A stretch of 64,000 nucleotides of DNA. It comes from Arthrobacter sp. MSA 4-2 (GTDB lineage Bacteria > Actinomycetota > Actinomycetes > Actinomycetales > Micrococcaceae). This document shows, in pieces, positions 1 to 64,000 of the stretch (positions are counted from its first letter, which is position 1; every line of letters starts with the position of its first letter). The stretch is taken from NCBI RefSeq assembly GCF_016405885.1, contig NZ_JAEKGC010000007.1, positions 1-64,000 of the forward strand, given 5' to 3'. A program made the position numbers and the translations under genes. The notes under the pieces were generated by a model. That model had not been told where the DNA came from. It was given only the letters and a program-made list of their open reading frames with translations, and did no database searches.

Positions 1-335
1 GTGGAGCCGCTGCCGTCGAAGGTGGCGGCCTGCCCTGTGGTCCTGGAGGTGAAGGCCGCAGCCGGGGCGGAGTTCGCAGCGGCCGTGCTGACGGTGACCG
101 GGGCGGACTTGACGCCGGTGGCTCCCTTGTCGTCGGTGACCGTCAGTTTCACCGTGTAGGTTCCGGCCGCCGCGTAGGTGCGCGTTGCGGTGGCTCCGGT
201 TCCCGTGCTTCCGTCGCCGAAGTCCCAGGCATAGGAGGCGATGGTGCCGTCGGAATCGGTGGAGCCGCTGCCGTCGAAGGTGGCGGCCTGCCCTGTGGTC
301 CTGGAGGTGAAGGCCGCAGCCGGGGCGGAGTTCGC
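1..335. repeat. Near-identical PKD-coding direct repeats, 258-bp period
   Basis: Bases 1-77 and 259-335 are identical, a spacing of 258 bp (86 codons), matching one PKD domain plus linker. The left copy is cut by the window edge, so the array is probably longer. Identity at DNA level implies recent duplication or gene conversion. Confidence 0.9.
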
Positions 336-2687
336 GGAGGTGAGCCCTCCGGAGGCCGTCACCACCGATGTGCTCGCCGAGAGGTTTCCCGCCGCATCCG
401 CCGCGCGGACGAAGAAGCGGTTGTTGCCGTCCTTGGGAACCACAGCAGTCGTTCCGGTGGTGGTGGCCACAACGCGGTCGTCGCGCAGGATCTGATACGT
501 CACCCGGCTGCCGGCGTCGGAGGACCCGGCCCAGGTCAGCCGGACGGTCGATGCCGTGTTGTCGGAGATTGTTGGTGTTCCGGGCCGGGTGGGCGCCACC
601 GCATCCCGCTGCGGGAACCGGGCGAACCCGCCGGCCCAGGAGCTGCCGGAGGAGCGGGTGCGGGCAGTGGTCATGTCGCCGCCGGCCCAGAGGGTTCCAT
701 TGCTGTCAACGATCTGTGCCCAGATACCCGATCCCGAGCGGAACTTCATGGCGGGCGTGAAGCTGGGGATGTAATCTCCCGTTGCCGCGTTCCACGCACC
801 CGTCCACTCGTAGGCGTCGGCCTGGGTCCAGCCGGTGCCCATGCTTGGCCAGAAGAAGGCGTTCGAGTAGTTGAAGTGGTGTCCGTGGGACCCGCCGTAG
901 ACAATTCCGCGCGGGCTCTCGGCAATGGCCTGGAAATCGCCGTTTTTCTGGCCGATGTTCCCCGAAAGTCGCGCGAAGGTGCTCGTCGAGAAGCTGAAGA
1001 AGCTGTGCTCGGAGCCGCCGACCCAGACCCGGTTTCCGACCTGGCCGATCGTCTGCTGGTAGTTCGAGTTGCTGCTCCAGGTGGGGTTCCAGGCCGGGGT
1101 GGCAAGGGGTGCGCCGTCGACCGTCTGCACCGCGGCCGCCTTGCTGGCCGCCGTCGAGCCCTTCGCCGTGAAGTAGCCGGCCGCGTAGAGGCGGGATCCG
1201 TCGTCGCTGGGGTCGATGGAGACCACCGTGCCGTTGAAATCCGGGTTCCAGTTCGTAGCGGGGGTGCCGTCGGTGACTGAGACCCGCGCGGCGTTGCGCG
1301 TGTACTTGAACGTGGTGGGATTGCTTCCACCCGCCACGTGGGTGAAGGCTCCGCCGAGGTAGAGCCAGTTGCCCTTGACGGCGAGGTCGCCGACGCGCAG
1401 GATGCCCGAGGTGGTCCGGTCTTCGACCTTCACCGTCCAGCCCGGAACTGTCGCACCGGTGGTCGGGTTCAGTGCCACGATTGACGTCGCGGCGGCTCCA
1501 TTGGCCGTGGTGAAGTAGCCACCGGCGACTAGGTTCCCGTTGGGGAGCACGGCAAGGGACATCACCGGGGCGTTGAGCTTCGGCACGAAGTCGGTGAGCA
1601 GTTCGCCCGTTGTGACGTCGAAGGCCGCAAGGAAGCTGCGGGCGACCTTGTCGGTGCCGGTCGAGGTGCGCTGGACGGCGGTGAAGTTGCCGCCGACGAA
1701 CATCCGGTTGCCGCTCTGCGCGAAGGCCTGGACCTCCACGTCTCCCTCGCGCCGGCGCGTGGTGAATCCGGTGACGCCCCAGGGGCTGTCGAGGGCGACG
1801 GACTCGGCCACGGGAAGGTTGGTTTTCGCTGCGGTTCCGGCGTCAGGGATCGCGGTGAAGCCCGTGGTCGAGACGAGCCTCGGCCGGATGAAGACCTCGG
1901 TGTAGGGCCGGGCTCCGCCCAGCCCCTCGGTGGCCGACCACAGGTAGGTGTTTGCGCTGGTCGTCCCCTTGACCCCGCTGCCGTAGGCGAAGCCCATGGT
2001 GTAGTTCTGCGCTGAGTCGGTCCGCGCATCCGACTTGACCTTCCGGTACGCGTCGTCGACACCGAAACTGGCAGTGACTCCTCCGCTGGGTGCCCGCACG
2101 CCGTCGAAGGAGTACCACGTGATGGGGTGCAGGGCGCTGAAGGTCCACACCCACCGGTCCCGTTTGGCGAGGGCGATGCGGGTTTCATGCCAGGCCGTGC
2201 CGGTGGTGTTCTTCGCCCGCTTGAGCCGGATCCCGTCGGCGAGCCCGTCGACCCGCCCGCCGTTGAGCAGGGCGTCGACCACTGTCGACGAATACTGGGT
2301 GGTGGCTCCCGACATGGGGCTGACGCCGGCGGTCTGGAGGGCGGTCGGGTTCCCGGTGCCCTCGTAGCCGGGCATCCACTTCTCCCTGCCCTTGCCGATG
2401 AGGACCCAGCCGCCGCCGCCGGTGACCATGTCGCAGTAGAACTGGGCGGGCGCTGCCATTTTCGGCGTCAACAGCCAGTAGGTGCCGGAGGGCACCGCGG
2501 CGTTGTTCTGCTTGATTTCCCAGCAGGAGGCGGCGGCCGTCGCCGCGTCGGCTCCCGTCCGGGCGACGGCGCCCGACGCCGGAGCCGACAGCGCGGCCAG
2601 GCCGGTCAGCACCATCAGCGACGCGACCGCCGAGCCGAGGACCTTGAGTAATGGCCGCTGTGTTCCCACGTTCGCGTGTGTTCTCAC
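1..2687 (-). CDS. Secreted fibrinogen-like / beta-propeller / Fn3 / PKD protein (C-terminus off the left edge)
   Basis: Large exported protein, open for 895 residues and continuing beyond the window. I chose the GTG at 2687 because AGGGG lies 5 nt upstream and it opens a signal peptide (RTH..., then a hydrophobic run ending ALSAPAS). Residues about 55-260 resemble a bacterial fibrinogen-like domain: SCWEI, then FYCDMVTGGGGWVLIGKGR. About 300-680 hold repeats of the form VGGNFT...LAAFD, like the DUF5122/delta-60 propeller repeats of actinobacterial surface proteins. About 690-780 is an Fn3-like module, then at least two PKD domains (YAWDFGDGSTGTG). It lies on the strand of the Wzy-like gene and probably acts at the cell surface; ligand unknown. 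Domain order is read from sequence; function is inferred. Confidence 0.85.
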   Translation of the reverse strand, partial: MRTHANVGTQRPLLKVLGSAVASLMVLTGLAALSAPASGAVARTGADAATAAASCWEIKQNNAAVPSGTYWLLTPKMAAPAQFYCDMVTGGGGWVLIGKGREKWMPGYEGTGNPTALQTAGVSPMSGATTQYSSTVVDALLNGGRVDGLADGIRLKRAKNTTGTAWHETRIALAKRDRWVWTFSALHPITWYSFDGVRAPSGGVTASFGVDDAYRKVKSDARTDSAQNYTMGFAYGSGVKGTTSANTYLWSATEGLGGARPYTEVFIRPRLVSTTGFTAIPDAGTAAKTNLPVAESVALDSPWGVTGFTTRRREGDVEVQAFAQSGNRMFVGGNFTAVQRTSTGTDKVARSFLAAFDVTTGELLTDFVPKLNAPVMSLAVLPNGNLVAGGYFTTANGAAATSIVALNPTTGATVPGWTVKVEDRTTSGILRVGDLAVKGNWLYLGGAFTHVAGGSNPTTFKYTRNAARVSVTDGTPATNWNPDFNGTVVSIDPSDDGSRLYAAGYFTAKGSTAASKAAAVQTVDGAPLATPAWNPTWSSNSNYQQTIGQVGNRVWVGGSEHSFFSFSTSTFARLSGNIGQKNGDFQAIAESPRGIVYGGSHGHHFNYSNAFFWPSMGTGWTQADAYEWTGAWNAATGDYIPSFTPAMKFRSGSGIWAQIVDSNGTLWAGGDMTTARTRSSGSSWAGGFARFPQRDAVAPTRPGTPTISDNTASTVRLTWAGSSDAGSRVTYQILRDDRVVATTTGTTAVVPKDGNNRFFVRAADAAGNLSASTSVVTASGGLTSANSAPAAAFTSRTTGQAATFDGSGSTDSDGTIASYAWDFGDGSTGTGATATRTYAAAGTYTVKLTVTDDKGATGVKSAPVTVSTAAANSAPAAAFTSRTTGQAATFDGSGS

Positions 2688-2861
2688 GTTCGCCCCTAGC
2701 ACTTGCGCAAGCACGGTTTTCCCCGGTGTCCCGGGGCGGCAATTCCTTCGGAATCCCGCAGAGTGCACAAAGAGTAGCTGTGGGGAGCGCGCGGGCAGAA
2801 CCCAAGCGGGGACGACTTCGGTACCTGTAAAGGCCGGACCGATACCCTACTTTTTCCTCGC

Positions 2862-4190
2862 CTACCTGACTGCCGCAGTCTCCCGCAGGGGGAGCTGCGG
2901 ACGTCCCCGCATTCCGACGGCTGCGATCACCACGAGGATGACCAGTCCCGAACCGAGGATGCCGTAGTAGAAGATCTCCACGAGCCCCACGAGCAGCAGG
3001 GTATTGCAGACCAGGCCGACGAGGTCGGTGCGGCGGAGGGTCGAGAGGAAGGCATGGACCAGCCAGGCCAGGAACAGCCCGAGCCCGACGAACCCATGGG
3101 AGAAGAGGACGAGCCACACGTGCCCCTGCGTGCCGGCGGAGGGCTGCCCTGACCGCTCGGACGGCCGGGGCGCGCCGTAGCCGAACACCGGCGATTCGAG
3201 TGTGCGCCGGAAGGTCTCCTGGTAGAGCTCCCCGCGGTCTTGGATGCTTGAGACTTGGGCGGTGCGCTGCTCGAGCCGCTCAATGACCGGAAGCTGCACC
3301 ACGGCCACGCCGGCGACGACGGCGAGTGCGAGGATCGTGCCGATGACCCGGGTGCGGCCCAGCAGCGCCGCCCGGAACCCCAGGTAGAGCAGTGCGATTC
3401 CCAGGCCCAGGAACATGCCCCGGTTCAGGGTGAGGAAGGCGGGGATGAAGGAGATGGGAAGCGCCGCCACAAGCCACCAGAACCTCCGCTCGCCGCGCAC
3501 CATGGTGAGGTAGGCAACCACCGCGGGGGTGAGGAGTGAGTAGCCGTTTCCCCATCCATTGGCGTAGAGGAACGGCGCGCTCGGCCGCGGCGCGGAGATG
3601 ACGGTGGCGTTCGGGTCCGGATTGTACTGGGTGAGATCCCGGGTGGTCATCTCGTCGACGTACGAATTGTCGAGCAGGGCCTGCGGGAGGACATAGGCCA
3701 AAGGCGTCTTGAGCTCGAAGAGGGGAAACGCGAGACCGGCGAACCCGCCGGCGACGACGATCAGCCAGAAGACCGTCAGGACCCCGAAGATGCGGCGGTC
3801 CGTGAGCGTCTGCCGTGCGTTGTAGACGTAGACGAAGACGACGGTTGCCGCGGCGTAGAGGAAGAACCGGTAGAAGAAGCCGAGGATGCGCAGCGGTTCG
3901 TCGATCTGAATCAGCGAACACAGCACCCAGAGCAGGAAGAGCAGCAGGATGCCGAAGCCCCGGGGAGCCCGGACCTTTCCTGCCCGTGCCAGGAGGAGCA
4001 CCATCGCCGCGCCGAAGATCGGCCATGCCATGTCGCCGAACCCCAGCGCCCACCACAGCGGGAACCCCGCGAAGGCGGCGACGATCGGCCAGGCGGGCAG
4101 CCGGCCGACATCGGCCCCGGGACGGGAGGCCGCCGCGGTGCCGGGGGCAGAGCCCGGCTGTGCCTTCCGGCCTTCCACACTGTTGCTCAT
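2862..4190 (-). CDS. O-antigen ligase / Wzy-like polysaccharide polymerase
   Basis: Polytopic membrane protein of 442 residues with about ten to twelve hydrophobic segments and a large periplasm-side loop in the second half (residues about 290-350, with GELYQETFRRTLESPVFGYG). This loop layout and the FGYG region are typical of the Wzy_C/O-antigen-ligase family, which polymerises or transfers lipid-linked glycans outside the membrane. The ATG at 4190 has GGAGG 10 nt upstream; an in-frame ATG at 4208 is less well placed. It lies divergent from the glycosyltransferase at 4381 and next to a Wzz-like gene, so a role in exopolysaccharide or wall-polysaccharide assembly is likely. The glycan is unknown. 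Confidence 0.8.
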   Translation of the reverse strand: MSNSVEGRKAQPGSAPGTAAASRPGADVGRLPAWPIVAAFAGFPLWWALGFGDMAWPIFGAAMVLLLARAGKVRAPRGFGILLLFLLWVLCSLIQIDEPLRILGFFYRFFLYAAATVVFVYVYNARQTLTDRRIFGVLTVFWLIVVAGGFAGLAFPLFELKTPLAYVLPQALLDNSYVDEMTTRDLTQYNPDPNATVISAPRPSAPFLYANGWGNGYSLLTPAVVAYLTMVRGERRFWWLVAALPISFIPAFLTLNRGMFLGLGIALLYLGFRAALLGRTRVIGTILALAVVAGVAVVQLPVIERLEQRTAQVSSIQDRGELYQETFRRTLESPVFGYGAPRPSERSGQPSAGTQGHVWLVLFSHGFVGLGLFLAWLVHAFLSTLRRTDLVGLVCNTLLLVGLVEIFYYGILGSGLVILVVIAAVGMRGRPQLPLRETAAVR

Positions 4191-4380
4191 CAGCGCCGTG
4201 CCTCCCATCGTGGGCGTTCCCTCGATGGTAAAGGACCTCGCTCTTTTTGGTAGGGGGAGCCGGAAACTATTTGGGGAGGCGGAATCGCACCGCCGCTTTC
4301 CCGATTAAAAGAACCTCTTGCGGGTGGCGCCTTCGCTGGTACAGTGACCCATCAAACGCACTGCAGAGGGACGGCGGAAC

Positions 4381-5364
4381 GTGACAGATAGAGCCACGAG
4401 GAGACCGTTGGGGCGGGAACCTCAGTTTCTCGATGCCCCGCCCCTGGTGCTGCCCGCCCCGCACGTGGGCGTCGTGCTCGCCACCCACCGCCGGCCGCAG
4501 CTCATGCGCCGGGCCCTTGCCTCAATCCTCGAACAGGACTATCCGGGCGCCATCACCGTCCTGGTGGTCCACGACAAGTGCGACCCCGACGAAGCGCTTG
4601 CGCTGGAGGGGGACCGCCGGCAGGTCCTGCCCGTGGCGAACTCAAGGACGCCGGGCCTGGCGGGAGCCCGGAACACGGGAATCCTGAGCCTGACGACGGA
4701 CTTCGTCGCCTTCTGCGACGACGATGACACCTGGTTCCCCGAAAAGCTGACCCGCCAGATCGCCGCCCTCCAGGCCAACCCGGAGGCCGAATTCTGTTCG
4801 ACGGCGATGAGTGTCGACTACTCCGGCACGGCGTCGGTCCGCCTCGCAGGCAAAGCGGAGGTGACCTACGAGGATCTGCTGCGGTCTCGGATGGCCATGG
4901 TCCACTCCTCCTCCTTCGTCATCCGCCGCGACGCGCTTCTCTCCACCATCGGACTCGTCGATGAGGAGATTCCGAACAGCATGTGCGAGGACTGGGACCT
5001 GCTGCTGCGGGCCGCCCGGCGTCAACCGATCCTCCACGTCGATTCACCGCTGGTGCGGGTGTTCTGGGGTGGATCGTCGTACTTCTACGAGCAGTGGGAG
5101 GTCAAGAACCGCGCCCACCTGTGGATGCTTGAGCACCACCCTGACATCCTTCGCAGCTCCGTGGGGAAGAGCCGCGTCTTCGGGCAGCTTGCCTTCGGGC
5201 ATGCGGCCCTCCGGAACCGCAGGGAAGCCTTCCGGTGGGCCGGACGGTCCCTGCGGGCCAACTGGCGGGAACCCCGGGCGGTCCTGGCGCTGGGGGTGGC
5301 CGCGGGGGCCGTCTCCGACCGGCGGATTGTCGACCGCCTGCAACGACATGGACATGGAATCTAG
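4381..5364 (+). CDS. Family 2 glycosyltransferase
   Basis: A 327-residue cytoplasmic GT-A enzyme that should transfer a sugar from a nucleotide donor. The N-terminal fold is visible: HVGVVLATHRRPQLMRRALA, then the metal-binding acidic cluster FCDDDDTWFPEKL near residue 112, and MCEDWDLLLRAA in the acceptor half. It starts at GTG with GAGGGACGG upstream. The Wzz-like gene follows 39 nt later on the same strand, suggesting a two-gene operon; the Wzy-like gene is divergent. Donor and acceptor cannot be told from sequence. Confidence 0.88.
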   Translation: MTDRATRRPLGREPQFLDAPPLVLPAPHVGVVLATHRRPQLMRRALASILEQDYPGAITVLVVHDKCDPDEALALEGDRRQVLPVANSRTPGLAGARNTGILSLTTDFVAFCDDDDTWFPEKLTRQIAALQANPEAEFCSTAMSVDYSGTASVRLAGKAEVTYEDLLRSRMAMVHSSSFVIRRDALLSTIGLVDEEIPNSMCEDWDLLLRAARRQPILHVDSPLVRVFWGGSSYFYEQWEVKNRAHLWMLEHHPDILRSSVGKSRVFGQLAFGHAALRNRREAFRWAGRSLRANWREPRAVLALGVAAGAVSDRRIVDRLQRHGHGI

Positions 5365-5403
5365 GACGTAAACCGGCCGATACAGCAACAGAATGAGACG
5401 AAA

Positions 5404-6870
5404 ATGGACGAGAAATCATCGCTGGGAATGGGACATTACCTCGCCGTTCTCAGGAGGCACTGGAAAACCGTCGTAGCGGCCATGCTCATTGGGCTTCTGC
5501 TGGCCCTCGCCTACCTGCTGACCGGGGGCGCACGCGTGACCGCCAGCGCATTGGTGAACGTCAATGTCATCGTCTCGGATCCATTCAATCCGTCTCGGCC
5601 CGCTTCGGGTCTGCTTGACGCTGCGACCGAGGGGGAGATTGCCAGCTCCTACGTCGTGGCAAGCGAGGCCTCCAAGGAGGTCCCCGGCGGAGACAGCACG
5701 GCGGACCTTCGGAACAACGTCGATGTCAAGACCGGAACCGACGGGACCACGGCCCTGATTTCCTATTCCTCGCGCACGGAGGCCCGTGCCATCGACGGTG
5801 CCGATGCGATGGCCACCTCCTACCTCGCGTACCGGCAGGACCAGGCCGATACCCGACGGACCACGATGCGCAATCAGCTCGAGGAACAGCTGGCGGCGCT
5901 GAACACCTCCCTGGCCGCCCCGGGTGCGGACCGGGTCACCCTCACCAACCGGATTTCGAACATCGAGTTCGAGATCAACGAGCTCAACGCCATCGACACG
6001 ACGGGCGGCACCGTGATCACCCCCGCCGCCGAAAGCCCCGTGTCAACCAACTACGCCCGCGTGCTCGGGTCGGGGCTCGCCGGCGGACTGGTGGCGGGCG
6101 TCCTGCTGGCGTTCCTTTCCCACGCACTCAGGCGCAGGATCAACGACGGATACGACGTCGAGCAGGCGGGAAGCGGGCCCGTGCTCGCGGAGCTGGTGTC
6201 ACCAGAACCGACCCTTCCTGCGAGGGGGGCGGAGCTCGATGCCTACCGGGCGGTTCGCGAGCGGCTTTTCGCCGGACGGGGCCCGGTGACCGCGCTTGCG
6301 GTCATCGACGCGACGAGCGGCCGCGCCTTCTACCCGGTTGCACCGAATCTCTCGGTGGTCCTGGCGCAGGCGGGGTTCGACGTCGAGCTTGTCCTCATGG
6401 GCACCACGCCGGAGGAGATGGAGTTGATGACCGAAGCCCTCCAGCTGCGTTTCGGCGCGAAGGAGGGGGGCGCCGAGGTCCTCGTCTCCGACTCGGTCCC
6501 CGGACTGAGGGTGGTTGAGGCCGTGCGCGGGGCCTCCGACCACGATGCCGACGATTACGTGACCGATGCCGTCCGGCGGCGTTTCCTCGCCCGGAAGGAC
6601 TCATCGCCCGTGGTGGTCCTGGCCCTGCCTGCCAACGCGCCAAGCGCCAGCAGGATGGCGGCAGCCCGGCTTGCCGGAGCGGCCGTGCTGACGGTCGAAG
6701 GAGGCCGGACCCGGAAGGGAGAGGTGGAGTTGACTGCGACGGAACTCGCCGGAGTCCACGCGGAGCTGCTCGGGACGCTGCTCGTGCGGGGAGGGCGGAG
6801 GATGCCGCGCAAGCCGCGCAGCGCCGAGCAGAAGGTCCGGCGCCGCGCACCGGAGCCTGTGGCCTCCTAG
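5404..6870 (+). CDS. Wzz/YveK-like chain-length protein with a degenerate kinase-like C-terminal domain
   Basis: 488 residues. The N-terminal half has the polysaccharide co-polymerase layout: a cytoplasmic start, TM segment about 20-38, an extracellular region with a coiled-coil-prone stretch (QLEEQLAALNTSL, about 160-200), and a second TM about 220-240. The C-terminal half looks like the cytoplasmic tyrosine kinase usually paired with such proteins: DAYRAVRERLF, then a stretch ending NLSVVLAQAGFDVELVL. The Walker A loop (GEGKS/T in active kinases) is missing, replaced by TSGRAFYPVAP near 304, and no Tyr-rich tail is seen. It probably controls chain length without kinase activity. Its stop overlaps that of the convergent gene by CTAG. 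Confidence 0.78.
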   Translation: MDEKSSLGMGHYLAVLRRHWKTVVAAMLIGLLLALAYLLTGGARVTASALVNVNVIVSDPFNPSRPASGLLDAATEGEIASSYVVASEASKEVPGGDSTADLRNNVDVKTGTDGTTALISYSSRTEARAIDGADAMATSYLAYRQDQADTRRTTMRNQLEEQLAALNTSLAAPGADRVTLTNRISNIEFEINELNAIDTTGGTVITPAAESPVSTNYARVLGSGLAGGLVAGVLLAFLSHALRRRINDGYDVEQAGSGPVLAELVSPEPTLPARGAELDAYRAVRERLFAGRGPVTALAVIDATSGRAFYPVAPNLSVVLAQAGFDVELVLMGTTPEEMELMTEALQLRFGAKEGGAEVLVSDSVPGLRVVEAVRGASDHDADDYVTDAVRRRFLARKDSSPVVVLALPANAPSASRMAAARLAGAAVLTVEGGRTRKGEVELTATELAGVHAELLGTLLVRGGRRMPRKPRSAEQKVRRRAPEPVAS

Positions 6871-8165
6871 CTCCGCGGCGGCGGCGGGGCCCCAGGTCCG
6901 GACAGCAGTCCCGCCGCCTTGGCCAGCAGGTCGAGAGTCTGGCTGCGGCTGGTCCGGGAAGCGGACCAGCCGCCGTTGCGGAGTGCGAGGGCCCAGGCCC
7001 TTTCGGCCACAACGAGGGCGTAGACAGCGGCGATGTCGGCCCAGCTCGACGGCGGCGCACCTGCCGCCCGCAGGAAGGGCGCGGCTTCGGCCAGGGCCGC
7101 GTCAAGGCTGTCGGCCGCAGGGATTCCCGCGGACTCCCTGCGTACGCTGATCGTCCAGTGAAGCGCGTCGAGCCCCGCCGCGGCGTCGGCATCGGAGGAC
7201 TCCCAGTCCCAGCACCAGAGCTGGCCGTCCGGCTCCCGGGCCGTATTCCACGGCACCAGGTCGCCGTGCCAGCGTGCCGTGACGGGCACGCGCGCGTTCC
7301 GCTCGGACAGCAGGGAGGCCAGCGTGCCCGCGGCGCGGGCGACCTCCCCGTCACCCGTGGCGCCGAGCACCTCCAGGCGCTTGGTGAGGGCCGTGAACTG
7401 GAGGGTCGAGGAAAGGGAATCGACGCGTTCAACCGGGCAGAGAGCAAACATCTCCTGCGGGGTCGGCATCGGAATGCGGCCCCGGACGCCCCGTACCTTG
7501 CCGGGGAGGGGCTCGGTGATGAGGTAGGGACGTCCCTGCCAGCTGCCGGTTCCGAGCAGGCGCGGAGCACGCGTTGGGCCTGTACCGCCGCCGACCTCGG
7601 CAAGGGCGGCGGCCTCGGTGGAAATCGCTTCCTGGCTCGCATCGTCCCAGGCCAGTTTGGCGTACCCCGCGGGCACCCCTGCCGGTGAGAAGAGCTGGAG
7701 CGTCGGCTTGCGGTTGTCGCCGAGCCGGATGCCGATGGCGGCATACAGGTGCTCCCGGTTCAGGCACGCCTGAAGTTCTTCGAGGGGGAGCGGGAAGGCC
7801 CCGCTGGCGGCGCCGGTGCGCCGCTGGACGACGAGCCGGTGCGGTGCGGGCGGCAGCCCGAACCGGGACGGCACGCCCAGGAGGGTGCGGGCCGCCCGTA
7901 CGCGCACGGGCCGCAGGCCACGGTAGGAAAGGAGCGCCGCGGCGGTAACTGCGGGGTGTCCGCGGGGGATCAGGATCGTAGGCCGTGCGGCGGAGGGGAC
8001 CACCCAGTAGTCCTCGGCGTCCTCCCAGTCGGTGTCTGGTTCAGGATCAAGGACAATCCGGACGGATCCGGTGGCCACGGGCTCCCGCCACAGCTGCTCC
8101 ACAAGGGAATCGAGCGGGGAGTCCCCCCGCCCGGTGATGATGCGGCCGCTGGCGCCCTTCCCCAT
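6867..8165 (-). CDS. Aminoglycoside-phosphotransferase-fold protein (APH family)
   Basis: 432 residues from the ATG at 8165, chosen because GGAGGGG sits 5 nt upstream; in-frame starts further out (8225, 8366) lack such a site. The C-terminal half has the APH catalytic pattern: ARWHGDLVPWN (HGDxxPxN catalytic loop) and WCWDWESS (metal-binding Asp). The N-terminal part, with VLIPRGHPAVTAAALLSYRG, is family-specific and unassigned. Small-molecule phosphorylation is likely but the substrate is unknown. Placement beside polysaccharide genes suggests sugar or lipid-carrier metabolism rather than antibiotic resistance; that is inference. Confidence 0.72.
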   Translation of the reverse strand: MGKGASGRIITGRGDSPLDSLVEQLWREPVATGSVRIVLDPEPDTDWEDAEDYWVVPSAARPTILIPRGHPAVTAAALLSYRGLRPVRVRAARTLLGVPSRFGLPPAPHRLVVQRRTGAASGAFPLPLEELQACLNREHLYAAIGIRLGDNRKPTLQLFSPAGVPAGYAKLAWDDASQEAISTEAAALAEVGGGTGPTRAPRLLGTGSWQGRPYLITEPLPGKVRGVRGRIPMPTPQEMFALCPVERVDSLSSTLQFTALTKRLEVLGATGDGEVARAAGTLASLLSERNARVPVTARWHGDLVPWNTAREPDGQLWCWDWESSDADAAAGLDALHWTISVRRESAGIPAADSLDAALAEAAPFLRAAGAPPSSWADIAAVYALVVAERAWALALRNGGWSASRTSRSQTLDLLAKAAGLLSGPGAPPPPRS

Positions 8166-8453
8166 AAGTCCCCTCCGCGTTGGCTTTCCTGTCGATGCCG
8201 GCAGCCGGTGCTCCGGTAGTGCCATTGTGCCGGAAGTTAAAGCCGAGCGGGGACATCCGCGGAAAAGATGCGGGAGCTTCACTGCGCCCGAGAGTCCCGT
8301 GAACGGCGCGCACCTCCGCCCGGCTGCCGTACCCCGGCCGGGCACCGGACAAATCGGTGGGCTCAAGCTGTGGACAAAGGCCTGGAAGGCAACTACATAA
8401 TGGAGTCCGATTCCCGGCCGCCGGGAACCCTTTGCCTGGGGAAGGGAAAGTGC

Positions 8454-9203
8454 ATGCTCTCACGACTACGCCCGACGCGAGGGCGCACGGTCCCTCACCT
8501 GACTCCCATCGCCCTGGTCGTCGGCAGCACCGTCCTCGCAGCGGACCTGCTGCTGGTCGCGGCGAGCGTCCTCCGCAACTATGTCGATGCCGGCGGTGCC
8601 TTCGGGTTCCTCCACCTTGAGCTCTTCGACGGCAACAAGGACCGGACCCTGGCTGAGCTTTTCGGTGATCTCCAGCTCCTCGTCGCCTCCGTCCTGCTGC
8701 TGTGGATCGCCGCGGCGCCGGCGCGTAAGGCGGAACGGTTCCGGGACGCGGCCGTGTACGGGGCGTGGGCCCTGGTGCTGCTTGCCATGAGCGCCGACGA
8801 CTTCTTCCGCATCCACGAGGAGGTGGGCCGCGCCATCGACACCCGGCTCGAGCTTCCGGCGCTGTTCGGGCTGCGCTCGCAGGACCTCGGAGAGCTCCTC
8901 GTGTGGGCTGGAGTGGCCGCGGCGCTGGGTGCCCCGCTGCTCATCGCCCACCTGATCAGCCGCGGACGGCCCCGCCGGGACTCCTACGTCTTTATTGGCC
9001 TGGCCGTCCTCCTCGCCCTCTTCGCCGTCGGGATGGACATGCTTCACTTCATTCTGGGCGACCTCCTGCCCAGCCTGGCGCTGAGCGCAATGAACCAGCT
9101 GGAGATCGCAGGGGAGCTGGGCGCGATGACGCTGATGATGATCTGGGCGGTCCACATCTTCACCCGGCCGGCGAACCCCGCCGGGGACGATGGGTGGCTG
9201 TAA
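8454..9203 (+). CDS. Polytopic membrane protein of unknown function
   Basis: 249 residues with about six hydrophobic segments (near 17-41, 76-92, 103-123, 145-165, 176-200 and 222-236). I chose the ATG at 8454 for its GGGAAGGG upstream; in-frame ATGs at 8268 and 8400 have weaker sites. Acidic residues cluster beside membrane segments (MSADDFFRIHEEVG, VGMDMLHFILGD), which might bind metal or protons. I do not recognise the family. It diverges from the APH-like gene across a 288-bp gap in which I saw no other gene. Confidence 0.7.
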   Translation: MLSRLRPTRGRTVPHLTPIALVVGSTVLAADLLLVAASVLRNYVDAGGAFGFLHLELFDGNKDRTLAELFGDLQLLVASVLLLWIAAAPARKAERFRDAAVYGAWALVLLAMSADDFFRIHEEVGRAIDTRLELPALFGLRSQDLGELLVWAGVAAALGAPLLIAHLISRGRPRRDSYVFIGLAVLLALFAVGMDMLHFILGDLLPSLALSAMNQLEIAGELGAMTLMMIWAVHIFTRPANPAGDDGWL

Positions 9204-9224
9204 GGCACTGGGCAGCGCGGGCCG

Positions 9225-9265
9225 TTGCACCGTGCGAGAATTAGGTTAGATCCGTGTGATCTAAC
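9225..9265 (+). promoter_or_regulatory. sufS promoter with palindromic operator candidate
   Basis: A perfect inverted repeat, GTTAGATC-N5-GATCTAAC, spans 9245-9265, 47 nt before sufS. A possible promoter, TTGCAC (9225-9230) and TAGATC (9247-9252) with 16-bp spacing, places the -10 inside the left arm, as expected for a repressor site. The regulator is not identified. Confidence 0.5.
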
Positions 9266-9299
9266 TGGCCCATGCCGGGCCGGCGCCTGCCGTTCCTAA

Positions 9300-10628
<1,329 letters not shown>

Positions 10629-10629
10629 C

Positions 10630-11082
10630 ATGGCAACGAACCTCGAACAGCTTTACCAGCAGATCATCCTCGACCACGCCCGCGAGCGTCACGGTTCGGG
10701 GCTGCTCGAGAAGACCGGCCCGGGGTCGGTCGGGGAGTCGCACCAGCTCAACCCCGTGTGCGGGGACGAGATCACCCTGCGCACCGTCGTCGACGGCGGC
10801 ACGGTGGCGTCCCTCAGCTGGGACGGGGCCGGCTGCGCCATTTCCATGGCCTCCGCATCGGTGCTCACCGACCTGATGGAGGGACTCGAGCGGGATGAGG
10901 CGGTCCGGCTCATCGATGCCTTCCGCGAGGTGATGCGCTCGCGCGGAACGATCCCGGCCGACGAGGAGGTACTCGGCGATGCCGCGGCCTTCTCGGGCGT
11001 CTCCCGCTATCCGGCCCGGGTGAAGTGCGCGATGCTCGCCTGGGTCGCCCTCGAGGAATCGCTCCTGGCGGCCAACAGCTAG
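10630..11082 (+). CDS. sufU: SufU sulfur-transfer / Fe-S assembly protein
   Basis: 150 residues. SufU takes sulfur from SufS through a zinc site. The three conserved cysteines are present: NPVCGDE (C44), GAGCAIS (C69) and VKCAMLAW (C133), with an Asp after the first. The ATG at 10630 lies 2 nt past the sufS stop with TGGAGCG upstream. It converges on the histidine kinase gene with a GC-rich palindrome between them. Confidence 0.93.
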   Translation: MATNLEQLYQQIILDHARERHGSGLLEKTGPGSVGESHQLNPVCGDEITLRTVVDGGTVASLSWDGAGCAISMASASVLTDLMEGLERDEAVRLIDAFREVMRSRGTIPADEEVLGDAAAFSGVSRYPARVKCAMLAWVALEESLLAANS

Positions 11083-11093
11083 CAGCCCGACGC

Positions 11094-11109
11094 GCGGGCC
11101 CGGGCCCGC
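11094..11109. terminator. GC palindrome between convergent genes
   Basis: Self-complementary GCGGGCCCGGGCCCGC lies between the ends of sufU and the histidine kinase gene. It could stop transcription from both sides, but has no loop of its own and no T-run. Confidence 0.4.
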
Positions 11110-11112
11110 CGC

Positions 11113-12867
11113 TCAGTGGGGCTGCGGCAGGGCTATCGTGAAGGTGCTGCCCTGGCCGGGCTCGCTGACCGCGCTGATCGTGCCGCCGTGTTCGGTGACG
11201 ATGCTCTTGGTGATCAGCAGGCCGAGGCCCACGCCCTGCACGGTCGAGACGCGCACGGCAGGGGAGCGGAAGAACCGATCGAACACCCGGCTGAGCTCTT
11301 CGGCCTCGATGCCGATGCCGGTGTCCTCGACCCCGAGCCGGAGCAGCCCATCGGTGAGTTCGGCGCCCACGGTGATGGTGCCGCCCCGGCGGTTGTACTT
11401 CACAGCGTTCGACACAAGGTTGTCGAGTGCCTGGCCCAGGCGGACGGGGTCCGCAACGGCGGGCAGGGCGGCAGGGGCGGTGTTGATCAGCCGGACCCCC
11501 GCGGCGTCGGCCGCCGGCTGCGCCGAGGCGATGCACGCACCGATCAGCTCGCCGACATCGCACGGCACCGGTCTCACCCGGAAGGTGCCCGCGTTGATGG
11601 CGAGGAGGTCATCCACCAGGGCCTCAAGCTGCAGCGCATTCCGCCGCGCCACCGAGAGGTAGCGCACCACGTCGGGCTCGAGGGAATCCCTGCGGTCAAG
11701 GATCAGGTCGAGGAATCCCAGGACCGAGGTCAGCGGCGTGCGGAATTCATGGGAGACGTTCGAGAGGAAGTCATCCTTGGCGTGCAGCGCCCTCAGCAGC
11801 GAGGTGATGTCAGTGAAGGACACGACCGTTCCGGCGAACGCGCCGTCGTCGTCGGTCATGGCGCGCGCCGACACCGAGACCGCCTGCTGCGCGCGGCCGC
11901 TGCCCAGCCAGATCTGGACATCGTCGAAGCTCTCGCCCTGCACCGCACGCCGCACCGGGCGCTCCTCGGCCGGGATCGGGGTTTCCCGGTCGGGGCCGAA
12001 GATCAGCAGCTGCCCTTCGTTGGGGTCGTCATTGCCGGGCGGGGCGGCCAGCCCGTGTGAGATCCGCTGGCGGGCGTTCATCAGCACGTCGTGCCCGTCC
12101 CGGTCCACCACCACCAGGCCGACCCCGACGGTGTCGAGGATCGTGGCCAGGAGCCGTTCGCGTTCGACCCCCTCTGCCGCCGCTCTGCGCAGCGCGGCCT
12201 GGGACCGGCCGACGGCCTCCTGCTGGGCACGGCGCTCAGTGGTGAGGATCGAAATGAACGCCGCGAGTCCCGTTAGCACCACCGGCAGCAGGAACGGCCC
12301 GAGGAACTCGGCCGGACCCGGTCTGCCCTCGCCAAATAGCAGGGGCCCCCAGACGATGCACAGGGATCCGCCGGCGGTCAGGGCCGCGGCCGCGGCCGTC
12401 GGGATGCGGGAGGCGGCGATCCAGGCGGCCGGGAAGGCTGCGAGCACCCCCACCCCGGAGAGGTAGTCTCCGGCGCCGGCGCGCAGCAGCCCCAGTGCGG
12501 CGAAATCCAGCAGCGGAACCGCGAGCGCCGCCGAGGCGGGCAGGCGCTGCCACGGGACAACGAAGCAGAGCAGGAGCAGGCCCGCCTCGAGGAGGATACC
12601 GGCCGGGAAGAGAGGGTCGGCGAAGAGGGAATTCGGGTCGAGCAGCCACAGGACCGCGACGACAAGCACGACGACGATCGACAGGGCGCCCTGGCTGAGC
12701 ACGACCTTCCGCCGCCGGTCGCCGCGGCGCAGCAGCGGGACCTCGGGTCCGCGCGGCCCGGTGCCCGCCGCTCCGCCCGCCGCTCCGCCTGCCGTGCGCG
12801 TGCCTGCCGCGCCCGCCGTCGTCCCCGCCGTTTCCGCAGTTGTGTCCGTTGCCATGCCTGCCCCCAT
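11113..12867 (-). CDS. Membrane sensor histidine kinase with PAS domain
   Basis: 584 residues from the ATG at 12867, which has GGAGAG 5 nt upstream (a GTG at 12879 would contain that site). After a low-complexity Thr/Ala/Gly start come about five to six membrane segments (about 50-205), a PAS-like region (GVGLVVVDRDGHDVLMNARQ and FAGTVVSFTDITSL), the dimerisation helix SNVSHEFRTPLTSVLGF with the phospho-accepting His near 373, and the ATPase domain (LVSNAVKYN, VEDTGIGI, GLGLLITKS). No response regulator gene is adjacent, so it is an orphan. It follows nhaA by 17 nt on the same strand, hinting at sensing ion or pH stress; that link is inferred. Confidence 0.9.
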   Translation of the reverse strand: MGAGMATDTTAETAGTTAGAAGTRTAGGAAGGAAGTGPRGPEVPLLRRGDRRRKVVLSQGALSIVVVLVVAVLWLLDPNSLFADPLFPAGILLEAGLLLLCFVVPWQRLPASAALAVPLLDFAALGLLRAGAGDYLSGVGVLAAFPAAWIAASRIPTAAAAALTAGGSLCIVWGPLLFGEGRPGPAEFLGPFLLPVVLTGLAAFISILTTERRAQQEAVGRSQAALRRAAAEGVERERLLATILDTVGVGLVVVDRDGHDVLMNARQRISHGLAAPPGNDDPNEGQLLIFGPDRETPIPAEERPVRRAVQGESFDDVQIWLGSGRAQQAVSVSARAMTDDDGAFAGTVVSFTDITSLLRALHAKDDFLSNVSHEFRTPLTSVLGFLDLILDRRDSLEPDVVRYLSVARRNALQLEALVDDLLAINAGTFRVRPVPCDVGELIGACIASAQPAADAAGVRLINTAPAALPAVADPVRLGQALDNLVSNAVKYNRRGGTITVGAELTDGLLRLGVEDTGIGIEAEELSRVFDRFFRSPAVRVSTVQGVGLGLLITKSIVTEHGGTISAVSEPGQGSTFTIALPQPH

Positions 12868-12884
12868 AGGTCTCTCCACCGACG

Positions 12885-14237
12885 TTACCGGTCCCGGTCC
12901 TCAAACACGTCGGGGATTCCGTCCCGATCCCGGTCGAGCTTTTCCTCTTCCTCGATGGCCCGGTAGCGTCGATTGCGCAGCCGCAGCACCACAGTGGCGA
13001 GCAGCGCCGAGGTGAGCGATGCCGAGAGGATCGCCACCTTGGCATGGTCATTCGACGGGCTGCCGGCGTCGAAGCTGAGGTCGTTGACCAGCAGGGAGAC
13101 GGTGAAGCCCACTCCGGCGAGGATCCCGACGCCCAGGACGTCCCACCAGCTGAGGCCGGGATCGAGGCTCGCCTTCGTGGTTTTCGTGACGGCCCAGGTG
13201 GTGAGCAGGATCCCCGCGGGCTTTCCGAGCACCAGGGCCGCGAGGATGCCGAGGGTCACCGGGTCGCCCAGCGCCGAGACGAATCCCTCGACCCCGCCCA
13301 CCGCGACACCTGCCGAGAAGAAGGCGAACAGGGGGATCGCCACGCCGGTGGACAGCGGCCGGAACCGGTGTTCGAAGATTTCGGCCAGTCCCGGCTTCCC
13401 CGGCCGGGGCGGCTGCACGGTGCCGTCCTTCCGGCGCAGTACCGGCACCAGGAAGCCCAGCAGGACGCCGGCCACCGTGGCATGGACGCCGGAGGCGTGC
13501 ATCAGGGCCCAGGCGGCGATGCCGAGGGGCAGCAGGATCAGCCAGGCCGCCGGGAGGCGGCGGCCGAAGAATTTGGGGTTGCGCTGGGCCAGGAAGCCGA
13601 AGAGGCCGAGCGGCAGCAGCATCCACAGCAGGTACTCGACGTGCACGTCGGTTGAGTAGAAGAACGCGATGATGGCGATCGCGATGAGGTCGTCCACCAC
13701 GGCGAGGGTGAGCAGGAAGATCCGCAGGGCGCCGGGCAGGTGGGAACTGATCACCGCGAGCACGGCAAGGGCGAAGGCGATGTCCGTCGCCGTCGGGATG
13801 GCCCAGCCCCGCAGCGTCTCGGGCGAGGAGAGATTGACCGCCGTGTAGATCAGCGCCGGGACGATGACGCCGCCGGCTGCGGCGGCTACCGGGACGATGG
13901 CCCTGCTGGGCCGGCGCAGGTCGCCGGCGACGAACTCCCGTTTCAGCTCGAGGCCGGTGAGGAAGAAGAAGATGGCGAGGAGCCCGTCGGCCGCCCACTC
14001 ACCGACGGTCAGCTTCAGGTGCCACGGCTCGTAGCCGAACTCGAAGTCGCGCAGCGCGAAGTAACTTCCGGCGAAGGGGGAGTTCGCCCAGATGAGGGCG
14101 GCGACGGTGACGACGAGCAGGATGATCCCGCCGACCGTCTCCTTGCGGAGGATCTCGTGAATGCGCAGCCACTCGGGATAGCTTGAGCGCTGCAGGACGC
14201 GGTTCGCCGCAGTGCTTCCGCTGTGTTCGTTGCTCAT
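12885..14237 (-). CDS. nhaA: NhaA-type Na+/H+ antiporter
   Basis: 450-residue inner-membrane antiporter exchanging Na+ for H+. The paired ion-binding aspartates are seen in [13 protein letters not shown] (D182, D183), with the NhaA signatures [13 protein letters not shown] and [13 protein letters not shown]. About twelve membrane segments; the charged cytoplasmic tail ([16 protein letters not shown]) is longer than in E. coli NhaA and rich in Asp/Arg. GAGGAG precedes the ATG. Downstream of two small genes and upstream of the histidine kinase on one strand. Confidence 0.95.
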
Positions 14238-14355
14238 GTGCTGCTCCTCTGGCGTTGACGCTGCCGGGATGCGGTTCTTCGCTGTCCTTACGGCCGTCGA
14301 AGGCTGGAAGGGGGAGGCCGGCCCGGACCGGGCCGGCGCGACGGCACCGGCGGGC

Positions 14356-14577
14356 CTAGCCGGCCAGCGCCCGGACCCCGATGATCGCGGTGGCCAGGCC
14401 GAGGATCATCGAGGTCGAAATGAGCATGAAGTGAACCGTCAGGAAGCGCGTCGGCGCTCCCTTCTCGTCCCGGGCGCGCGGATCCTTGAGGATGCGGCGC
14501 AGGAACGGCGGCCAGACGATGAGGGTCCAGACCCCAGCGAGGATCAGGACGAGGGCAAGTGGTGCAGGCAGGGACAC
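14356..14577 (-). CDS. Small two-helix membrane protein (SCO4848-like)
   Basis: 73 residues starting at GTG. Two hydrophobic helices (about 5-24 and 47-70) flank a charged loop with [19 protein letters not shown]. Length and pattern resemble the uncharacterised SCO4848 family of actinobacterial membrane proteins; this rests on memory, not a search. It sits 32 nt after the DUF2505 gene, probably in the same transcript. Function unknown. Confidence 0.65.
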
Positions 14578-14609
14578 GGGGAAGTCTTTCGGGGTGGGGG
14601 CGCGGAGAG

Positions 14610-15107
14610 TTAGTGGGTTTCCAGCCAGCGCTGGGCTTCGGCGGCCTGGATGTTCAGTGCCTTGCCGATCATGGGTTCGGCTGCGCCGGCGATCTTTCCG
14701 CCGAGGAAGGGGATCGACGAACTGACGGCGCCCTGCAGGTCGACACGTGTCTTCTCTCCGTCGGTGACCAGGCGCTGGACGGCGGTGACGCTCAGCGGAA
14801 CACCTGCCACGGCCATCTCGACCCGCGCCTCACGGGAACCATCGGCCGCCGGAGCGGCCCAGCGCTCGGTCTGGGTGACCCTGAGCGTTTCCCCAACGAA
14901 TTTGCGTGCCATGTCCGGCAGCCGCGTCGTGGGCATGGTCCGCACGGCGGTGAGGGTGAAGGGGCCGGTGATCTCGCCGTCGACGGTGAGCGATTCGAGC
15001 GCTCCACCGACATGGCGGCTCATGTGCTGGAGGAATCCTTCGTCGGTGAACACACGGGTCACGGCCGCGGCGTCGTAGGGCAGAGTGGTCGAGGCGTTCA
15101 GTGCCAT
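14610..15107 (-). CDS. DUF2505 family protein
   Basis: 165 residues, soluble, from the ATG at 15107, which has GGAGGAA close upstream (an in-frame ATG at 15155 does not). The sequence MALNASTTLPYDAAAVTRVF...LQHMSRHVGG, an internal TERWAAP segment and the tail EPMIGKALNIQAAEAQRWL match the DUF2505 family, related to START/polyketide-cyclase folds that bind hydrophobic ligands. No ligand is known to me. It is divergent from mfd. Confidence 0.8.
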   Translation of the reverse strand: MALNASTTLPYDAAAVTRVFTDEGFLQHMSRHVGGALESLTVDGEITGPFTLTAVRTMPTTRLPDMARKFVGETLRVTQTERWAAPAADGSREARVEMAVAGVPLSVTAVQRLVTDGEKTRVDLQGAVSSSIPFLGGKIAGAAEPMIGKALNIQAAEAQRWLETH

Positions 15108-15387
15108 AGTTCCTCCGGGGGTTGTAGGTCGGGGGTTGGAAGTCTTTTGTGCCATCCTACGTGCCCGCCGTTGGTCGAACCTGTTCCGAGAAGCGCTGGG
15201 ACCGGCCGGGGAAGCCGGTAAACTGGGGAACTGTCACCGGGATCCGCAGCGGATTCCGGCCTTTTGTGCTGTCCTGCGGCTCCAACCGGCCGCGGCCGAC
15301 GCCGGATCCCCAGCGGCGGTACCAGAGGATGTCCAGCGCCGGACGATCACCATCCAACGCGTCACCGATGTGAGGAACCAGATACCC

Positions 15388-18300
15388 ATGAGCCTCAATG
15401 GACTGCGGGCCGCACTGGCCGAGGACCCGTCCTACGCGCGGGTGCGGGCAAACGCCGCGCGCCCGGTGGGCCAGCGCAGCACCGACCTGCAGATCGGCGC
15501 CCCGGCCGGAATGCGCGCGGCGCTGCTCGCCGAAATGGTCGACGGCCTGCGCCGGGACGACGACGCCAGATCCGGCTCGGCCGTGCCGGTGGTCCTCGCG
15601 GTCACCGCCACCGGCAGGGAAACCGAGGACCTCGCGGCCGCTCTGCGCAGCTACCTTCCGGCGGCTGAGGTCGAGGAGTTCCCCAGCTGGGAGACCCTCC
15701 CGCACGAACGTCTCTCGCCGCGCTCCGACACCGTGGGGCGCCGGCTCTCCGTCCTGCGCCGCCTCGCCCACCCCGAAGGCTCCCCGGTGCGCGTCATCGC
15801 GGCGCCGATCCGCGCCGTCGTGCAGCCGCTCGTGGCAGGCCTGGGGGAGCTGCAGCCGGTCTCGGTCAAGGTCGGCGACGAGGTGGCCTTCACCGAGGTG
15901 GTGAAGTCCCTGGCCGACGCCGCCTACGCCCGGGTGGACATGGTCACCCACCGCGGCGAGTTCGCGGTGCGCGGCGGCATCATCGACGTGTTCCCGCCCA
16001 CCGAGGACCATCCGGTGCGCGTCGAGTTCTTCGGCGACGAGATCGACTCGATGCGCTGGTTCGCCGTGGCCGACCAGCGCTCCCTGAACTCCGATGAGCA
16101 CCCAACGGTGCTGTACGCGCCGCCGTGCCGGGAAATCCTCATCACCCCCTCGGTGATGTCCCGAGCGGCCAAGCTGCTGCCCGAGCTGCCCGCGGCGGCC
16201 GGCATGCTCGAAAAGATCGCCGGCGGGATCGCCGTGGAAGGCATGGAGTCGCTGGCTCCGGTGCTCGTTGACGCCATGGTGCCCTTCATCGGTGAGCTTC
16301 CGGCCGGTTCGATCGCCGTCGTGATCGAACCCGAGAAGGTCCGCACCCGCGCCCACGACCTGGCCGCGACCAACGAGGAGTTCCTCGCCGCGGCCTGGTC
16401 GACGGCGTCCGACGGCGGAGCCGCCCCGCTCGACCTCAGCGGCGGGCTCGGCACCGACCTGCAGGCCGCGAGCTTCCGCTCCCTCACCGACACACGCGCC
16501 ACGGCCCTCGGGCACGACGTCGCCTGGTGGGGCATCACCTCCCTCGGCGCCGGAGAGGACCTCCTCGCCGACGTCGACAGCTTCTCCCTTCACGCCCGCG
16601 AACCGCGCGGCTATCAGGGCGACGTCGCGGAGATGATGGACTTCATCGGCGGGCGGGTGCGCGACTCCTGGCGCGTCGTCGTCGCCACCGAGGGCCCCGG
16701 CCCGGCCAAGCGCCTCGCCGAACTGTTCTCCGACTCGAACATCCCGGCCCGGCGGGTCGACTCCCTCGAGTCCGAGCCGCAGCCGGGCATCATCGAGATC
16801 ACCACGGCGCGGGCCGGGCGCGGGTTCGTCCTCGACGGCCTGAAGCTGGGGCTGCTCACCGAGGCGGACCTGCTCGGGCGCACCAGCGCCCAGGGCACCC
16901 GGGACATGCGTAAGATGCCCTCACGCCGGCGCAACGCCGTCGACCCCCTGCAGCTCAAAGAGGGCGACTTCGTGGTGCACGAGCAGCACGGCGTGGCGCG
17001 CTTCGTCGAACTGATGCAGCGCTCCACCGGCGCCGGTCCCACCCGGACCACCCGGGAGTACCTCGTCCTCGAGTACGCCCCCTCCAAGCGCGGCGCCCCC
17101 GGGGACCGGCTCTTCGTGCCCACCGACCAGCTCGACCAGGTGACCCGCTATGTCGGCGGGGACACCCCGGCGCTGAGCAAGATGGGCGGCTCGGACTGGG
17201 CGAAGACCAAGAACTCCGCCCGAAAGGCCGTCAAGGAGATCGCCGGGGAACTCATCCGGCTGTACTCGGCGCGCATGGCCTCGCGCGGGCACTCCTTCGC
17301 CCCGGACACGCCCTGGCAGCGCGAGCTCGAGGAGGCCTTCCCCTATGTGGAGACCCCTGACCAGCTCACCACGATCAACGAGGTCAAGGCCGACATGGAG
17401 CGCGAGGTCCCGATGGACCGCCTCGTCTCCGGCGACGTCGGCTACGGCAAGACCGAGATCGCCGTCCGCGCCGCCTTCAAGGCCGTCCAGGACGGCAAGC
17501 AGGTCGCCGTCCTGGTGCCGACGACGTTGCTGGTGCAGCAGCATTTCGAGACCTTCTCCGAGCGCTTCTCCGGCTTCCCGGTCACGGTGCGGCCGATGTC
17601 CCGCTTCCAGTCCGCCAAGGAGACCCGGGAGACGGCCGAGGGGCTCGCCTCCGGGGCTGTCGACGTCGTGATCGGCACGCACCGGCTGCTCTCCAAGGAG
17701 ATCGCGTTCCGGGACCTCGGGCTGGTGATCGTCGACGAGGAGCAGCGCTTCGGCGTAGAGCACAAGGAGGCGCTGAAGAAGATGCGCACCAATGTCGACG
17801 TGCTCGCCATGAGCGCCACCCCGATCCCGCGGACGCTCGAGATGTCGCTGACGGGCATCCGGGAGACCTCCACGCTGGCGACCCCGCCGGAGGAGCGGCA
17901 CCCGGTGCTCACCTACGTCGGCCCATACACGGACAAGCAGGCCTCGGCGGCGATCCGGCGGGAGCTCATGCGCGAGGGCCAGGTGTTCTTCGTCCACAAC
18001 CGGGTCTCCTCCATCGACCGCACCGCCGCGCAGCTGCGCGAACTGGTGCCGGAGGCGCGGGTCGCCGTGGCGCACGGGCAGATGAGCGAGTCGCGCCTCG
18101 AGCAGATCATCGTCGACTTCTGGGAGAAGCGCTTCGACGTGCTGGTGTGCACCACGATCATCGAGACCGGCCTGGACATCTCCAACGCCAACACCCTGAT
18201 CGTGGACCGCGCCGACAACTACGGTCTCTCGCAGCTGCACCAGCTGCGCGGGCGCGTCGGCCGAGGCCGGGAGCGGGCCTACGCCTACTTCCTCTACCCC

Positions 18301-18987
18301 ACGGAGAAGCCGCTGGGCGAGGTGGCCCTTGAACGCCTCAAGGCCGTCGCCTCCCACAACGAGCTCGGCGCGGGCATGCAGCTGGCCCTGAAGGACCTCG
18401 AGATCCGCGGGGCGGGCAACATGCTCGGCGGGGAGCAGTCGGGCCACATCCAGGGCGTCGGCTTCGACCTCTACATCCGGCTGGTCGGCGAGGCGGTGGC
18501 CAGCTTCAGGGGCGAGGCCGAGGAGAAGGCCGCCGAGATGAAGATCGAGCTGCCGGTCAATGCGCACCTGCCGCACGACTACGTGCCGGGGGAGCGGCTG
18601 CGCCTCGAGGCGTACCGCAAGCTCGCCGGAGCGGCGACGAACGAGGCTATCGCCGGCGTCGTCGAGGAGCTCACCGACCGCTACGGGGAGCTGCCGCCGC
18701 CGGTGGCGAACCTCATCGCCGTCGCACGCTTCCGCGTCTCAGCCCGGGCGGCCGGACTGACCGACGTCGCGCTGCAGGGCAACTTCATCAAGTTCGCGCC
18801 GGCCGAGCTGCCGGAGTCGAAGCAGATGCGCCTGAACCGCATGTACCCGGGTGCCTCGGTCAAGCCGGCGCTGAACGCGGTCCTAGTGCCCAAGCCGAAG
18901 ACCGCGCGGATCGGCGGGAGGGACCTCGTCGACGCCGAGATCCTCGAGTGGGCCCAGAACGTCGTCGACGCGGTCTTCGCGGCCTAG
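15388..18987 (+). CDS. mfd: Transcription-repair coupling factor Mfd
   Basis: 1199 residues, the usual length for Mfd, which removes RNA polymerase stalled at DNA damage and recruits UvrA. In order: a UvrB-like N-terminal module (EEFPSWETLPHERLSPRSD), the CarD-like RNA-polymerase-binding domain (about 510-600, LKEGDFVVHEQHGVARFVEL), the RecG-like translocase with Walker A GDVGYGKT (682-689) and DEEQ (783-786), motif VI QLRGRVGRGRERAYAYF, and the C-terminal TRCF domain. The ATG at 15388 gives the normal N-terminus; the open frame extends upstream to 15085 but overlaps the divergent DUF2505 gene. Confidence 0.97.
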   Translation: MSLNGLRAALAEDPSYARVRANAARPVGQRSTDLQIGAPAGMRAALLAEMVDGLRRDDDARSGSAVPVVLAVTATGRETEDLAAALRSYLPAAEVEEFPSWETLPHERLSPRSDTVGRRLSVLRRLAHPEGSPVRVIAAPIRAVVQPLVAGLGELQPVSVKVGDEVAFTEVVKSLADAAYARVDMVTHRGEFAVRGGIIDVFPPTEDHPVRVEFFGDEIDSMRWFAVADQRSLNSDEHPTVLYAPPCREILITPSVMSRAAKLLPELPAAAGMLEKIAGGIAVEGMESLAPVLVDAMVPFIGELPAGSIAVVIEPEKVRTRAHDLAATNEEFLAAAWSTASDGGAAPLDLSGGLGTDLQAASFRSLTDTRATALGHDVAWWGITSLGAGEDLLADVDSFSLHAREPRGYQGDVAEMMDFIGGRVRDSWRVVVATEGPGPAKRLAELFSDSNIPARRVDSLESEPQPGIIEITTARAGRGFVLDGLKLGLLTEADLLGRTSAQGTRDMRKMPSRRRNAVDPLQLKEGDFVVHEQHGVARFVELMQRSTGAGPTRTTREYLVLEYAPSKRGAPGDRLFVPTDQLDQVTRYVGGDTPALSKMGGSDWAKTKNSARKAVKEIAGELIRLYSARMASRGHSFAPDTPWQRELEEAFPYVETPDQLTTINEVKADMEREVPMDRLVSGDVGYGKTEIAVRAAFKAVQDGKQVAVLVPTTLLVQQHFETFSERFSGFPVTVRPMSRFQSAKETRETAEGLASGAVDVVIGTHRLLSKEIAFRDLGLVIVDEEQRFGVEHKEALKKMRTNVDVLAMSATPIPRTLEMSLTGIRETSTLATPPEERHPVLTYVGPYTDKQASAAIRRELMREGQVFFVHNRVSSIDRTAAQLRELVPEARVAVAHGQMSESRLEQIIVDFWEKRFDVLVCTTIIETGLDISNANTLIVDRADNYGLSQLHQLRGRVGRGRERAYAYFLYPTEKPLGEVALERLKAVASHNELGAGMQLALKDLEIRGAGNMLGGEQSGHIQGVGFDLYIRLVGEAVASFRGEAEEKAAEMKIELPVNAHLPHDYVPGERLRLEAYRKLAGAATNEAIAGVVEELTDRYGELPPPVANLIAVARFRVSARAAGLTDVALQGNFIKFAPAELPESKQMRLNRMYPGASVKPALNAVLVPKPKTARIGGRDLVDAEILEWAQNVVDAVFAA

Positions 18988-19001
18988 TCGGCATAAACGC
19001 A

Positions 19002-19054
19002 CCCGGAAAACGACGAACGCACCCGGATTATCGGGTGCGTTCGTCGTTTTCGGG
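19002..19054. terminator. Long hairpin, likely bidirectional terminator, member of a palindromic repeat family
   Basis: Arms 19006-19025 and 19032-19051 pair perfectly over 20 bp around a 6-nt loop, extended by CCC/GGG with one bulged G. The right arm ends CGTCGTTTTC, giving a T-run in both orientations. It lies between convergent mfd and the small membrane-protein gene. A diverged copy is at 22926-22972. Confidence 0.8.
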
Positions 19055-19083
19055 CGCTTTAGCCGCGCCTGCGGGAGCCGCGG

Positions 19084-19443
19084 TCAGGAGTCGACGGCCG
19101 CCGAGCGCTTCTTGGCCTTGGTGCGGTTGCCGGCGGCGAGGTCGGCGCCGGTGTCCGAGCGGCCGATCACCCCCTGGGGAATGAAGAAGGCAATGAAGGC
19201 CAGGCCGATGCACACGGCGAAGGGCCAGACGTTCTCTCCGTCGGAGAAGCTGATGGCCCACAGGCCGACGAGGAACAGCACGAACATGATCGTGAAGACT
19301 AAAATGTTCTCACCGAGGTGGCCGACGCCGGCGTGGGCCGGCTGCTTGCCGGTGGGGCGGCCTGCGTGGTCGCTGTCCGCCTGCTCGCGCTGCGCCTGCT
19401 GACGGTCGGACGGGACGCTGCCCGGATCTACCGGATGTGACAT
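19084..19443 (-). CDS. Small membrane protein, last gene of the nucleoside operon
   Basis: 119 residues. The ATG at 19443 is chosen for GAAGGAG 7 nt upstream. A polar, Gln/Asp/Pro-rich N-terminus (about 1-45) is followed by two hydrophobic helices (about 49-68 and 74-93) separated by SFSDGENVW, and a basic tail NRTKAKKRSAAVDS. I do not recognise the family. It follows deoC by 43 nt on the same strand; function unknown. Confidence 0.7.
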   Translation of the reverse strand: MSHPVDPGSVPSDRQQAQREQADSDHAGRPTGKQPAHAGVGHLGENILVFTIMFVLFLVGLWAISFSDGENVWPFAVCIGLAFIAFFIPQGVIGRSDTGADLAAGNRTKAKKRSAAVDS

Positions 19444-19486
19444 TAGTACTCCTTCGAGAGAAAAATCGTGCTGATCGCGCAGTCCG

Positions 19487-20167
19487 TCAGTACCCTGAGG
19501 CGCCCTGTTCACCCTTAAGGATAGCGACTCCGGAGCTGGCGCCGATCCGGGTTGCGCCGGCGTCGATCATGGCGCGGGCGTCGGCCAGGGTGCGCACCCC
19601 GCCGGAGGCCTTCACACCGATGTCCGGGCCGACGGTGCGGCGCATCAGGGCGATGTCCTCGACGGTGGCGCCGCCGCCGTTGAACCCGGTCGAGGTCTTC
19701 ACGAAGTCGGCGCCGGCCTCGACCGAGGCCCTGCAGGCGAGGACCTTCTGGTCGTCGTTCAGCTGGGAGGTCTCGATAATGACCTTGAGGATGGCCCCGC
19801 CCTCGTGGACGGCCTCGGCGACGGCGCGGATGTCGAGCACGAGCGCCTCGTAGTTCCCGGCGCGGGCCGCGGCGAGGTCGATCACCATGTCGACCTCGTC
19901 GGCGCCGTCGGCCACGGCGCCCCGGGCCTCGAAGACCTTCACCTCGGTGGGGGTGGCGCCGAAGGGGAAGCCGACGACGGAGCAGGTCAGCACGCCGCTG
20001 TCCTTGACGGCGGTATGGACGGTGCTGACCCAGATCGGGTTCACGCAGACCGACTTGAAGGAGTGTTCGACGGCCTCAGCGCAGACCGCGAGGATCTGCT
20101 CACGGCTGGCTTCGGGCTTCAGGAGGGTGTGGTCAATATAGGAGGCAAGGGAGACGTCGCTAGGCAT
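19487..20167 (-). CDS. deoC: Deoxyribose-phosphate aldolase
   Basis: 226 residues. DeoC cleaves 2-deoxyribose 5-phosphate to acetaldehyde and glyceraldehyde 3-phosphate. The Schiff-base lysine lies in ADFVKTSTGF and the second active-site lysine in DIGVKASGGVRT; the start SLASYIDHTLLKPEAS is typical. It follows the sugar-phosphate mutase gene by 59 nt, so it can consume deoxyribose phosphate released by PNP plus the mutase. Ribosome site before the ATG is weak. Confidence 0.96.
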   Translation of the reverse strand: MPSDVSLASYIDHTLLKPEASREQILAVCAEAVEHSFKSVCVNPIWVSTVHTAVKDSGVLTCSVVGFPFGATPTEVKVFEARGAVADGADEVDMVIDLAAARAGNYEALVLDIRAVAEAVHEGGAILKVIIETSQLNDDQKVLACRASVEAGADFVKTSTGFNGGGATVEDIALMRRTVGPDIGVKASGGVRTLADARAMIDAGATRIGASSGVAILKGEQGASGY

Positions 20168-20226
20168 AGGGCTATCTTTTCACGAGATGGGGAACGGGCG
20201 GCACGGCGGGAACCGGGGCTGCGGTG

Positions 20227-21960
20227 TCAGAGCCCGAGGGCGGCGCCGACATCGGCCCGGACCGCCTCGAGGCGGGCGCGGGCCGTGGCCTTCACGTCGG
20301 GAAGCCCCTCGGCAGAGGCGACCGGCTCGATCACCTCGAGGTAACACTTGAGCTTGGGCTCGGTGCCGCTGGGGCGGATGATCACCCGGGTCGAATCCGC
20401 GGTGAGGTAGAGCAGACCGTCGGTCGGCGGCAGGTTCTCCGAGCCCAGGGACAGGTCGACGGCGGTGGCCACCGGCGACCCGGCAAACGCCTGCGGCGGG
20501 TTCGAGCGCAGCCGGGCCATCATCTCGCCCAGCAGCGGGAGGCTGGCGACCCGGACGGAGAGCTGGTCCGCGGCGTGCAGCCCGTGGGCGAGGAAGGCGT
20601 CGTCGAGCAGGTCGAACAGCGTGCGGCCCGCGGCCTTGGTGGCCGCGGCGAGCTCGGCAAGCAGGAGCCCGGCGGAGATGCCGTCCTTGTCGCGGACCGT
20701 CGTGGGTGCGACGCAGTAGCCGAGGGCCTCCTCGTAGCCGTAGCTGAGGCCGGGCACCCGGGCGATCCATTTGAAGCCGGTGAGGGTCTGCACGTGGGAA
20801 ATGCCCGCCGCAGCCGCCACCCGGCCCAGCAGGCGGGAGGACACGATCGAGTTGGCGAACACGGCGCCGCCCGTCGAGCCCCCGGCCGTGGCGCGGGCGG
20901 CAAGGTGCGCGCCGAGGAGGGTTCCCACCTCGTCGCCGCGCAGCATCCGCCAGGCGCCGGTGGCGGGGTCCTTGGCGGCCAGGGCGACGCGGTCGGCGTC
21001 GGGGTCGTTGGCGATCACCAGGTCCGCGTCGGTCTCCTGCGCCGTCTCCAGGGCGAGGTCGAGGGCTCCCGGCTCCTCCGGGTTGGGGAAGGCGACGGTG
21101 GGGAAGTCGGGGTCCGGTTCGGCCTGGCGCTCCACCATCGTCACGTTCTCGAAGCCGGCCGCCTGCAGCACGGAGCGCGCCGTGCGCCCGCCCACCCCGT
21201 GCATGGGGGTGAGGACGATGAACAGGTCCCGGTCCGTGAACGCGGGGTCGGCGAGGGCCGCCACGGCGGTGACGTAGTCCTTTTCGATGCTTTCGGGCAG
21301 GACGGTCCACCCGTCCGCGGCCAGCGGGACGGAATCGATGCTGCCGACCGCCGCGATGTGCGCGGCGATCCCGGCGTCGTGAGGGGCCACGATCTGCACC
21401 CCGCGGGCCTCCGGGGCCACCGCCCGGCCGCCGAGGTACACCTTGTAGCCGTTGTCCTGTGGCGGGTTGTGGCTGGCGGTCACCATGATGCCCACCTCGC
21501 ACTCGAGGGCGCGCACGGCGTAGGCGAGGACCGGGGTGGGAAGCTCCGAGGGCATCAGGAAGGTTTCAAGGCCCGCCGCGGCGAAGATGGCAGCTGTCTC
21601 CTCGGCGAAGACCCGCGAGTTGTGGCGGGCGTCGTAGCCGATGACGGCGCGCGGCACATAGGCGCCGCCGGCCCCGGCCGAGGCCAGGTCGAGGGCGTGC
21701 GCCGCGACGCCGGCGGCGGCGCGACGGACCACGACCCGGTTCATGCGGTTCGGCCCGGCGCCGAGTGCGGCCCGCAGCCCGGCGGTGCCGAACAGCAGCG
21801 GCCCGGAGAACCGGTCGCGCAGTTCGGCTTCGGCCGCGGCATCGCCCTGCCGTACGGCGTCGAGGAGGGCCTCAAGTTCGGCGGCGGTCTGCGGATCCGG
21901 GTCGGCCTGCGCCCAGGCCGCGGCCGAGGACAAAAGGAGCTGCTGGTCGGGGGAAGTCAT
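20227..21960 (-). CDS. Phosphohexomutase/phosphopentomutase of the PGM2 type
   Basis: 577 residues of the alpha-D-phosphohexomutase superfamily. The phosphoserine loop is TASHNPPQDNGYKVYLGG, the metal-binding loop NDPDADRVALA, and the C-terminal phosphate-binding region IRPSGTEPKLKCYLEV. The DNGYKVY extension and length match the PGM2-like branch, which includes phosphopentomutases, better than bacterial ManB or GlmM. It lies between the PNP and deoC genes, so ribose/deoxyribose 1-phosphate to 5-phosphate conversion is the likely job; phosphoglucomutase activity is the alternative. The ATG at 21960 is 38 nt after the PNP stop. Confidence 0.85.
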   Translation of the reverse strand: MTSPDQQLLLSSAAAWAQADPDPQTAAELEALLDAVRQGDAAAEAELRDRFSGPLLFGTAGLRAALGAGPNRMNRVVVRRAAAGVAAHALDLASAGAGGAYVPRAVIGYDARHNSRVFAEETAAIFAAAGLETFLMPSELPTPVLAYAVRALECEVGIMVTASHNPPQDNGYKVYLGGRAVAPEARGVQIVAPHDAGIAAHIAAVGSIDSVPLAADGWTVLPESIEKDYVTAVAALADPAFTDRDLFIVLTPMHGVGGRTARSVLQAAGFENVTMVERQAEPDPDFPTVAFPNPEEPGALDLALETAQETDADLVIANDPDADRVALAAKDPATGAWRMLRGDEVGTLLGAHLAARATAGGSTGGAVFANSIVSSRLLGRVAAAAGISHVQTLTGFKWIARVPGLSYGYEEALGYCVAPTTVRDKDGISAGLLLAELAAATKAAGRTLFDLLDDAFLAHGLHAADQLSVRVASLPLLGEMMARLRSNPPQAFAGSPVATAVDLSLGSENLPPTDGLLYLTADSTRVIIRPSGTEPKLKCYLEVIEPVASAEGLPDVKATARARLEAVRADVGAALGL

Positions 21961-21997
21961 GGGGAGAACCTGCCTGGGTGGGTCGGGGCGTGGGTGC

Positions 21998-22798
21998 TTA
22001 GAGCTTGGCGACGATGTCGGCAAGCAGGCGGGAGATGCGCGGTCCGGCGGCCTGCCCGGCTTCAAGGACTTCGGTGTGGCTCAGCGGGACCGGGCTGATG
22101 CCGGCGGCCAGGTTGGTCACCAGGGACAGCCCGAAGACCTCCATGCCGGCGTGCCGGGCGGCGATCGCCTCGAGGGCGGTGGACATGCCGACGAGGTCGG
22201 CGCCAATCCGCTTGGCGTACTGCACCTCGGCGGGGGTTTCGTAGTGCGGGCCGGTGAACTGGGCGTAGACGCCCTGGTCGAGGGTCGGGTCGACCTCGAG
22301 GGCGATCTTCCGGATCCGGGCCGAGTACAGGTCGGTGAGGTCGACGAAGGTCGCCCCTTCGAGGGGGGACGTGGCGGTGAGGTTGATGTGGTCGCTGATG
22401 AGCACCGGGGTGCCCGGCGTCCACCGCTCCTGCAGCCCGCCGCACCCGTTGGTCAGCACCAGGGTCTTCGCGCCGGTGGCCGCAGCGGTGCGGACCCCGT
22501 GGACAACGGCGCGGACGCCCTTGCCCTCGTAAAAGTGGGTGCGCGCGCCAAGGACCAGTGCGCGTTTGCCGGCAGGGGTCAGCACCGAACTGATGGTGCC
22601 CACGTGTCCGACGACGGTGGGTGCCGAGAAGCCGGGGATGTCGGCGGCGTCGACGGTGGCCGTCGTCTCCCCGATCAGGCCGGCGGCGCCGCCCCACCCG
22701 GAGCCCAGGACGAGGGCGGTGTCGTGCCGCTCCACCCCGGTCTTTTCGGCGATGTAGTCGGCGGCACTGCGGGCAAGGTCAAAAGGATCATTCGTCAC
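21998..22798 (-). CDS. Purine nucleoside phosphorylase
   Basis: 266 residues, trimeric-type PNP releasing purine base and (deoxy)ribose 1-phosphate. Motifs: TALVLGSGWGG, VLGARTHFYEGKGV, LVLTNGCGGL and the base-binding SLVTNLAAGISP with a His further on (SHTEVLE); the Asn favours 6-oxopurines. GTG start with no clear ribosome site; TAGGTT at 22810-22805 puts the predicted transcript start at or next to the GTG, so it may be leaderless. First gene of the PNP-mutase-deoC operon. Confidence 0.92.
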   Translation of the reverse strand: MTNDPFDLARSAADYIAEKTGVERHDTALVLGSGWGGAAGLIGETTATVDAADIPGFSAPTVVGHVGTISSVLTPAGKRALVLGARTHFYEGKGVRAVVHGVRTAAATGAKTLVLTNGCGGLQERWTPGTPVLISDHINLTATSPLEGATFVDLTDLYSARIRKIALEVDPTLDQGVYAQFTGPHYETPAEVQYAKRIGADLVGMSTALEAIAARHAGMEVFGLSLVTNLAAGISPVPLSHTEVLEAGQAAGPRISRLLADIVAKL

Positions 22799-22804
22799 CG
22801 CACA

Positions 22805-22810
22805 AACCTA
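22805..22810 (-). promoter_or_regulatory. Candidate -10 for the PNP operon
   Basis: TAGGTT on the minus strand ends 7 nt before the GTG of the PNP gene. The -35 (TGGAAC, 17 bp further up) is weak. If used, the transcript starts at about the start codon. Confidence 0.4.
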
Positions 22811-22925
22811 CCGCGTGGACTGGGGCCGTTCCACCGGGCGGTGCACCGCGGGCCACGCACCGCGGGCGGCCCGGTGTGCGGGGGCGGTGGAGGCAGCGCC
22901 GGACCGGAAAGCGGCCTGCGCACCT

Positions 22926-22972
22926 GAAAGCGACGAATGTGCCCGTTTTATCCGGTGCGCCCGTCGTTTTCG
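22926..22972. repeat. Imperfect hairpin, diverged copy of the element at 19002-19054
   Basis: GAAAGCGACGAATGTGCCCG, a short AT-rich loop, then CGGTGCGCCCGTCGTTTTC. It matches the post-mfd hairpin at most positions in both arms, but the arms no longer pair perfectly. Here it lies in a divergent promoter region, not at a gene end. Confidence 0.6.
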
Positions 22973-23094
22973 GGTCCGGGCGTCGGTTTGGGGTGTGCTC
23001 GCCGTTCGACGGTGCGGTGGACGCCGGGCTGCACAGCAGTGCCGAGGGGAGATCCTGCCGTCCGACGCGCGCCGGCTGAAGCCCGCCAAATCGT

Positions 23095-23123
23095 TTGGGC
23101 CGCCGCCCGGGATGGGGGACAAT
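23095..23123 (+). promoter_or_regulatory. Promoter candidate for the quinone dehydrogenase gene
   Basis: TTGGGC (23095-23100) and GACAAT (23118-23123) with 17-bp spacing. The predicted start of transcription is 1-3 nt from the GTG at 23132, so the mRNA may be leaderless; an AAGG 4 nt before the GTG is too close for a normal ribosome site. Confidence 0.5.
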
Positions 23124-23131
23124 AAGGTGCT

Positions 23132-24529
23132 GTGACCAATCAACTTGATTTCAGCTCCCTGCGTATTGCCATCCTCGGCGGCGGCCCGGGCGGATACGAG
23201 GCGGCGATGGTCGCTTCCTCCCTCGGCGCCAACGTCACGATCGTCGAACGGCAGGGGCTGGGCGGCTCGGCGGTGCTGACCGATGTGGTGCCATCGAAGA
23301 CCCTCATCGCCACCGCGGACACCATGACCCGCTTCTCCGACGCCCACAGCCTCGGCGTCAACTTCACCGACACCTCCGTCGTGGCCGACCTGCACAAGGT
23401 CAACCAGCGCCTCCTGAAGCTCGCGGTCGAGCAGTCGGCCGACATCCGCGCCACCCTTGAGCGCAACGGCGTGCAGATCATCATCGGCACCGGGAAGCTC
23501 CTGGATAACCACCGCATCGAGGTCGTGTCCGAGGGGGAGACCTCGGTGATCGAGGCCGACGCCCTGCTGATCGCCGTCGGATCCCACCCCCGCGAGCTCT
23601 CCACTGCCGTGCCGGACGGGGAGCGGATCTTCAACTGGACCCAGGTCTACAACCTCACCGAGGTTCCCGAACACCTGATCGTCGTGGGCTCCGGCGTCAC
23701 CGGCGCCGAGTTCGCCTCCGCCTACAACGGCCTGGGCGCCAAGGTCACGCTTATCTCCAGCCGCGACCAGGTGCTCCCCGGCGAGGACGCCGACGCGGCC
23801 GCCGTCCTCGAGGACGTCTTCCTCAACCGGGGCATGACGGTCCTCTCGAAGACCCGTGCCGACAAGGTCAAGCGCACCTCGACCGGCGTCGAGGTCCACC
23901 TCTCCGACGGCAAGGTCATCGAGGGAAGCCACTGCCTCATGGCCGTCGGCGCGGTTCCGAACACCGCCGACATCGGGCTTGAGGAGGCCGGGGTGGCCCT
24001 CACCGAGTCTGGCCACATCGTCGTCGACGGAGTCTCGCGCACGACGGCGCCGAACGTGTACGCGGCGGGCGACTGCACCGGGGTGTTCGCGCTCGCCTCG
24101 GTCGCGGCCATGCAGGGCCGGATCGCCATCGCGCACCTGCTGGGGGACACCGTCACCCCGCTCAAGCTCAAGCAGGTCGCCTCCAACATCTTCACCACGC
24201 CGGAGATCGCCACCGTCGGTGTCACGGAGGCCGACATCGCCTCGGGCAAGTATCAGGGCGACGTCATCAAGCTTTCCCTCCACACCAACGCCCGGGCGAA
24301 GATGATGAACGTCAAGGACGGCTTCGTGAAGGTCATCTCCCGCGCCGGCTCCGGCACGGTGATCGGCGGGGTGGTCGTCGGCCCGCGCGCCTCCGAGCTG
24401 ATCTTCCCGCTGGCGATCGCCGTGACCAAGAAGCTCCACGTCGACGACGTCGCCAACACCTTCACCGTCTATCCCTCGCTGACCGGATCGATCTCTGAGG
24501 CGGCCCGCCGGCTTCACGTCCGCCTGTAG
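23132..24529 (+). CDS. NAD(P)H-quinone dehydrogenase of the LpdA type
   Basis: 465-residue flavoprotein of the pyridine nucleotide-disulfide reductase fold: FAD motif AILGGGPGGYEAA, NAD motif IVVGSGVTGAEFA, ATGDC-like YAAGDCTGVF and a C-terminal dimerisation domain. The redox pair CxxxxC of lipoamide dehydrogenases is absent; the segment reads GLGGSAVLTDVVPSKTLI. This matches the actinobacterial LpdA-like enzymes (Mycobacterium Rv3303c) that reduce quinones instead of disulfides. Alone on its strand; start is GTG. Confidence 0.9.
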   Translation: MTNQLDFSSLRIAILGGGPGGYEAAMVASSLGANVTIVERQGLGGSAVLTDVVPSKTLIATADTMTRFSDAHSLGVNFTDTSVVADLHKVNQRLLKLAVEQSADIRATLERNGVQIIIGTGKLLDNHRIEVVSEGETSVIEADALLIAVGSHPRELSTAVPDGERIFNWTQVYNLTEVPEHLIVVGSGVTGAEFASAYNGLGAKVTLISSRDQVLPGEDADAAAVLEDVFLNRGMTVLSKTRADKVKRTSTGVEVHLSDGKVIEGSHCLMAVGAVPNTADIGLEEAGVALTESGHIVVDGVSRTTAPNVYAAGDCTGVFALASVAAMQGRIAIAHLLGDTVTPLKLKQVASNIFTTPEIATVGVTEADIASGKYQGDVIKLSLHTNARAKMMNVKDGFVKVISRAGSGTVIGGVVVGPRASELIFPLAIAVTKKLHVDDVANTFTVYPSLTGSISEAARRLHVRL

Positions 24530-24598
24530 GGCGGCGGGCGGGGCCGCGGGGGAGGACGCCGCAGCCGGATGGCCTCGAGATCGGCACCGGAGTCCGTG

Positions 24599-24654
24599 TC
24601 CACGGGTTGGACACATTTCTCCACTGCGTGGACGCAAGTGGTCCAATATGTGGA
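24599..24654 (+). promoter_or_regulatory. Array of TCCAC/GTGGA operator half-sites
   Basis: TCCACnnnTTGGAC (24599-24612) is mirrored by GTCCAAnnnGTGGA (24641-24654), with a palindrome TCCACTGCGTGGA (24620-24632) between. This ordered symmetry 79 nt before the transporter start looks like a multi-site operator. The binding protein is unknown. Confidence 0.5.
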
Positions 24655-24732
24655 TTCACCGAACGGAGCGGCCGCCGGGATCGTTTAGGAGCCCCGGCCG
24701 GTCCTGAAGCCCCGCAAGAGAAAGCCGATCTC

Positions 24733-26136
24733 ATGTCCTCTTCGTCACCCGCTGCACTGGGCGGGGCCACCAAGCCGCTGAATCCGCGCGGCCGCGTCAT
24801 CTTTGCAAGCCTCATCGGCACCACCATCGAGTTCTACGACTTCTATATCTATGCCACGGCGTCCGTGCTGGTGTTCCCGGCCCTGTTCTTCCCCAACGCC
24901 ACCCCGGCGAACCAGCTGCTGAGCTCCTTCGCCGTCTTCGGTGTCGCGTTCGTCGCCCGCCCGCTGGGCTCGATCATCTTTGGCCACTACGGCGACAAGA
25001 TCGGCCGCAAGGCTACCCTGGTGGCCTCCCTGCTCACCATGGGCATCGCCACCTTCCTGATCGGGCTGCTCCCGACGGCGGAAAACGCCGGCTGGATCAT
25101 TCTCGCCCCGCTGCTGCTCGTCGTGCTGCGCTTCTTCCAGGGCCTCGCCCTCGGCGGCGAGTGGAGCGGTGCGGCCCTGCTGGCCACCGAGAACGCCCCC
25201 AAGGGCAAGCGTGCCGTCTTCGGCACCTTCCCGCAGCTTGGCGCCCCAATTGGCTTCATCCTCGCGAACATCCTCTTCGTCGTGCTCAACACCACCCTGA
25301 CCGACGAGCAGTTCCTGAGCTGGGGCTGGCGCGTGCCGTTCCTGCTCAGCGCCGTGCTCGTGATCGTGGGCCTCTACGTGCGGCTCAAGCTCATCGAGAG
25401 CTCGTCCTTCCAGAAGGTCCAGGACGAGGGCAAGGTCGTCAAGCTTCCCCTCGGCGAGGTCGTCCGCCGGCACTGGCGTCCGCTCCTGCTGGGCACCTTC
25501 ATCATGTTCGCCACCTACGTGCTGTTCTACCTGATGACCTCCTTCACCCTGACGTTCGGCACCAGCCCTGCGACGGTTGAGCAGGCACGGGCCGCTGCCG
25601 AGACTGCGGGCAAGCCGTTCAGCGCGGAAGGATTCGTACCGGGCCTCGGTATCGCCCGCGGCGACTTCCTCTGGATGCTCATCCTCGGCGTCGTGTTCTT
25701 CGGGATCTTCACCCTCGTGTCCGGTCCGCTGGCCGAGCGGTTCGGCCGCCGCAAAATGCTCCTCGCCGTGACGGCCGGCATCGCGGTGTTCGGGTTCACC
25801 TGGGTTCCGCTGTTCGGCGCCGGTGCCACCGGCGCCATGGTGCTGCTGATCATCGGCTTCATCCTCATGGGCCTGACCTTCGGGCCGATGGCAGCAGTGC
25901 TGCCGGAGCTGTTCCCCGCGAACGTCCGGTACACCGGCTCGGCCGTCGCCTACAACCTCTCGAGCGTCATCGGCGCGGCGCCGGCGTCCTTCGTGGCCAT
26001 TGCACTGTGGAAGGTCGCCGACGGAAGCACCTTCCTGGTGGGGCTCTACCTCAGCATTGCGGCGGTCCTGACCTTCGTCGCACTGTGGATCTCCCGCGAG
26101 ACCCGCGACCGGGACTACGAGAACCACACCGCCTGA
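24733..26136 (+). CDS. MHS-family metabolite:H+ symporter (MFS)
   Basis: 467-residue secondary transporter with twelve hydrophobic segments. Family marks: IGTTIEFYDFYIY in TM1, ARPLGSIIFGHYGDKIGRK between TM2 and TM3, LRFFQGLALGGEWSGAALL in TM4-5, and a second loop AERFGRRK. The MHS branch moves organic acids, proline/betaine, shikimate and similar solutes; the substrate cannot be chosen here. The ATG at 24733 gives the normal short N-terminus. It is preceded by a possible multi-site operator and followed by a strong hairpin, so it is probably a single regulated gene. Confidence 0.92.
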   Translation: MSSSSPAALGGATKPLNPRGRVIFASLIGTTIEFYDFYIYATASVLVFPALFFPNATPANQLLSSFAVFGVAFVARPLGSIIFGHYGDKIGRKATLVASLLTMGIATFLIGLLPTAENAGWIILAPLLLVVLRFFQGLALGGEWSGAALLATENAPKGKRAVFGTFPQLGAPIGFILANILFVVLNTTLTDEQFLSWGWRVPFLLSAVLVIVGLYVRLKLIESSSFQKVQDEGKVVKLPLGEVVRRHWRPLLLGTFIMFATYVLFYLMTSFTLTFGTSPATVEQARAAAETAGKPFSAEGFVPGLGIARGDFLWMLILGVVFFGIFTLVSGPLAERFGRRKMLLAVTAGIAVFGFTWVPLFGAGATGAMVLLIIGFILMGLTFGPMAAVLPELFPANVRYTGSAVAYNLSSVIGAAPASFVAIALWKVADGSTFLVGLYLSIAAVLTFVALWISRETRDRDYENHTA

Positions 26137-26150
26137 TCCTTATCTCAACC

Positions 26151-26194
26151 AACGACGCCGGCGCGGTTCCCTCGGGGGCCGCGCCGGCGTCGTT
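26151..26194 (+). terminator. Rho-independent terminator after the MHS transporter
   Basis: Perfect 16-bp stem, 26151-26166 with 26179-26194, GC-rich with a 12-nt loop. The right arm ends CGTCGTTT. It closes the transporter transcript before the kinase gene. Confidence 0.8.
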
Positions 26195-26314
26195 TAACCC
26201 CCGGCGGGCCGTTTTTCGGGTGGTATCCGCGTTCCAGCAGGTGCCGCGTGGGCTCCGGGTTGCCCGTACAATCAACTAAACGAAGCTTACTTACGATTAC
26301 TGGATGCGGGAGCG

Positions 26315-27712
26315 ATGACGGTTTCTACACTTGCGGGCGGGCGCTATGCGTTGGGCCGGCGCGTGGGCGCCGGCGGCATGGCCGAGGTGTATCTGGGCCG
26401 GGATACCCGGCTCGAGCGCGACGTCGCCATTAAGGTGTTCCGACCGGGCACCGCCGACGGAATCGAACGCGGATCCGTCGAGGCGAGGCTCCTCGCAGGG
26501 CTCGACCACCCCGGGCTGGTCCGGGTGCTCGACATGGACACCGAACACGCCTCCGGCGACGGCGCCTACCTCGTGATGGAGTACATTCCGGGCCCCGACC
26601 TGGGAGCTGTGCTCCGCACCGGCCCGCTGACCCCCGCCGGTGCCCGCCACGCTGGCCTCGACCTCTCGCGGGCGCTCCACCATATCCACCACCGCGGCGT
26701 CATCCACCGGGACATCAAACCCTCGAATATCCTCACCCGCGACGCGGAGCCCGGAAGCGGTGTGTTCACCTACCTGCTGACCGACTTCGGCATTGCCCGG
26801 TTCTTCGACGGCAGCGGCATGACGGCCACCGGGCAGGTCATCGGCAGCGCCGCCTACTTCAGTCCCGAGCAGGCCCGCGGCGAGGTGGTGGGAACGCCCA
26901 CCGACATCTACTCGCTGGGCCTGGTCCTGATCGAATGCCTGACCGGTGAACGGGCCTTCCCCGGGACCGGGGTCGAAAGCGCCCTGGCCCGGTTGCACCG
27001 CAGCCCCTCCATCCCGGCAACCGCCGGCGCCGGAATGGGCGAACTCCTGGCCGCCATGACCCTCGACGATCCCGGTGCCCGCCCCGACGCCCGTGCCGTC
27101 GCGACGGCGCTGGCCGCGCTCGACGGCGGCGCGCCGGTTGCCGCCGTGCACGCCGCCCTGGCGCCCCTGGAACCCACGCAGGCAGAGCCCGCGGTGGACA
27201 GCCCGGCTCCTGGCTCCGGCGCGGGGGCGGACAGTCGGACGGGGCCGGTGTCGCGGGTGGATGCGCCCACGGCTGCCGTGCCGGTAGCGGCGGCCCACAC
27301 GGTGGCCCTGCCTGCGGCAGCAACCACGACGGCGGCACCGACGGCGGCAGCACCGACCACGGCAGCGGCCCCGACGAGGGCCATTCCCGCCGGTGCCGCC
27401 CCCGCCGCCCCGCCCACCGCCGGGGGTTCCGTCCGGGGCGGGGAGACCGCAGGGGTCCCCGAACCGGTGGGTGCCTCGCCGGTCGTCGATCCGGACCGGC
27501 TTCCTCCGTCCGGCGGGGACCGCGGTATCCGGCGCAGGCGCGTTCCGGGCTGGCTGATCGTCGGAACGGTGATCCTGGCAGCGCTGGCGGTGCTGGCCGC
27601 GGTGCTGCTGAACCGCCCCGCCGGATCGGGCGTCGACCCCGAACCCCTGCCATCGGTGCCGGGAACCACCGGCGAACGGCTTGAGGAACTCTACGAAAGC
27701 GTGAACCCATGA
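26315..27712 (+). CDS. Membrane Ser/Thr protein kinase (PknB-like, no PASTA domains)
   Basis: 465 residues. Kinase domain about 10-265: glycine loop GRRVGAGGMAEVYLG, ATP lysine in DVAIKVF, HRDIKPSNIL, DFGIARFF and SAAYFSPEQ (Ser where GTxxYxxPE is common). A 140-residue Ala/Pro/Thr-rich linker follows, then RRRRVPGW, one TM helix (about 411-432), and a short outer tail of about 33 residues. It lacks the PASTA repeats of PknB, so any extracellular sensing may depend on a partner. The lipoprotein gene overlaps its stop by ATGA. A PP2C phosphatase at 40137 could reverse its action. Confidence 0.93.
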   Translation: MTVSTLAGGRYALGRRVGAGGMAEVYLGRDTRLERDVAIKVFRPGTADGIERGSVEARLLAGLDHPGLVRVLDMDTEHASGDGAYLVMEYIPGPDLGAVLRTGPLTPAGARHAGLDLSRALHHIHHRGVIHRDIKPSNILTRDAEPGSGVFTYLLTDFGIARFFDGSGMTATGQVIGSAAYFSPEQARGEVVGTPTDIYSLGLVLIECLTGERAFPGTGVESALARLHRSPSIPATAGAGMGELLAAMTLDDPGARPDARAVATALAALDGGAPVAAVHAALAPLEPTQAEPAVDSPAPGSGAGADSRTGPVSRVDAPTAAVPVAAAHTVALPAAATTTAAPTAAAPTTAAAPTRAIPAGAAPAAPPTAGGSVRGGETAGVPEPVGASPVVDPDRLPPSGGDRGIRRRRVPGWLIVGTVILAALAVLAAVLLNRPAGSGVDPEPLPSVPGTTGERLEELYESVNP

Positions 27713-28353
27713 TGCTGAGTATCCGGCAGGCCGTATCCCGCCCGGTCCTGGTCGCCGCCGTCGCCGGGGCGTTGGCCCTGTCCGGCTGCGGAGCGCCCGG
27801 CACGCTGGACGCAGAGGCCGCCCGGGAGCTTTCGGCCTCGGTGCGTGAAATCGCCGGCCTCACCGCTGCGGGGAACACGCAGGCGGCCCTGGACCGCGCC
27901 GAGGCACTGCGGCAGGAGGTTGAGGCGTCGGCCGCCGACGGCGCGATGTCCGAGGACCGCGCAGCGCTGATCTCGGCGAGGATCGACGCCGTCGTCGCTT
28001 CCCTCCGGGAGGCCGGCGAGGCGCCGACCCCTTCTGCGTCGATGACGCCCCTGGCCCCCGCGCCGGCGACCTCCGCCGCTCCGCCCGCGCCGGTGGTTCC
28101 GGCGCCGGTCGAGCCCGCACCGGTTGAACCCTCGCCGGCCGCGCCGGAACCGGAGACACCGGCGTCTGAGGAGCCCACGCCCGAGGCACCGAAGCCAGCG
28201 GAGCCAACGTCGGAGGCACCGAAGGGCCCCGAGGAGCCCGGCAAGGGCAATGAGAAGGACGACGACAAAGACGACGATAAGGACGACGACGCCGCGAAGG
28301 GCAACGACGACCCCGGCGAGGGGAAGTCGGAGGGGTCACAGAAGGACGGTTGA
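27709..28353 (+). CDS. Lipoprotein with Pro/Glu-rich stalk and acidic/lysine tail
   Basis: 214 residues. Signal peptide with lipobox ALALSGC (lipidated Cys about residue 27), then a helical Ala/Glu/Arg region about 30-105 (LDAEAARELSASVREIAGL, LDRAEALRQEVEAS), a Pro/Ala/Glu-rich stretch (about 105-180), and a tail of alternating Asp and Lys (DDDKDDDKDDD). ATG at 27709 overlaps the kinase stop, so the two are translationally coupled. I infer an outer-face partner for the kinase; no family recognised. Confidence 0.8.
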   Translation: MMLSIRQAVSRPVLVAAVAGALALSGCGAPGTLDAEAARELSASVREIAGLTAAGNTQAALDRAEALRQEVEASAADGAMSEDRAALISARIDAVVASLREAGEAPTPSASMTPLAPAPATSAAPPAPVVPAPVEPAPVEPSPAAPEPETPASEEPTPEAPKPAEPTSEAPKGPEEPGKGNEKDDDKDDDKDDDAAKGNDDPGEGKSEGSQKDG

Positions 28354-28364
28354 CCGCCCGCCGC

Positions 28365-30197
<1,833 letters not shown>

Positions 30198-30293
30198 GGG
30201 GTGGAATGCTCCTTCGGGTCTGATCGGAGCCTAGCGCCAAATTGTTGATTCCGCCCATAAACGGTGCCGTCGTTGCGTGTTGCGGGCCCTTCC

Positions 30294-30312
30294 TTTGTAG
30301 GGGTCCTACAAA
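30294..30312. promoter_or_regulatory. Palindromic operator candidate upstream of accBC
   Basis: TTTGTAGG-GGT-CCTACAAA: eight-base arms match perfectly. It lies between maf and accBC, 97 nt before the accBC ATG. Related palindromes precede accD (36105-36123 and weaker 36041-36059). A TetR-like fatty-acid regulator is a reasonable guess; none is encoded here. Confidence 0.65.
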
Positions 30313-30316
30313 TCGC

Positions 30317-30949
30317 TCAGGCGCGGTCCGCAGATTCCCACAGGTCGGTCACCGGGACGCCCGCCGAGGCCAGCAGGGCGCGCAGAGTGGAGATGCTCAG
30401 CCCGACCACCGTGTGCGGATCGCCCTCGATCCGTTCGATGAAGGCACCGCCCAGCCCGTCGATGGTGAAGGAGCCGGCGCAGTGAAGGGGCTCTCCGCTG
30501 GCGACGTAGGCGTCCACCTCCTGCTCGGACATCACCCCGAAGTGGACGGTGGCGGAGTTGACCCCGCCGATGGTGGCACCCGAACCGTCCTCCCGGTTGT
30601 CGACCAGCCAGTGCCCGGTGTGAAGCACCCCGGAGGAGCCGCTCATGCGCCGGATCCGGGCGCGGGCGACGTCGGGCTCGTAGGGCTTGCCGTGCGCCTC
30701 ACCCTCGAATTCGAAGATGGAGTCGCACCCCACCACGAGGGCGTCCCCGGCCTCGGGCAGGGAGGCGACCGCTTCGGCTTTGGCGCGCGCGAGCAGCAGG
30801 GACGTGTCGGAGGCGTCGAGCTCCCCGTACCCGGCCGCGACGGCGGCCTCGTCGACGTCCGAGACGAGGGTGGTGTGCCGGATGCCGGCCTCCCGAAGGA
30901 GTTTGGTGCGGGCGGGGGAGGCCGAGGCGAGGATCAGGCGCGGAGTCAT
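30317..30949 (-). CDS. maf: Maf-type nucleoside triphosphate pyrophosphatase
   Basis: 210 residues. Maf enzymes hydrolyse non-canonical or modified nucleotides to monophosphates. Seen: LILASASPARTKLLREAGI (signature SxSPxR), VVGCDSIFEFEGE and KPYEPDVARARIRRMSG, followed by the catalytic-core region GGAFIERIEGDPHTVVGLS. Gln/Asp variants decide dTTP/UTP versus others; I cannot assign it. Sits between accBC and the DUF885 gene on the same strand, as in many actinobacteria. Confidence 0.93.
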   Translation of the reverse strand: MTPRLILASASPARTKLLREAGIRHTTLVSDVDEAAVAAGYGELDASDTSLLLARAKAEAVASLPEAGDALVVGCDSIFEFEGEAHGKPYEPDVARARIRRMSGSSGVLHTGHWLVDNREDGSGATIGGVNSATVHFGVMSEQEVDAYVASGEPLHCAGSFTIDGLGGAFIERIEGDPHTVVGLSISTLRALLASAGVPVTDLWESADRA

Positions 30950-31015
30950 TCCCCTACCCTATGCAGGCGGCGGGCCGGCCGGGAACCGGGGCGGGCGGCG
31001 GCCCGCCCCGGAGCG

Positions 31016-32752
31016 TCAGCTCAGCAGCGCCCGGCGGAGCGTGTCCAGCCCCACCGACCCGAGGTTGAGGGCCCGGGTGTGGAAGGCCCGCAGGTCGAAG
31101 GCGGCGCCCTCGCGTTCCTTGACCTCGTCGCGGATCTGCTCCCAGAGCCGCTGGCCCACCTTGTAGGCGGGCGCCTGTCCGGGCCAGCCGAGGTACCGGT
31201 TGAACTCGAAGTTCAGCTGGCCCTCGCTGATGGCGATGTTGCTGCGGAGGAATTCGTAGCCCTTCTCGGGGGTCCACGTTCCCGAGCCCCACCGCTGCGG
31301 CACCTCGAGTTCGAGGTGGACGCCGATGTCGAAGACCACGCGGGCGGCACGCATCCGCTGGGCGTCGAGCATCCCGAGCCGGTCGCCGGGATCGTCGAGG
31401 AAGCCGAGTTCCTGCATCAGGCGCTCGGCGTACAGCGCCCACCCCTCGCCCTGGCCGGAGACCCAGACGGCGTTGCGCCGCCAGGAGTTCAGCAGCCGCC
31501 GCTGGTAGACGGCGGTGGCGACTTGGAGGTGGTGGCCGGGGACGCCCTCGTGGTAGACGGTCGTCGTCTCCTTCCAGGTGGTGAACGAGTCCTCACCCTC
31601 GGGCACGGACCACCACATGCGTCCGGGCCGGGAGAAATCATCGCTCGGGCCGGTGTAGTAGATGCCGCCCTCATGGGTGGGGGCGATCCGGCACTCGAGG
31701 GTGCGCATGATGTCGGGGATGTCGAAGTGCACGCCGGCGAGGGCCTGCACCGCGCCGTCGGACAGCTCCTGCATCCACTCGCGCAGCGCGTCGGTGCCAT
31801 GGAGCTGGCGGGCCGGATCGGCGTCGAGGACCGCGATGGCCTCTTCGATGGAGGCACCGGGCCGGATCTCGGAGGCGACCGCCTCCTGTTCGGCGATGAT
31901 GCGGTCGAGTTCCTCGACACCCCACTGGTACGTCTCCTCGAGGTCGACGGCGGACCCGAGGAACAGGCGAGACATCAGGGCGTAGCGTTCACGGCCGACG
32001 GCGTCCTTTTGGGGGGCACCCGGCAGCAGCTCCTCCTGCAGGAACGCGGCGAGCCCGCGGTAGGCCTGGCGGGCGGCCTCGGCTCCGCTGCGCAGCTCTG
32101 CGGCGAGCGGCCCGGTCACCGGCCCGTCGTCCGTCACCGCGCCCGCGGCGAAGCTGTCGAAGAAGCCGCCGTCCTCGGCGTACCGGGTGACCTGCTCGAT
32201 GACGATGCCGATCTGGCGGGCGGCAGCGGTCAGGCCCAGCTCCCGTCCGCGGCGCAGGGAGGTGATGTAGCCCGAGAGGGCGGCCGGAACGTTCGACAGG
32301 CGGCCGGCGATGTGCGCCCAGTGCTCCTCGGTGGCCGTCGGCATGAGGTCGAAGATGGCCCGGACGTTCTGGGCGGGGCTTTCGAGGTTGTTGAGCTCGG
32401 AGAGGTTCGCCCCGGTCTCATGGATCTCCAGTTCAAGCCCGAGGCGTTCGCGCATCGCGTCGAGGGTGACGGCGTCGACGTCGTCGACCGGCTCAAGTCC
32501 GGAGAGGTCGGCCAGGGCGGAGCGGGCCGCCTCGGCGAAGGCCTCGACGCCGGCCGGAGAGTAGTCCCGGAATTCGGTCTCCCGGCCGGGGACGCCGAGG
32601 ACCGTGGCGAATCCGGGGTCCAAGCGGGTCAGGGTCGCGGTGTAGGTCTCCGCGACGGTATCGATGGCCGTTGGCTGCCGTGCGGCACCGTCGGCGCCGG
32701 AGCCGGAGGACGGGGTGGAAGGGGTGGAGGCAGGGGGAGTCTCGTTGGTCAC
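31016..32752 (-). CDS. DUF885 family protein, probable metal-dependent carboxypeptidase-like
   Basis: 578 residues, no signal peptide. The DUF885 core motif VYHEGVPGHHLQVA (a His-Glu...Gly-His-His metal-site pattern, near residue 400) is followed by QGEGWALYAERLMQELGF, both typical of the family, which is related to zinc peptidases. Substrate unknown. The low-complexity N-terminus (TPPASTPSTPSSGSGADG) precedes the conserved fold. It lies 66 nt upstream of maf on the same strand and is divergent from the serpin gene, but I see no firm link between a peptidase and the neighbouring inhibitor. Confidence 0.85.
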   Translation of the reverse strand: MTNETPPASTPSTPSSGSGADGAARQPTAIDTVAETYTATLTRLDPGFATVLGVPGRETEFRDYSPAGVEAFAEAARSALADLSGLEPVDDVDAVTLDAMRERLGLELEIHETGANLSELNNLESPAQNVRAIFDLMPTATEEHWAHIAGRLSNVPAALSGYITSLRRGRELGLTAAARQIGIVIEQVTRYAEDGGFFDSFAAGAVTDDGPVTGPLAAELRSGAEAARQAYRGLAAFLQEELLPGAPQKDAVGRERYALMSRLFLGSAVDLEETYQWGVEELDRIIAEQEAVASEIRPGASIEEAIAVLDADPARQLHGTDALREWMQELSDGAVQALAGVHFDIPDIMRTLECRIAPTHEGGIYYTGPSDDFSRPGRMWWSVPEGEDSFTTWKETTTVYHEGVPGHHLQVATAVYQRRLLNSWRRNAVWVSGQGEGWALYAERLMQELGFLDDPGDRLGMLDAQRMRAARVVFDIGVHLELEVPQRWGSGTWTPEKGYEFLRSNIAISEGQLNFEFNRYLGWPGQAPAYKVGQRLWEQIRDEVKEREGAAFDLRAFHTRALNLGSVGLDTLRRALLS

Positions 32753-32882
32753 AGCCCGAGCCTAGCGCCGTCCGTTGCCCCGGGCTACGGTTCGGCCGAA
32801 ATATCCGCGGCAGGTCCGGGCGCCTCAGCGCGGCGCCGCGCGAAAGCACCCTTCCCTTCCTCCAGACCCCTAGGGTGAGGGC

Positions 32883-34139
32883 ATGAATACGGCGGCGGGG
32901 GACCCGCGGAGGAATTTTCAGGACCACGACCACGACCACGACCACGACCAGGGACAGGATCGTGCTCAGGACCGGCGCCCTGGACGGGACGACCGGCCGG
33001 GGCCGGTTCCGGAGGCCCTGCGCCGGAGTGCCTACCGGCTGGGCGCGGCGCTGCTGGCCGGAGCGCCCGGGAAGAACGTCGTCACCAGCCCGGTCAGTGC
33101 CCTGTGCGCCCTGCTGATGCTGCGGGCCGGGTCCGGGTCAAGCACGGCCGCCGAACTCGACGGCGTCCTCGGCCTGCCGGCGGAGGGCAGCGGCCCGGAT
33201 CTTGAGGTCCTGCTGGCCCGGCTCGCACCCTACGATGGCGACCCCGGGGCGGCGAACGCGCAGGAGCCGCCTGCCGTTCCGGTGCTGCACCTGGCCAACG
33301 GCGTGTTCGTGGACCGGAGGACGCCCACCGGGGACGCCTTCCTCGCCACGCTGGCCCGCCATTCCGGCGCCGGCGTGTATCCCGTTGACTTCGCCGATCC
33401 CGCAACGGAGGCGGTGCTGAACGGCTGGGTGTCGGAGGCCACCGGCGGGCGCATGCCGGAGGCGCCCGTCGAGTACAACCCGGAGACGACCCTGACGCTG
33501 CTCAACACCGCGTACTTCGCGGCCGCCTGGGCGGAGCCCTTTGACCCGTCCGGCACCTACCCCGAGGACTTCCGGCTGCCCGACGGCACCACCGTGGCGG
33601 TCGATCGAATGCACACCCGCACCCCGGCCCGGTATGCCGCCGGGCCCCGGTGGGTGGCGGTCGACGTCCCCTACACCGAGGGGTTCGTGCTGCGGGTCGT
33701 GCTCGCCGACGGCGACGCCGGGCCCGGCCCCGCCCTGCCTGCGTGCTCGGAGGAGGCGCTGCTTGAGGTCGCAGAGGCGATGGAGGAAGCCGGCGAGGTC
33801 TTCCTGGGGCTTGGCCTGCCGCGCTGGGAGTCCGACAGCGCCTTCGACCTGCTGCCGCTGCTGCGCAGGCTCGGCCTGCGGGAAACCCTTGGCGGCGCCC
33901 CTGACCTTTCCGCCATCCAGCCCGACGCGGCCGTCTCAGCGGCGGCCCAGGCCGCCTCGATCACCGTGGGGGAGAAGGGGGCGGTCGCCGCGGCGGTGAC
34001 CCAGTTCGAACTGATGGCCACCTCGGTGCCGGTCGATCCGGAACTGGTGGTCGAGATCGACCGGCCGTTCCTCTACGCAGTGCTCCACGAGGCCACCGGC
34101 CTGCCCCTGTTCCTCGGAACCGTCACCGACCCCCGCTGA
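32883..34139 (+). CDS. Serpin-family protease inhibitor with a His/Asp-rich N-terminus
   Basis: 418 residues. Serpins trap serine or cysteine proteases by inserting a cleaved loop into a sheet. Visible: NVVTSPVSALCALLMLRAGS, FVDRRTP, TLLNTAYFAAAW, the hinge GEKGAVAAAVT (363-373) and the end EIDRPFLYAVLHEATGLPLFLG. The small-residue hinge suggests an inhibitory loop; alignment by eye puts P1-P1' near T380-S381, uncertain. No signal peptide, so it is probably cytoplasmic. The start carries DHDHDHDHD (about 14-22), which may bind metal, and a charged linker. Bacterial serpins are sparsely distributed. Ribosome site GTGAGGGC before the ATG. Confidence 0.92.
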   Translation: MNTAAGDPRRNFQDHDHDHDHDQGQDRAQDRRPGRDDRPGPVPEALRRSAYRLGAALLAGAPGKNVVTSPVSALCALLMLRAGSGSSTAAELDGVLGLPAEGSGPDLEVLLARLAPYDGDPGAANAQEPPAVPVLHLANGVFVDRRTPTGDAFLATLARHSGAGVYPVDFADPATEAVLNGWVSEATGGRMPEAPVEYNPETTLTLLNTAYFAAAWAEPFDPSGTYPEDFRLPDGTTVAVDRMHTRTPARYAAGPRWVAVDVPYTEGFVLRVVLADGDAGPGPALPACSEEALLEVAEAMEEAGEVFLGLGLPRWESDSAFDLLPLLRRLGLRETLGGAPDLSAIQPDAAVSAAAQAASITVGEKGAVAAAVTQFELMATSVPVDPELVVEIDRPFLYAVLHEATGLPLFLGTVTDPR

Positions 34140-34169
34140 CAGGCAGGCGCCGGGCACGCGGCGGCGGTC

Positions 34170-34388
34170 CTACGTGCCGCTGCGCCGCCAGGAGCCGGGC
34201 CCTGGCAGAGGGTGCAGGCGCAGCAGGGTCCGGCGCAGCCACGCCCGGCCCGGGTGCCGCCGGTCGTTGGATTCCCCTGAGTCCGCCATGGCCAGGACGA
34301 CGGCGGTCAGCGCGGCCACCTCTTCGTCGGTGGGGTTCCCCGCCACCACGCGCAACAACGGTTCCTCCTCCGGGGCGCCGGTGCTCAC
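34170..34388 (-). CDS. accE: Acyl-CoA carboxylase epsilon subunit
   Basis: 72 residues. The motif [21 protein letters not shown] is the hallmark of the small epsilon subunit that stabilises the actinobacterial beta/alpha carboxylase complex. The tail (about 40-72) is basic with several Trp/Arg. Its start overlaps the end of the beta-subunit gene by 4 nt, so the two are co-translated. Confidence 0.88.
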
Positions 34389-35980
34389 AGCGGGATGTTC
34401 CCGTGCTTCTTGGCGGGCAGGGTGGCCCGCTTGTCACGCAGCGCCCGCAGCGCCCGGACCACCTGGACCCGCGTGTCGGAGGGGGCGATGACGGCGTCGA
34501 CGTAGCCAAGCTGCGCGGCCTGGTACGGGTTGAGCAGCTCTTCTTCGTACTGCTGGACGACCTCGGCGCGTGCCGCCTCGACGTCGCCGCCGGCCTCGGC
34601 GACGGCCTTTAGGTGGCCGCGGTAGAGAATGTTCACGGCCCCCTGGGCGCCCATGACGCCGATCTGCGCAGTCGGCCAGGCCAGGTTGAGGTCCGCGCCG
34701 AGCTTCTTTGAGCCCATCACGATGTATGCCCCGCCGTAGGCCTTGCGGGTAATCACCGTCACCTTGGGCACGGTCGCCTCGGCGTAGGCGTAGAGCAGCT
34801 TCGCGCCGCGGCGGATGATGCCGTTGAACTCCTGGTCCTTGCCGGGCAGGAAGCCCGGCACGTCGACGAGGGTCAGGATGGGGATGTTGAAGGCGTCGCA
34901 GTGGCGGACGAAGCGGGCGGCCTTCTCTGAGGCATTGATGTCGAGGGTCCCGGCGAACTGCATCGGCTGGTTGGCGACAATGCCGATGGTGTGGCCCTCC
35001 ACCCGGGCGTACCCGATGAGTACGTTCGGCGCGTAGAGCGCCTGCATCTCCAGGAAGTGGCCGTCGTCGACGATCGCGGCGATCACGGCGTGCATGTCGT
35101 AGGGCTGGTTCGCGGAGTCCGGGATCAGCGTGTCGAGCGCCTCGTCCTCGAGCGTCGTCTCGAGCATTTCGGTGAACTCCCCGAGCGGGGCCTCGGCGAG
35201 GTTGTTCGAGGGGAGGTAGTCGAGCAGTTCGCGCACGAAGCCGACGGCGTCCTGTTCGTCTGCCGCGAGGTAGGTCGAGGTGCCGGTGGTGGTGTTGTGC
35301 TGGCGTGCGCCGCCGAGGGTCTCCATGTCGACGTCCTCGCCGGTGACGGTCTTGATGACATCCGGGCCCGTGATGAACATGTGGGAGGTCTTGTCCACCA
35401 TCACCACGTAGTCGGTCAGGGCCGGCGAGTAGGCGGCCCCGCCCGCGCACGGTCCGAGGATGAGGGAGATCTGGGGGACGACGCCGGAGGCATGGACGTT
35501 GTTGCGGAAGATATCGGCGAACATGGCCAGGGAGGCGACGCCCTCCTGGATGCGGGCCCCGCCGCCGTCGTTGATGCCCACCACCGGGCAGCCGTTGCGC
35601 AGCGCGAACTCCTGGACCTTGACGATCTTCTCGCCGTTGACCTGGCTGAGGGAGCCGCCGAAGACGGTGAAGTCCTGGCTGTAGATCCCGATGAGGCGCC
35701 CGTCGACGGTGGCGTAGCCGGAGACCACGCCGTCCCCGAGGGGCCGCTTCTTGTCCATGCCGAACGCGTTCGAGCGGTGGACGGCCAGGGCGTCGAACTC
35801 GACGAAGGACCCGGGGTCGACGAGGAGGTCGATGCGCTCGCGGGCCGTGTTCTTGCCGCGGGCGTGCTGGCGTTCAACGGCCTCGGGGCCTGAAGGCAGC
35901 AGCGACTGGCTCTGCCGGCGCCGGAAATCGGCGAGCTTGCCGGCGGTCGTCTTGAGGTCGGGTTCCACGTCTTGCTTCAT
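34385..35980 (-). CDS. accD: Acyl-CoA (propionyl/acetyl-CoA) carboxylase beta subunit
   Basis: 531 residues, carboxyltransferase subunit. Two crotonase-like halves: the first has [25 protein letters not shown] and [13 protein letters not shown] (acyl-CoA oxyanion hole); the second [29 protein letters not shown] and [13 protein letters not shown]. Closest in pattern to AccD5-type propionyl-CoA carboxylases, though acetyl-CoA use is possible. I start at the ATG at 35980 with GGAGATT upstream; the frame stays open to 36433 without support. Two palindromes related to the accBC site lie upstream. Confidence 0.93.
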
Positions 35981-36040
35981 TGAATCTCCGAGTGCAGGGG
36001 GTAGGGCGGGCGTCTGGCGCGGCCGCCTCCGGAGGGCTCC

Positions 36041-36059
36041 TTGTGAGGAATCCTCCAAA
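36041..36059. promoter_or_regulatory. Weaker acc-type palindrome before accD
   Basis: TTGTGAGG-AAT-CCTCCAAA shares AGGnnTCCT and the flanking TT/AAA with the accBC site but has mismatched arms. It is 61 nt before the accD ATG and may be a second, lower-affinity site. Confidence 0.4.
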
Positions 36060-36104
36060 AAAACGAGCGACCGTCCCAGTCTAGTGAGCCAAGGGGCCCC
36101 TCCG

Positions 36105-36123
36105 ACTGTAGGACTCCTACAGG
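36105..36123. promoter_or_regulatory. Palindromic operator candidate upstream of accD
   Basis: CTGTAGG-ACT-CCTACAG (36106-36122) is a perfect inverted repeat sharing TGTAGGnnTCCTACA with the accBC site. It lies 125 nt before accD and 100 nt before the divergent SDR gene, so it could serve both. Confidence 0.6.
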
Positions 36124-36222
36124 TTCCGGCGCGAACACTTAGTCCGACCCCTCGGGTTACCGGTCGGTAACATTCGGTGCGTCGCAGCCGGTGCCGCGCT
36201 CCCTCCTGCGTATTCTTGCCGC

Positions 36223-37104
36223 ATGACCGCCAGCAACGCAGCAGAGAATCCAGTCCCGACGACGGCCGCCGACCCGCCGGAGGCACCCCTGCGCGGACGC
36301 ACCCTCCTGATGTCGGGAGGGAGCCGGGGCATCGGCCTGGCGATCGCGCTGCGTGCCGCCCGCGACGGGGCGAACATCGTGCTCCTGGCCAAGACCGGCG
36401 AGCCGCACCCGAAGCTCGAGGGAACCGTCTCAAGCGCAGCGCGCCTCATCGAGGAGGCCGGCGGAACTGCTCTGCCCCTCGTCGGCGACGTCCGCCGCGA
36501 CGAGGACGTGCGCGGCGCTGTCGACGCCGCGCTCGAGCGCTTCGGCCGGATCGACGCCGTCATCAACAACGCCTCCGCCATCGACCTCTCGCGCACTCCC
36601 GAGGTCGACATGAAGCGGTACGACCTGATGGCCGACGTCAACGTCCGCGGCACCTTTCTGCTCAGCAAGTTCTCACTCGACGCGCTGCGCCGCTCCGACA
36701 ACCCGCACATCCTTACCCTGTCCCCGCCGCTGAACCTTGACCCGAAGTGGGCCGGCGCGCACCTCGCCTACACCCTGGCCAAGTATGGGATGAGCCTGAC
36801 CACGCTCGGCCTGGCGGAGGAGCTGCGCGGGGAGGGCATCGCCGTGAACTCCCTGTGGCCGAAGACCCTGATCGACACTGCGGCGATCCGCAATATGCCA
36901 GGCGGCGGCACCCTGGTCCAGGCCGCCCGCCGCCCGGAGATCGTCGCCGACGCGGCACACGCGGTGCTCTCGCGCAGCTCACGCAGCTGCACCGGCAACT
37001 TCTTCACCGACGAGGAGGTGCTCCGGGAGGAGGGAGTGAGCGACTTTCGCCCCTACAGCCTGGGTGCGCCGGAGGACCGGCTCGTCCAGGACATTTTCCT
37101 TTGA
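36223..37104 (+). CDS. Short-chain dehydrogenase/reductase (HSDL2-like)
   Basis: 293 residues. NAD(P)-binding [21 protein letters not shown] motif ([10 protein letters not shown]), and catalytic Tyr/Lys in [10 protein letters not shown]. The longer form with [14 protein letters not shown] and the C-terminal [14 protein letters not shown] segment resembles the HSDL2-like SDR group linked to fatty-acid metabolism. The substrate is unknown. It is divergent from accD, with the acc-type palindrome between them, which fits a lipid role by inference. Confidence 0.9.
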
Positions 37105-37141
37105 TCCGGTGGGCGCTGCCCGGCTGGGTAGAATCGGAGGC

Positions 37142-38035
37142 ATGACCAACCGCTACTCAAACCTGGAGCGACCCGGTTTGGACGCGGCGGCGCTGTCGGT
37201 GGCCCTGTGCGCGCCGGCCGGACCGTATGCGCGAGTGGAGCTGGTTCAGGAGACCGGCTCCACGAACGACGATCTGGCCGGGCTGGCCGAGCTGGAACCC
37301 GGGCAGTGGCCGGACCTTTCGGTGCTGACGGCGGAGATGCAGCGCGCGGGGCGCGGACGGCTCGGCCGCAGCTGGGTGGCCCCGGAGCGGTCCTCCCTGA
37401 TCGTGAGCCTGCTGCTGCGGCCCGTGAACGCCGGCGGCAGGCCCCTCCCGACGGAAAGCTACTCCTGGCTTTCGCTGCTTGCCGCCCTGGCCCTGGCCGA
37501 GAGCGTGGAGGACCGCACCGAGGTGAGCCCGCAGCTGAAGTGGCCCAACGATGTCATCGTCGATTCCCGCAAGCTGGCGGGGGTGCTCGCCCGGTTCGTT
37601 CCCGGAGCGAACGGCTCGCCGCCGGCCCTGGTGGTGGGGGTCGGGCTCAATGTCAGCCTCACCGATTCGGAACTGCCGGTGCCCACCGCCACCTCCCTGC
37701 TGCTTGAGTATGCGGGCACCACGGACCGCAATATCCTCCTGAAGTCCTTCCTGCGCACCTTCGCCGCCCGCTACGCGGCCTTCTGCGCCGTCGACGGCGA
37801 CGCCTCCGCCACCCTCGCGGACGGGAGCACCCTCGCCGAAGCGGTTTCCGGGCGCATGCACACCCTCGGGCGGGCCGTCCGGGCGGAACTTCCCGGCGGC
37901 CGTGAACTGACCGGCCACGCGCTGGCGCTCGATGAGCGCGGCGGGCTCGTGATGCGCGACGACGACGGCGGGCGGCACACCGTCTCCGTCGGCGACATCG
38001 TGCACCTGCGGCCCGCGGATCAGGACGCCGGATGA
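37142..38035 (+). CDS. birA: Biotin--protein ligase
   Basis: 297 residues. It activates biotin with ATP and attaches it to carrier lysines such as K575 of the AccBC protein in this window. Motifs: ETGSTNDDL, RAGRGRLGRSW (biotinyl-AMP loop), LKWPNDVIVDSRKLAG, and a C-terminal SH3-like domain. There is no N-terminal helix-turn-helix, so this form should not act as a repressor. ATG at 37142 follows CGGAGG closely. It is 37 nt after the SDR gene, in a carboxylase neighbourhood. Confidence 0.94.
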   Translation: MTNRYSNLERPGLDAAALSVALCAPAGPYARVELVQETGSTNDDLAGLAELEPGQWPDLSVLTAEMQRAGRGRLGRSWVAPERSSLIVSLLLRPVNAGGRPLPTESYSWLSLLAALALAESVEDRTEVSPQLKWPNDVIVDSRKLAGVLARFVPGANGSPPALVVGVGLNVSLTDSELPVPTATSLLLEYAGTTDRNILLKSFLRTFAARYAAFCAVDGDASATLADGSTLAEAVSGRMHTLGRAVRAELPGGRELTGHALALDERGGLVMRDDDGGRHTVSVGDIVHLRPADQDAG

Positions 38036-38136
38036 CGCCGTCAGCCAGCTCCGGACGGCCGCGCGGCCTGGGCGGGAACGTGCCCGCCGCCGCGCACGCC
38101 TCCGGCGTGAGCGCCGCCCCGGGGCCGTCGCGATGA
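38032..38136 (+). CDS. Short bridging ORF between birA and the PH-domain gene
   Basis: 34 codons (MTPSASSGRPRGLGG...). Its ATG overlaps the birA stop as ATGA, and its stop overlaps the next ATG as ATGA, so ribosomes could pass from birA to the PH-domain gene without a break. Composition is Ala/Ser/Gly/Pro-rich and could be chance. It may be a coupling device rather than a functional peptide. Confidence 0.35.
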   Translation: MTPSASSGRPRGLGGNVPAAAHASGVSAAPGPSR

Positions 38137-38759
38137 AGGTGAAACTCGCCCCCGGCGAGCAGGTCCTCACCCGGACGCGGGCCACCCCGCGGAGCCTTGT
38201 GTGGCCGTCGATCGGTGCCCTGGTCGTGCTCACCGCCGGCGGCTACGCCCTGGGCTGGCTCAGCCGCGCCGCGGTGCCGCCGGAGCTGCAGCAGTGGCAG
38301 CCCCTGCTCGTCACGGTGGCGGCCGTCGGCGGCGCCCTGCTGCTGCTGAGGATGTTCCTCCGCCCGCTGCTGCGCTGGCTGGCCGGCCGCTATATCCTCA
38401 CCAGCCACCGGCTCATCCACCGCCGCGGGATGACCAAGCGGAGCCTGTACGAGGTGCCGCTGGCCGCCGTCCACCAGGTGGGGGTGACACAGTCCCTGGT
38501 GCAGCGGCCTTTCGGCAGCGGAACGCTCACCCTCGACCTGGGGTTCGGCCGCTCGGTCAGCTACCGCGACGTGCCCTGCGCCGACGTGTTCAGGGACCAC
38601 GTCGCCGAAGCGATCGGACAGCTCCCGCAGTCGGCACTCTTCAACGGCCGTGCCATGATGGGTCAGCCCGGACCGGACCAGTGGCCGGACCAGGGGCAGT
38701 CCGCGCATCCGGAAGCACGGCAGGAGGGCCCCGGAGGGGCCTGGAGGGGGGCGGTATGA
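38133..38759 (+). CDS. PH-domain (bPH2/YdbS-like) membrane protein
   Basis: 208 residues. Two membrane helices (about 25-48 and 58-80) are followed by a bacterial PH-like domain (ILTSHRLIHRRGMTKRSLYEVPLAAVHQ..., about 88-165), then a Pro/Gln-rich tail. The family is uncharacterised; the membrane-proximal PH fold may bind proteins or lipids. Its stop overlaps the cyclase ATG as ATGA, implying coupled synthesis and perhaps membrane anchoring of the cyclase; the latter is inference. Confidence 0.85.
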   Translation: MKVKLAPGEQVLTRTRATPRSLVWPSIGALVVLTAGGYALGWLSRAAVPPELQQWQPLLVTVAAVGGALLLLRMFLRPLLRWLAGRYILTSHRLIHRRGMTKRSLYEVPLAAVHQVGVTQSLVQRPFGSGTLTLDLGFGRSVSYRDVPCADVFRDHVAEAIGQLPQSALFNGRAMMGQPGPDQWPDQGQSAHPEARQEGPGGAWRGAV

Positions 38760-39976
38760 CCACCGCAAGCCGTCCCGACGCCGACGCCGACGCGGACACC
38801 GCCGTGCCCCCGGCGCCCAAGGCCGTGTGGCAGCCGCAGGAACTGCCCGGATCGAACGGGCACCCCGGTGAACGCCCGGACCCCGCACCCGCCCCTGTGC
38901 CCGCACCCGCGCCCGCGCCCGCTTCCGCCTCCGCCGACCCTCACCGCGAAGCGATCCGGGCGCTGGAGATTGAACTCCTCGGGGCGGAACGCACCCTGCG
39001 CCGGCGCGAGGTGGCCGCCCGCGCCGGGGTCTCCCTGCTGTCGGCCCGCAAGCTCTGGCGCGCCATGGGCTTCCCCAATATCGGGGACGAGGATGTCGCC
39101 TTCACCGAGAAGGACAAGGAAGCGCTGACGACCATCATCGAACTGGTCCGGCAGGAACAGCTCACCGAGGACGCCGCCATCTCCATCACCCGGGCGGTCG
39201 GCCAGATGACCGACCGCATGGTGGTGTGGCAGATCGAGGCCATCGTCGAGGAGATGGTCGTCCAGCGCGGCATCCCCGACGCCGTCGCCCGCAAGGCGCT
39301 GGTCTCGGAGCTCCCCGACCTGATCGAGCCCCTCGAGAAGATGTTGGTGTACGCGTGGCGGCGCCAGATGAACGCCGCCGTCCAGCGCCTGGCCCTCCGG
39401 GCCGAGTCGGGCCTGCGGGCGAGCGAGGAGGGCCGGGACGGGGACGAGGACGACGCACCCCTGCCGCTGGCGCGCGCCGTCGGATTCGCGGACCTGGTGT
39501 CCTACACCAGCCTGTCCCGGCAGATGAACGAGCGCACCCTCGCCCAGCTGGTGCAGCGGTTCGAGAACAAGTGCGCCGAGATCATCTCGGTCGGCGGCGG
39601 CCGGCTGGTGAAGACCATCGGCGATGAAGTCCTCTACATCGCCGAATCGCCCGAGGCCGGCGCGGAGATCTCCCTGGCCCTCGCCAAGGCCTTCACCGAA
39701 GACGACCTGCTGCCCTCGGCCCGGGTCTCCATGGTGTGGGGCAGGATCCTCTCCCGCCTCGGCGACATCTACGGTCCCACGGTCAACCTTGCCGCACGGC
39801 TGACGTCGCTGGCGGAACCGGGCACCGTGCTCATCGACGCCATGACCGCCTCCACCCTCGGCGGCAATGAGAAGTTTGTCCTGATTCCGCAGCAGGCCCG
39901 CACCGTGCGCGGTTTCGGGGAGGTCCACCCGGTGACCCTGGCGCGGGGGACCGGCAGCGGACTGGTGCTCGACTGA
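38756..39976 (+). CDS. Class III adenylate cyclase with N-terminal regulatory domain
   Basis: 406 residues, soluble. After a Pro/Ala-rich start (about 30-60) comes an all-helical region (about 65-215, LRRREVAARAGVSLLSARKLW...) resembling the autoinhibitory, pH-sensing domain of mycobacterial Rv1264-type cyclases. The catalytic domain (about 235-395) keeps the key residues: metal Asp D246 and D290, adenine-binding K286 (LVKTIGDEV), and transition-state N344 and R348 (GPTVNLAARL). It should make cAMP. Starts inside the preceding gene's stop. Confidence 0.92.
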   Translation: MTTASRPDADADADTAVPPAPKAVWQPQELPGSNGHPGERPDPAPAPVPAPAPAPASASADPHREAIRALEIELLGAERTLRRREVAARAGVSLLSARKLWRAMGFPNIGDEDVAFTEKDKEALTTIIELVRQEQLTEDAAISITRAVGQMTDRMVVWQIEAIVEEMVVQRGIPDAVARKALVSELPDLIEPLEKMLVYAWRRQMNAAVQRLALRAESGLRASEEGRDGDEDDAPLPLARAVGFADLVSYTSLSRQMNERTLAQLVQRFENKCAEIISVGGGRLVKTIGDEVLYIAESPEAGAEISLALAKAFTEDDLLPSARVSMVWGRILSRLGDIYGPTVNLAARLTSLAEPGTVLIDAMTASTLGGNEKFVLIPQQARTVRGFGEVHPVTLARGTGSGLVLD

Positions 39977-40053
39977 GCACCCGCCCGACCGCACGACGGC
40001 GCCCGGCACAGCCTCCGCTGGTGACCTACCGCACTCCAGTGCAGAATGGACAG

Positions 40054-40140
40054 ATGACCGACCAGCTGAACATCCCCGCGGGCAGGCACCCGCTCCCCGC
40101 TCTCCGCACCGGTCGGCTGCTGCCCGGGGCGGCTCGATGA
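40054..40140 (+). CDS. Short ORF coupled to the PP2C gene
   Basis: 28 codons (MTDQLNIPAGRHPLPALRTG...), stop TGA overlapping the phosphatase ATG as ATGA. A weak TGGACAG precedes the start. Possible translational leader; no family recognised and it may be spurious. Confidence 0.3.
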   Translation: MTDQLNIPAGRHPLPALRTGRLLPGAAR

Positions 40141-40910
40141 GCGGTTCGATCGAGGTTCCCGCTGACGCGGGCCAGGGCCTGCGCGTGGTGTGCGGGTACG
40201 CCACGCACACCGGGCTGCGCCGCGACAACAACGAGGACTCGCTGATCGCGGCGGACCCCATCTTCGCCGTCGCCGACGGAATGGGCGGCCACGAGGCGGG
40301 GGAGGTGGCCAGTGGCCTCTGCGTGCAGACCCTCGGCATGAGCGCGATCGCCGGCACCCGGCTGCCCCGGCTCACCGCGGAGGACCTCGACGAGCTGGTG
40401 CAGGAGGCCGATGCGCGTATCCGGCAGGAGACCAGCGGACGCGCCGGAACCACCCTCAGCGGCGTGGTGCTCGTCGAGGCGGCCGGCACCCCCCACTGGC
40501 TCTTCTTCAATGTCGGAGACTCCCGCACCTACCGCCTGAGCCAGGGACAGTTCGGCCAGATCACCGTCGACCACTCCGAGGTCCAGGAACTTGTCGACAC
40601 CGGGCAGATCACCGAGGAGCAGGCCCGCACGCACCCGCGCCGGCATGTGGTTACCCGCGCCTTGGGCACGGGCGACGACGCCGAACCGGACTTCTGGCTG
40701 CTGCCTGTGGAGGAGGGGGACCGGATCCTCGTGTGCTCCGACGGGCTCAGCGGTGAACTCACGGACGAAGAGATCTGCGGGTTCCTCGCGACCGTCGCGG
40801 ACCCCCAGGAGGCGGCCGACACCCTCATCGAGGCCACCCTGCGCTCCGGTGCCCGGGACAACGTCTCGGTCATCGTCATCGACGCCACGGGAGTCCCGGC
40901 GGCGCCCTGA
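40137..40910 (+). CDS. PP2C-family Ser/Thr protein phosphatase
   Basis: 257 residues, soluble. Metal-binding and catalytic motifs: GLRRDNNEDSLI, VADGMGGHEAGEVAS, FFNVGDSRTYRL, VCSDGLSGEL and ARDNVSVIVIDA. It should dephosphorylate Ser/Thr kinase targets such as those of the kinase at 26315. Only the catalytic domain is present, without the membrane tail of PstP. Confidence 0.94.
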   Translation: MSGSIEVPADAGQGLRVVCGYATHTGLRRDNNEDSLIAADPIFAVADGMGGHEAGEVASGLCVQTLGMSAIAGTRLPRLTAEDLDELVQEADARIRQETSGRAGTTLSGVVLVEAAGTPHWLFFNVGDSRTYRLSQGQFGQITVDHSEVQELVDTGQITEEQARTHPRRHVVTRALGTGDDAEPDFWLLPVEEGDRILVCSDGLSGELTDEEICGFLATVADPQEAADTLIEATLRSGARDNVSVIVIDATGVPAAP

Positions 40911-43292
<2,382 letters not shown>

Positions 43293-43345
43293 CCGTCGGG
43301 TGCGCAGCACACCACCCTTCGGCTTCGTGTATTCCTGTCGAGTTG

Positions 43346-43388
43346 GCAGCACACCACGCTTTCGACGCGGGAAAGCGTGGTGAGCTGC
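43346..43388. terminator. Long hairpin between convergent ligA and nagZ
   Basis: Arms 43346-43363 and 43371-43388 pair over 18 bp with one mismatch around a 7-nt loop; the core is CACCACGCTTTC / GAAAGCGTGGTG. A partial copy of the left arm (CAGCACACCAC) is also at about 43306. Probably a bidirectional terminator; the duplicated half suggests a repeat element. Confidence 0.7.
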
Positions 43389-43437
43389 AGTTTCGGCGGG
43401 GGAGCGGGGGCGGGGGGATGTGTGGGGGCGCCCGCCC

Positions 43438-44952
43438 TCAGCCGAGCAGCCGGGCCGCGAGCGCCTCGGCGGTGGCCCGCGAGGTGCCGTGGGTGTACAC
43501 GGCCGGGAGATCCCGTCCGCCGGCCGGCACGGTTCCGGTGTGGACCCACGCCGCCCCGGGCAGCAGGGAGTAAACCGCCCGGGCGGCCGCGAGCTGGACG
43601 CTGCCGGGGGAGAGATCGTCGGTCAGCACCACCACCCGGCTCCCCGGCGTCAGGCCGAGCGAGCCGATCAGGTCCGCCGTCCCGGCCGGGCCCGGAAGGG
43701 TAGACCGCTGGACGGCGGCGCGCCGGGCGAGGGCCGCGGAGAATACGTCGCTGAGTGGGCCCGCAGCGATATTGGCACGGCCGCGGCCGTCCAGGAGCTG
43801 GACCGGGTCCGCCGTCGTACCGTTCCGGGACCAGGACGGCAGGACGCCGGTGAGAGCGCGCCCTGCGGCCTCCACCCAGTCCCGCCCGGAGGCCGCCGGA
43901 GCGCCGGTCGGATCCGGTGCCCCGGCGCGGGCCTGCCGCGCCGCCTCCGCGAAGCGCCGGATGCGCCGGGCGGCCGCCTCGAAGGAGGCGGCCGTCAGGG
44001 TGCCGTCGTCGAGGGCGGCCAGGAGCGCCCCGCGCACCTCGAGGTAGTCGTCCTCGTCCAAGGTGCTGCCGGCCTTGGGCCCGAGGTTCGACGGATTGCC
44101 GACGCACAGCAGGTCGGCCCCGGCCTTCAGCGCCAGCACCGCGCCCGGGCCGGATCCGACCCCGGCGCGGACCGCCGCCATGTCGAGGGCGTCGGTGACC
44201 AGAAGCCCGTCGTGGCCGAGTTCCCGAAGCAGGTCGACGGCGGCGGGGTTGAGGGTCGCGGGCAGTTCGCCGAGCTCCGGGATGACGATGTGGGCGCTCA
44301 TCACCGCAGCCACACCCTGCTCCACCGCGGCCGCGAACGGCGGCAGGTGGTCCCGGCGCATCTCCTCGAGGCTCAGCCCCACCCGCGGCAGTTCGAGGTG
44401 GGAGTCGGTGCTGGTGTCGCCGTGGCCGGGGAAGTGCTTGGCGCAGGCCCCGATGCCCGCTGACTGCAGGCCGCGGACCAACGCCGCCGTGTGCGCGGAG
44501 ACGCGGGCGGTGTCCGCCCCGAAGGACCGCACCCCGATGATGGGGTTGAGCGGATTGGTGTTCACATCCGCGACCGGGGCCAGCACCAGGTTCACCCCGG
44601 CGGCGCGGGCGAGGACGCCGATGTCGCGGCCGGCGTCCTCGGTGAGCCCGGTGTCGTCCAGGACGCCAAGGACGGCGGCGCCGGGGATGCTCGAGCCGGC
44701 GGCGGACTGGAGGCGGGTCACATTGCCGCCCTCCTCGTCGATGCCGATGACCGCGAGCGGGTTGGCGGCCAGGACCGCCTCCGAGAGCCGGCCGACCGCA
44801 CCCGGCGAACCCGGGTCGATGTTCTGGCTGAAGTACACGACGCCGCCCAGCCCGTGCTGCAGCGCCTCCTCCAGCCAGGCGGGCAGGCTGGTGCCCAGGA
44901 ACCCGGGAAGGATGACGCTGTTGACCAGGCGGAGGCGGTCGGCGGCGTTCAC
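43438..44952 (-). CDS. nagZ: Beta-N-acetylhexosaminidase, glycoside hydrolase family 3 (NagZ-like)
   Basis: 504 residues, no signal peptide, so cytoplasmic. It should release terminal GlcNAc from imported disaccharides or muropeptides. The family 3 NagZ signature CAKHFPGHGDTSTDSHLELP (catalytic His/Asp loop) and the nucleophile region LLVTDALDMAAV are intact; a C-terminal domain (about 360-504) follows. GTG start overlaps the permease stop by GTGA, so it is the last gene of the sugar-ABC operon, which links it to imported sugar. Confidence 0.92.
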   Translation of the reverse strand: MNAADRLRLVNSVILPGFLGTSLPAWLEEALQHGLGGVVYFSQNIDPGSPGAVGRLSEAVLAANPLAVIGIDEEGGNVTRLQSAAGSSIPGAAVLGVLDDTGLTEDAGRDIGVLARAAGVNLVLAPVADVNTNPLNPIIGVRSFGADTARVSAHTAALVRGLQSAGIGACAKHFPGHGDTSTDSHLELPRVGLSLEEMRRDHLPPFAAAVEQGVAAVMSAHIVIPELGELPATLNPAAVDLLRELGHDGLLVTDALDMAAVRAGVGSGPGAVLALKAGADLLCVGNPSNLGPKAGSTLDEDDYLEVRGALLAALDDGTLTAASFEAAARRIRRFAEAARQARAGAPDPTGAPAASGRDWVEAAGRALTGVLPSWSRNGTTADPVQLLDGRGRANIAAGPLSDVFSAALARRAAVQRSTLPGPAGTADLIGSLGLTPGSRVVVLTDDLSPGSVQLAAARAVYSLLPGAAWVHTGTVPAGGRDLPAVYTHGTSRATAEALAARLLG

Positions 44953-45836
44953 CCCTTCACCGCCCCGGAGACCAGGCCGCCGCTGAGCCGGCGCTGGACG
45001 AGGATGAAGAAGATCATCACCGGCAGGGTGATCAGGGTGGAGCCGGCCATCACGTAGCCCCACTCGTTGGAGTTCTCGCCGAAGAACTGCTGGAGGCCCA
45101 CGGCGACCGTGTAGGTGGCGGGGCTGTCCATGAAAGTCAGGGCAAAGATGAATTCGTTCCACGCGATGATGAAGGCGAACACGCTGGTGGCCACCAGGCC
45201 GGGCGCCACCAGGGGCAGCAGCACCGACCAGAACATGCGGCCCCAGCTGGCGCCGTCGATGTACGCGGCCTCCTCGAGCTCGACGGGCACCGCCGCCACG
45301 AAGCCGCGGAGCATCCAGATGGCGAATGGGAGGGAGAACGCCACATAGACGATGATCAGGCCCAGGAAGGAGTTGAGCAGCTGCAGGTCCCGCACCTGGA
45401 TGAACAGCGGGATCACCAGGGCCTCCAGCGGCACCATCTGGATGATCAGGATCAGCATGAGGATTCCGGTGCGGAACCGGAACCGGAACCGTGCGACGGC
45501 GACGGCGGCGAAGAGGGCGAGGATCCCGGACAGCACCACCGTTGACACCGCCACGATGGCGGAGTTGCGAAGGAAGGTGCCAAAGCCCGCCTCGGAGAGG
45601 ACATAGCTGAAGTTCTCAAGCGTCGGCTCGGCGGGGAACAGCGACTGGGCCCCGCCCGTGGCGCGCCCGTCGAAGGCGCTGCTGATCATCCAGTAGGTCG
45701 GGAAGAGGGTGAACAGCAGCAGCGCAGCGACGGCGGCCGCCTTCCAGGCGAGCGTCCACCGTGCCCGGCGGCTGCGGGGCCGGCAGGCCGGGATGCGCAC
45801 GGCGTCCGGCGCGGAGGGTGCCGGGGGTGCTTTCAC
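44949..45836 (-). CDS. Sugar ABC transporter permease (MalG-like)
   Basis: 295 residues with six membrane segments. The EAA loop that contacts the ATPase reads ELEEAAYIDGASWGRMFW followed by SVLLPLVAPG, the MalG type. GTG start overlaps the stop of the other permease (GTGA). No ATPase gene is in the operon; a shared MsiK-like ATPase encoded elsewhere is expected. Confidence 0.94.
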   Translation of the reverse strand: MKAPPAPSAPDAVRIPACRPRSRRARWTLAWKAAAVAALLLFTLFPTYWMISSAFDGRATGGAQSLFPAEPTLENFSYVLSEAGFGTFLRNSAIVAVSTVVLSGILALFAAVAVARFRFRFRTGILMLILIIQMVPLEALVIPLFIQVRDLQLLNSFLGLIIVYVAFSLPFAIWMLRGFVAAVPVELEEAAYIDGASWGRMFWSVLLPLVAPGLVATSVFAFIIAWNEFIFALTFMDSPATYTVAVGLQQFFGENSNEWGYVMAGSTLITLPVMIFFILVQRRLSGGLVSGAVKG

Positions 45837-46810
45837 TTTTCCTCCTTGAACAGCGTGCGGACATAGACGACGCTGATGGCCAGCAGCAGGACGGTGAGCA
45901 GCACGGCGATGGCCGAGCCGAACCCGTACCGGTTCTGGGCGAACGACTCCACGTAGGACCACACGCCGAGGTTGAACACTGAGCGGTTCGAGCCCGATCC
46001 GCCGGGCTGGAGGTAGATCTGCGCGAACACCTTGAAGTCCCAGATGGTGGAGAGGATCACCACGACCGCGAAGACGGGCCGAAGGGTGGGGAAGGTGATC
46101 GAAAAGAAGCGGCGGACGGCGCCGGCGCCGTCGACGGTTGCCGCCTCGAGCATCTCCTTGGAGACCCCGAGCAGGCCGGCCAGCACCGTAATCGCCACGA
46201 ATGGGAAGCCGTGGTGGATGATGTTGACCAGGACGACGGCGTAGAAGGACCAGCGGTCGGTGAACCAGTTGTGCGGTTCATCGAGCAGGCCCACGCCCTG
46301 AAGGAACTGGTTGACGATGCCGCGGTCGGCGTCGAAGATCCAGATCCACACATAGGTGCCGGTCACCGCGGGCATCGCCCAGGCCACCATGACGGCGCTG
46401 CTGACGATGGTGCGCCAGACGCGGTCCAGGCTGGCCAGCAGCAGGGCCACCAGGGTGCCGAGGATCACGGTTCCGCCCACGGCGGCCACAGCGAATCCCA
46501 CGGTGTTGGGAAGGACGACCGTCCAGAGCGCCGGGTCCGCGAAGACCTCGGCGTAGTTGGCGAAGCCGATGTAGTTCGAGCGTCCGCTGACGATCTCGCG
46601 CAGCCCGTAGTCCTGGAAGGAGATGAGCAGGACGCGGGCGAGCGGCCACAGCAGCAGCACGGCGAGCACTGCGAGGGCCGGGGCCAGGAGCAGCCACGGC
46701 CGGGCTGTCGACAGGCGCAGCCTGCCGGGCCCGCGGCGCTGGGGTGGGGTCGGGCCAGTGGCCGCACGCGGTGCCGGGCGTGCAGCTCCAGCCTTGGTGG
46801 GGGTGGTCAA
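45833..46810 (-). CDS. Sugar ABC transporter permease (MalF-like)
   Basis: 325 residues with six membrane segments after a Pro/Ala/Arg-rich start. EAA loop: EMLEAATVDGAGAVRRFFSI then TFPTLRPV. It pairs with the MalG-like permease. It starts 4 nt after the binding-protein gene, within one transcript. Confidence 0.94.
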   Translation of the reverse strand: MTTPTKAGAARPAPRAATGPTPPQRRGPGRLRLSTARPWLLLAPALAVLAVLLLWPLARVLLISFQDYGLREIVSGRSNYIGFANYAEVFADPALWTVVLPNTVGFAVAAVGGTVILGTLVALLLASLDRVWRTIVSSAVMVAWAMPAVTGTYVWIWIFDADRGIVNQFLQGVGLLDEPHNWFTDRWSFYAVVLVNIIHHGFPFVAITVLAGLLGVSKEMLEAATVDGAGAVRRFFSITFPTLRPVFAVVVILSTIWDFKVFAQIYLQPGGSGSNRSVFNLGVWSYVESFAQNRYGFGSAIAVLLTVLLLAISVVYVRTLFKEEK

Positions 46811-46814
46811 AGAA

Positions 46815-48089
46815 TTACTTTCCGTTCAGCAGTTCTTCGATTTCGGTGGCGGCGTCTTCGGTCGCCTGGTCGACGCTCTTGTCGCCCGAGAGAATTGACT
46901 GGATCATCGCCGGGACGGTCTTCTTCGCCTCGACGGCGCCCCAGCCCGGAGCGACAGGAACCGAGGTTCCGGCTTCGACCATCTGGGTGGCGAACGGCTT
47001 GACCAGCGGGTCGTCGGACTTGGCCGCTTCCTCGAGCAGGGAGGCCTGGCCGGGGAAGTAGTTGGTCTGTTCGGCCCACTCGGCCGCCGTCTCGCCGGTG
47101 GTCATCATCTCGACGAACTTCCAGGCCAGTTCCTGCTTCTTGGATCCCTCGAACACGCTCAGGTGGGAGCCGCCCAGGAAGGAGGGGCTGTAGCCGGACT
47201 CGGGGCCGGGGATCGGGAAGGCCCCGATCTTGCCCTCGAGGTCGGGGTTCTGCTCGAGGATCGCCGGCATCGCCCAGGACCCCATGGTGGCCATTGAGAG
47301 GTTGCCCTTGACGAAGTTGTCGAGCACGTCTTTCTCGTTCCAGGTGGTGGCCCCGGCGGAGGACAGGCCGTCCTTGACGGCGAGGTCGGTGTAGAACTTC
47401 ACGCCTTCGCGGGCTTCGGGGGAGTCAAGGCCCGAGGACCAGGTGTCGCCCTCCTGTTCGGCGAGCTCGGCACCCGCGCCCCAGATGAAGGGGTAGGCCA
47501 GGTAGGCGGAGTCTCCGGGGACGGCGAACGGCGTCATGTCGGGCTCGGCCTCCTTCAGGGCGAGGCCGGCCTCGCGCAGCCCGTCCCAGGAGGTGGGCGG
47601 GGTCAGGCCGTGCTTTTCGAAGATGTCCTTGCGGTACACGACGGAGCGGACCCCGGCGTACCAGGGCATGCCGTAGAGGCTGTCCTCGAGGGTGCCGGCC
47701 TCGACCAGGCCTTCGACGAGGTCGTCCTTCAGCCCGGCCTTCTCGATCTGCTCGTCGAGCGGGGCCAGCGCGCCGGCTTCGGCGAACTCGGCGGTCCACG
47801 TGCTTCCGGTTTCGGCGACGTCCGGCGTCGTGTTCCCGGCGATGGACGTGACAAACTTGTCGTGGGCCTCGGCCCACTGGACGAACTGCACATCGAGGGT
47901 GGCGCCGGTCTCTTCCTTGAACTCGGATTTCACTCCCTGAAAGAAGCTTTCGGCGTCGGGGTTCGTCCCCTCCATGATCCAGACGCTGAGCGTCTCGCCC
48001 TCGGCGTCGGAACCGCCGCCGTTTCCACATGCTGTCAGCGCCAGTGCTGCCACTGCAGTCACGGCCATTGAACGCTTGAGCTTTCTCAC
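46815..48089 (-). CDS. Sugar ABC transporter substrate-binding lipoprotein
   Basis: 424 residues. GTG at 48089 is preceded by GGAGGGG. Signal peptide with lipobox ALTAC (Cys 21), then the extracellular-binding family 1 fold (TLSVWIMEGTNPDAESFFQG, DVAETGSTWTAEFAEAG, LSVFEGSKKQELAWKFVEMM). Captures an oligosaccharide for the two permeases; NagZ in the same operon suggests an amino-sugar-containing ligand, not proved. Confidence 0.94.
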   Translation of the reverse strand: MRKLKRSMAVTAVAALALTACGNGGGSDAEGETLSVWIMEGTNPDAESFFQGVKSEFKEETGATLDVQFVQWAEAHDKFVTSIAGNTTPDVAETGSTWTAEFAEAGALAPLDEQIEKAGLKDDLVEGLVEAGTLEDSLYGMPWYAGVRSVVYRKDIFEKHGLTPPTSWDGLREAGLALKEAEPDMTPFAVPGDSAYLAYPFIWGAGAELAEQEGDTWSSGLDSPEAREGVKFYTDLAVKDGLSSAGATTWNEKDVLDNFVKGNLSMATMGSWAMPAILEQNPDLEGKIGAFPIPGPESGYSPSFLGGSHLSVFEGSKKQELAWKFVEMMTTGETAAEWAEQTNYFPGQASLLEEAAKSDDPLVKPFATQMVEAGTSVPVAPGWGAVEAKKTVPAMIQSILSGDKSVDQATEDAATEIEELLNGK

Positions 48090-48145
48090 TTGCTGTCCCC
48101 TCCATCGCGGCTGGGGCGGTGGCATGCGCCACGGCCTCTAGTGTG

Positions 48146-48174
48146 AAAGTAATCTCCATCACGGGCTAAGTCAA
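48146..48174 (-). promoter_or_regulatory. Promoter of the sugar ABC-nagZ operon
   Basis: TTGACT (48174-48169) and TACTTT (48151-48146), 17-bp spacing, 57 nt before the GTG of the binding-protein gene. The -35 is near consensus. The flanking 253-bp gap also serves the divergent acetyltransferase gene. Confidence 0.6.
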
Positions 48175-48342
48175 CGTAACTGATTTCCAGACACGCCGCG
48201 TGGGTCCGCTGCCACCCCCGCGGGGGTCCCGGACCTGGAGCCGTCGGGGACCGGCCGGCCGGCGCGGGAATCGTGCCCGAAAACACACGCCGGACCGGCG
48301 TGGTGCAGTGGTGCCGGGCGTAAAATTGGCTTTTTATTCTCG

Positions 48343-48888
48343 ATGAAGGACACCGTGGAAACCGCACGCACCGACTCCTCCCGCCCCGCCGACACCCTCT
48401 CGATCCGCCCGGTCCTGCCCAGCGACTTCGACGAGGTGGCGCGCATCACCCGCACCGCCTACCTCGAGGCCGGCTACTTCGCCGATGAGGACCACCCCTA
48501 CATGGCGGTGCTCTCGGACGTCGCCCACCGGGCCGAGCACGCCGAGATCTGGGTCGCCGAACGCGATGGCAATGTGGTGGGCTCGGTGGCGCTGACCTTC
48601 GAAGGGCAGCGGTACACCGACATCGCCATCGCCGGGGAGCTCGAGTTCCGCATGCTTGCCGTCGACCCCGCCGTGCAGCGCGGCGGCATCGGCCGCGCCA
48701 TGGTCGAGGCGATCATCGCCCACGCGCGGACCCTGCCCGGCATCAACGCCGTCAGCCTCACCAGCGGATCCAACATGGTGCGCGCGCACCGGCTCTACGA
48801 GTCCATGGGCTTCCACCGAGTCCCCGAGCGCGACTGGCTCGTGCCCAACGAGGACATCCTGCTCTGGGTCTTCCGCCTGGAGCTCTAG
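48343..48888 (+). CDS. GNAT-family N-acetyltransferase
   Basis: 181 residues. Acetyl-CoA-binding motif A is present: FRMLAVDPAVQRGGIGRAMV (Q/RxxGxG/A form), with SLTSGSNMVRAHRLYESMGF following. The ATG at 48343 gives a short Thr/Ser-rich lead. Substrate unknown; it is divergent from the sugar transport operon and separated from gatC by a terminator hairpin. Confidence 0.88.
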   Translation: MKDTVETARTDSSRPADTLSIRPVLPSDFDEVARITRTAYLEAGYFADEDHPYMAVLSDVAHRAEHAEIWVAERDGNVVGSVALTFEGQRYTDIAIAGELEFRMLAVDPAVQRGGIGRAMVEAIIAHARTLPGINAVSLTSGSNMVRAHRLYESMGFHRVPERDWLVPNEDILLWVFRLEL

Positions 48889-48909
48889 GGCCGGTGTTCT
48901 GAGGGTCCT

Positions 48910-48937
48910 CCGAGCGGGTTCCGCGGTGCCCGCTCGG
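48910..48937. terminator. Hairpin after the acetyltransferase gene
   Basis: CCGAGCGGG (48910-48918) pairs perfectly with CCCGCTCGG (48929-48937) across a 10-nt loop. No T-run follows. It separates the acetyltransferase from gatCAB. Confidence 0.6.
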
Positions 48938-48951
48938 GCCCTATCCGCCCG

Positions 48952-48957
48952 TAGACT
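48952..48957 (+). promoter_or_regulatory. Candidate -10 for gatCAB
   Basis: TAGACT 35 nt before the gatC ATG fits an actinobacterial -10 (TAnnnT). No good -35 is seen 17 bp upstream. Confidence 0.35.
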
Positions 48958-48992
48958 AGAGGCAGACACCCATCCACTTCCAGGGGAGATCC

Positions 48993-49289
48993 ATGGCTGA
49001 GATTAACCGTGAGGACGTCGCGCATCTGGCGCGGCTGGCGCACATCGACATGAGTTCCGAGGAACTCGACCGCATGGCCGGCGAGCTGGCCGTCATCGTG
49101 GATTCGATCAAGAGCGTCAGCGAGGTGGCCGGCGACGACGTCCCCGCCACCAGCCACCCGATTCCGCTGAGCAACGTCTACCGCGACGACGTCGTGGGGG
49201 AGACGCTCAGCAACGAGGAGGCCCTCGCCGGTGCGCCCGACAACGCCGACGGACGCTTCAAGGTCCCTGCAATCCTGGACGGGGAGTAA
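48993..49289 (+). CDS. gatC: Asp-tRNA(Asn)/Glu-tRNA(Gln) amidotransferase subunit C
   Basis: 98 residues. Small subunit that clamps GatA to GatB. The start [22 protein letters not shown] and the central [19 protein letters not shown] are typical. Preceded by AGGGGAG. First gene of the gatCAB operon, 4 nt from gatA. Confidence 0.95.
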
Positions 49290-49293
49290 CCCA

Positions 49294-50799
49294 ATGAGTG
49301 AAATCATCCGCCTGAGCGCCGCCGCGCTCGCGCAGAAGCTGCAGTCGCGCGAGGTCTCCGCCGTCGACGCCACGCAGGCCCACCTCGACCGGATCGCCGC
49401 CGTGGACGGCTCGATCAACGCGTTCCTCCACGTCAACACCGAGGAGGCGCTGCTCGTGGCCGCCGAGGTCGACAAGGCCCGGGCCGACGGCGACACCCTG
49501 CACCCGCTGGCCGGCGTGCCGATCGCGGTGAAGGACCTCATCGTCACCAAGGGCCAGCCCACCACGGCCGGCTCGAAGATCCTCGAGGGCTGGCACAGCC
49601 CCTACGACGCCACGGTGATCCGCCGGCTGCGCGAAGCGCGCATGCCGATCCTGGGCAAGACCAACCTCGATGAGTTCGCCATGGGCTCCTCGACCGAGCA
49701 CTCCGCGTACGGGCCCACCCGCAACCCCTGGGACCTCGACCGCATCCCCGGCGGGTCCGGCGGTGGCTCCGCCGCCGCCGTCGCCGCCTTCGAGGCGCCG
49801 CTGGCCCTGGGCACCGACACCGGCGGCTCGATCCGCCAGCCCGGTGCCGTCACCGGCACCGTCGGCGTCAAGCCGACCTACGGCGGCGTCTCGCGCTACG
49901 GCGCGATCGCCATGGCGTCCTCGCTGGACCAGATCGGCCCGGTCTCGCGCACAGTGCTCGACGCCGCGCTGCTCCACGAGGTCATCGGCGGCCACGACCC
50001 GCATGACTCCACCTCCCTCACCGACCCCGTCGGAGCCCTCGTCGAGGCCGCCCGGCGCGGCGAGGTGAAGGGCCTGCGCGTCGGCGTCATCAAGGAACTC
50101 TCGGGCGAGGGCTACCAGACCGGCGTCCTGAACCGCTTCGCGGAATCCCTTGAGCTGCTCCGCGGTGCCGGCGCCGAGATCGTCGAGGTGTCCTGCCCGA
50201 ACTTCAAGTACGCCCTGGGCGCCTACTACCTGATCATGCCCTCGGAGGCCTCGAGCAACCTCGCCAAGTACGACGGCGTGCGCTTCGGCCTGCGTGTGGT
50301 GCCCGAGGGCGCCCCGACGATCGAGCGCGTTATGGGGGCCACCCGCGCCGCCGGGTTCGGCGACGAGGTCAAGCGCCGCATCATCCTGGGCACGTACGCC
50401 CTGAGCGCCGGCTACTACGACGCCTACTACGGCTCCGCCCAGAAGGTGCGCACCCTGATCCAGCGCGACTTCAATGCCGCCTTCACCCAGGCCGATGTCC
50501 TGATCTCCCCGACGGCGCCCACCACGGCGTTCCGCCTGGGCGAGAAGCTCGACGACCCGCTGGCGATGTACCTCAACGACGTCGCCACCATCCCCGCGAA
50601 CATGGCCGGCATCCCGGGGCTGTCCCTGCCCAACGGGCTCGCCGACGAGGACAACCTGCCGGTCGGCATCCAGCTGCTGGCCCCTGCGCGCCAGGACGCC
50701 CGGCTCTACCGGGTCGGCGCCGTGCTCGAATCACTGCTTGAAGACAAGTGGGGCGGACCGCTGCTGGCGCAGGCCCCCGAGATTGCGGGAGTGAAGTAG
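49294..50799 (+). CDS. gatA: Asp-tRNA(Asn)/Glu-tRNA(Gln) amidotransferase subunit A
   Basis: 501 residues. Amidase that releases ammonia from glutamine. The Ser-cisSer-Lys triad is seen: K80 (IAVKDLI), S155 ([11 protein letters not shown]) and S179 ([11 protein letters not shown]). ATG at 49294 with GGGGAG upstream; the gatC stop is 4 nt before. gatB starts immediately after its stop. Confidence 0.97.
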
Positions 50800-52314
50800 A
50801 TGACTGCTGTACACGACGAGGTCCTGTCCTTCGACGAGGCCATGGAGAAGTACGACCCGGCGCTCGGCTTCGAGGTGCACGTCGAGCTGAACACTCGGAC
50901 CAAGATGTTCTCCTCGGCCCCGAACGGCTTCGGGGACACCCCGAACACCAACATCACCCCGGTGGACCTCGGCCTGCCCGGGGTGCTTCCGGTGGTCAAC
51001 CGGGTCGCCGTTGAGTCCTCGATCAAGATCGGGCTGGCCCTGGGCTGCAAGATCGCCGAGCGCAGCCACTTCGCCCGGAAGAACTACTTCTACCCGGATA
51101 CCCCGAAGAACTTCCAGACCTCCCAGTACGACGAGCCGATCGCCTACGACGGCGCCATCGACATCGAACTGGCCGACGGCACCGTGTTCACGGTGGAGAT
51201 CGAGCGGGCCCACATGGAGGAGGACGCCGGGAAGCTGACCCACATGGGCGGGGCCACCGGCCGCATCCAGGGCGCCGAGTTCTCCCTCGTCGACTACAAC
51301 CGGGCGGGCGTGCCGCTGGTGGAGATCGTCACCAAGCCCATCCTGGGCGCGGGCCGGCGCGCGCCGGAGCTGGCCAAGGCCTACGTTGCAGCCATCCGGG
51401 AGATCGTGAAGAACCTCGGGGTCTCCGACGCCCGCATGGAGCGCGGCAACGTCCGCTGCGATGCGAACGTCTCCCTGATGCCCAAGGGCAGCACCACCCT
51501 GGGCACCCGCACCGAGACCAAGAACGTGAACTCCCTGCGCTCGGTCGAGCACGCGGTGACGTACGAGATCCAGCGGCACGCCGCGGTCCTGGACTCCGGT
51601 GCCGCGATCGTGCAGGAGACCCGCCACTGGCATGAGGACACCCGCTCCACCACCGCCGGCCGGCCCAAGTCCGACGCCGACGACTACCGCTACTTCCCGG
51701 AGCCGGACCTGGTGCCCGTCGTCACCAACGACGCCTGGATCGAGAAGCTGCGCTCGGAGCTGCCCGAACCGCCTGCCGAGCGCCGCAAGCGCCTTCAGGC
51801 CGATTGGGGCTACTCCGACGCCGAATTCCGCGACGTCGTCAACGCCGGCGTGATGTCCTCGGTCGAGGACACCGTCGCCGCCGGCGTCAGCCCCGCCGTT
51901 GCCCGCAAGTGGTGGATGGGCGAGATCTCCCGCCGCGCCAAGATCGCCGACGTCGAGCCCGCCGAACTGGGCGTCACCCCCGAGCTGATTGTCGAACTGA
52001 ACGCGCTGATCGAAACGGGCAAGATCAACGACAAGCTCTCCCGCGAGGTGCTCGACGGCGTCCTGGCCGGCGAGGGCACCCCCGCCGAGGTCGTTGAGGC
52101 GCGAGGCCTGGCCGTTGTCTCGGACGACGGCCCGCTCCTCGAGGCCATCGACGGCGCGCTGGCCGCACAGCCGGACGTCGCGGAGAAGATCCGCGGCGGC
52201 AAGGTCCAGGCGGTCGGAGCGATCGTCGGCGGTGTCATGAAGGCCACCCGCGGCCAGGCCGACGCCGGCCGGGTGCGCGAGCTGATCCTGCAGCGCCTCG
52301 GCGTCGAAGGCTGA
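50800..52314 (+). CDS. gatB: Asp-tRNA(Asn)/Glu-tRNA(Gln) amidotransferase subunit B
   Basis: 504 residues. Kinase/tRNA-binding subunit that activates the misacylated tRNA. Motifs LGFEVHVELNTRTKMFS, RKNYFYPDTPKNFQTSQYDEP, KNVNSLRSVEHA and the C-terminal YqeY-like tail are intact. It ends the operon, with a perfect hairpin 23 nt later. Confidence 0.97.
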   Translation: MTAVHDEVLSFDEAMEKYDPALGFEVHVELNTRTKMFSSAPNGFGDTPNTNITPVDLGLPGVLPVVNRVAVESSIKIGLALGCKIAERSHFARKNYFYPDTPKNFQTSQYDEPIAYDGAIDIELADGTVFTVEIERAHMEEDAGKLTHMGGATGRIQGAEFSLVDYNRAGVPLVEIVTKPILGAGRRAPELAKAYVAAIREIVKNLGVSDARMERGNVRCDANVSLMPKGSTTLGTRTETKNVNSLRSVEHAVTYEIQRHAAVLDSGAAIVQETRHWHEDTRSTTAGRPKSDADDYRYFPEPDLVPVVTNDAWIEKLRSELPEPPAERRKRLQADWGYSDAEFRDVVNAGVMSSVEDTVAAGVSPAVARKWWMGEISRRAKIADVEPAELGVTPELIVELNALIETGKINDKLSREVLDGVLAGEGTPAEVVEARGLAVVSDDGPLLEAIDGALAAQPDVAEKIRGGKVQAVGAIVGGVMKATRGQADAGRVRELILQRLGVEG

Positions 52315-52337
52315 CGCTCCAGTATCGAGCCCCACGG

Positions 52338-52369
52338 CTGCCCACCGACAGCACCCTGTCGGTGGGCAG
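52338..52369 (+). terminator. Strong hairpin after gatB
   Basis: Perfect 14-bp stem, CTGCCCACCGACAG (52338-52351) with 52356-52369, 4-nt loop, followed by CGGCTTTCCC. Ends the gatCAB transcript. Confidence 0.85.
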
Positions 52370-52528
52370 TCGGCTTTCCCGGGCAGGAGGAGGGTCCGCC
52401 AGCCTGCCTCGGGGGCCGGTGGGCACTGATAATCTTGCGGTGGTTGTCACAACAGCCACCCGAGTTGCACCAGCCCGCCGCCGGCAGATCCAGCCGGACG
52501 TGCGGAATTGGCGCGGAAGGAAGATGGA

Positions 52529-53572
52529 GTGAAGGCGCTTTACAAGTCCGGTGCGCATCCCGGATTCGAACTGGTCGACCGTCCCGAGCCGACGGTGGGC
52601 CTCGGAGAAGTGAAGATCCGGGTCATGACCACCGGGATCTGCGGAACCGATCTCCACATCGAGTCCTGGGACTCCTGGGCGCAGGGCATGATCAACGCCC
52701 CCCTGATCCCCGGCCATGAGTTCTACGGCGAGGTGGTCGAACTCGGCGGCGGCGTCCGCGACGTGAAAATCGGCGACAGGGTCTCCGGTGAGGGCCACGT
52801 CGTCTGCGGCATCTGCCGGAACTGCCGCGCCGGGCGGCGCCAGATGTGCATCCGCACCTCGAGCGTCGGCGTCCAGCGCGACGGCGCCTTCGCCGAATAC
52901 GTCGTCCTTCCCGAAACCAACGTCTGGGTGCACCACGACGAGATCACCCCTGAACTCGGCGCCGTCTTCGACCCGTTCGGCAACGCCGTCCACACCGCCC
53001 TAAGCTTCCCGCTGGTCGGGGAGGACGTCCTCATCACCGGCGCCGGACCCATCGGGCTGATGGCGGTCGCCGTGGCCCGCCACGCCGGCGCCCGGAAGAT
53101 CGCGGTCACCGACATCGCCGCGCCCCGCCTGGAACTCGCCCGGGCCGTTGGGGCCGACATCGCCATCGACGTTAGCCGCATGCGCATCCTCGACGCGCAG
53201 CAGGAGCTGGGCATGAAGGAGGGCTTCGACATCGGCATGGAGATGTCGGGCCACCCCTCGGCCCTGCCCGAGATGATCGACAACATGACCCACGGAGGGC
53301 GCATCGCCATGCTCGGCCTGCCGTCGGCGCCGATCTCCATCGACTGGGGCAAGGTGGTCACCCACATGCTCACCCTCAAGGGCATCTACGGGCGCGAGAT
53401 GTTCGAGACCTGGTACGCCATGAGCGCCATGCTGCAGTCAAACCCGGCCCTGCGGGACGCCGTCGCGAGCGTCGTCACCGACACCCTGCCGGCCTCCGAA
53501 TGGCAGGCCGGATTCGATACCGCCCGCCGCGGAGCCAGCGGCAAGGTGGTCCTCGACTGGACCTCCCTCTGA
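52529..53572 (+). CDS. tdh: L-threonine 3-dehydrogenase
   Basis: 347 residues, medium-chain zinc dehydrogenase oxidising threonine to 2-amino-3-ketobutyrate. Catalytic zinc site [13 protein letters not shown] and [11 protein letters not shown], structural zinc cysteines [15 protein letters not shown], and NAD motif [16 protein letters not shown] at 52529 is chosen because GAAGGAAGATGGA precedes it. kbl follows 85 nt later and uses its product. Confidence 0.93.
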
Positions 53573-53657
53573 CCTCCGGCGCCTCCGGGTCCTTCGCGGT
53601 CCCTGCCGGCTCCAGCCGTTCCAACTCCAGCCGTCCCATCCTTCAAGGAGCAGCGAC

Positions 53658-54857
53658 ATGTACACCTCCATCCGCGACCAGCTCACCGGCGAGCTTGAGG
53701 AGATCCGCAGCGCGGGGCTGTTCAAGCACGAGCGCACCATCTCCTCGCCCCAGTCAAGCCACATCCGGGCCGGGCTGCGCACCGGAGGGTCAGCCGAGGT
53801 CCTGAACTTCTGCGCCAACAACTACCTGGGCCTTGCGGACCACCCGCAGATCATCGAGGCCGCGAAGACCGCCCTGGACGAGCGCGGCTTCGGCATGGCC
53901 TCGGTGCGCTTCATCTGCGGCACCCAGGACCTCCACCTGGAACTGGAGCGGCGGGTGTCGCAGTTCCTCGGAACCGACGACGCCATCCTCTTCTCCTCCT
54001 GCTTCGACGCTAATGGGGGAGTGTTCGAATCCCTGCTCTCGGCGGAGGACGCCGTCATCTCCGATGCGCTGAACCACGCCTCGATCATCGACGGCATCCG
54101 CCTGAGCAAGGCCCAGCGCTTCCGTTACGCCAACCGGGACATGGCCGACCTCGAGACGAAACTCAAGGAGGCATCCTCGGCGAGGCGCCGCCTGATCGTC
54201 ACCGACGGGATCTTCTCGATGGACGGCTACCTCGCCCCGCTCAACGCCATCTGCGACCTTGCCGATAAGTACGACGCGATGGTCATGGTCGATGACTCGC
54301 ACGCCGTCGGCTTCATGGGCCCGACCGGTGCCGGCACCCCCGAACACGCCGGCGTCGGGGACCGCGTCGACATCTATACCGGAACGTTCGGCAAAGCCCT
54401 GGGTGGGGCGTCAGGTGGCTATGTCGCCGCCCGCCGCGAGATCGTTGAGGTGCTCCGCCAGCGCGCCCGGCCCTACCTGTTCTCGAACTCCCTGGCCCCC
54501 TCGATCGTCGCCGCGACCCTGACCGCCCTCGACCTGGTCCAGAACAGCGCCGAGCTGCGCGCCACCCTCGTCGACAACGCGGCCCACTTCCGCCGCCGGA
54601 TGACAGAGGAGGGCTTCGAGCTGCTCGAGGGCGAGCATGCGATCATCCCGGTGATGTTCGGCGACGCGGTCCTGGCGGCGAAGACTGCCGATGCCATGCT
54701 GGCCCACGGAGTCTTCGTCACCGCGTTCAGCTACCCGGTGGTGCCCAAGGGCGCCGCGCGCATCCGCGTCCAGCTCTCCGCCGCGCACAGCAGCGAGGAC
54801 ATCGAGGCCTGCGTCCGGGCGTTCGTCGCAGCCCGCTCCGAGGCCGCAGCCGGCTAG
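53658..54857 (+). CDS. kbl: 2-amino-3-ketobutyrate CoA ligase (glycine C-acetyltransferase)
   Basis: 399 residues, PLP enzyme that splits aminoketobutyrate with CoA into glycine and acetyl-CoA. PLP lysine in [14 protein letters not shown], plus [27 protein letters not shown] and [22 protein letters not shown] precedes the ATG. With tdh it forms the two-step threonine degradation route. Confidence 0.96.
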
Positions 54858-55040
54858 GGGCCAGAGGAGCGGCGCGTTCCGGCCGAATCCAAGAGTTTCC
54901 GGCCGGCCCGGCCGGGGGAGGGCCGGCCGCCAGCGCGGTACGTTCCCACCGGAGCTGAGGCGCCCGGCGCCACTTCCCGCCGGAGGTGCCGGGCGGACCC
55001 GTCGTGCCCGACGCGCAGCGGATGTGCCTACGATGGCGCC

Positions 55041-56135
55041 ATGAACCTTAGCTGCGATGTCCTCATTGTCGGTGGCGGCATCGCCGGCCTGTCGCTGGCC
55101 TCGGAACTCGCCTCCCGCGGGGGCCCGACCGTGGCCCTCGTCGAGGCCGAACCGACCCTCGGCTACCACACCTCATCCCGGTCCGCCCGGCAGCTCAATC
55201 CCAGCTACGGCCCGCCGGTGGTGCGCCGGCTCACCGCCCGCACCCTCGCGCTGCTCGCCGGGGTGCAGGAGCGGACCCACCTCGTGCTCACCACGCCGCG
55301 GAGCTACCTGCTGATCGGCAGCGAGGCCGACGTCGCCGCCAGGGCTGCCGATCCAATGCGCCTGGTGAGCCACGCCGAGGCCGTTCGGCTGTGCCCGCAG
55401 CTGCTTCCGGACACCTTCGAGGCGGCCGGGCTCGACACTACCTGCGTCGGCACCGACACCGACGCCCTGCTTGAATACCACCGGTCGGCCGCCGTGGAAT
55501 CCGGGGCGGCGATCCTGACCGGCGCCAGGGTCACGGCCGCCGAGCGCAGCGGGGGCCGGTGGCGCGTGCGGGCAGGGGAGCAGGAGATCAGTGCCGGCGT
55601 GGTGGTCAACGCCGCCGGCGCCTGGGCCGACCGGCTCGCGGAGCTGTGCGGGGCGGCACCCCGGAACCTGGTGCCCTACCGGCGCACCGCCGCCGTCGTC
55701 CGGGTGGGGTCGCAGCCGGTCCCGGGCACGCCGATGGTCGCCTCGGCCGATGACTCCTTCTACTTCCGCCGCGACGAAGCGGGCGTCTTGATCTCGCCGT
55801 GCGAGAGCGTCCCCAGCACCGCGGAGGACGCCCGTCCCAACCCCGGGGACGTCGAGGCGCTGATCATCCGGCTCAACACACTCACCACCCTCGGCATCAC
55901 CGGAGTCGTCCGGTCGTGGACCGGGCTTCGGACCTCCCCGCCCAGCGGAATCCCAATCGTCGGGTTCGATCCGGACGCCGAAGGGTTCTTCTGGCTGGCG
56001 GGCCAGGGCGGCTACGGCTTCCAGACGTCCTCGGCCATCGCCGAGCTCGCTGCGGCGCAGCTGAGCGGGCAGGAGCCGGGGGACACGCAGTCCGCGGCCG
56101 AACTCGCCCCCGCCGCCGTCGCCTCAGACGGATGA
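55041..56135 (+). CDS. FAD-dependent amine/amino-acid oxidoreductase (DAO family)
   Basis: 364 residues. FAD-binding start CDVLIVGGGIAGLSLASELA and VALVEAEP, a middle substrate domain, and the C-terminal GLRTSPPSGIPIVGFDP...WLAGQGGYGFQTS characteristic of the DAO superfamily (glycine oxidase, D-amino-acid dehydrogenase). Position after the glycine-forming tdh-kbl pair suggests glycine or another amine as substrate; this is inference. TACGAT 6 nt before the ATG would make the mRNA leaderless. Confidence 0.85.
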   Translation: MNLSCDVLIVGGGIAGLSLASELASRGGPTVALVEAEPTLGYHTSSRSARQLNPSYGPPVVRRLTARTLALLAGVQERTHLVLTTPRSYLLIGSEADVAARAADPMRLVSHAEAVRLCPQLLPDTFEAAGLDTTCVGTDTDALLEYHRSAAVESGAAILTGARVTAAERSGGRWRVRAGEQEISAGVVVNAAGAWADRLAELCGAAPRNLVPYRRTAAVVRVGSQPVPGTPMVASADDSFYFRRDEAGVLISPCESVPSTAEDARPNPGDVEALIIRLNTLTTLGITGVVRSWTGLRTSPPSGIPIVGFDPDAEGFFWLAGQGGYGFQTSSAIAELAAAQLSGQEPGDTQSAAELAPAAVASDG

Positions 56136-56239
56136 TCTACCTCGAACCGGACCGGAATGTCACGCCGCAGTCCGCAGGCAGCAGCCGCGTTCGAGGGTCG
56201 GCAACGGCACCGCGGGACAGGCATAGGATGGTCCGATGA
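56132..56239 (+). CDS. Short bridging ORF between the DAO gene and the antiporter regulator
   Basis: 35 codons (MIYLEPDRNVTPQSAGSS...). Its ATG overlaps the DAO stop and its stop overlaps the next ATG, both as ATGA, exactly as for the ORF at 38032-38136. It ends Arg-rich. It may couple translation over a 100-nt gap, or be chance. Confidence 0.35.
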   Translation: MIYLEPDRNVTPQSAGSSRVRGSATAPRDRHRMVR

Positions 56240-56718
56240 ACGTTGATGAAGTCCCACTGCCCGGGATCGGGGTCCGCAGGGATATTGAAACCTCGTCAGG
56301 CCGCCGGATCGGTATCGTCGCGCACCGCGAGGGGAGCCTCGACCTCATTATCTCGGCGGCCAACGACCCCGACGCCTGCGTCGCATCGATCCCCCTGACC
56401 CCCGATGAGGCCGCGACGATCGGGAACCTGCTGGGCGCACGCCAGCTCGTGGCACGGCTGACCGAGGAACACCGCGACCTGCCCGGGGTCACCACCCGCC
56501 AGTTCCTGGTGGAGCGTGGCTCTCCCTTCGACGGGCGTTCCCTGGGTGAGACGCGCATGCGCTCGCGGTCGGGCGCGTCGGTCGTGGCGGTGCTCAGCTC
56601 CGGTGAGGTCCAGGCCTCTCCGACTCCGGATTTCGTCCTCGCCGCCGGCGACCTCCTGGTCGTTGTCGGTACCTCCGAAGGTTTGGACACCGCCGCGAAG
56701 ATTCTCCGGCACGGCTGA
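56236..56718 (+). CDS. Cation:proton antiporter regulatory subunit (KhtT-like)
   Basis: 160 residues, soluble. An N-terminal domain (PLPGIGVRRDIETSSGRRIGIV) and a C-terminal TrkA-C/RCK_C domain (about 75-158, ending FVLAAGDLLVVVGTSEGLDTAA) match KhtT, which gates the KhtU antiporter in response to nucleotide or ion. The antiporter gene begins 3 nt after its stop. Confidence 0.9.
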   Translation: MNVDEVPLPGIGVRRDIETSSGRRIGIVAHREGSLDLIISAANDPDACVASIPLTPDEAATIGNLLGARQLVARLTEEHRDLPGVTTRQFLVERGSPFDGRSLGETRMRSRSGASVVAVLSSGEVQASPTPDFVLAAGDLLVVVGTSEGLDTAAKILRHG

Positions 56719-56721
56719 TCG

Positions 56722-57927
56722 GTGCACACAACCGCAATAACGCTGATTGAACTCGGCGCTGTCCTGCTGTGTCTTGGCGCCCTCGGCCGCCTGGCCGCAC
56801 GCTTCGGACTGTCGCCGATCCCGCTGTACCTGGTCGGGGGGCTCTTCTTCGGCCAGGGCGGGTTCCTCGCCCTCGAGGGCCTCGAACGCTTCAGCGAGGT
56901 GGCCAGCGAGATCGGGGTCGTCCTCCTGCTGCTGATGCTGGGCCTTGAGTATTCGGCCAAGGAACTCGTCACCGGGATGCGGCAGTCCTGGATGGCCGGC
57001 GTCCTCGATATCGTCCTGAACGCCGTCCCCGGCGCAGCCGTCGCTCTCCTGCTGGGGTGGGGGCCCGTCGGCGCCCTGGTGATGGCAGGGGTCACCTATA
57101 TCTCCTCATCGGGCATCGCCGCGAAGGTGATCTCCGACCTCGGGCGCCTCGGCAACAGGGAAACCCCAACGGTGCTGGCGATCCTCGTGTTCGAGGATCT
57201 CGCCATGGCCATCTACCTGCCGGTGCTGACGGCGGTGCTCGCCGGGCTCAGCTTCGCCGGAGGCCTCCAGGCCGTGGGCATCTCCCTCGTCGTGGTGACC
57301 CTCGTCCTGGTCGTCGCCCTGCGCTGGGGCAATGTGGTGTCGGCGATCGTGGACAGCAAGGACCGCGAGGTGTTCCTGCTGACGCTCATCGGGGCCGCGC
57401 TGCTGGTGGCCGGGCTCGCCTCGACCCTCCAGGTCTCGGCCGCCGTGGGCGCCTTCCTGCTGGGCATCGCGATCTCCGGCGCGACGGCGGAAAACGCCTC
57501 ACGGGTGCTCGAGCCGCTGCGGGACCTTTTCGCCGCGATCTTCTTCGTGGTCTTCGGCCTGAATACCGATCCGGCGTCCATCCCGCCGGTCCTGGGCTGG
57601 GCCGTGGTGCTGGCGCTGGTCACGGCGGCCACCAAGATCGCCACCGGCTGGTGGGCTGCGGCCCGCCAGGGCATCAAGCCCCGCGGCCGGGCGCGGGCCG
57701 GGTCTGCGCTGGTGGCCCGCGGCGAGTTCTCGATCGTCATTGCCGGGCTTGCCGTGGCCTCGGGCTCTGTGGTCCCAGAGATCGCGGCGCTGGCGACGAC
57801 GTACGTGCTGATCATGGCGATCCTCGGACCGATCCTGGCCAGGATCGCCGAGCCCGTGATGGACCTGCTGCTGCGCCGGGCGGGTCCGAAGACCGGCCGT
57901 GCGGATGGGATCCCGGCGGGCCGCTGA
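56722..57927 (+). CDS. CPA2-type K+/H+ antiporter (KhtU-like)
   Basis: 401 residues, about twelve membrane segments, GTG start. Motifs: LSPIPLYLVGGLFFGQGG, LLLLMLGLEYSAKELV, and VAILVFEDLAMAIYLPV with the transport Asp in the FEDLAMA element. It lacks the C-terminal RCK domain of KefB/C, consistent with regulation by the separate KhtT-like protein just upstream. Expected role: K+ efflux and pH homeostasis. Confidence 0.9.
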   Translation: MHTTAITLIELGAVLLCLGALGRLAARFGLSPIPLYLVGGLFFGQGGFLALEGLERFSEVASEIGVVLLLLMLGLEYSAKELVTGMRQSWMAGVLDIVLNAVPGAAVALLLGWGPVGALVMAGVTYISSSGIAAKVISDLGRLGNRETPTVLAILVFEDLAMAIYLPVLTAVLAGLSFAGGLQAVGISLVVVTLVLVVALRWGNVVSAIVDSKDREVFLLTLIGAALLVAGLASTLQVSAAVGAFLLGIAISGATAENASRVLEPLRDLFAAIFFVVFGLNTDPASIPPVLGWAVVLALVTAATKIATGWWAAARQGIKPRGRARAGSALVARGEFSIVIAGLAVASGSVVPEIAALATTYVLIMAILGPILARIAEPVMDLLLRRAGPKTGRADGIPAGR

Positions 57928-57992
57928 CCTGGATGGCCAGGCGGCCGGGCCGCTGTGCCGCCGGCGAGGGCCCGGGCGGGCCGCTGACTTGG
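57915..57992 (+). repeat. Imperfect duplication of the antiporter gene end
   Basis: GGCGGGCCGCTGACCTGG at 57915-57932 recurs at 57975-57992 with one mismatch. The first copy contains the stop codon of the antiporter gene. Probably a local 60-bp duplication remnant in the convergent gap before the siderophore gene. Confidence 0.45.
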
Positions 57993-58042
57993 GCCGAGGG
58001 GCCGGGCGGTGAGCCACGCCGGCCCGGCAGCCGGGTCCGCGC

Positions 58043-58873
58043 TTAGTCGAGGATCTTGCCGATCGGCTCCCGTTTTTCGGCCTGGAACCGGTCCTCGGCC
58101 CGGCCGTAGGCCCAGTAGCCCGAGAGGGAGACCTGGGCGCGTTCGAGCCCGCGCTGGCCGAACAGGACATCCCGCAGCGCCTTCATGGCCCCCCGCTCGC
58201 CGTGGACGAAGGCCTCGACCCGGCCCTCGGGCCACTGCGCGGCGGCGACGGCGTCGGCGAGCAGCGTCGTCGTCCCGGCCGGCCGGCCGCGCCGAAACAG
58301 CCAGCGGAGTTCGACGCCGGCCGGGGCCTGGAGCGGGAGGATATCCGCCTCGTCATCCACTTCGAGCCAGGCGATACCGGTGGCAGCCTCCGGGAGCGCC
58401 TCGAGGCCCGCGGCGATGGCGGGAAGAGCCGCCTCGTCGCCGGCGAACAGGTACCAGTCGGCGTCGGGCTTCGGCGTCCAGGCCCCCGACGGGCCCATCA
58501 GCACGAGCGGGTCCCCGGGCCGGGCGCCGGCAGCCCACGGGCCGGCGATTCCCTCATCGCCGTGCACCACGAAGTCGATGGCGAGCAGCTGCCGTTCCCG
58601 GTCCATCCAGCGCACCGTGTAGGTCCGCTTGATGGGCAGGTCCCCGGGCGGAAGCTGCCCAGCGAGGGCCTCGAGGTCGTAGGGGGGAACGAGCCCGAGC
58701 TCCGGCCGTGCGAAGAGCAGCTTGACGTACCGGTCCGTGTGCTCGTTCTCAAGGAGCTTCGGGAAGGCCTCGCCGCCGGCGACGACACGGACCATGTGCG
58801 GGCTGAGCCGGATCGTCTCGAGGACACTGAGCACCACCTGGGGGCGGGGCTTTCGAATGGCGGGTGCGCTCAT
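58043..58873 (-). CDS. Siderophore-interacting protein (FAD ferric-siderophore reductase)
   Basis: 276 residues. FAD-binding beta-barrel with KRTYTVRWMD (the RxYT FAD motif) and the SIP NAD(P)H domain (DWYLFAGDEAALPAIAAGLEALP). It should reduce ferric siderophores in the cytoplasm to free iron. The ATG at 58873 starts SAPAIRKPRPQVV and has a poor ribosome site; an upstream frame to 58990 overlaps hutH. An iron-box-like sequence lies 27-45 nt upstream. Confidence 0.9.
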   Translation of the reverse strand: MSAPAIRKPRPQVVLSVLETIRLSPHMVRVVAGGEAFPKLLENEHTDRYVKLLFARPELGLVPPYDLEALAGQLPPGDLPIKRTYTVRWMDRERQLLAIDFVVHGDEGIAGPWAAGARPGDPLVLMGPSGAWTPKPDADWYLFAGDEAALPAIAAGLEALPEAATGIAWLEVDDEADILPLQAPAGVELRWLFRRGRPAGTTTLLADAVAAAQWPEGRVEAFVHGERGAMKALRDVLFGQRGLERAQVSLSGYWAYGRAEDRFQAEKREPIGKILD

Positions 58874-58899
58874 GGGGGTACGGCTCGCTTCTGGAAGAG

Positions 58900-58918
58900 G
58901 TTGGTAAGCCAACCCTAA
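58900..58918 (-). promoter_or_regulatory. IdeR/DtxR-like iron box
   Basis: The 19 bp at 58900-58918 match the DtxR/IdeR consensus TTAGGTTAGCCTAACCTAA at 14 of 19 positions and contain the palindrome GGTTGGTAAGCCAACC. It lies just upstream of the siderophore-interacting gene, as expected for iron repression. Confidence 0.5.
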
Positions 58919-58949
58919 CAAACCCCCCGCGCGCGGCCGTTCCCCAGAC

Positions 58950-60599
58950 CTACAGCAGTCCGGCCCCGAGCGTCTCCTCGGCGGCGGCAATCAACGAGCC
59001 GTTGTCGACAAGCACCCGTGCGGCCTCGATCTCCGGCGCGAGGTACCGGTCGGTGCCCGGTCCCTCGATGTCCCGGCGCAGGACCCGGCGCACCGCGGTG
59101 ATAGCCTCCGAGCTGCGCGCCGTGGCGAGGCCGCCGTCCCGCAGATCGAGAGCGCGGGCCGCGGTGAGGATCTCGATGGCGAGGACCCGGGTCAGCCCGT
59201 CGAGGGAGCGGCGCAGCTTCAGCCCCGCCGCCCAGCCCATGGAGACGTGGTCCTCCTGCATGGCGGAGGACGGGATGGAGTCGACCGAGGCCGGGTTGGC
59301 GAGCCGCTTGAGTTCAGAGACGATCCCGGCCTGGGTGTACTGGGCGATCATGTGCCCCGAATCGACCCCCGGATCGTCGGCCAGGAAGGGGTTGAGGCCG
59401 TGGTTGCGTGCCTTGTCGAGGAACCGGTCGGTGCGGCGTTCACTCATTGAGGCGACGTCGGCGACGGCGATGGCGAGGAAGTCGAGCACGTAGCCGACGG
59501 GGGCGCCGTGGAAGTTGCCGTTGGATTCGATCCTGCCGTCGGGGGTGATCACCGGGTTGTCGATGGCCGAACCGAGCTCGATGTCGGCCACGAAGTTGCC
59601 GTGGGCGAGGGTGGCCCGGGCCGCCCCATGGACCTGCGGGGCGCACCGCAGCGAATAGGCGTCCTGGACCCGGGTGAAGCGGTGGCGTCCGGTTTCGGCG
59701 GTCAGCTCCGCGGCAATAAGCGCGGAATCCTTGAGGAGGGCGCGGATGTTCGCGGCGGAGTCGCGCTGTCCGGGGTGCGGGCGCAGTTCGTGCAGGTCGG
59801 CCGCAAAGACGGCGTCGGTGCACAGGAGCCCCTCGACACTCATGGCGGCGGCGAGGTCGGCCGTCTTCAGCAGCCGGTGAAGGTCCTCGGCGGCCAGCAC
59901 CAGCATGCCGAGCATGCCGTCGGTGCCGTTGATCAGCGCCAGTCCCTCCTTTTCGCGCAGCTCGACCGGAGCGATGCCGGCGGCCGCCAGGGCCTCCGCG
60001 GCGGAGGCGGGGGAACCGTCGAGGGTGCGCACCGAGCCCTCGCCCATGAGGGCAAGTGCCACGTGGGAGAGCGGGGCGAGGTCCCCGGAGCACCCGAGGG
60101 AGCCGTACTCCCCGATCACCGGGGTGATTCCGGCATTGAGCATCGCCGCATAGGTCTCGGCGACCACCGGCCGCACGCCCGTGCGGCCCGTGGCCATGGT
60201 CGAGAGCCGCCCGAGCATCAGCCCGCGCACCACCTCACGGTCCACCTCCGCCCCCGAGGAGGCCGCGTGGCTGCGGATCAGGCTGCGCTGGAGCTGGGTG
60301 CGCTGGGTTGGCGGGATGTGTTTCGTGGCCAGGGCGCCGAAGCCGGTCGAGACCCCATAGTGGGGGGTGGTGTCCCCGGCGAGCTGATCCACAACGCGGC
60401 GGGAGGAGGCCATTGCCTCGAGGGCACCGCCGTCGAGCTCAACCTGCGCGCCGTGGCGGGCGATCGCCACGACCTCGGCCGGAGTGAGGGGGCCGGTGCC
60501 GATCCGGATGGGTCCGCCGCCGCCGGCGGTGGCGGAGCCGGGTGCCGGGACGGCCGGAAGGGTGCCGGTGGTGCCCGGGGCTGTGTGCTCTGCAGTCAT
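58950..60599 (-). CDS. hutH: Histidine ammonia-lyase
   Basis: 549 residues. It removes ammonia from histidine to give urocanate using the MIO cofactor. The MIO triad is Cys170-Ser171-Gly172 (GSLGCSGDLAPLSH), with Cys where Ala is usual. Other marks: NYGVSTGFG-type YGVSTGFGALATKH, SNGNFHGAPVGYVLD and QEDHVSMGWAAG. About 30 residues at the N-terminus (Ala/Pro/Gly-rich) precede the normal start. Divergent from the IclR gene. Confidence 0.94.
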   Translation of the reverse strand: MTAEHTAPGTTGTLPAVPAPGSATAGGGGPIRIGTGPLTPAEVVAIARHGAQVELDGGALEAMASSRRVVDQLAGDTTPHYGVSTGFGALATKHIPPTQRTQLQRSLIRSHAASSGAEVDREVVRGLMLGRLSTMATGRTGVRPVVAETYAAMLNAGITPVIGEYGSLGCSGDLAPLSHVALALMGEGSVRTLDGSPASAAEALAAAGIAPVELREKEGLALINGTDGMLGMLVLAAEDLHRLLKTADLAAAMSVEGLLCTDAVFAADLHELRPHPGQRDSAANIRALLKDSALIAAELTAETGRHRFTRVQDAYSLRCAPQVHGAARATLAHGNFVADIELGSAIDNPVITPDGRIESNGNFHGAPVGYVLDFLAIAVADVASMSERRTDRFLDKARNHGLNPFLADDPGVDSGHMIAQYTQAGIVSELKRLANPASVDSIPSSAMQEDHVSMGWAAGLKLRRSLDGLTRVLAIEILTAARALDLRDGGLATARSSEAITAVRRVLRRDIEGPGTDRYLAPEIEAARVLVDNGSLIAAAEETLGAGLL

Positions 60600-60646
60600 G
60601 GGGAGCCTCGCTTCGCATGGCCTCCGGGGTTCACCGGACTATTGCC

Positions 60647-60670
60647 ATTGAGTGAAAATGGAGTTTCAAT
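60647..60670. promoter_or_regulatory. Operator candidate between hutH and the IclR regulator
   Basis: ATTGAGTGAAAATGGAGTTTCAAT contains two overlapping inverted repeats (ATTGA...TCAAT and TGAAA-N6-TTTCA), with another GTGAAA at 60673. A/T-rich in an otherwise GC-rich region, 48 nt from hutH; likely the IclR binding site. Confidence 0.5.
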
Positions 60671-60710
60671 AAGTGAAATACAAATCCGACCAAGGCGCAA
60701 GGGGATACGA

Positions 60711-61376
60711 GTGGCAGATACCTCAACCCGCTCAGTGGAGCGGGCGCTGCTGCTCCTGGGCGCAGTGTGCGAGCGGGGCACGGTCTCCCTGGCCGAGGCC
60801 GCCCGGGATGCAGGGCTCTCGGCCTCGACGGCGCTGCGGCTCCTGCGCACCCTCGAATCCACGGGCTTCGTCCGCCGCGACGGCGCCGGCGGCTACCGGG
60901 CGGGGCTGCGGGTCGTCCAGCTGGGCGCCCAGGCGCTCAGCTCCGAATCCCTCGTCTCCCTTGCCGAGGGGGCCCTTGACCGGCTCGTCGGCCTGACCGG
61001 GGAATCGGCCTACCTCAGCGTCCCCTCCCACGACGGCCACGGGGTCTACCTCGCCGTGCGCGAAGGCACCCACTCGGTGCGCCACGCCAGCTGGGTCGGC
61101 CGCAGCATCCCCCTTGAGGGGACGGCGGTCGGCGCTGTCCTTTCGGGGGCGACACCCTCCACGGGGTACGTCGTGGTGCGCGACGGCGTCGAAGCCGATA
61201 TCACCGCCATCGCGGCCCCCGTCCGCGCCGGAGGGCGCATCGCTGCGGCGCTCAGCGTCGTCGTGCCCAGCTACCGCATTCGAGAAGACGAATCAGCAGG
61301 GATCGGGATGCATGTGGCCCGCGAGGCCGCCGCCATCCTCCCCGCCACCGCAACCCCTGAAGGAGAATCAGCATGA
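60711..61376 (+). CDS. IclR-family transcriptional regulator of histidine utilisation
   Basis: 221 residues. N-terminal winged helix ([43 protein letters not shown]) and C-terminal IclR ligand domain ([28 protein letters not shown]). GTG at 60711 with AAGGGGA upstream. It is divergent from hutH and its stop overlaps the hutU ATG as ATGA, so it likely controls the hut genes in response to a pathway intermediate. Confidence 0.92.
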
Positions 61377-63070
61377 GCACACCCGAGGCCACTGCCCCGA
61401 CTCCCCGCGCCACCACCTCCGATCCGTCCCGGAGCATCCGTGCGGCCCGCGGCACGGCCCGGACCGCCAAGAGCTGGCAGACCGAGGCTCCGCTGCGGAT
61501 GCTGATGAACAACCTCGACCCCGAGGTCGCCGAACGACCCGAGGACCTCGTGGTGTACGGCGGGACGGGGCGGGCCGCCCGCAGCTGGGAGGCCTACGAC
61601 GCCATCGTGCGCTCCCTCGAGGACCTCGAGGACGACGAAACCCTGCTGGTGCAGTCGGGCAAGCCCGTCGGCATCTTCCGCACCAACCCGTGGGCTCCGC
61701 GGGTGCTGCTGGCCAACTCGAACCTCGTGGGGGACTGGGCCACCTGGCCGGAGTTCCGCCGGCTCGAGGCGGAGGGGCTGATGATGTACGGGCAGATGAC
61801 CGCCGGGTCCTGGATCTACATCGGCACCCAGGGCATCCTGCAGGGCACCTTCGAGACCTTCGCCGCGATCGCCGCCAAACGCTTCGGCGGCACCCTCGCC
61901 GGGACGCTGACCCTGACCGCCGGCTGCGGCGGCATGGGCGGGGCGCAGCCGCTGGCCGTCACCCTCAACGGGGGAGCGGTGCTGATCGTCGACGTCGACG
62001 AATCGCGCCTGCGCCGCCGCGTCGCCAAGCGCTACCTCGACACCGTCGCCGACTCGCTTGACGACGCCCTCGCCTCCGTCCTCGCCGCGAAGGCGGACGG
62101 GAAGGCACTGTCGGTGGGCGTCGTAGGCAACGCCGCGGAGGTCTTCCCGGAGCTGCTCCGGCGCGGGGTCGACATCGACATCGTCACCGACCAGACTTCG
62201 GCGCACGACCCGCTGAGCTACCTCCCCGAAGGAGTCGCCCTGGAGGACTGGGCGCGGGAGGCCGCGGCGGACCCGGTGGGCTTCACCAAGAAGGCGCAGG
62301 CCTCGATGGCCCGCCATGTCGAGGCGATGGTCGGGTTCCTCGACGCCGGCGCCGAGGTCTTCGACTACGGCAACTCCATCCGCGACGAGGCACGCTCCGG
62401 CGGCTATGCGCGGGCCTTCGACTTCCCCGGCTTCGTCCCGGCCTACATCCGCCCGCTGTTCTGCGAGGGCCTCGGCCCGTTCCGCTGGGTCGCCCTCTCC
62501 GGGGACCCGGCCGACATCGCCGTCACCGACGCCGCCCTCAAGGAGCTGTTCCCGGAGGACACGCATCTTCACCGCTGGCTCGACGCCGCCGCCGAGCACG
62601 TCGAGTTCGAGGGCCTGCCGGCACGCATCTGCTGGCTTGGCTACGGCGACCGCGCCAAGGCCGGCCTCCTCTTCAACCGCCTCGTCGCCGAGGGGAAGGT
62701 GTCGGCGCCGATCGTCATCGGGCGGGACCACCTCGATTCGGGATCGGTCGCCTCGCCCTACCGGGAGACCGAAGCCATGGCCGACGGCTCGGATGCCGTC
62801 GCCGACTGGCCGCTGCTCAACGCCCTGCTCAACACCTCCTCCGGAGCCACCTGGGTCTCCATCCACCACGGCGGCGGGGTCGGCATCGGCCGCTCCATCC
62901 ACGCCGGGCAGGTCTCGGTGGCCGACGGCACCGAGTTGGCCGCCCAGAAGCTGGAGCGGCTGCTGACCAACGACCCCGGCATGGGCGTCATCCGCCACGT
63001 CGACGCCGGCTACCCCCGGGCCGCCGAGGTCGCCGCCGAGCGCGGCGTGCGCATCCCCATGCAGGAGTAA
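61373..63070 (+). CDS. hutU: Urocanate hydratase
   Basis: 565 residues, NAD-dependent enzyme turning urocanate into imidazolonepropionate. Family sequences: [73 protein letters not shown]-like [20 protein letters not shown], and [19 protein letters not shown]. Starts within the regulator stop; length is normal. Confidence 0.97.
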
Positions 63071-63172
63071 CGGCGGGGCTCACCCGCGGCATGCCGCGTT
63101 CCGCCCCGCCACCGCCCGCACCCACCGGTGCCGCCACCCGTACCGACCGCAGCCGTTCTGCCCGGAGGCTTC

Positions 63173-64000
63173 ATGGATTCCGTCTCAACCCTTCTCGACT
63201 CGATCGACGGCGTCGGCCGCGACGCCCGCCGCGGCGGGTACTCCCGGCCCGTGTACTCCGGCGCGGAAAGCGAACTGCGCGAGTGGTTCACGGCCGAGGC
63301 CGGCCGGCGCGGGCTGGCCGTCGAAACCGACCGCAACGGCATCCTGTGGGCCTGGTGGGACGTCCCGGGGATCGGGCGGAAGGGATCACTGGTCACCGGC
63401 AGCCACCTCGACTCCGTGCCGGGCGGCGGAGCCTTCGACGGGCCCCTCGGGGTCGCCTCGGCCCTGGCCGCGGTCGATATCCTGCGCGGGCGCGGCGTGC
63501 AGCCGAACCGCTCCGTCGCGGTCGCGGTCTTCCCCGAGGAGGAGGGCTCCCGCTTCGGTGTGGCGTGCCTCGGTTCGCGCCTGCTCACCGGCACGATTGA
63601 CGCCGACCGGGCCCGCAACCTCACCGACGCCGACGGCACGACCTTCGCCGAGGCCTCCCGCGCAGCGGGCCTCGACCCCGCCCGGCTCGGGCGCGACGAG
63701 GAAGCGCTGGGAAACATCGGCGACTTTGTCGAACTCCACGTCGAGCAGGGGCGGGGACTGATCGACCTGGACTCCGCCGTCGCCGTCGGCTCCTTCGTCC
63801 TCGGCCACGGGCGGTGGAGGCTGTCGGTGCGGGGCCAGGGCAACCATGCCGGGACCACCCTGATGGCCGACCGCGCGGACCCGATGGTCGCCGCGGCGCA
63901 GATCGTGCTTGCGGTGCGCGAGGCCGCCCGCCGCCAGGACGGCGCCCGCGCCACCGTGGGCCGCCTGACCCCGGTACCCGGCGGCACCAATGTGATCGCC
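63173..64000 (+). CDS. M20-family N-carbamoyl/N-formyl amidohydrolase (allantoate amidohydrolase-like), 3' end off window
   Basis: First 276 residues of a zinc hydrolase. Metal-site motifs: VTGSHLDSVPGGGAFDGPLGV (HxD and D), FPEEEGSRFG (catalytic Glu-Glu) and ELHVEQGRGL (His). This branch hydrolyses allantoate, N-carbamoyl amino acids and similar ureido compounds. GGAGG precedes the ATG. In the hut operon it may replace HutG as N-formylglutamate hydrolase; that is inference. Confidence 0.88.
   Translation, partial: MDSVSTLLDSIDGVGRDARRGGYSRPVYSGAESELREWFTAEAGRRGLAVETDRNGILWAWWDVPGIGRKGSLVTGSHLDSVPGGGAFDGPLGVASALAAVDILRGRGVQPNRSVAVAVFPEEEGSRFGVACLGSRLLTGTIDADRARNLTDADGTTFAEASRAAGLDPARLGRDEEALGNIGDFVELHVEQGRGLIDLDSAVAVGSFVLGHGRWRLSVRGQGNHAGTTLMADRADPMVAAAQIVLAVREAARRQDGARATVGRLTPVPGGTNVIA

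Follow-up and report, generated by a model that had tools for sequence, protein, structure and literature searches.

Genes and palindromes at the acc loci

The window, i.e., the whole stretch of 64,000 nucleotides that was analysed, contained accBC and, at a separate locus, accD followed by accE (Table 1). Since accE overlaps the end of accD by 4 nt, both genes probably belong to the same operon. The palindrome of accBC, a short and perfect inverted repeat, lay 96 nt before the gene start; the distal box of accD was 125 nt before the accD start and 100 nt before the start of the divergent SDR gene. The palindromes, the position of the accD site before the SDR gene and a weaker version nearer accD were all present as claimed in the original prediction, which had also stated that the motif occurs nowhere else in the window: exact matches to TGTAGGnnnCCTACA were limited there to the two acc sites, while the 21 further matches listed had 3 mismatches each.

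Table 1. Genes, boxes and other elements of the two acc loci (positions in the window).
Feature	Position	Strand	Basis or remark
accBC, biotin carboxylase/biotin carrier subunit	28365..30197	-	Pfam Biotin_carb_N, Biotin_carb_C, Biotin_lipoyl
FasR-type box of accBC (putative operator)	30294..30312	.	TTTGTAGGGGTCCTACAAA, read from sequence
accE, epsilon subunit	34170..34388	-	PF13822 ACC_epsilon, 7e-19
accD, carboxyltransferase subunit	34385..35980	-	Pfam Carboxyl_trans
Proximal weak box of accD (putative)	36041..36059	.	64 bp from distal box
Candidate -10 element of accD, TAGACT	36078..36083	-	22 bp after distal box; conserved columns, by eye
Distal strong FasR-type box of accD (putative)	36106..36122	.	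CTGTAGGACTCCTACAG, read from sequence
Separate conserved palindrome near SDR start	36157..36170	.	TTACCGGTCGGTAA, TTAC-N6-GTAA
SDR oxidoreductase, divergent from accD, common control region	36223..37104	+	NCBIfam NF006133; Pfam adh_short
birA, biotin-protein ligase	37064..38035	+	NCBIfam TIGR00121

In the whole 3.59-Mb genome, TGTAGGnnnCCTACA had two exact matches, both of them the acc sites, against 0.07 expected from base composition. No excess was seen at up to 2 mismatches, neither for TGTAGGnnnCCTACA (69 sites genome-wide versus 119 for the reversed pattern) nor for TTGTAG-N5-CTACAA (26 genome sites versus 144 in the comparison); the signal of the acc boxes lies in sites with 0–1 mismatch and in conservation, not in these genome totals.

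The full motif, TTTGT-N9-ACAAA, resembles the MabR operator, TTTTGT-N9-ACAAAA. The accBC box differed from this operator at 2 of 12 positions. The accD boxes had 4 of 12 mismatches at best, with deviating outer TTTGT/ACAAA ends, and their assignment to this operator type is tentative, depending on conservation and on the inner TGTAGG-N3-CCTACA, which is matched exactly at 36107–36121.

Conservation of the boxes

Among 38 congeneric genomes, 49 of 50 exact matches to TGTAGGnnnCCTACA were found upstream of accBC (20), accD (16), bioY (12) or fabD (1). The exact match at G028:C1:2421750, overlapping the 3' end of an ORF of 236 aa that looks GNAT-like on inspection, was taken as chance. With up to 2 mismatches, the core was present upstream of fabD, fasR, accBC and bioY in 38/38 genomes each (one bioY gene start being uncertain) and of accD in 37/37 regions, or 38/38 loci in a second count; these genomes are related, so the counts are not independent. 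In the case of accBC, none of the 38 upstream regions deviated from the 12-base core at more than one position. The control, 59 permuted half-sites, gave means of 0.10–0.59 genus regions at up to 2 mismatches, and the worst single permuted half-sites reached 2, 17, 3, 11 and 5 regions for fabD, fasR, accBC, accD and bioY, respectively. Box columns carried 1.6–1.9 bits each, the left flank 0.4–0.8 and the right flank, on the promoter side, 0.7–1.2.

At the family level, when one mismatch was allowed, the core preceded accD in 48 of 59 and accBC in 30 of 36 upstream regions, while the 59 permuted half-sites matched at most 1 (accD) and 0 (accBC) regions. The accBC box was absent from 4/4 Nesterenkonia genomes and accD boxes were absent from Enteractinococcus and Yaniella, fasR being present in all of these. 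Allowing 2 mismatches, a fabD box was found between -83 and -99 in 23/23 named genomes and in 16 of the 20 genomes of the class having fasR; the other four had no box within this limit although fasR was present. Judged by these distributions, the fabD box is old, and the acc boxes belong mainly to Micrococcaceae. A box-like island also preceded accBC in 14 of 15 Streptomyces genomes.

The candidate regulator gene and its absence in Rothia

Genome-wide, TTGTAG-N5-CTACAA had five sites with 0–1 mismatch, upstream of fabD, fasR, accBC, the biotin uptake gene bioY, and nrdR. The last gene was preceded by a single box (C4:57205) in the studied genome.

The fasR gene, which has a box before itself, was located outside the acc loci, on contig C22, directly upstream of fabD (positions 201–1490 and 1584–2546, respectively, in the extracted locus L004), and this adjacency was kept in 38/38 genus loci; fabD was followed by fabH-, ACP- and fabF-like genes. 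In genome coordinates, fasR spans G000:C22:311460–312746, and its true start probably lies 36 nt further in. The fabD box, CTTGTAGAGTTCCTACAAA at -85, is of the TTTTGT-N9-ACAAAA type. The fasR product contained domains PF17853 and PF13556—GGDEF-like and PucR HTH, respectively—and matched both solved parts of Rv2242, the C-terminal (9f80) and the N-terminal (9fb1); its HTH segment, LFVHANTVRYRLRR, is nearly identical to LFVHPNTVRYRLKR of Rv2242.

All 4 Rothia genomes lacked fasR, which was present in the 23 other genomes tested. Their accD genes likewise had no box, their fabD genes had none at the usual -85 position, and they were the only ones among the 59 family genomes with no visible acc box at up to 2 mismatches. 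Two of the four are metagenome assemblies, accBC was seen in only one of them, and, Rothia being one clade, the co-absence of fasR and boxes may be a single event.

The original prediction had proposed to look for a concentration of the motif at acc and fas genes and for its conservation before acc genes in relatives, and both were found in the counts given above. The regulator proposed there for malonyl/methylmalonyl-CoA supply is supported as regards acc and fas targets but would not be dedicated to that supply, the fabD cluster being the older and wider target. In place of the TetR or GntR regulator suggested there, the best candidate is the PucR-type FasR/MabR homologue encoded beside fabD.

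Promoter context and paired boxes

A promoter scan of 30150–36300 gave no sigma-70 consensus match; promoter elements were therefore placed by eye from conserved columns. The strong box stood 22–25 bp before a conserved -10-like hexamer, likewise assigned by eye, in accD, bioY and fasR, a distance at which it would lie over the -35 position; this arrangement makes FasR likely to be an activator. The accBC box lay farther upstream.

The weak accD site proved to be a second, conserved box, spaced exactly 64 bp from the strong one in 35 of 38 genus genomes and 65, 77 and 86 bp in the remaining three. In part of the genus, bioY also had a weaker second box, mostly 64–65 bp off. All six accD spacings other than 64 (55, 65, 76, 77, 83 and 86 bp) fell within 2.5 bp of whole 10.5-bp turns relative to 64. 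Chance alone would give such a fit for each spacing in about half of all cases, independent changes are few and the 83-bp case (Kocuria atrinae) depends on a 4-mismatch partner box; helical phasing, i.e., retention of both accD boxes on about the same helix face, is therefore suggestive only. PMC11617747 reports tetramers in solution, yet DNA seems to favour a dimer according to that source, which counts against tetramer bridging of the paired boxes.

In 30 of 37 genus regions, the palindrome TTAC-N6-GTAA lay at -48 from the distal accD box; it is probably the operator of another regulator.

Proposed regulon and alternative explanations

Our analysis indicates that the acc palindromes are very probably operators of a FasR/MabR-type regulator of the PucR family, with a regulon comprising the fabD cluster, fasR, accBC, accDE and bioY. 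In Arthrobacter-like soil bacteria, the acc, biotin-import and fatty-acid assembly genes share one DNA switch, most likely operated by a fatty-acid regulator of a single known type.

It is unlikely that another regulator, for example of the TetR or GntR type, acts on the boxes of acc and bioY, with FasR confined to fabD. TetR-type control of some acc genes is described for C. glutamicum FasR and S. avermitilis AccR in the available parts of PMC11602165 and PMC10933834; however, all loci share one core, and one regulator family has a published operator of that shape, as far as the accessible text goes. In addition, fasR itself has a box, boxes and fasR are co-absent in Rothia, and 9–10, 2–4 and 4–5 mismatches, respectively, would have to be allowed for the published operators of FasR from C. 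glutamicum, AccR and BioQ to fit the two acc upstream regions.

Biotin is the common theme of accBC, birA and bioY, and the boxes could instead answer to it via BirA or a BioQ-like protein. The box at bioY in every genus genome and the presence, at most family loci, of a birA gene on the side divergent from accD agree with such a regulon, but conserved boxes also precede the non-biotin genes fabD and fasR, no DNA-binding domain was recognised in BirA (its Pfam domains are ligase-type only) and the BioQ motif had no match in the acc upstream regions, making biotin control very improbable. Leader RNA hairpins, for which short inverted repeats with a perfect accBC copy would be suitable, have a still smaller probability: the boxes of accD, bioY and fasR lie upstream of the -10-like hexamer, and inner positions vary with pairing not kept, e.g., TTTGTAGC-TTC-CCTACAAA before accBC of relatives. 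Chance palindromes, in favour of which there is nothing except the missing genome-wide excess at up to 2 mismatches, have next to no probability given two exact sites, both at acc, and are refuted by the family-wide conservation; the acc palindromes are confirmed as real.

Under control by the FasR/MabR-type regulator, a FasR dimer would bind TTTGT-N9-ACAAA, and we infer that FasR itself occupies the boxes and responds to acyl-CoA-type ligands. Starting from the fabD cluster, the family's regulon would have spread to fasR, accBC, accDE and bioY, possibly with the divergent SDR-birA genes, and the levels of biotin import, acetyl-CoA carboxylase and fatty-acid synthase would move together. The regulator type is known, while the regulon extension is apparently new: among the papers covered by our literature search, none reported a PucR-type FasR at acc or bioY genes.

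Acetyl-CoA carboxylase catalyses the committed, rate-limiting step in fatty-acid synthesis. With a PucR-type FasR acting on them, the two acc loci, the fab cluster and biotin uptake would form a small regulon open to direct test. Rothia offers a natural case of its loss, and the regulon is a lead for engineering actinobacterial malonyl-CoA supply. It also suggests a search for the same box at Streptomyces accBC. Only tentatively, and with more doubt than confidence, we suggest that a single PucR-type regulator serves the whole Micrococcaceae fatty-acid supply line (biotin import by bioY, possibly biotin attachment through SDR-birA, the carboxylase itself and the fab genes), with two FasR dimers bridging the paired boxes at accD and some bioY genes, which would stay on roughly one helix face at spacings of 55, 64/65, 76/77 and 86 bp, as a dose-sensitive switch, and that it acts on Streptomyces accBC as well. 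If this is true, the Streptomyces islands would make FasR control of acetyl-CoA carboxylase far wider than Micrococcaceae.

Comparison with known systems

Before the two acc genes, the BioQ motif, TGAAC-N3-GTTCA according to the available part of PMC3398298, differed at 4 and 5 of its 10 positions. The acc regulators named AccR belong to other families, TetR in S. avermitilis and LysR in Shewanella (accessible parts of PMC11602165 and PMC10933834). The S. avermitilis operator, GTTAA-N6-TTAAC, differs from the acc boxes (4 and 2 mismatches of 10 before the acc genes), the 2-mismatch match being the palindrome at 36157. C. glutamicum FasR, of the TetR family, shares the theme of joint control of acc and fatty-acid synthase genes (PMC10933834, in part available); however, it is a protein of another family, a repressor, and has a different operator, AAAANATGACNANNTCCTCATNTTT, with 9 and 10 mismatches of 20 before the acc genes.

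In the available portion of PMC5541348, the MabR operator is given as TTTTGT(N)9ACAAAA, and MabR and S. coelicolor FasR are described as activators. The regulator proposed here is like Mycobacterium MabR (Rv2242) in the shape of its putative operator, in its GGDEF-like and PucR HTH domains and in sequence match to both solved parts. MabR, as far as the accessible text goes, activates fasII, the mycolic-acid FAS II, whereas the synthase here is of the fabD-fabH-acpP-fabF type. Here, separate acc and bioY loci also carry the box. The mycobacterial fasII operon includes accD6.

S. coelicolor FasR (SCO2386) is the MabR orthologue, and the fasII promoter has a highly similar inverted repeat (PMC5541348, PMC7324645, both available in part). 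The studied genome likewise has a PucR-type gene upstream of fabD; the S. coelicolor target reported in the available text is the fabDHPF operon, while here accBC, accDE, bioY and fasR also carry the box.

Palindromic Boxes and Their Candidate Regulator

Both palindromes of the original prediction were confirmed upstream of accBC and accD, the accD site also lying in front of the divergent SDR gene (Table). In the window, TGTAGGnnnCCTACA had no further match at fewer than 3 mismatches; its exact matches in the 3.59-Mb genome were the acc sites only, with approximately 0.07 expected from base composition. At up to 2 mismatches no genome-wide excess was detected (69 versus 119 for the reversed pattern), so the signal is confined to the best sites.

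A genome search with the core TTGTAG-N5-CTACAA at 0–1 mismatch revealed five places. The site between hisD and nrdR is either a chance match or an additional target. The accD box had 2 mismatches to this core versus none to the inner form TGTAGG-N3-CCTACA. The product of the gene preceding fabD, FasR, is 429 aa long and has a GGDEF-like domain and a PucR HTH domain; it matches both solved parts of Mycobacterium tuberculosis MabR (Rv2242), and its HTH segment is almost identical to that of MabR. Genes similar to fabH, acyl carrier protein, and fabF follow fabD. A second fasR–fabD locus in one congeneric genome, with fasR 95% identical to that of our strain, probably reflects a mixed assembly (assembly contamination 4%).

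Features identified in this analysis (promoter elements were read by eye from conserved columns)
Feature	Location	Strand	Details
accBC palindrome	30294-30312		96 nt upstream of accBC
accD palindrome (strong box)	36106-36122		125 nt upstream of accD, 100 nt upstream of SDR gene
accD weak box	36041-36059		nearer accD
Core site, 0–1 mismatch	C33:30295		accBC
Core site, 0–1 mismatch	C22:312759		fabD
Core site, 0–1 mismatch	C22:311442		regulator gene preceding fabD
Core site, 0–1 mismatch	C35:36415		bioY
Core site, FasR-type, 1 mismatch	C4:57205-57221 (L003 1500-1516)		between hisD and nrdR
Second fasR–fabD locus	G033:C136:33002-34285 (L151)		
TTAC-N6-GTAA palindrome	36157-36170		-48 from strong accD box
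accE	34170-34388		overlaps accD
Serpin gene	32883-34139	+	Pfam Serpin 6e-62; between DUF885 gene and accE/accD
Adenylate cyclase-like protein	38201-39976	+	Guanylate_cyc 4e-9; 3' of birA
accD candidate hexamer TAGACT	22 bp past strong box		
bioY candidate hexamer TAGTCT or TAATCT	22 bp past box		
fasR candidate hexamer TATGCT	about 25 bp past box		
accBC conserved TAGGCT	61 bp from box		

Conservation Within the Genus

Exact TGTAGG-N3-CCTACA occurred at 50 sites, 1–3 in each of 35 of the 38 congeneric genomes, versus 8 matches of the reversed control. These sites concentrated upstream of accBC (20), accD (16), bioY (12), and fabD (1); the remaining one, unassigned, overlaps the end of an ORF. 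At up to 2 mismatches, the core was present upstream of fabD, fasR, and accBC (38/38 each), accD (37/37; the boxes of the 38th genome were found separately), and bioY (38/38, including G021, a genome with an uncertain bioY start). In the same order, 59 permuted half-sites matched on average 0.10, 0.59, 0.10, 0.44, and 0.34 regions and at most 2, 17, 3, 11, and 5. Box columns carried 1.6–1.9 bits of information each, compared with 0.4–0.8 in the 30 bases to the left and 0.7–1.2 in the 30 bases to the right, the side where promoters are expected. The 19-bp fabD box begins 85 bases upstream of the fabD start used at every genus locus.

Distribution Beyond the Genus

We analyzed 80 named loci: 59 from Micrococcaceae (L258–L314, L330, L336), overlapping the genus set by at least five genomes, and 21 outgroup loci from Streptomyces, Nocardioides, Kineococcus, and one metagenome assembly. 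In Micrococcaceae the core preceded accD in 48/59 loci at up to 1 mismatch and 51/59 at up to 2 (permuted controls, maximum 1 and 5), and accBC in 30/36 and 31/36 loci with accBC in reach (maximum 0 and 2). No outgroup accD core was found at up to 3 mismatches (0/21); for accBC there were 0/18 at 1 mismatch, 9/18 at 2, and 14/18 at 3, all 14 being Streptomyces. The fasR gene was present in 120 of 148 class genomes; among 20 of these 120, hand-chosen from 16 families, a box at up to 2 mismatches preceded fabD in 16, accBC in 2, and accD in 2. These class, family, and outgroup counts point to an old box at fabD and to acc boxes that belong mainly to Micrococcaceae. The accBC region of Streptomyces is possibly a separate case of the box: a conserved island with a box-like palindrome, e.g., TTCGTAGGGACTCCACAAAG, lies about 160–210 bases upstream of the accBC start in 14 of 15 aligned regions (L315–L337), which may point to a wider reach of FasR-type control.

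Among 27 named genomes (21 of Micrococcaceae), fasR was absent from all 4 Rothia and present in the 23 others, all of which had the fabD box (up to 2 mismatches) at -83 to -85. Rothia had neither the accD box (0/4) nor, in the single genome with visible accBC, the accBC box; the fabD box was missing from its usual position (0/4), one genome having a 2-mismatch match at -142. Only these 4 of the 59 family genomes show no acc box at up to 2 mismatches. Since the sample is one clade, with two metagenome assemblies, the joint absence of fasR and the boxes may be a single event.

Box Pairs and Promoter Geometry

The weaker site claimed nearer accD proved to be a second box conserved across genus and family. 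The distance between the accD boxes was 64 bp in 35/38 congeneric genomes and 65, 77, and 86 bp in the other three. In 51 family regions with the strong box, where partners were accepted at up to 4 mismatches, it was 64 bp in 35, 65 in 3, 55 in 4 (all Nesterenkonia), and 76, 77, and 83 in one each; no second box was found in 6. At a threshold of 3 mismatches, partners lay 40–100 bp away in 25/51 and exactly 64 bp away in 18/51 (59 permuted half-sites: means 1.3 and 0, maxima 14 and 0). For bioY, a second box at 64–65 bp occurred in 15/38 congeneric genomes. Spacings near whole helical turns suggest cooperation or bridging of the boxes. MabR tetramers have been reported, yet DNA seems to favour the dimer, according to PMC11617747, and bridging is therefore inferred only.

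The promoter scan revealed no consensus promoter. Given the by-eye hexamers, the -35 position would lie beneath the accD, bioY, and fasR boxes, an arrangement seen with many activators; the position of TATGCT makes L004:237 rather than 201 the likely fasR start. A CACTTAG conserved on the SDR side (by eye) begins at a distance of 13 bp from the strong accD box, which may therefore serve both directions. The palindrome TTAC-N6-GTAA, found in 30/37 genus regions (reversed control 0), occurred at -45 to -48 in 22/45 family loci with a divergent SDR gene, elsewhere in 8, and not at all in 15, and in 0/14 loci without that gene; a separate regulator acting on the SDR gene probably uses it as its operator. 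The window also encodes a serpin (serine protease inhibitor), uncommon in bacteria, and an adenylate cyclase-like protein.

Proposed Mechanism and Comparison with Known Systems

FasR would activate the fabD cluster, accBC, accDE (accE is probably part of the accD operon), and bioY together at the level of transcription, keeping the supply of malonyl-CoA, the biotin cofactor for it, and the synthase matched. No DNA-binding domain was recognised in BirA by domain search; it is thus a possible target, not the regulator. By analogy to a proposal for MabR (PMC5541348), the FasR ligand is perhaps acyl-CoA.

The regulator and operator types are already known. The wider range in Micrococcaceae, with both acc loci, bioY, and fasR included, was not found in the literature searched, as far as its excerpts go; PMC11602165, from 2024, calls acc-specific regulators elusive. 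According to PMC5541348, fasII expression drops when MabR is low, which makes MabR an activator, and its Streptomyces coelicolor orthologue FasR is an inducer of the fasII operon that recognises a very similar repeat; PMC7324645 also describes FasR as an activator of fabDHPF. Compared with the MabR operator TTTTGT(N)9ACAAAA of PMC5541348, the accBC box TTTGTAGGGGTCCTACAAA differs at 2 of 12 positions, and the best match upstream of accD at 4 of 12.
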